This document shows, piece after piece, positions 1 to 20,554 of a stretch of 20,554 bases of DNA. The stretch is from positions 1-20,554 of IMG/VR virus record IMGVR_UViG_3300036835_000237; one strand, given 5' to 3'. The notes under the pieces are model-generated. The model was not told where the DNA came from. It saw only the letters and a list, made by a program, of their open reading frames with translations, and did no database searches. The stretch comes from a virus. The position numbers and the translations under genes were made by a program. The stretch's first letter is position 1, and each line of letters starts with the position of its first letter.

Positions 1-153
1 TAGCGCGCCACCGCCGGGCAAGTCCCTACTGACCGGCCGTTTTCCCCCCTGAATGGCTCAGACGCCGTACGCTGAGGCGCAGTACCGTCGTACACGGGCG
101 TTGCTGCTGGGGTCGCCGGTGTTGTGCTCGGTTTGTGGGCGGGGGAGGGCGAC
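1..153. repeat. Left copy of terminal direct repeat (circular overlap)
   Basis: This segment is repeated at the right end (20402-20554). By direct comparison the copies differ only at base 27 (T here, C at 20428). After that mismatch 126 bases are identical. This is the usual sign of a circular or terminally redundant genome assembled as one contig. The repeat covers the spacer before the terminase gene and its first 34 codons. A run of 126 identical bases is close to the overlap a de Bruijn assembler leaves on a circular contig, so the repeat may be an assembly overlap rather than a physical terminal repeat. Confidence 0.93.
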
Positions 154-1801
154 GGAGCTCGACCATGACCCGCCGTTGGCGATGCACCGGCACCGCCAGG
201 GCACCAGCTGCTGCAGGCTGGTGCCGGTCTGCCATGAGTGCAACCACGCGGGCGGCTTGTTGGTGCAGCGCGGCGAATGGCGGCCCGACAGCACGGTGCT
301 GGGGGTGGAGCTCGAGCCGGAACGGCAGGGGGTCGGGCAGGATGATCGTCGGTGGCGGGTGCCGTGGCTGAGGGGCTTGCGGCGCCCGCCCGCCGGCGCC
401 GTGTGGCCCCGGTTGATGACCGTCCCCCACCCCGCCGCCACCGGCAGCTACGGGAGGGAGTTCGTCCGGTGGGCGGAGCACAGGTCGGGCCGGGAGCTCC
501 GCTGGTGGCAGCGGCTGGTGGCCGCCCGCCTGTTGGAGCACGACCCCGACGGCCGCCTCGTCTGGGAAACACTCGTGCTGTCCACAGCCCGGCAGGTGGG
601 GAAGAGCTGGCTGCTCCGGGAGCTGTGCCTGTGGCGGATCCACCAGGCGGACCGGTTCGGGGAGCCCCAGGACGTGCTGCACACCGGCAAAGACCTCGCG
701 GTCTGCAAGGAGGTGCAACGGCCGGCCCGGGTGTGGGCGAAAGCCAGGACCGGGACGTTCAAGGTGCGGGAGGTGAACGGTCAGGAAGAGATCGAGCACC
801 TCAAGGATGGCGGCCGCTGGATGCTGAGGGCGAAAGAGGCCGTGTACGGGTATTCGGTCAGCCTGGCGGTGGTGGATGAGGCGTGGAAAGTACGCCCGTC
901 CAGCGTCGACGAAGGGTTGACGCCGACGATGGCGGAACGCGAGCAAGCCCAGCTCGTCCTCGTGTCGACGGCGCACCGGATGGCGACCAGCCTCATGTTG
1001 GGCCGGCGTCAGGTGGCGCTCGCCCAGCTCGAGGACGGCGACGGCGACCTCCTCATCGAATGGAGTGCCCCCGAACGCGCCGGCCTCGACGACGTCACCG
1101 GGTGGCGGCTCGCCAGCCCGTACTGGACGCCGCACCGGGAACGGCTGATCCGCAAACGCCTGGAGGCGATCCGGTCGGGCGAGGTCGAGGACCCCGAGGA
1201 GCCCGACCCAGAGCAAAGCTTCCGGGCGCAGTGGCTGAACCAGTGGCCGCGGAAGCTCACGGAACCGGCCGGGAGCACTGAGCCTCTGCTCCCGGCCGGC
1301 ATGTGGGCCAGCCTCGCTGAACCCCTGTCGGGGGCGGGGCCGGTGTGGGTCGCCGTCGAGGACGACTACGGGCTGGGGGCGGCGGTCGCCGCGGCGGCGC
1401 GGCTCGAGGATGGGCGGATCGAGGTGGACGGGTGGCGGTGCCAGGACTGGGACGCCGCCGTCCACGATGTGCGGGTGCTATGCGAGCGGCGGTGGGTGAA
1501 CGAGATCCTGGCCGGCGCCTCTTTGGTGGGGCGGCTCCCCGACCTCGTCCCGGAGCCCGTCCCCGCCGGCGGCAAGGAAACCCGCGCCGGGCTCGCCGTC
1601 CTGCGCGAGCTCGCGTTCACCGGCCAGGTCGCCCACGACCAGGCCACCTACGACCTCGACGACGCGATCGACGCGGCCATGGTCAGGGAGGCGCCCTCGG
1701 GCCTCTACCTCGTCGCCAAAGGCGCGACGCATCTCGTCAGGGCGGCGGCGTGGGCGGTGCAGGCGGCGCACCGGTTGGAGACCGTCCCCACCATCCACTA
1801 G
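53..1801 (+). CDS. terL: Large terminase with N-terminal HNH-like zinc domain
   Basis: This 582-residue protein is the ATP-driven DNA packaging motor and the nuclease that cuts packaged DNA. Residues 22-70 form an HNH-like zinc module: C25-x2-C28, D37-H38-D39-P40, then C60-x2-C63-N64-H65. The terminase proper follows, with a Walker A-like ARQVGKS at 179-185, Walker B VVDEA at 273-277 and a coupling motif LVLVSTA at 301-307. The C-terminal half should be the RNase H-like nuclease, with acidic candidates in VAVEDD (433-438) and YDLDDAID (533-540). The ATG is preceded directly by an in-frame TGA (50-52), so the gene cannot start further upstream. No Shine-Dalgarno sequence is visible in the pyrimidine-rich stretch before it, which suggests leaderless or coupled initiation. 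No separate small terminase was found nearby. The stop codon lies inside the hairpin at 1792-1840. The terminase call is firm; activity of the HNH module is inference. Confidence 0.93.
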   Translation: MAQTPYAEAQYRRTRALLLGSPVLCSVCGRGRATELDHDPPLAMHRHRQGTSCCRLVPVCHECNHAGGLLVQRGEWRPDSTVLGVELEPERQGVGQDDRRWRVPWLRGLRRPPAGAVWPRLMTVPHPAATGSYGREFVRWAEHRSGRELRWWQRLVAARLLEHDPDGRLVWETLVLSTARQVGKSWLLRELCLWRIHQADRFGEPQDVLHTGKDLAVCKEVQRPARVWAKARTGTFKVREVNGQEEIEHLKDGGRWMLRAKEAVYGYSVSLAVVDEAWKVRPSSVDEGLTPTMAEREQAQLVLVSTAHRMATSLMLGRRQVALAQLEDGDGDLLIEWSAPERAGLDDVTGWRLASPYWTPHRERLIRKRLEAIRSGEVEDPEEPDPEQSFRAQWLNQWPRKLTEPAGSTEPLLPAGMWASLAEPLSGAGPVWVAVEDDYGLGAAVAAAARLEDGRIEVDGWRCQDWDAAVHDVRVLCERRWVNEILAGASLVGRLPDLVPEPVPAGGKETRAGLAVLRELAFTGQVAHDQATYDLDDAIDAAMVREAPSGLYLVAKGATHLVRAAAWAVQAAHRLETVPTIH

Positions 1802-1840
1802 GCTTTGTCCACCGTTTTGGTGGACAAAGCCTAGTGGATG
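1792..1840 (+). promoter_or_regulatory. Perfect 22-bp stem-loop spanning terminase stop and portal start
   Basis: Bases 1792-1813 are the exact reverse complement of 1819-1840, with a 5-base loop GTTTT (1814-1818). The terminase TAG (1799-1801) is in the left arm. The right arm contains the purine-rich GGTGGA (1819-1824) and the GTG (1834) chosen as portal start. A ribosome finishing the terminase would occupy the left arm and open the right arm, so translational coupling is the favoured reading. No T-tract follows, so it is not a classical intrinsic terminator. A processing site or an insertion scar (CTAG flanks both arms) is also possible. Confidence 0.85.
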
Positions 1841-3036
1841 AGCGGTCGCTGAACCCGGCTGCCGAGAGCGTCGGCCCCGGCGCTACCCCAGGTGACCCCA
1901 GCGGCGTCGTCATCGAGGGGGCGGACAACCCGGGCTGGTGGCCGCCGGCGATCGTCCCCTCACCGTGGGACGGGTGGCCCGCCGAGTGGGCGACACCAAG
2001 CTGGGGCGGCTACGTCCAGACCTTGACGGACACCGCCTGGATGTGCCTCGACCTCAACGCGTCGCTGCTGTCGACGATGCCGCCCTATCTGGTCGGGGCG
2101 GCGCCGACGCTGGACACGTCGTGGATGCGGAACCCTGACCCGGACGTGTACACGAGCTGGGAGGAGTTCGCGAAACAGCTGTTCTGGGACTACCAGCTCG
2201 GCGAGGCGTTCGTGGTCGCGACCGCGCGGTACGCGACGGGGTGGCCGGCCCGGTTCCACGTCGTCCCCCCGTACCTGGTGGAGGTCGAGCTGGGCGCGAA
2301 CGGGACACGGGTGTACACGATCGGCCGCGTCGACGTGTCGAGCGACATGCTCCACATCCGCTACCAGTCCTCGGTGGACGACGCGCGCGGCCACGGCCCC
2401 CTCGAGGCGGGCAGGGCTAGGGTGATCGCCGACCAGGTCCTCACCCGGTACAGCACCGGCCTGGTGACCGCCGGCGGCGTCCCCACCAGCATCCTCACCT
2501 CACCGGCCCGGCTGGACGCCGAGCAGGCGCAGATGCTGAAGAACCAGTGGCTGACCGCGAGGCTGTCCGGGATCGGGGAGCCGGCCGTCCTCAGTGGCGG
2601 GGTGACGTGGCAGGCGACCCAGATGAGCCCCAGGGACATGGCCCTGCTGGACGTCACCGGGTTCACCGAAGCCAGGATCGCGAACCTGCTCGGAGTGCCG
2701 GGCCCGCTCGTCGGGCTCCCGTCGGGCGGGGATCCGCTCACCTACAGCACCGCGGTCATGTACTTCACCCAGCACTGGCGGATCGGCCTCCGCCCGAAAG
2801 CGCAGGCGGTGATGGGAGCCCTGTCCGAGTGGGCTTTGCCGCTCGGCACACGCGTCGAGGTGAACCGGGACGCCTACATCGAGGCCGAGCCGCTCCAGAG
2901 GGCGCAGGCCGCGCAGATCCTCAACTCGATCAAGGACGCGCAGGGGAACCCGGCGTTGACCGTCGAGGAGATCCGGGAGGCGGAACGGCTCGACCAGTCG
3001 ACCGCCCCCGACGCCACCACAGGAGTCTTGCGATGA
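1834..3036 (+). CDS. Portal protein (HK97/SPP1-type)
   Basis: This protein of 400 residues would form the dodecameric ring at one capsid vertex through which DNA enters and to which the tail attaches. The sequence has the family's layout: an N-terminal part leading to TLTDTAWMCLDLNASLLSTM, a long alpha/beta body, and motifs such as RYSTGLVTAGG, MSPRDMALLDV and RIANLLGVPGPLVGLPSG, followed by a helical C-terminus. Position between terminase and prohead protease fits. The frame stays open far upstream but overlaps the terminase in another frame, so the start must be internal. GTG 1834 is the only reasonable one before the conserved region, with GGTGGA 9 bases upstream; both sit in the hairpin arm. 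The stop overlaps the protease start as ATGA. Confidence 0.9.
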   Translation: MDERSLNPAAESVGPGATPGDPSGVVIEGADNPGWWPPAIVPSPWDGWPAEWATPSWGGYVQTLTDTAWMCLDLNASLLSTMPPYLVGAAPTLDTSWMRNPDPDVYTSWEEFAKQLFWDYQLGEAFVVATARYATGWPARFHVVPPYLVEVELGANGTRVYTIGRVDVSSDMLHIRYQSSVDDARGHGPLEAGRARVIADQVLTRYSTGLVTAGGVPTSILTSPARLDAEQAQMLKNQWLTARLSGIGEPAVLSGGVTWQATQMSPRDMALLDVTGFTEARIANLLGVPGPLVGLPSGGDPLTYSTAVMYFTQHWRIGLRPKAQAVMGALSEWALPLGTRVEVNRDAYIEAEPLQRAQAAQILNSIKDAQGNPALTVEEIREAERLDQSTAPDATTGVLR

Positions 3037-3623
3037 CCAGCTTGGTGCTCGAGTTCCGTTCCGCCAGCACGGTCGGCGTGTCGTTCCCGAAACGGCAGAT
3101 CGAGCTGATCGTCATGCCCTACGAGACCGAAGCGCAGGTCGTCCACAAAGGCCGGCTGATCCGCGAGATCGTCGCCCGCGGCGCCTTCCAGGGGCTGGAC
3201 GCGGAGCACCGCAGGATCCTCGTCAACCGCGGCCACGTCATCGACAGCGTGGTCGGCCGCGCCACCCGGTTCCACCCATCACGGGACGAGGGGCTGGTCG
3301 CGGAGCTGCAGATCGCGAAGACTTCGGCCGGCGACGAGACCCTCGCGCTGGCGAACGACGGGCTCCTCGACGCGTCCGCGGGGTTCGGGGTCCCCGACGG
3401 CGGCGAGAGCTGGCCGGAACGCGGCCTCCGCCGCCTCACCCGGGTGTGGCTCGATCACATCGCGATGACACCGGACCCCGCCTACAAGGCCGCCCGCGTC
3501 CTCGCCGTCCGCGAGCACGACGACACGTCGGGTGACACCGTGTCGACGCCGAACCTGGACGTGGTCAGGGGATGGATGCTCGCCGACCGGTATGCGACAC
3601 TCACCCTGACCACCGAACGCTGA
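3033..3623 (+). CDS. HK97-type prohead (capsid maturation) protease
   Basis: This 196-residue serine protease would cleave the capsid delta domain and itself during prohead maturation. Residues 22-30 give the family's early strand and PYE-like turn. RGAF (49-52) and NRGHVIDSVVG (65-75) carry the likely catalytic His68. LLDASAGFGV (111-120) carries the likely nucleophile Ser115. VWLDHIAMTPDPAY (138-151) matches the conserved strand before the C-terminal helix. The length is typical. ATG 3033 overlaps the portal stop (ATGA) and has AGGAG at 3021-3025. It lies between portal and major capsid protein, the canonical place. Residues past about 165 look like a variable tail that may itself be cleaved. 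Confidence 0.92.
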   Translation: MTSLVLEFRSASTVGVSFPKRQIELIVMPYETEAQVVHKGRLIREIVARGAFQGLDAEHRRILVNRGHVIDSVVGRATRFHPSRDEGLVAELQIAKTSAGDETLALANDGLLDASAGFGVPDGGESWPERGLRRLTRVWLDHIAMTPDPAYKAARVLAVREHDDTSGDTVSTPNLDVVRGWMLADRYATLTLTTER

Positions 3624-3680
3624 CCCGTTGATGGCCGCCGTGGGCGGCGCCGGCAGTCCCGTGGGGTAGGTGGCGCTCGA

Positions 3681-3704
3681 GCGAAACAACCCTTGTCGTT
3701 TCGC
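3681..3704 (+). promoter_or_regulatory. Hairpin in the spacer before the capsid gene
   Basis: The 98-bp gap 3624-3721 is the longest in the structural block. GCGAAAC (3681-3687) pairs with GTTTCGC (3698-3704); after one A-C mismatch two more pairs close a 4-base loop. A ribosome binding site AGAGAGGA (3709-3716) follows, 5 bases before the capsid ATG. A hairpin just upstream of a strong site could stabilise or process the abundant capsid mRNA. No convincing promoter was identified. The role is inference. Confidence 0.4.
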
Positions 3705-3721
3705 GCATAGAGAGGAACCCC

Positions 3722-4927
3722 ATGAAGTCGACGGATCAGCTTCTCGCGCGCCTGGTCGCGGAGATCGAGGAGCGGCAGCAGTTCATCGATGGTGTCGTCG
3801 AGGCCGCCGAGAAAGACGCGCGCGACCTCTCCCCGCAGGAGATGGAGCTCGTCACCCGCGCCCGCACACGGATGGGTGAGCTGAACGAGCAGGTCGCCCC
3901 GCTAAAGGAGACCCGCCGGATCGGGGTGGAGTCGCGGCAGCAGCTCGCCGAGCTCGCCAAGTTCATGGGCGAGAAGCAGGACGAGAAGCCGCGGGTGATC
4001 GAGTACCGGTCGGCCGGCCACTACGTGTCCGACTACATCCAGGCGGTCACCGGGACAAGCACGGCCGCGAAAGAGCGGCTCGAGGTGTTCATGCGCGCCG
4101 CGGCGCACCAGACGACCCCCGACAACCCCGGCCTGCTCCCCGAGCAGATCCTGGGGCCGGTCGTCAACTACATCGACGCCGCCCGCCCCATCGTGTCGAT
4201 CCTCGGGCCCAGGCAGCTGCCGGCGGGCGCCTGGTCCAGGCCGCGGGTCACCCAGCACACGGATGTGGCCGCGCAGACGGCGGAGAAGACGGAGCTGGTC
4301 AGCCGGAAGATGATCATCTCGAAGATCCCGGTGACCGCCACCACCTACGGCGGCTACGTCAACGTCAGCCGGCAGAACATCGACTGGTCGCAGCCGGCGA
4401 TCATGGACATGGTCATCAACGACCTCGCCGGCCAGTACGCCGTCGAGACCGAGCTGGCGACCGCGACGACGCTCGCCGCCGGCGCGACCGCCGGCGGCAC
4501 GCTCCCCGCCACCCCCACCTCGGCTGACGTCGCCGCTGCCCTGTGGGCGGCGGCAGGCTCCGCGTTCGCCGCCGTGCAGGGGCAAGGCCGGCTGGTCGCC
4601 GCCGTGTCCCCGGACGTGCTCGGACTGCTCGGCCCCATGTTCGCGCCCGTCAACCCCGCGGACTCGCAGTCGCCGGGGTTCACGGCGTCGAACTTCGGGT
4701 CGGGCGTGATGGGCACGATCGGCGGGATCGCTGTCGTCATGAGCTCGGCGCTCCCCGCCAAGTCGTTCCTCGTCCTCTCCACCGCCGCCGCGGAGGCGTA
4801 CGAGGACCGGATCGGGTCGCTCCAGGTCGTCGAGCCGAGCGTGCTGGGCGTCCAGGTCGCCTACGCCGGCTACTTCGCCGTCCTGATCATCGAGGCCGCC
4901 GGCGTCATCAAGATCGCGGTCACCTAA
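3722..4927 (+). CDS. Major capsid protein (HK97 fold)
   Basis: This 401-residue protein builds the icosahedral shell. Residues 1 to about 90 are charged and helical, with heptad-like Leu/Ile spacing, as expected for the delta domain that acts as internal scaffold and is removed by the upstream protease. The mature body begins around 95-130 and contains PGLLPEQILGPVVNYIDAAR, typical of the HK97 N-arm/E-loop junction. SRKMIISKIPVTATTYGGYV and a C-terminal strand region ending ...VIKIAVT follow. Order after portal and protease, length and pattern all agree. A separate scaffolding gene is not needed. The start has a good ribosome site and a hairpin upstream. Confidence 0.94.
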   Translation: MKSTDQLLARLVAEIEERQQFIDGVVEAAEKDARDLSPQEMELVTRARTRMGELNEQVAPLKETRRIGVESRQQLAELAKFMGEKQDEKPRVIEYRSAGHYVSDYIQAVTGTSTAAKERLEVFMRAAAHQTTPDNPGLLPEQILGPVVNYIDAARPIVSILGPRQLPAGAWSRPRVTQHTDVAAQTAEKTELVSRKMIISKIPVTATTYGGYVNVSRQNIDWSQPAIMDMVINDLAGQYAVETELATATTLAAGATAGGTLPATPTSADVAAALWAAAGSAFAAVQGQGRLVAAVSPDVLGLLGPMFAPVNPADSQSPGFTASNFGSGVMGTIGGIAVVMSSALPAKSFLVLSTAAAEAYEDRIGSLQVVEPSVLGVQVAYAGYFAVLIIEAAGVIKIAVT

Positions 4928-4931
4928 GGCC

Positions 4932-5162
4932 ATGGGCGAGCTGTACGACAGCCCCAACCAGCAGGTCGTCCGCGGCGACGGAAGCCACCCGTCCCAGGAG
5001 GGGGCGGGTGGCAGCGCCGCCGCCGCCGGCGGCGACGCGAAGAGCGTCGACGAGATGACGAAAGCGGAGCTCCTCGACTACGCCTCGAGCCACGGCGTCC
5101 AGGCGACCCCGGACATGACGAAAGCGGACATCCTCGCCGCCGTGAAGGCGGCCGGGGGCTAG
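4932..5162 (+). CDS. Small head-region protein with HeH/SAP-like C-terminus
   Basis: This 76-residue protein follows the capsid gene by 4 bases. The first 40 residues are Gly/Ala/Ser-rich and probably disordered. The C-terminal 35 residues contain MTKAELLDYASSHGV and then MTKADILAAVKAAG, the helix-extended-loop-helix pattern of SAP/HeH/LEM-like domains often found in small phage head-tail proteins. The DNA itself repeats: ATGACGAAAGCGGA occurs at 5055-5068 and 5115-5128. A structural or nucleic-acid-binding role at the head-tail region is inferred from domain and position; no enzymatic feature is visible. Confidence 0.7.
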   Translation: MGELYDSPNQQVVRGDGSHPSQEGAGGSAAAAGGDAKSVDEMTKAELLDYASSHGVQATPDMTKADILAAVKAAGG

Positions 5163-5165
5163 ACG

Positions 5166-5495
5166 GTGGCGTACGCCACCGTGGACGAGCTGGCGGCCGC
5201 GCTGCGGGTCCGGGTGACGCCCGAGAACACCCCAGGTCTCCAGGCGTGCCTGGACGCGGCCGCCGCGGAGATCGACCACGAGACGAACCGGGCGGCGGAC
5301 ACCCCCATCCCGGCGGACGACCCGATCGCGAACCGCGTCAACATCGTCCGCGGCGTCGAATGGTTCAAGAGCAATGACGCCGCGTTCGGGGTGATCGGGT
5401 TCGACCAGACCGGGTCGCTGACCGCCCCGAGGGACGGGTTCAACCGGCACGCGTTTGCGCTGACCCCGCTGAAGCAAGGATGGGGAGTGGCATGA
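5166..5495 (+). CDS. Head-to-tail adaptor (gp6-like)
   Basis: This protein of 109 residues starts at GTG 5166, 3 bases after the preceding stop. The N-terminal YATVDELAAALRV, the helix containing LQACLDAAAAEIDHETNR and the RVNIVRGVEWFKSNDAAFGV helix match the helical bundle of HK97 gp6-like adaptors that bind beneath the portal. Its place directly after the capsid region supports this. The C-terminus (GFNRHAFALTPLKQGWGVA) is the expected extended arm. The end overlaps the next start as ATGA. A stopper protein was not separately recognised, so it may be merged with a neighbour or too divergent to see. Confidence 0.75.
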   Translation: MAYATVDELAAALRVRVTPENTPGLQACLDAAAAEIDHETNRAADTPIPADDPIANRVNIVRGVEWFKSNDAAFGVIGFDQTGSLTAPRDGFNRHAFALTPLKQGWGVA

Positions 5496-5902
5496 GTGAG
5501 CTCCACCTGGGCGAGGTGCGGGCACGCCTCGAGAGCGTGCTCGCACCCGCCCAGGACGGGGATCCCGACGTCCACGTCGACTACCCGGACGCGGTCATCC
5601 CCCCGGCGCTCGTGATCGTGTGGGACGACCCGTGGCTGGAGCAGCCGAGGGTGATGGGGCCCTGTATGACGATCGCGAACGTCGTCGTGCTGTGCGTCGG
5701 GTCGAGGATCGAGGCCGGCCCCGGTATCGACCAGGTTGAGTCCCTGGTCGAGTACACGATCAGCCGGCTCCGCTCTGACAGCTACCCGTGGCCGGTCGCG
5801 TCCGCGCAGTCGCCGCGCGAGTGGATCATCTCGAACGTGCACTACCTGGGCGCCCGGTTGCAGTACCGGGTGCCGGTGTCGCTCAACGGAACAGGAGGCT
5901 AG
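5492..5902 (+). CDS. Probable tail terminator / head-tail joining protein
   Basis: This 136-residue protein starts at ATG 5492 in an ATGA overlap, with GGGGAG just upstream. A slightly earlier in-frame start at 5480 is less likely because it lacks the coupling geometry. The alternating alpha/beta pattern resembles actinophage tail terminators: an N-terminal helix (LHLGEVRARLESVLA), a strand (ALVIVWD), a strand (IANVVVLCVGS), a helix (IDQVESLVEYTISRL), and two C-terminal strands (GARLQYRVPVSL). These cap the tail tube and fix its length. Position immediately before the major tail protein supports this. A connector of the stopper type is the main alternative. Confidence 0.65.
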   Translation: MSELHLGEVRARLESVLAPAQDGDPDVHVDYPDAVIPPALVIVWDDPWLEQPRVMGPCMTIANVVVLCVGSRIEAGPGIDQVESLVEYTISRLRSDSYPWPVASAQSPREWIISNVHYLGARLQYRVPVSLNGTGG

Positions 5903-5904
5903 AC

Positions 5905-6342
5905 GTGCCTACCCATGTGATCCTCGACAACGCCAGCCTCCAGCTCGGCGCCGACGAGGCCACCCTGAAAGAGCTCGCCTGCTACACCAGCCACATCGAG
6001 CTCTCACCGGACGTGTCGACGACGACGCTGGACACGATGTGCGGGAGCGTCGACTACCCAGGCGCCGTGAAATGGTCGCTGATCGCGACGCTGTACCAGT
6101 CGTGGGACACCGACGGCACCGAGGCCGTCCTCAAGCCGCTCGTTGACGCGGCGGTGCCGTGCACGTTCGTCGTCTCAGCTGACAAGGATCAGGCGATCTC
6201 GTTGATGAACCCCGGCTGGACCGGCGAGGTGATCCCCCAGCCGTACAGCCCGCTGAACGGGGACGCCGGCGACGGCAGCGAGGTCAGCCTGGAGTGGTCG
6301 CTGACGGCGCCGCCCACGAAGATCACCAGCCCACCCGCCTAA
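5905..6342 (+). CDS. Major tail (tube) protein
   Basis: This 145-residue protein is predicted to stack as hexamers into the non-contractile tail tube. GTG 5905 is chosen because an excellent AGGAGG lies at 5893-5898, 6 bases away; the frame stays open upstream over the preceding gene. Beta-rich segments typical of tube proteins include VILDNASLQLG, TLDTMCGSVDYPGAVKWSL, TFVVSADKD and a C-terminal SLEWSLTAPPTKIT. It precedes the chaperone and tape measure genes and has the usual short length. Tail-tube identity rests on pattern and order rather than a single signature motif. Confidence 0.82.
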   Translation: MPTHVILDNASLQLGADEATLKELACYTSHIELSPDVSTTTLDTMCGSVDYPGAVKWSLIATLYQSWDTDGTEAVLKPLVDAAVPCTFVVSADKDQAISLMNPGWTGEVIPQPYSPLNGDAGDGSEVSLEWSLTAPPTKITSPPA

Positions 6343-6348
6343 CCGCTC

Positions 6349-6735
6349 ATGGCTGAGAACGTGAGGATCCGCGGCCTCAGCGAGCTCGCCGCCGGGATCA
6401 GGAAGCTCGCCGGAAGGATCGACCGCGGCAGCCGCGACGACTTCGAGAGCGTCGCCAACCAGGTCGCCGCCCAGGTGCAAGGCACCGTGCCCAGGCGGAC
6501 CGGCCGGCTCGCCGGCAGCGTGATGGCGCAGTCCACCAGCAACGGGGCGAGCGTCTCGATGGGCGCCGGCGTCCCCTACGCCCAGTACGTCGAGTACGGC
6601 GGCCGCGGCCACCCCCACTCCAGCCAGGGGAACTACCTGTACCCGGCCGCCATGGACGCCGGCCCCCAGCTCGAGGAGGCCGGCCAGCAGGCGGCGCAGT
6701 CCGAGATCAGGAGCATGTCATGGCCGAGCCCCTGA
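6349..6735 (+). CDS. HK97 gp10-like tail completion / minor head-tail protein
   Basis: This 128-residue protein has the gp10 family signature. There is a long N-terminal helix (GLSELAAGIRKLAGRIDRG), then TVPRRTGRLAGSVMA, then VPYAQYVEYGGRGHPHSSQG and a C-terminal helix. Members act at the head-tail interface or in tail completion. In most siphophages this gene comes before the major tail protein; here it lies after it. The stop lies 16 bases into the next gene, so expression of the two is probably coupled. No strong ribosome site is visible at the ATG. Confidence 0.8.
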   Translation: MAENVRIRGLSELAAGIRKLAGRIDRGSRDDFESVANQVAAQVQGTVPRRTGRLAGSVMAQSTSNGASVSMGAGVPYAQYVEYGGRGHPHSSQGNYLYPAAMDAGPQLEEAGQQAAQSEIRSMSWPSP

Positions 6736-7058
6736 AACCCGTCCCCGCCCCACGGTTCCCCGAGGAGGTGGAGCTCTTACGGGACGACATGGCCTCCCCG
6801 AGGTTCACACCGCGGGAGCTGCGCATGCTGAAAGAGCAGTTCGGGCGCAGCCTCGGCCAGATCCTCGGTGACGAGGAGAGCGACGACAAGTTCGCGGCGC
6901 TCGCGTGGATCAAGCTGCGCCGGCAAGGCTTCGACGTCGACCTGGCCGACCTGGACGACGTGGTGATCACGATCCGGCCGTCCGAAGTCGAGAAGTTGGA
7001 CCCTTCGAGCGGCGGCAGCTCGACGGGCTCGCCGCCTTCTGCCGGTACTGGCGCATGA
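6720..7058 (+). CDS. Tail assembly chaperone, short form (gpG-like)
   Basis: This 112-residue protein immediately precedes the tape measure gene, the fixed place of tail assembly chaperones. AGGAG (6709-6713) sits 6 bases before the ATG. The core has FTPRELRMLKEQFGRSLGQIL, FAALAWIKLRRQGF and an acidic segment DVDLADLDDVVITI, as in actinophage gpG homologues, which coat and fold the tape measure. The last 18 or so residues are Gly/Ser/Pro-rich and of low complexity, as expected for the zero-frame tail beyond a frameshift site. The stop overlaps an ATG (7055) of the -1 frame. Confidence 0.85.
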   Translation: MAEPLKPVPAPRFPEEVELLRDDMASPRFTPRELRMLKEQFGRSLGQILGDEESDDKFAALAWIKLRRQGFDVDLADLDDVVITIRPSEVEKLDPSSGGSSTGSPPSAGTGA

Positions 7059-7171
7059 CCCCCCGCCAGGTCGACGAGATGACCGCGGACGAGTACGCGG
7101 CGTTCTGGCGGTACGCCGAGAACGAGGCGCGCGCGCGCGCCCGCGAAGCCAGGAAGGCCCGGAGGCGCTAG
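6720..7171 (+). CDS. Tail assembly chaperone, -1 frameshifted long form (gpGT-like)
   Basis: A second frame, -1 relative to the short form, carries a chaperone-like C-terminus: LDGLAAFCRYWRMTPRQVDE followed by a helical, Arg/Ala-rich end. This continues upstream of the only ATG in that frame (7055), so the conserved part is not accounted for by a separate start. Long and short forms made in a fixed ratio by -1 frameshifting are the rule for siphophage chaperones. The change of frame probably occurs at C-CCT-TCG (7001-7007), where the Pro tRNA can re-pair on CCC. This site is weaker than a classical heptamer. Translation from ATG 7055 as a separate 38-residue protein is the alternative. The join is inferred. 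Confidence 0.7.
7001..7006 (+). promoter_or_regulatory. Candidate -1 ribosomal slip site
   Basis: Codons GAC CCT TCG (6999-7007) become CCC TTC after a one-base backward slip, keeping Pro in the P site and joining the short chaperone to the -1 frame. Conserved-looking residues in the -1 frame begin a few codons later. No other convincing heptamer was seen in the overlap. Confidence 0.5.
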
Positions 7172-9253
7172 GTGGCCGGGAACCCGCGGATCGTCGTCGA
7201 CTTCGTCAGCGACACCAGCGGCCTCTCCAGCGGGTTCGCCAAAGCGGAGGGCAGCTCGAGCAAGTTCGCGTCGTCCCTGAAGAGCGTCGGCAAGGCCGGG
7301 GCGCTCGCGGCGGGCGCCGCCGGCGTCGGCGCGTTGATCTACACGGTGAAGACCGGGATCGGCGAGTGGGAGCAGTCGCAGAAGGTCACCGCCCAGACCG
7401 AAGCCGTCATCAAGTCGACGGGCAAGGCGGCGGGCGTGACGACGAAACAGGTGCAGGATCTGGCCGGGTCGATCATGAAGAAAACCGGGATCGACGACGA
7501 GGCCGTCCAGTCCGGCGAGAACCTCCTCCTCACCTTCACGAACATCCGGAACGAGACCGGCAAGAACAACGACATCTTCACCCAGGCCACCAGGATCATG
7601 ACCGACATGAGCGTCGCGCTCGGCCAGGACATGAAGACCAGCGCCATCCAGTTGGGGAAAGCGCTGAACGACCCCGTGAAAGGCATGAGCGCCCTGAGGC
7701 GCGTCGGGGTGTCGTTCACGCAGGCGCAGCAGGACCAGGTGAAAGCAATGGTCGCCGCCGGCGACCAGATGGGCGCCCAGAAGCTGATCCTCCGCGAGCT
7801 CACCAAAGAGTTCGGCGGCAGCGCGGAGGCGGTCGGGAAGACGCTGCCGGGCCAGTTGGCGATCGTCAGGGAGTCGTTCAACAACTTCGCCGGAGACCTG
7901 GTCGGCAAAACGATCCCGTACATCGAACAGGTCATCACCTACCTCCAGAAGAACTGGCCGCAGATCAGCGCGGTGATCCAGCAGGGGATGGCGAACATCA
8001 AACCGGCGCTCGCCGCGTTCGGTGACGCGCTCGCCGCGCTCGGCCCCCTGGTGCTCGCGATCGTCGGGGTGATCCGCGACAACTGGAACCTGATCGGCCC
8101 GATCATCCAGGCGAACGTGAAGGTGATCCAGGACGCGTTCCGGGTGATCGCCGACATCTTCACCGTCATCGCCGCCCTCTTGCGCGGCGACTGGTCGGGT
8201 GCGTGGAAGGCGTTCACCCAGCTCGTCCAGGACCTCGTGAGGCTGATGGTCGACAACATCAAGAAGACGCTGCTCCCGTTGCAGATGCTGCTCACCGTGC
8301 TGTGGGCGGGGATCCGGGCGGCCGCCACCGCCGCCTGGAACGGGATCCTCAGCCTCGTCACCTCGGTGAACAACCAGATCAGGGCGCTCGTCACCGGTGT
8401 GTGGCAGGCGATCACCGGTGCGGTCACCACCGCCGTGAACGCCACCCGGACCGCGGTCACCGCAGCCTGGAACGCGATCACCGTGGCGACCGCCGCCGCC
8501 GCGAACGCCACCCGGGCGGCCGCGTCGGCGGCGTGGCAGGCGATCCGCGCGGCCGTCGCCGCCGCCGCCCAGGCCACCCAGGCGGCCGTGTCGGCCGCCT
8601 GGAACGCGATCCGCGCCGCCGTGTCCGCCGCCTCGGCCGCCGCGAGCGCCGCCGTCAACGCGCTCAGGTCGGCGTTCAGCGCCGCCGGCGGCGCCGCCAG
8701 TGGCCTCCGCGGCATCCTGTCCGCGCTGCAGGGCGGCCTGAACGCCGCCATGGGCGCCGCCAAGGCCGCCGCCAGCGTGTTCACCGGCCCCCTCGAGGCG
8801 GCCGGCCGCGCGGCGAGCTCGGCGCTCGGCCCCCTCTCCGGGATCGCGAGCGCGATCGCCGGCGCGTTCAACGCGGCCGCCGGCGCCGCCCGCGCGCTCA
8901 CCGACGCGATCCGGTCGATCCCCAGCCACATCAACCTCCCGAGCATCCCCGGCGGCGGCCTGATCTCGAAGATCCCCGGGCTCGCCGAGGGCGGCCTCGT
9001 CTCATCGCCGACGCTCGCGCTGATCGGGGAGGCCGGCCCCGAGGCGGTCGTCCCGCTCGCCCAGTTCAACGCGCTGATCCGCGCCGCCCGGCAGGGCGGC
9101 GCCAAGGACACGCCGCCGCCGATCACCGGGGGCGGGCAGCCGCTCGAGGTCAGGGTGTTCATCGGTGACCAGGAGCTCCGCGGATTGGTCCGCCACGAGG
9201 TGACCGCCCAGAACAACCGGGTCGCCCAGACACTCCTGGCGGGGCTGACGTAG
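7172..9253 (+). CDS. Tape measure protein
   Basis: This protein of 693 residues, the longest product here, fixes tail length and may take part in DNA delivery. GTG 7172 directly follows the chaperone stop, with GGAGG 6 bases upstream. After an N-terminal segment with an Ala/Gly-rich hydrophobic stretch (about 41-58), residues 80-230 form the conserved tape-measure core (QVQDLAGSIMKKTGIDD, NPVKGMSALRRVGV-like region). Hydrophobic helices lie around 255-335. Five 22-residue repeats with a Trp at 389, 411, 433, 455 and 477 follow. The C-terminus has the common GLAEGGLVSSPTLALIGEAG and PEAVVPL motif. By the usual figure of about 0.15 nm per residue, the tail would be near 100 nm long. Confidence 0.93.
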   Translation: MAGNPRIVVDFVSDTSGLSSGFAKAEGSSSKFASSLKSVGKAGALAAGAAGVGALIYTVKTGIGEWEQSQKVTAQTEAVIKSTGKAAGVTTKQVQDLAGSIMKKTGIDDEAVQSGENLLLTFTNIRNETGKNNDIFTQATRIMTDMSVALGQDMKTSAIQLGKALNDPVKGMSALRRVGVSFTQAQQDQVKAMVAAGDQMGAQKLILRELTKEFGGSAEAVGKTLPGQLAIVRESFNNFAGDLVGKTIPYIEQVITYLQKNWPQISAVIQQGMANIKPALAAFGDALAALGPLVLAIVGVIRDNWNLIGPIIQANVKVIQDAFRVIADIFTVIAALLRGDWSGAWKAFTQLVQDLVRLMVDNIKKTLLPLQMLLTVLWAGIRAAATAAWNGILSLVTSVNNQIRALVTGVWQAITGAVTTAVNATRTAVTAAWNAITVATAAAANATRAAASAAWQAIRAAVAAAAQATQAAVSAAWNAIRAAVSAASAAASAAVNALRSAFSAAGGAASGLRGILSALQGGLNAAMGAAKAAASVFTGPLEAAGRAASSALGPLSGIASAIAGAFNAAAGAARALTDAIRSIPSHINLPSIPGGGLISKIPGLAEGGLVSSPTLALIGEAGPEAVVPLAQFNALIRAARQGGAKDTPPPITGGGQPLEVRVFIGDQELRGLVRHEVTAQNNRVAQTLLAGLT
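8336..8665 (+). repeat. Five 66-bp (22-residue) repeats in the tape measure gene
   Basis: Trp codons recur exactly every 22 residues (389, 411, 433, 455, 477), each within a W-[NQ]-[AG]-I motif followed by Ala/Val/Thr-rich helix and usually an ATR or ATQ step. The last unit is more degenerate. Such Trp-phased repeats are typical of tape measure rods and are the part where tail length changes by unit gain or loss. Confidence 0.85.
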
Positions 9254-10087
9254 ATGGCTGTCACCTTGACGGTCACCCCCGAGCCCGCGAAAGCGGCGGC
9301 CAGGCTGCAGGTCGACGGTGTCCCCGCCGGCGCCGACACCTACACCATCAACCGCACCAGCCCCTCAGGGGCGGTCACCGGGGTGCGGGGCGCCGTGAAC
9401 GCGCCGGTGGGGATCCCCACCGAGATCGTGCGCGACTGGGAGCTCCCCCTGGACGTCCCCCTCACCTACCAGGTGACCGTATACGACGGCGCCACCGTCG
9501 TCGGCACCGCGTCGGCCACTTTCACCGCCGCCTGGGGGCAGTGCCCCGCCTGGCTCGTCGACCTCGCCCGCCCCACCAACTCTCTTGCGCTGACGATAGA
9601 GAGCATGGTCGACCTCGACTTCGAGGCGGCCGTCGGTGTCCACCGGATCCTCAACCGCAGAGCACCGGTGTTGACGAGCCTGCCTGCGTGGACGCCGTCG
9701 AGCGAGCTGATCGTGCTCACCGACACCTTGACGGAGCGCGACGAAGTGCGTGCGCTGCTCGGTTCCGGCTACCCGTTCCTCTTGCGCACCACCCCGGACA
9801 TGGGGATCGGGAACATGTACCTCGGCGTCACCCAGTTCGTGGAGGAGCGGTTCCTCACCCTCGGCGACGCCCCCCAGCGCCGCTTCAAGGTGTCGGTGGT
9901 GCAGGTGGAACGCCCCGACCCGGGGATCTTCGTGCCAACCGCCCCCATGACCTACGCCGCCGTGAAGGCCACCTACGCCACCTACGCGGCGTTGAAGGCG
10001 GCGGTCGGCACGTACGACCAGCTCCTGTACACGTTCACCGGGGTCGACGCGAGCCCCGTGATCCCCTGGCTCCCCGACGACGTCTGA
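9254..10087 (+). CDS. Distal tail (Dit-like) minor tail protein
   Basis: This 277-residue protein directly follows the tape measure gene (ATG adjoining its stop), where siphophages encode the distal tail protein linking tube to tip. Residues 1-95 look like an Ig/Fn3-type beta domain (VPLTYQVTVYDGATVVGTAS). The middle contains AWGQCPAWLVDLARP and a beta-rich region with YPFLLRTTPDMGIGNMYLGV. The segment RRFKVSVVQVERPDPG ends the main domain, and the C-terminus has repeated TYA-[AV]-[VL]-K units (TYAAVKATYATYAALKAAVG) seen in many actinophage minor tail proteins. The stop overlaps the next start by one base (TGATG). Confidence 0.75.
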   Translation: MAVTLTVTPEPAKAAARLQVDGVPAGADTYTINRTSPSGAVTGVRGAVNAPVGIPTEIVRDWELPLDVPLTYQVTVYDGATVVGTASATFTAAWGQCPAWLVDLARPTNSLALTIESMVDLDFEAAVGVHRILNRRAPVLTSLPAWTPSSELIVLTDTLTERDEVRALLGSGYPFLLRTTPDMGIGNMYLGVTQFVEERFLTLGDAPQRRFKVSVVQVERPDPGIFVPTAPMTYAAVKATYATYAALKAAVGTYDQLLYTFTGVDASPVIPWLPDDV

Positions 10088-11193
10088 TGCTCACCGTGTC
10101 GCAGCGGTTCCTGACCGCGCTCAGGCAGTCGCACGCGATCAGCGTCGCAGCCACCATCTACGCCCCCTCGGATCTCGCCACCCCGATCGAGGTGCGCGTC
10201 GTGTCCGGCGATTTGACGGTCGACCAGGACGCCCAGGTCACCAGGCAGGCGTCGCTGGAGATCGCGTTCACGCTCGTCGACGACACGGTCCGGGAGGCGG
10301 TCGCGGAGCTCCCCTACGGCGGCTACGCGACAGTGGAACGCGGCATCACGTACGCGGACGGGGCGGCGGAGCGTGTCCAGCTCGGCCGGTTCCGCGTCGA
10401 CTCCGTGGTCTGGGACGAGCAGCAGCGCACCGCCACCCTCACCCTGAACGACCGGATGGCGCAGATCATCGACGAGCGGTTCGTCACCCCCTACGCGCCC
10501 GCCGGGGTGCACCCCTCAGACGCGGCCGTCCAGGTGGCCCAGCAGGTGTTCGGGTCGACGATCGCCTACCACGTGTTGACAACCCCGGCGTCGGAGCCGC
10601 TCCTGTCCGGGGCGACGGTGTACGAGGAGGACCGGGCCGCCGCCCTCGCGGACCTCGCGTCGAGCGTGGGCGCGGAGGCGCTGTTCGACAACCTGGGCGA
10701 CTTCGTCATCCGGCCGCGCACACCCTCGACGGCGGTGGCGTGGGTGTTCGACGCCGGCGACAACGGCAGCCTCATCCAGGTGAGCGAGACCGTCGACCGC
10801 TCCAGTGTCCGCAACGGCGTGTCGGTCCGCGGGCAGCCGGACGTCGACCAGCCGCCCATCTACGCGCTCGCCACCTACGACGACCCCACGGCGCCCACCA
10901 GGTGGGGCGGCCCGTTCGGGAAAGTCCCGCTCATCAGCTCCTCGACGGCGGTCGCGTCGCAGGCGCAGGCGGACGCCACCGCGCGCAGCCTCCTGAACCT
11001 CCGTCTCGGCCTGTCCCGCACCCTGGTGCTGCAGGGGATCCCGAACCCCGCCCTGGAGCCAGGCGACCTGATCGAGATCCGCTACCCCGACGGGCGGACG
11101 GAACAGCAGCTCGTGAACGCGATCCGGCTCGGCCTGGACGTCACCGGCGCGCTCGAGCTCACCACCACGTCGCAGGTGGACTCGACGCCGTGA
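10087..11193 (+). CDS. Tail tip / baseplate hub-like protein
   Basis: This protein of 368 residues begins at ATG 10087 (TGATG overlap). The first region (SQRFLTALRQSHAISVAATI, then GDLTVDQDAQVTRQASLEIA) is typical of actinophage minor tail proteins that follow Dit. The central part contains ERVQLGRFRVDSVVWDEQQ and ATLTLNDRMAQIIDERF. A later segment (SETVDRSSVRNGVSVRGQ, LEPGDLIEIRYPDGRTEQQL) resembles hub proteins of the gp27/Tal-type fold. It probably forms the tail-tip ring below Dit. No peptidoglycan hydrolase domain is visible in it. The end overlaps the next gene as GTGA. Confidence 0.7.
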   Translation: MLTVSQRFLTALRQSHAISVAATIYAPSDLATPIEVRVVSGDLTVDQDAQVTRQASLEIAFTLVDDTVREAVAELPYGGYATVERGITYADGAAERVQLGRFRVDSVVWDEQQRTATLTLNDRMAQIIDERFVTPYAPAGVHPSDAAVQVAQQVFGSTIAYHVLTTPASEPLLSGATVYEEDRAAALADLASSVGAEALFDNLGDFVIRPRTPSTAVAWVFDAGDNGSLIQVSETVDRSSVRNGVSVRGQPDVDQPPIYALATYDDPTAPTRWGGPFGKVPLISSSTAVASQAQADATARSLLNLRLGLSRTLVLQGIPNPALEPGDLIEIRYPDGRTEQQLVNAIRLGLDVTGALELTTTSQVDSTP

Positions 11194-11642
11194 GCAGCGT
11201 CCCCTTCACACGAACCCTGTCGTATGTGCTCCGCGAGAAGCTCGACCGGACCGGGGTGACCGCCCTGATCGGGAAAGTCTCCAGTGTCCCCGACGGGAAG
11301 CGGGTGACGATCGACCAGGCGGGGGTGCTCACCACCATCCCCAGGATCAGCTCGTATGTGCCGACGGTGGGGGAGCCCGTGGTGTGCCTGGCCGCCGACA
11401 CCATGATCGTCGCGATCGGCGCGGTCGGCGGCACCCCCGGCGGCGGCGGCACCCCCACCCCCGTCACGTTCGTGTCCGGGACAGGGCCGCCCACCAGCGC
11501 GGTCGGCCCGGACGGGGCCGTCTACCTCGACCGGACGTCGCTCAGGTTCTGGGGGCCGAAAGCCGCGGGCGCGTGGCCCGGCAGCCCGTTCGGCCGGCTG
11601 CTCCCGCTCGCACCCACGTACGCCCAGTTGAAGACCGGATAG
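11190..11642 (+). CDS. Small minor tail protein
   Basis: This 150-residue protein starts at GTG 11190, overlapping the previous stop. Residues 20-75 are beta-rich and could form a small barrel (GKVSSVPDGKRVTIDQAGV, then a VGEPVVCLAAD strand), followed by a Gly-rich linker. The C-terminal part, VGPDGAVYLDRTSLRFWGPK, has the pattern common in tail-fibre tips and ends in TYAQLKTG, echoing the TYA units of the Dit-like protein. It probably completes the tail tip or anchors the fibre encoded next. Exact role unknown. Confidence 0.6.
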   Translation: MSSVPFTRTLSYVLREKLDRTGVTALIGKVSSVPDGKRVTIDQAGVLTTIPRISSYVPTVGEPVVCLAADTMIVAIGAVGGTPGGGGTPTPVTFVSGTGPPTSAVGPDGAVYLDRTSLRFWGPKAAGAWPGSPFGRLLPLAPTYAQLKTG

Positions 11643-11652
11643 GAGGAGGCTC

Positions 11653-12447
11653 ATGGGAACCACCACGAAGCATGCGCTCCGGTACCCGGAGCCCACCGAC
11701 CCCGCCGACGTCCCCACCGACATGAACGAGCTCGCCACCGACGTCGACAACGCCTTGCCGCCCGTCCCCGGGACGGCGGGGCAATGGCTGAAAAGCGGCG
11801 CGTCCGGGGCGATGAGCTGGCAGTCGATCGCGAAGACCGACCTGTCGTTCGCGGGGCAGCCGAACGGGATCGCCGACCTCGACGCGTCGGGGAAGGTGCC
11901 GGCCGCGCAGATCCCCGCCGCCGCCGGGGCCGCTTTCGTGAAGATCCAGGACATCCTTCTCGGCGCCTCAGGTGCGTCCTTCGACTTCACCAGCATCCCC
12001 ACCACCTACCTGCACCTACGGGCGATCCTGTCCGGGCGAACCGATCAGGCGGCCTTGTTCAGCGGCCTCAACGTCCGCTTCAACAACGACACCGTCACCG
12101 GCAACTACAGCAGCAGCCTTATCGTCAACACGTCAGCCAGCGCGGCCGCCGCGCAGGAATGGCCCGGCACGAACGCGATGATCGCCGGGTACATCCCGGG
12201 CGCGTCCGCGAACGCGGGGTTCCAGGGGGCGGTCACGATGGATATCCCCAACTACGCAACCGCAGGGCTGGTACGCACCATGAACGCGGCGGGCGGGTAC
12301 GCGACCGGGCTAACGACCGGACTGATCTGGACGCGGGTGGCGTTCGCCGTCTGGTCAGGCTCGGTGGTCGTCAACCGGGTCACGATCTTCCCGTCCGGCT
12401 CAAACTTCGTCGCCGGGTCACGCTGCACCCTGTACGGGATGGCGTGA
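11653..12447 (+). CDS. Probable tail fibre / receptor-binding protein
   Basis: This protein of 264 residues has AGGAGG at 11642-11647, 5 bases before the ATG. The N-terminus, [20 protein letters not shown] followed by [12 protein letters not shown], is the common anchor of actinophage fibre and base-of-tail proteins. [17 protein letters not shown] is the frequent fibre motif. The C-terminal 150 residues are beta-rich and Asn/Ser/Thr-rich ([20 protein letters not shown]), consistent with a jelly-roll receptor-binding head. As the last structural gene before the holin-like genes, host recognition is the likely role. Specific receptor unknown. Confidence 0.7.
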
Positions 12448-12453
12448 AGGGGG

Positions 12454-12687
12454 GTGAGGAGTTTGAACCCGGCCCAGTTCGTCGCGCAAGCGTTGAAAGC
12501 GGTGTTCGCCGCCCTCGTCGCCGGCCTCGGGGCGCTCCAGGTGACACTGGTGGGCGGCGAGAGCTTCGGCGCCGTCACGGCCGGCCAGTGGGTCACCATC
12601 GCGAGCACCGCCGTCCTGGCGTTCGGGGGCGTCTACGGGATCGCGAACCGGCCCCCCGGCGACCAGGGCGAACAGGCCGGACAGTGA
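12454..12687 (+). CDS. Holin-like two-helix membrane protein
   Basis: This 77-residue protein (74 if it starts at TTG 12463) has two hydrophobic segments, about 11-33 and 43-65, joined by a short loop, and a short hydrophilic tail. The sequence ([20 protein letters not shown], then [20 protein letters not shown]) resembles small actinophage holins. GTG 12454 has almost no space after the G-run 12448-12453, whereas TTG 12463 is about 9 bases from it, so the TTG start is plausible. A second small membrane protein follows, as in two-component holin systems. Role inferred from topology and position. Confidence 0.6.
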
Positions 12688-12690
12688 CCG

Positions 12691-12879
12691 ATGATCCTGG
12701 CGGTCACGGCGGGGGAGCTGCTCGCTGCGGGGGGCGCGTTCGTGACCGGCCTCGCCAGCCTCATCGTCGCGTTGACGGCGCTGATCAGCGCCGCCGCCAA
12801 GGCCAGCCACGAGATCCACGAGGAATGGCAGGAACACCATGATCAGGCAGACGCTGAACGCGATCAGGGGCACCGGTAA
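12691..12879 (+). CDS. Small single-span membrane protein (holin partner candidate)
   Basis: This 62-residue protein has one long hydrophobic segment (about 5-36) followed by a charged, His/Glu-rich cytoplasmic-type tail ([20 protein letters not shown]). It lies 3 bases after the holin-like gene and its end overlaps the next gene by 41 bases. A short hydrophobic span with a hydrophilic tail beside a two-span holin suggests a second holin, an antiholin or a spanin-like helper. None of these can be proved from sequence. Confidence 0.55.
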
Positions 12880-13243
12880 AGCCGGCGTGCTCGCCGCCGG
12901 GGCGATCGGGCTCGCCGGCGCCAGCGGGTATCTCACCTCGACCGCGCTCTCGAGCGGCCAGGCGGCCCCCGGCCGCACCGTCACCATCAACGTCGGCAGC
13001 GGCCAGCCCGGCCCCGCCGGCCCCGCAGGCCCGAAAGGCGACACCGGGCCTGCCGGCCCCGCCGGCCCACCGGGGCCGAAAGGCGACCCGGGCGCGAAAG
13101 GCGACATCGGGCCCGCCGGCCCCCCAGGCCCACCGGGGCCGGGAGGCGGGTTCACGTGCCCGAACGGGTTCACACCCGGCACCCTCGTGATCAACGCCCC
13201 CGGGGGGCACGCGACCATCTACACCTGCCTGAAAGACGAATAG
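12839..13243 (+). CDS. Membrane-anchored collagen-like protein
   Basis: This 134-residue protein has an N-terminal positively charged stretch and hydrophobic helix (about 14-38), then 16 uninterrupted Gly-X-Y triplets (residues 55-102). These are rich in GPA, GPP, GPK and GDx as in trimeric bacterial and phage collagens. The C-terminus of about 30 residues has two Cys (FTCPNGF and YTCLKDE) that could form a disulfide and act as a small trimerisation or binding head. The start ATG 12839 has an AGGA just upstream. It may be a surface protein displayed by lysogens, a lysis-cassette protein or a virion decoration. The combination of anchor, collagen and Cys-knot is clear; the function is not known. 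Confidence 0.7.
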
Positions 13244-13251
13244 GCCCGGCG

Positions 13252-13455
13252 TCAGCCGCGCTCTTCAGCCTCGAGCCCCTGCGCCTCTTTCAGCAGCTCG
13301 AACACCCGGCTGGGTGATATCCCCGCGTAGGGGGCGATATCCCGGACAGACTCGCCCGACCGGTGCGCGGCCAGGATCGCCACGCCAAGCTCCTCCCTGG
13401 CGCGGGCGAGCTTGTCCGCGTGCCTGCGGACACGCTTCAGGTCTCGTTGCGCCAT
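13252..13455 (-). CDS. Small helix-turn-helix DNA-binding protein
   Basis: This 67-residue protein is the only convincing leftward gene. The N-terminus is very basic (LKRVRRHADKLARAR). Residues 24-56 form a helix-turn-helix: VAILAAHRSGESVRDIAPYA then GISPSRVFELLKEA. The ATG complement at 13455 is preceded by a G-run that can serve as ribosome site. It reads away from the integrase module across a 465-bp control region. No larger repressor was seen, so this is the best candidate for the lysogeny regulator, or else an excisionase or Cro-like protein. Its start lies within 130 bases of the dyad symmetries described below, which it may bind. Regulator identity is inference; the HTH is fairly clear. 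Confidence 0.7.
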   Translation of the reverse strand: MAQRDLKRVRRHADKLARAREELGVAILAAHRSGESVRDIAPYAGISPSRVFELLKEAQGLEAEERG

Positions 13456-13920
13456 CCCCCCCGAACCCTGTCACCCGGACACCGTATCCGCGGTCGCGTG
13501 CGGACGACCGCACAACACGCCGGGGGTTCCGTCCAGGCGGATTGGTTTTTCCCGCAAACTGCGGGAACATCGGTTGCGGATACGTCCAGGATCTGTCATC
13601 GTGCCGCCCCGCACAACCCCTTGGTGAGATGGCATAGGGGCGCCACGGTTGCCGTTGGATAACAGCACGATTAGCCGTCCACCCAGTTGGGTACCTCGGG
13701 TAACACCCCCGTACGCTTCCGCCCCTCCCACCCAGGGGACGCTCCTCACAGGGCACGGCTCTATGCGGCGGAGTCAGGAGCGAATCCTAGGGCCGCGGCG
13801 AAGCGGGGCGGCACCGCCCCTCACCAAGGGAACGACGGTAGCCGCCCCGCCGAGCATCAGGATGGCAGGTTCGGCGCCGGGCGGGGGGGCCGGGCGCCGC
13901 ACAGCCGGGGAGCCCCGACG
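13456..13920. promoter_or_regulatory. Divergent control region of the lysogeny module
   Basis: This is the longest stretch (465 bases) without a credible gene. Reading frames across it have atypical composition. Its left part is rich in dyads with a TGCGG half-site: TTCCCGCA-AAC-TGCGGGAA at 13549-13567, TGCGG-ACGA-CCGCA at 13499-13512, and CGTATCCGC (13483-13491) facing GCGGATACG (13576-13584). Promoters for the leftward regulator and the rightward genes must lie here, but no convincing -35/-10 pair could be named. The right part (13600-13920) is G/C-rich with several short hairpins, including GGGGCG/CGCCCC at 13805-13820. It may encode a structured RNA. Confidence 0.6.
13549..13567. promoter_or_regulatory. 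Candidate operator, 8-bp perfect dyad
   Basis: TTCCCGCA-AAC-TGCGGGAA is a perfect dyad with 3-base spacer, 94 bases from the start of the leftward HTH gene. The TGCGG half-site recurs at 13499-13503 (with CCGCA at 13508-13512) and in TTGCGGAT at 13574-13581. This is what an autoregulated repressor operator cluster would look like. Confidence 0.55.
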
Positions 13921-14115
13921 ATGATGACCAGCCCCCGCGGCAGCCAGGATGAGCTGACCGTGTGGCGGATCGTCGGGCTCCCCGGCGTCCACGTCAACAT
14001 GGACGTCGAGCTCACCATCGGCACCACCAGCCCGATCGTGATCGCCGCCGTCGAGCAGGCGTGCCAGGCGTACGGGATCGAGCTCGAGCCGGGCAACCAG
14101 GAGCGGCTCTGGTGA
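13921..14115 (+). CDS. Small protein of unknown function upstream of integrase
   Basis: This 64-residue protein starts at ATG 13921, with GGGGAG at 13907-13912 eight bases upstream. The frame is open further upstream, but that part reads as Arg/Gly/Pro-rich noncoding sequence. The product (DELTVWRIVGLPGVHVNMD, then a helix IVIAAVEQACQAYGIEL) alternates strand and helix, with no recognised motif. It ends 65 bases before the integrase ATG. Position suggests a lysogeny or recombination accessory role such as an excisionase, but no HTH is visible. Confidence 0.55.
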   Translation: MMTSPRGSQDELTVWRIVGLPGVHVNMDVELTIGTTSPIVIAAVEQACQAYGIELEPGNQERLW

Positions 14116-14180
14116 ACGCGCTCGAGGTTCACCCCGATCGGGCTAGACGCCACCCGGTGGATCTGCGGAGAATCCTGGGT

Positions 14181-15224
14181 ATGGCTGATTTGGATTACGC
14201 GATCGACGCGTTCGACGCCGACCTGGGCGTCCGCGGCAAGACCCAGGCGACCCGGACGAAGTACCGTCAGATCCTCGACCAGTTCGCCGCCCGCTACGAG
14301 CACCTGGCGCCCGGCGACATCACCGCGAACGACTGCCGCGACTTCCTCGCCCAGTGGACGCGCCCCCGCCCCCCGCGCAAGGGTACGCGCAAGACTCTGC
14401 CGCCGGCGTCCCAGAACACGCTCGCCTTGCACCACTCGATCCTCAAAGCGTTCTTCACGTTCCTCCACGAGGAGGGGCTGATCGACGAGAACCCGATGGC
14501 GAACCTGAAAGCGCCGAAGCGGAAGCGCCCCGAGTACCTGCCCGTCGTCACCACCAGCGCCGGCGACGTCGCGAGGCTGATCAACGCGTGCGACGCGATG
14601 GACGAGCTCCTGTGCGTCGGCACCCTCGCCTACATGGGGCCGCGCCGGACGGCGGCCGCGAACCTCCGCCGCGGCGACCTCGACCTCGACCAGGGGCTCG
14701 CCACGTTCAGGGAGAAGGGCGGCAAGGTGATCGTGAAGCCGATCCCCGAGGGCCTGCTGGAGCTGTACCGGGCAGCCGACGACGACGGCACCTGGCTGTA
14801 CCCGTCGGACTATGTGATCCCGAACCGGCGTGAGCCGCGCGACCCCGCGAACCGCAGCGCGAAGGTCGTGTACCAGATCCTGCAGCGGGTCGCCGACCGC
14901 GCCCGCGTCCTCACCCACCCCCACGCGCTCAGGCGGGCGTTCGCCGTCCAGTTCGACGAGCAGCACCCCACGCAGCTTCTCGCCCTGCAGGAGCTCCTGG
15001 GCCATGAGCGGGTCGAGACCACCCAGGTGTATCTGCGGCGGAAGAACATGGCGAAGGCGATGGAACAGGTGCGGGATCTGACTTTCGCGTTTCCGCCCAG
15101 TGCTGATGTGCCCCCAGCGGGATTCGAACCCGCGTTACCGGCCACCCCTGTGCCGGAGCCGCTCAGACGGAAACTCGGTGACCTGCGGGCGGAAGTCGCT
15201 GTGAGGGGGCGCGCCGACCGGTGA
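14181..15224 (+). CDS. int: Tyrosine integrase with attP core in its 3' end
   Basis: This 347-residue tyrosine recombinase integrates and excises the phage genome. Residues 1-60 form a SAM-like core-binding region (FDADLGVRGKTQATRTKYRQ). The catalytic set is R155 (GPRRTAA), K182 (KGGK), H248-x2-R251 (HPHALRR), H275 (LGHE) and nucleophile Y284 (QVYLRR). ATG 14181 is preferred: the in-frame GTG 14112 (GTGA overlap, AGGAG upstream) would add 23 codons rich in rare A/T-ending codons, unlike the gene body. The 63 residues after Y284 are unusually long. Residues about 310-318 are encoded by a tRNA-derived sequence, so site-specific integration there would replace the C-terminal tail. The stop overlaps the next start as GTGA. 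Confidence 0.92.
   Translation: MADLDYAIDAFDADLGVRGKTQATRTKYRQILDQFAARYEHLAPGDITANDCRDFLAQWTRPRPPRKGTRKTLPPASQNTLALHHSILKAFFTFLHEEGLIDENPMANLKAPKRKRPEYLPVVTTSAGDVARLINACDAMDELLCVGTLAYMGPRRTAAANLRRGDLDLDQGLATFREKGGKVIVKPIPEGLLELYRAADDDGTWLYPSDYVIPNRREPRDPANRSAKVVYQILQRVADRARVLTHPHALRRAFAVQFDEQHPTQLLALQELLGHERVETTQVYLRRKNMAKAMEQVRDLTFAFPPSADVPPAGFEPALPATPVPEPLRRKLGDLRAEVAVRGRADR
15109..15133 (-). other. attP: Probable attP core: tRNA 3' end (T-arm and acceptor)
   Basis: On the minus strand this reads GCGGG-TTCGAAT-CCCGC (T-stem, T-loop, T-stem) followed by acceptor strand TGGGGGC and discriminator A. This is an intact tRNA 3' end. No matching D-arm, anticodon arm or 5' acceptor strand (GCCCCCA) lies at the proper distance, so it is not a full tRNA gene. 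Phage tyrosine integrases commonly use the 3' end of host tRNA genes, so this is the expected attP core. Identity with the host may extend rightward. The tRNA species is unresolved; the acceptor resembles actinobacterial Arg or Leu tRNAs. Confidence 0.8.
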
Positions 15225-15391
15225 CATCCGCCCCCGAGCTGTTGCGGTTGAAGGCGCGCGAGTACGAGCTGACCGCCGAGCACTGGGCCGAGCAGCTGGA
15301 GCCGCGCACCGCCGAGGACGCCCGCGCCGTCGCCGTCGCCCTGTTGGAGGTCGCCGACGCGCTCGACCAGGCCCGGGAGCAGGCCGCGTGA
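15221..15391 (+). CDS. Small helical protein of unknown function
   Basis: This 56-residue protein starts at GTG 15221, overlapping the integrase stop (GTGA), and itself ends in a GTGA overlap with the next gene. The product is almost wholly helical, Ala/Glu/Leu-rich and acidic (ELLRLKAREYELTAEHWAEQ, then AVAVALLEVADALDQAREQ). Codon use has the same strong G/C third positions as proven genes. Such small helical proteins often regulate or bind neighbours, but no family was recognised. Confidence 0.6.
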   Translation: MTSAPELLRLKAREYELTAEHWAEQLEPRTAEDARAVAVALLEVADALDQAREQAA

Positions 15392-16071
15392 CCCGGGTCG
15401 CCGCTCTCTATGTGGACGCGGCCGGCGTGTACGCCGGCCTCCCCGGCGTGGACGTGTGGGACGAGGCCAGGGACGCCCGCCTCTATGCGGGGCCGTGGCC
15501 GGTGGTGGCGCACCCGCCGTGCGCCCGCTGGTCGCGCCTGGCCGGGTTCACCGAGCACCGGTTCGGCTACAGGCGCGGCGAGGACGGCGGCTGCTTCGCC
15601 TCCGCGCTCGACGCGGTCCGCGCCTACGGGGGGGTGCTTGAGCATCCCGCCTACTCGCGCGCCTGGGACGTGTACGGGCTCCCCGAGCCGCTCTGGCGTG
15701 GCGGCTGGACGCTCGGCCTCGACGGGGGCGCGTCCTGCTACGTCGAGCAGGGCCGGTACGGGCTCCCCGTCAAGAAGGCCACCTGGCTGTACGCGTACGC
15801 GGTCGACCTCCCCGATCTTCGGTGGGGGTGGACATCGGACGGCGACGGGACGCTGGCCGTGAACCAGGACCCGATGCGCGGCGGGATCCACGCGTGGCGG
15901 GACCAGTGGGGCGGCCGCAGCGCCGCATGGCAGGAAGCACGCGGCAGCGTCTACAACGAGGACGGCGTCCGCTGCCGCCCCTCCCATCTCGGCCAGTCGA
16001 GCACCACCCCCCCGGCGTTCCGGGACGAACTCCTGGCGATGGCCCGCACCGCCCAAAGGGCGGCCGCGTGA
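15388..16071 (+). CDS. Phage protein with cytosine-methyltransferase-like PC motif
   Basis: This protein of 227 residues starts at GTG 15388 (GTGA overlap). It has a motif VVAHPPCARWSRL (39-51) like the PC catalytic loop of C5-cytosine methyltransferases, then GGVLEHPAYSRAW (81-93), resembling the ENP-type motif. EQGRYGLPVKKATWLY (120-135) resembles the YG-x-P-x-K-x-T segment seen late in such enzymes. A SAM-binding FxGxG motif is absent from the short N-terminal 38 residues. It may therefore be a reduced methyltransferase, a permuted relative or an unrelated nucleotide or DNA-modifying enzyme. If active, DNA modification against host restriction would be plausible. Function is left open. Confidence 0.55.
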   Translation: MTRVAALYVDAAGVYAGLPGVDVWDEARDARLYAGPWPVVAHPPCARWSRLAGFTEHRFGYRRGEDGGCFASALDAVRAYGGVLEHPAYSRAWDVYGLPEPLWRGGWTLGLDGGASCYVEQGRYGLPVKKATWLYAYAVDLPDLRWGWTSDGDGTLAVNQDPMRGGIHAWRDQWGGRSAAWQEARGSVYNEDGVRCRPSHLGQSSTTPPAFRDELLAMARTAQRAAA

Positions 16072-16256
16072 AACCACGGTTCTACGTGTTCACGATCGGT
16101 GGCTGCACGGGGGGCCGCTCGTTCTACGTCCTCGACCGCGCCAACAACCACCTCGAGGTCGCCAGCTACCGCGCCCACCCGAACCGCGACGACGCGGTCA
16201 CGTGGGCGGTCGCCCACGCCCACTGCGACCGGCTGAACCAGCAGGCGGGCTGGTGA
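16068..16256 (+). CDS. Small conserved-type protein of unknown function
   Basis: This 62-residue protein starts at GTG 16068 in a GTGA overlap. The sequence KPRFYVFTIGGCTGGRSFYV then a helix with TWAVAHAHCDRLNQQ suggests a beta-hairpin plus helix fold. Two Cys and several His are present but do not form a recognisable metal site. The next gene also begins by GTGA overlap. No function can be assigned. Confidence 0.55.
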   Translation: MKPRFYVFTIGGCTGGRSFYVLDRANNHLEVASYRAHPNRDDAVTWAVAHAHCDRLNQQAGW

Positions 16257-16540
16257 GCGCGAACGCTGTCTGGGAGCTGATGGGTCCCGTCTGGGAGGCG
16301 TGGGAGCAGCAGGTTCAGCCGGTGGTAGCTGACCTTGAAGATCGCGAGCTCGCGAAAGCGACTGAGCGGGTGGCGTACTGGTTGAAGCGCGACCTGCTTC
16401 GAGCCGGCGAGCTCGCGCGTGACGAGAGAGCTGTCCGCGGCCTGGGCGATCCGGCCTTAACGAGCGCTGCCCCTGATGCTGCTGTTGGTCACGCGGGTGA
16501 ACTCGTGGGCCGCGGACACAAGACGCGAGGCGCGGCGTGA
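16253..16540 (+). CDS. Hypothetical helical protein, atypical base composition
   Basis: This 95-residue protein starts at GTG 16253 (GTGA overlap with the previous stop) and ends in a GTGA overlap with the next gene. The first two thirds are helical, acidic and Trp-rich (WELMGPVWEAWEQQVQPVVA, then a KATERVAYWLKRDLL helix). The last third is Gly/Ala/Arg-rich and poorly structured. Third codon positions have more A/T (GCT, GGT, GTA, CTT, GAA, GAT, ACT) than the neighbours, suggesting recent acquisition or weak selection. No family recognised. Confidence 0.45.
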   Translation: MSANAVWELMGPVWEAWEQQVQPVVADLEDRELAKATERVAYWLKRDLLRAGELARDERAVRGLGDPALTSAAPDAAVGHAGELVGRGHKTRGAA

Positions 16541-17028
16541 CCAGGCCGTGCTCTCGCCGGTGGGCGGCGCTCCTCTGCGTGATCCTCGCGTTGGCGGCGG
16601 CGGTCGCCGCGTGGGGCGCCCGCCCACCAGACCCCCTCGACCGGCAGCGCGACATCGGGTACGGCGAGATCGGGTTCCGCGGCGCCGGCCCGGAGAAATG
16701 GGCGCAGCGCTACCGGCAGCAGCGCGCGAAGACGCAGCAGCTCCACGCGCTCTTGGTCGCCAGGGTCGACCGGATGGCGGGGATCATCGCCGGCCTGTTG
16801 TGCATCCATTCGCATGAGGGCAGTTGGACTGACAGTGGCGCGCCGTTCTACGGCGGCCTGCAAATGGACATTCGGTTCCAGCGAGCGTATGGCGGCCGGT
16901 CACTGCAAATGCACGGCACCGCGAACAACTGGACAGTCGGCGAGCAATTGGCCGCCGGCATCCAGGGCTATCTCGCGCGCGGCTGGCAGCCATGGCCGAA
17001 CACCAGCCGAATGTGCGGGCTCCGCTAA
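16537..17028 (+). CDS. Exported RPF-like transglycosylase (candidate lysis enzyme)
   Basis: This protein of 163 residues has an N-terminal basic stretch and hydrophobic segment (about 8-28) that can act as signal peptide or anchor, and a charged spacer. The C-terminal domain is of resuscitation-promoting-factor/transglycosylase type: C89-I-H-S-H-E94-G-S-W97, FYGGLQMD (104-111), YGG (118-120), the GEQLAAGIQGYLARGWQPWP helix and a final C160. E94 fits the catalytic glutamate, and C89 and C160 the conserved disulfide. This enzyme cleaves the glycan strands of peptidoglycan. As no classical endolysin was found near the holin-like genes, it may be the lysis enzyme, secreted by the host Sec system, or it may alter the lysogen's wall. 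Base composition dips in parts. Confidence 0.7.
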   Translation: MTRPCSRRWAALLCVILALAAAVAAWGARPPDPLDRQRDIGYGEIGFRGAGPEKWAQRYRQQRAKTQQLHALLVARVDRMAGIIAGLLCIHSHEGSWTDSGAPFYGGLQMDIRFQRAYGGRSLQMHGTANNWTVGEQLAAGIQGYLARGWQPWPNTSRMCGLR

Positions 17029-17225
17029 TGGCGACCTCGAGTCTCGAGGGGGCGCGTGTGAGAACAGTGCACGGCGAGCTGGGACGGCTCCGCCTCGTCG
17101 AAACGAAGCGCGAATGGGAGAAAGGCAGGCCCACGCCCGTCACCTGGTTCTATGTGCGCCTCGACAGCGGGCGCACCGTCGCGCTGCGAGACAGGGAGAT
17201 GTTCGAGGTGGTCGCGTGTGAGTGA
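17028..17225 (+). CDS. Small beta-rich protein of unknown function
   Basis: This 65-residue protein starts at ATG 17028 in a TAATG overlap with the preceding stop. GTG 17058, which follows a GAGGGGG run, is an equally possible start giving 55 residues. The core (VRTVHGELGRLRLVETKREW, then TWFYVRLDSGRTVALRDREM) alternates strands like a small SH3/KOW-type barrel. It overlaps the following recombinase gene by 8 bases. Function unknown; binding of nucleic acid or protein is possible. Confidence 0.5.
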   Translation: MATSSLEGARVRTVHGELGRLRLVETKREWEKGRPTPVTWFYVRLDSGRTVALRDREMFEVVACE

Positions 17226-18345
17226 CACGGCGCTCGCCCCGGTGATCGTGAGGGATCCGGAGCTCGACCGGATCGCCCGGCTGGGCCGGTGGCTCGCCGC
17301 CTCGGAGACAGGGAGTGACGCGCAGGCGGCCCGTGAGATGAGCGCCGCGCTCCGGCTCTACTACGTCCACGAGCTCGGGTTGCCGTTGCAGGCGGCGTCC
17401 GAGGTGAGCGTGATCAAGGGCCGGTTGTTCGTCGGCGCCAAGCTGCTCCGGGCGATGGCGTACCGGCAGGGCTACCGCGTCATCCGCATGGACGGGTCGA
17501 ACGAGTACTCGTGCACGGCGATCCTGATCCGCACCGACACCGGCGAACGGCTGGGTGAGAGCACGTTCACGATCGAGGACGCGAAACGCGCCGGTCTCGT
17601 GCGCGGCCAATCAGCGTGGGTGTCGCATCCGGCGAGGATGCTGTGGGCGCGCGCGTCGAAGTTCGTGCTGGACGATTACGCGCCCGAGGTCACCTTGGGG
17701 TTGGGGTCGGAGGATGAGATCCCCGAGTACACCGGTGACGCCCGCCCGCCCATTGGGTCGCAGCCCGGCGGGCGGGCCGAACCGGTGGTGGCGGAGCAGG
17801 AGCCGGAGGAGGGGGAGTGGTGGGAGCCCGACCATGAGCCGGATCCCGCGGCCGGGATCCCGGAGCCCGCCGCCGCTGGGCCGCCGGCGGCGGCGGGCAG
17901 ATGGCTCCGCAAGCTCCAGGCCGCCTACCGGCAGCACCGGATCACCAGGCCCGCGGCGCGGCACGAGTACGCGACGCTGATCCTCGACCGGCCCGTCTCG
18001 AGCAGCAAGGAGCTGACGGAGCCGGAGATCCGGGAGCTCCTCGAGGCGCTCGACTCGAGCGAGGCGTTCCGGGTCGCGCTCCGGGAGCGGCTCGCCGACC
18101 CCGTCGAACCGGAGCCAGAGCCGGACACTGAGCAGCCCGAGGAGGAGTTGGCGTCGCCGGCGCAGCGCACCCAGATCATCCAGTTGTTCGAGGAGCGCCA
18201 CCTCACCGGGACACAAAGATTGGATCTGCTGTCCGAGCTGACGAACAGGCCGATCCACGCGATCGACCATCTCACCTCGGATGAGGCGGGGTTCGTGATC
18301 CAGATGCTCACGAGCGAGGGGCAGACGGTGATGCCTGAGCGCTGA
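17218..18345 (+). CDS. RecT-like single-strand annealing protein
   Basis: This protein of 375 residues starts at GTG 17218. Residues 40-165 match the RecT pattern: a helical entry (MSAALRLYYVHELGLPLQAA), VSVIKGRLFVGAKLLRAMAY, a strand region ending YSCTAILIRT, then ESTFTIEDAKRAGLVRGQSA followed by W, HPARMLWARASKFVL and APEVTLGLG. RecT proteins anneal complementary single strands in phage recombination and replication. After an acidic, Pro-rich linker (185-225) come two helical modules (228-292 and 311-366). The latter, SPAQRTQIIQLFEERHLTG with a late DEAGFVIQML, is frequent at the C-termini of phage recombinases. No RecE/exonuclease partner was seen; the SNase-like and HNH proteins are the only nucleases besides the terminase. 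Confidence 0.75.
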   Translation: MSDTALAPVIVRDPELDRIARLGRWLAASETGSDAQAAREMSAALRLYYVHELGLPLQAASEVSVIKGRLFVGAKLLRAMAYRQGYRVIRMDGSNEYSCTAILIRTDTGERLGESTFTIEDAKRAGLVRGQSAWVSHPARMLWARASKFVLDDYAPEVTLGLGSEDEIPEYTGDARPPIGSQPGGRAEPVVAEQEPEEGEWWEPDHEPDPAAGIPEPAAAGPPAAAGRWLRKLQAAYRQHRITRPAARHEYATLILDRPVSSSKELTEPEIRELLEALDSSEAFRVALRERLADPVEPEPEPDTEQPEEELASPAQRTQIIQLFEERHLTGTQRLDLLSELTNRPIHAIDHLTSDEAGFVIQMLTSEGQTVMPER

Positions 18346-18405
18346 GCGGTGATGGTGACCACGGGCCGGGTGGTGACGGACTGAGCTACCGCCAGCGCGA
18401 GCAGC

Positions 18406-18439
18406 GGCCACCCACATGTGGATAACCCTGTGGGTGGCC
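18406..18439. repeat. 11-bp inverted repeat with DnaA box in the loop
   Basis: GGCCACCCACA (18406-18416) is the exact reverse complement of TGTGGGTGGCC (18429-18439). The loop TGTGGATAACCC contains the perfect DnaA box on the minus strand. The same TGTGG core opens both the loop and the right arm. Confidence 0.85.
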
Positions 18440-18509
18440 CTGTGGATTTGGGGGGGTAGGGGGGGCGAACTACCAGCCGGCTACTACAAGAACAGCATTT
18501 GATCTTCAG

Positions 18510-18524
18510 TTGTTCGAAGAACAA
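18510..18524. promoter_or_regulatory. Palindromic operator candidate
   Basis: TTGTTC-GAA-GAACAA is a perfect 6-bp dyad with 3-base spacer, 33 bases before the next ATG and outside coding sequence. Size and place suit a regulator binding site, or a factor needed at the origin. The flanking bases CTACA (18484-18488) and TGTAG (18529-18533) add a wider symmetry. Confidence 0.45.
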
Positions 18525-18556
18525 GTGCTGTAGACACCAAGCCAGGAGCGAACGCA

Positions 18557-18790
18557 ATGGGTGTCACAGCGAACAGCATCCACCAGCGTCTCAACCAGAT
18601 CACCGAGCTCGTCATGGAGATCAAGCAGTTGATCTCCGAGATGGAGATACCCGACTCGACACGGCCTGGTGAGCAGCACCGGCCCAGGACCGGGTACCGG
18701 TTCATCCGTGGCAGCCACTCAGGAACGTGGGTCAGGGATCCCGACGGGACAGACCGGCTGCCCGCCGGCTACTCGATACCGGCAGGCTGA
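18557..18790 (+). CDS. Small protein with coiled-coil N-terminus, function unknown
   Basis: This 77-residue protein has AGGAG at 18543-18547 before the ATG. Residues 6-32 have a heptad of Ile/Leu/Val/Met (HQRLNQITELVMEIKQLISE), likely a short coiled coil. The rest is polar, with GYRFIRGSHSGTWVRDPDGT, which looks like a beta-hairpin. Codon use is less G/C-biased than in the structural genes. It is the first gene to the right of the candidate origin, so a role in replication control is a reasonable guess but nothing more. Confidence 0.6.
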   Translation: MGVTANSIHQRLNQITELVMEIKQLISEMEIPDSTRPGEQHRPRTGYRFIRGSHSGTWVRDPDGTDRLPAGYSIPAG

Positions 18791-18835
18791 CCGTGTAGAC
18801 CATGCGCACTACACACAAGCGGAGGAGGGGCGACG

Positions 18836-19075
18836 ATGGCGCGGCCACGGCCAGGCCGGAAGAGCACAGCCACAGGTGTGAAGCGGTTGAAGTCCAGCCA
18901 GTTCGCCTACCCCAGAACACGGGAGTACCCGATCAACACCGCCAAGCGCGCACGGGCGGCGCTCGCCTACAGCGCACGGAAGACTACGAGCGGCAGCTAC
19001 AGCCACGTCCTCAAGCGGATCCGCTCGAGCAGCAACCCCGCTGTCCGCGCGGTCGGCAAGAAAGGAAAGCGATGA
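18836..19075 (+). CDS. Small basic protein of DUF6582-like pattern
   Basis: This 79-residue protein has the strongest ribosome site in the region (GGAGGAGGGG ending 5 bases before the ATG). It is very basic. The pattern FAYPRTREYPINTAKRARAA, then LAYSARKTTSGSYSHVLKRI and PAVRAVGKK, resembles short domains in actinobacterial and phage proteins that carry a YP-[IL]-[HN]-x-x-x-x-[AV]-R-x-A motif followed by helices. Molecular role unknown; nucleic-acid binding would fit the charge. The stop overlaps the next gene as ATGA. Confidence 0.6.
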   Translation: MARPRPGRKSTATGVKRLKSSQFAYPRTREYPINTAKRARAALAYSARKTTSGSYSHVLKRIRSSSNPAVRAVGKKGKR

Positions 19076-19194
19076 GCGAGCAACAGCAAGAGCAAGAGCA
19101 GGAGCAGGGCGAGCCCGAACAGGACGACCAGCAGCAGGAGCAGGGCGAGCAGGAAGACCAGGACGAGCAGCAGCAGCAGGACACCGAGCAGTGA
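19072..19194 (+). CDS. Gln/Glu-rich acidic low-complexity peptide
   Basis: This 40-residue product starts at ATG 19072 (ATGA overlap) with AAAGGAAAG upstream. It contains 18 Gln, 11 Glu and 5 Asp, and only a few Gly, Pro, Ser and Thr. It must be disordered and strongly acidic. The coding DNA is a run of CAG/CAA/GAG/GAC codons, so slippage-driven growth is likely. It sits between a very basic protein and a one-span membrane peptide, and could neutralise the former or act as DNA mimic. This is speculation. Coding is supported by overlapping starts on both sides. Confidence 0.55.
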   Translation: MSEQQQEQEQEQGEPEQDDQQQEQGEQEDQDEQQQQDTEQ

Positions 19195-19280
19195 AGGTCA
19201 CCACCCCAACGATCGGAGAGATAGCCCTCACCGTCATCGCCGTGTTCGTCGTCATCGCCTACTTCAACGGGTGGGGCTAA
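19191..19280 (+). CDS. 29-residue single-span membrane peptide
   Basis: GTG 19191 overlaps the preceding stop (GTGA). The product is short: KVTTPTIGEI, then the hydrophobic stretch ALTVIAVFVVIAYF, and a NGWG end. It is a plausible one-helix membrane peptide immediately before a secreted protein gene. The GTGA coupling and the clean hydrophobic pattern support it, but its size makes it uncertain. A holin-like, regulatory or superinfection-exclusion role is possible. Confidence 0.5.
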   Translation: MKVTTPTIGEIALTVIAVFVVIAYFNGWG

Positions 19281-19286
19281 CCCAAC

Positions 19287-19994
19287 ATGGGCCGCCGCAC
19301 CCTCACCGCCGCCACCATCGCCGCCACCCTCACGCTCGCCGCGCCCGCCGCCGCCAACGCCCCCGGCCCCCAGGTCGCCGCCGCGACCACCAGGATCATC
19401 CACGAGTACCAGTACGTCATCCCGAAACTCCCCGGCCAGAACACCAGCTACCCGATCGCGCTCAGCGTCATGAACTACACGGTCGGCCACGTCAGCGCAC
19501 CCAACTACGGGTACCTCAACGAGATCGCGCACAACCCCACCGGCAGCGACGTCGAGGACATCCTCCAACGCCAAGCCGGGATCTGCGGCAGCGCCCAGCT
19601 CGTGTTCGCCGCCATCGCCCAACAGGTCGGCCTCGTGTCCCGCAAGCTGTACATCTACTACCCGCTCGACAACGGGCAGACCGGCGGCCACGCCACCAAC
19701 GAGGTGTGGTACGACGACGGGCACGGCGCCGCCTGGCACTGGTTCGACGCAACCTGGGGGATCTTCTACCGGGAACCCACCGCCGGACAGGACGACGTCC
19801 TCTCCCTCACCCAGGTCCTCAACCTCGACCCGGCCGGCAGAGACCGCGACAAGAACCAGGACCGCACCCTCCTCTGGACGCAGGTCGTCGAGGCGATGGG
19901 CAAGACCGCGGCCGGCGGCACCGGCTACTGGTTCCTCGAATCACCGCACCTCACCGTCAAGACAGACACAGGCCAGGTGATCTACCAGCGATGA
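19287..19994 (+). CDS. Secreted transglutaminase-like cysteine protein
   Basis: This protein of 235 residues has a Sec-type signal peptide: MGRRTLTAATIAATLTLAAP ending in AAANA, with cleavage likely after A23 or A25. The mature part carries a transglutaminase/papain-like triad: C100 in QAGICGSAQLVFAAI, H135 in GGHATNEVWYD, and D154 in WHWFDATWG. Such domains hydrolyse or transfer amide bonds, and some act on peptidoglycan peptides. The ATG lies 6 bases after the previous stop with only a weak G-rich site upstream. The stop overlaps the SNase-like gene (ATGA). It may be an exported lysis or wall-modifying enzyme, or a lysogenic conversion factor acting outside the host. The fold call is good, the substrate unknown. 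Confidence 0.7.
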   Translation: MGRRTLTAATIAATLTLAAPAAANAPGPQVAAATTRIIHEYQYVIPKLPGQNTSYPIALSVMNYTVGHVSAPNYGYLNEIAHNPTGSDVEDILQRQAGICGSAQLVFAAIAQQVGLVSRKLYIYYPLDNGQTGGHATNEVWYDDGHGAAWHWFDATWGIFYREPTAGQDDVLSLTQVLNLDPAGRDRDKNQDRTLLWTQVVEAMGKTAAGGTGYWFLESPHLTVKTDTGQVIYQR

Positions 19995-20341
19995 CCCAGG
20001 CGTTCGGCCCCTACACCGGCACCGTCGAAGTGGTGCACGACGGTGACACCGTCCACGCCAAGCTCGACGTCGGGTTCGACCTCACCGTCTACACCCGCAT
20101 CCGCATCCTCGGCATCAACGCGCCCGAGCTCGCCACCCCCGCCGGCAAGACCGCAGCCGAATACGCGCGCACACTCCTCCACCCGGGCGACACGATCCGG
20201 GTGACCAGCCACGGGTGGGACAAGTACGGCGGCCGCATCGACGGCGACATCACCCTCCCCGATGACCGGGACTACGCCACCCTCATGGTCGCCGCCGGCC
20301 ACGCGAAACCATGGGACGGCGTCGGTATCAAACCCGTATGA
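19991..20341 (+). CDS. Staphylococcal-nuclease-like (SNase) protein
   Basis: This 116-residue protein starts at ATG 19991 (ATGA overlap). It matches the SNase OB-fold family: VEVVHDGDTVHAKLD (D17-G-D19), YTRIRILGINAPE (R38, N43, E46), AAEYARTLLHPGDTIRV, then DKYGGRIDGDI (R82) and MVAAGHAKPWD. R38, E46 and R82 align with the active Arg35, Glu43 and Arg87 of the staphylococcal enzyme. The calcium ligand Asp40 is Asn here, as in some relatives. No signal peptide is present, so it acts in the cell. It is the last gene before the terminase on the circular map and may help in DNA processing or host DNA breakdown. Catalytic activity is probable but unproven. Confidence 0.82.
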   Translation: MTQAFGPYTGTVEVVHDGDTVHAKLDVGFDLTVYTRIRILGINAPELATPAGKTAAEYARTLLHPGDTIRVTSHGWDKYGGRIDGDITLPDDRDYATLMVAAGHAKPWDGVGIKPV

Positions 20342-20453
20342 CAAAACAATGCGACCACTAATCCGAAAAAAATTCTGCACGCGGATTACCCCCCGAATTT
20401 TTAGCGCGCCACCGCCGGGCAAGTCCCCACTGACCGGCCGTTTTCCCCCCTGA
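20342..20453. promoter_or_regulatory. AT-rich palindromic spacer before the terminase
   Basis: On the circular map this joins bases 1-52 to form the 112-base gap between SNase-like and terminase genes. It contains TAATCCG (20359-20365) facing CGGATTA (20382-20388), and AAAAATTC (20368-20375) facing GAATTTTT (20395-20402). The two stems are mutually exclusive. Low GC is striking in this genome. It could be the terminator of the right-hand operon, the late promoter, or the packaging (cos or pac) site, which usually lies beside terminase genes. A 34-codon frame (ATG 20349 to TGA 20453) ends directly before the terminase ATG but lacks a ribosome site. Confidence 0.55.
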
Positions 20454-20554
20454 ATGGCTCAGACGCCGTACGCTGAGGCGCAGTACCGTCGTACACGGGC
20501 GTTGCTGCTGGGGTCGCCGGTGTTGTGCTCGGTTTGTGGGCGGGGGAGGGCGAC
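20402..20554. repeat. Right copy of terminal direct repeat
   Basis: Second copy of bases 1-153, with C at 20428 where the left copy has T. It contains the terminase spacer and the first codons of the terminase gene. Confidence 0.93.
20454..20554 (+). CDS. terL: Terminase large subunit, 5' fragment (second copy)
   Basis: The first 33 codons of the terminase gene, repeated because the contig wraps round. It runs off the window end and should not be counted as a separate gene. Confidence 0.9.
   Translation, partial: MAQTPYAEAQYRRTRALLLGSPVLCSVCGRGRA

Follow-up and report, generated by a model that had tools for sequence, protein, structure and literature searches.

A perfect 22-bp hairpin spanning the terminase stop and portal start of a phage genome is probably a recent templated inverted insertion

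The junction between the terminase and portal genes of a soil actinobacteria phage recorded in IMG/VR carries a perfect 22-bp hairpin that is real and not a product of chance. The hairpin probably arose through a recent templated inverted insertion between a -10 box and the portal start, at a junction where the portal gene would formerly have been expressed from leaderless or nearly leaderless mRNA. A single-step insertion of this kind is the most economical explanation of the data; a selected switch is possible, but the comparison with relatives gives it no support.

Results

The hairpin and the genes it joins

The DNA analyzed, hereafter the window, is the entire IMG/VR virus record IMGVR_UViG_3300036835_000237 (20,554 bases). 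The features relevant to this study are:

53 to 1801, + strand: terminase large subunit gene (ORF), whose TAG stop (1799-1801) lies within the left arm of the hairpin
1792 to 1813, + strand: hairpin left arm, CATCCACTAGGCTTTGTCCACC, 22 nt; proposed template of the inverted copy
1799 to 1804, + strand: TAGGCT, a putative -10 box for the portal that includes the terminase stop; proposed from the TANNNT boxes of relatives
1814 to 1818, + strand: hairpin loop GTTTT, 5 nt
1814 to 1833, + strand: proposed templated inverted insertion, GTTTTGGTGGACAAAGCCTA, 20 nt, the last 15 nt being the reverse complement of 1799-1813
1819 to 1840, + strand: hairpin right arm, GGTGGACAAAGCCTAGTGGATG, 22 nt, carrying the portal start
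1834 to 3036, + strand: portal protein gene with a GTG start (Pfam Phage_portal, 7.6e-37), N-terminus aligned with that of relative L023

The arms (1792-1813 and 1819-1840) are 100% complementary over 22 nt around the GTTTT loop, exactly as a first-pass annotation of this DNA had described. Its placement of the terminase TAG in one arm and of the portal GTG (1834-1836) and the sequence GGTGGA (1819-1824) in the other was equally accurate, as was its remark that the structure lacks a U-tract, none being found on either strand. The computed fold of the isolated 49-nt hairpin has an energy of -42.7 kcal/mol. Folding of the 1770-1870 region, a check recommended at the time, gave -60 kcal/mol against -31.7 ± 3.8 kcal/mol in dinucleotide shuffles (z = -7.5). 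With loops of 3-12 nt, the longest perfect stem in the window is this 22-bp one, the maximum in 60 dinucleotide-shuffled windows being 14 bp, and perfect stems do not exceed 15 bp in 1.04 Mb of related phage loci. These figures bear out the earlier opinion that a chance palindrome is implausible. An Rfam search with the hairpin returned weak matches to eukaryotic miRNA and snoRNA models, all under their gathering scores. The right arm also contains a mini-ORF (GTG GAC AAA GCC TAG, window 1820-1834), whose stop codon overlaps the portal GTG (TAGTG).

The closest relative, L023, has 79% identity in the terminase and 71% in the portal protein. Because the L023 portal begins with the same residues, MDERS, GTG 1834 is well supported as the portal start; the DNA at this start, GTGGATGAGCGGTC, is letter-for-letter the same in both phages. 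The terminase is matched by homologues in 20 or more contigs of IMG/VR (tblastn) and ends in ...TIH*, similar to the ...AIH* of relatives. Its N-terminus (window 53-300) has the appearance, by eye, of a fused HNH-like domain (CSVC...DHD...CHEC); the whole protein has no Pfam match.

Elsewhere in the window, 153-bp repeats occupy the two ends (1-153 and 20402-20554, with one mismatch at position 27), and a gene at 12839-13243 encodes a collagen-repeat protein (Pfam Collagen, 1.1e-6). A stretch resembling a tRNA 3′ end (CCCAGCGGGATTCGAACCCGC, window 15108-15140) lies within the end of the integrase ORF and is likely the attP core. This fragment matches tRNA-like regions across many Actinomycetota genomes and is uninformative for host assignment; the search for terminase relatives was likewise uninformative on the host.

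Related junctions lack the palindrome

Relatives were gathered from IMG/VR (loci L001-L275) and form a clade of soil actinophages. They provide 117 distinct terminase-portal junctions, in 107 of which the portal start could be assigned. The comparison with relatives sharing the gene pair, suggested by the first-pass annotation, went against its proposal of a regulatory switch: the hairpin is absent from all of these approximately 107 junctions, including that of L023, where the portal start is identical and the junction reads TAG CATCCCTCATGC GTG. Near the terminase stop, perfect stems in relatives reach at most 15 bp (L001), followed by 10 bp (L012). Both lie 0-3 nt past the stop, with the portal gene 255-898 nt further downstream (898 nt in L001). 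A search of viral contigs with a pattern made of the conserved junction ends matched L023 only and did not find the exact pre-insertion junction; searching phage records at the DNA level with the junction as query gave only chance matches. The hairpin is private to this genome and appears to be a recent, isolated change, not a switch conserved over a long time.

Added DNA tends to collect in the spacer between the two genes, which exceeds 100 nt in 35 of the 107 junctions. In Cluster O mycobacteriophages, an HNH insertion lies 1-3 bp past the terminase stop codon (PMC4351075).

A candidate -10 box precedes the portal gene in more than half of the relatives

A TANNNT hexamer ending 6-11 nt upstream of the portal start was found in 60 of the 107 relatives, compared with 4.8 ± 2.1 in shuffled sequences (maximum 12 in 1000). 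The box is present in 68% of portals separated from the terminase stop by 5 nt or more; the 19 portals with an overlapping or nearly overlapping start all lack it. In ten relatives, L023 included, the terminase TAG itself forms the first half of the box, 6-10 nt from the start; in L023 the arrangement is TAGCAT, 9 nt, then GTG. Tetramers of the Shine-Dalgarno type precede 6% of the portals versus 97% of the capsid genes at the same loci, and none of the 107 capsid genes has the TANNNT signal. These patterns point to expression of the relatives' portal gene as a leaderless mRNA from a promoter at the junction. They agree with the published hallmark of leaderless genes in Actinobacteria, a TANNNT motif about 12 bp upstream (PMC3160421; PMC3898074).

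The region upstream of the relatives' portals showed no enrichment of a -35 motif, so the proposed promoter is defined by its -10 box only; promoters of M. tuberculosis were likewise reported to be free of an enriched -35 motif (PMC3898074). A consensus promoter scan, which demands a -35 element of the E. coli type, returned no site. Other leader layouts occur in three isolated mycobacteriophages whose portals are related; two of these leaders are purine-rich and resemble a Shine-Dalgarno sequence. The designation of GGTGGA as the portal ribosome binding site does not fit this picture: 94% of the portals in the clade have no Shine-Dalgarno-like tetramer, and the GGTGGA match is weak (the last G of GGTGG lies 10 nt from the portal start).

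In the window, TAGGCT is separated from GTG by 29 nt, outside the 6-11 nt range of the relatives.

Probable origin by a fold-back template switch

Read as the reverse complement, positions 1819-1833 match 1799-1813 exactly. When 1814-1833 is deleted in silico, the junction becomes TAGGCT-9 nt-GTG, with the same spacing as L023, and the reconstructed ancestor acquires a TANNNT box within 6-11 nt of the start. The sequence GTGGATG has two roles: L023 has it at its own portal start, and it is also complementary to CATCCAC (1792-1798) in the closing bases of the terminase gene. The ten relatives whose box begins with the stop codon, with their 6-10 nt spacing, serve as outgroups that polarize the change as an insertion.

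The simplest origin for this arrangement would be a template switch. The replication fork may have folded back at the terminase-portal junction, so that the new strand copied its own fresh sequence (1799-1813) as a reverse complement and then rejoined the template at GTGGATG, using the complementarity of this motif to CATCCAC. About 20 nt would thereby have been added between TAGGCT and the portal GTG. Template switching is known to yield perfect stems in one event (PMC8794818). The 5-nt GTTTT loop is not templated. Insertion of 14 nt (1825-1838) also fits the sequence but is less likely because the ancestor would need a spacing of 15 nt, which is unusual. Against an insertion stand the absence of the exact pre-insertion junction from all viral contigs searched and the distance to the nearest relative, L023, only 71-79% identical. 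Before the event, transcription from TAGGCT probably gave, as in relatives, a portal mRNA with little or no leader. The first-pass annotation had left it open whether the palindrome was selected or inserted. The second option is the better supported, by the reverse-complement relationship and the L023 spacing; the first finds no comparative support.

Predicted consequences for portal translation

By our calculations, opening the portal start on read-through RNA from the terminase gene costs 36.6 kcal/mol. The corresponding value is 13.1 ± 4.2 kcal/mol among the 107 relatives (maximum 22.9; L023, 8.1) and 10.9 kcal/mol in the reconstructed ancestor. On RNA begun at 1811-1814, the start opens for 5.7-6.0 kcal/mol. 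The insertion would have had two effects, breaking the -10 spacing and burying the portal start on read-through RNA. Translation from such RNA would be blocked unless a ribosome occupied the terminase stop; in silico, masking a ribosome footprint at this stop raised the unpaired probability of the start codon from 0.00 to 0.58. RNA from the junction promoter (starting around 1811-1814) would have a 20-23 nt leader devoid of the left arm and would leave the start open. In these models it is physically possible both for the portal to be coupled to terminase translation and for it to escape by way of the junction promoter. The analysis shows the sequence, the fold, its absence from relatives, the -10 signal and the lack of Shine-Dalgarno sites; the template switch, the activity of the promoter, leaderless expression and any effect on portal levels are our inferences.

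Two claims of the first-pass annotation are affected. That a ribosome finishing the terminase would expose the portal start stands as a physical possibility; that the arrangement was selected for coupling is not supported, no relative having the hairpin. That the portal would be silent on free or processed mRNA is likewise not supported, given the putative -10 box TAGGCT in the left arm, RNA from about 1811-1814 being predicted to open at the low cost given above. One may speculate that the palindrome gates portal synthesis by transcript origin, silencing it on read-through RNA but not on RNA from the stop-codon -10 promoter. We regard this proposal as tentative and rather unlikely; if true, one mutation would have made the translation of a leaderless gene depend on where its mRNA originates.

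A switch selected for translational coupling, in which the hairpin masks the portal start until the terminase-finishing ribosome melts the left arm, appears distinctly unlikely. The stop and start codons do lie in opposite arms, the masking calculation does free the start, and coupling is plausible in a clade where 19 members have overlapping or nearly overlapping stop and start codons (e.g., TGATG). However, a selected structure is hard to reconcile with its absence from every related junction, L023 included, and compensatory changes in the arms cannot be demonstrated. Moreover, the Shine-Dalgarno match is weak, and the probable internal promoter would bypass the hairpin.

Other explanations for the hairpin

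It is very unlikely that the hairpin is a transcription terminator closing the terminase transcript between two transcription units. Many of the relatives' junctions do resemble a transcription-unit boundary, given the portal -10 box, and L001 and L012 have their 15- and 10-bp hairpins 0-3 nt past the terminase stop. In those loci, however, the portal lies 255-898 nt away, whereas the hairpin of the window overlaps the portal start. Neither strand has a U-tract after the stem, and the mycobacterial polymerase is said to require one, reportedly in work by Czyz from 2014.

Derivation from a dispersed palindromic repeat of a host is highly improbable. The candidate family resides in a Solirubrobacterales soil MAG, G001 (JAJKHV01; loci L103, L107, L117, L119, L121 and L157-L176), and comprises about 41 REP-like palindromes of about 45 nt with covarying arms, many of them arranged two or three in tandem at intervals of about 60-80 nt. 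A model search did not find the family in two other genomes of the genus, nor was the exact core found in 148 genomes of the class. The hairpin and the G001 repeats share the core GCTTTGTCCACC with identical core spacing (11 nt), and the family core GCTTTGTCC with 11-nt spacing is found in the window. With a covariance model built from six G001 copies, the phage hairpin reaches 39.3 bits (E = 4e-10), mid-range among the G001 palindromes, and G001 is the only match to the hairpin core in the genome collection. Yet the most conserved bases of the family, the outer TGCAACG/CGTTGCA, are missing, the window having CACTAG/CTAGTG in their place, and the phage arms consist, over their outer 7-10 bp, of the ends of the two phage genes. 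The match was picked from a 257 Gb scan, in which one or two chance matches would be expected by rough estimate. A search of viral contigs gave 12 matches to the 9-bp core hairpin, in mostly unrelated contigs, and 12 to a shuffled control. No relative of the terminase was found in 299 genomes of the G001 class, and no copy of the family in related phages. On the strength of the missing outer bases, the gene-derived arm ends, the lack of copies in related phages and the expected chance matches, we set the G001 resemblance aside as probably fortuitous.

An assembly or amplification artefact in the form of a fold-back chimera is, in our estimation, the most improbable of these explanations. Fold-back joins are known artefacts, the palindrome is present in a single record, and its exact right arm was found in no other viral contig. 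However, the sequence re-enters the portal gene in register within 20 nt, unlike typical inverted chimeras, and both flanking genes are intact.

Finally, a programmed -1 frameshift that would enter the open portal frame was considered and set aside, no slippery heptamer being seen before the hairpin by reading.

Discussion

If it arose by templated inverted insertion, the hairpin would seem to record how a long stem with the look of a regulatory element can be born in a phage in one step. The case also shows that a perfect hairpin covering a start codon does not, on its own, demonstrate a selected switch. The clade-wide portal pattern (a -10 box 6-11 nt upstream, no Shine-Dalgarno sequence, and a stop codon that sometimes forms part of the box) is undescribed in the literature consulted; it opens a direct way to test whether a structural gene is expressed without a leader.

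The hairpin has its closest parallel in template-switch hairpins and the quasipalindrome mutations of E. coli (PMC8794818; PMC7202029), with which it shares perfect reverse-complement arms, a short loop, a copy adjoining its template and a return at short homology. It differs in lying at a phage gene junction and spanning stop and start codons. The related soil phages resemble leaderless genes of Actinobacteria (PMC3160421; PMC3898074) in their TANNNT box 6-11 nt upstream and in the usual absence of a Shine-Dalgarno sequence, and leaderless promoters have been predicted in Cluster O mycobacteriophages (PMC4351075); differences are that the box begins with the terminase stop in ten relatives and that the spacing in the window is 29 nt. 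REP-like repeats are similar in palindrome size and, in the one Solirubrobacterales family, in core sequence, but the phage has a single copy devoid of the family-defining outer bases. As in translational coupling by start-masking structures (reviewed in PMC12548453), an upstream stop and a downstream start are paired in one hairpin; the window differs in its lack of conservation among relatives, its weak Shine-Dalgarno match and its likely bypass by an internal promoter.
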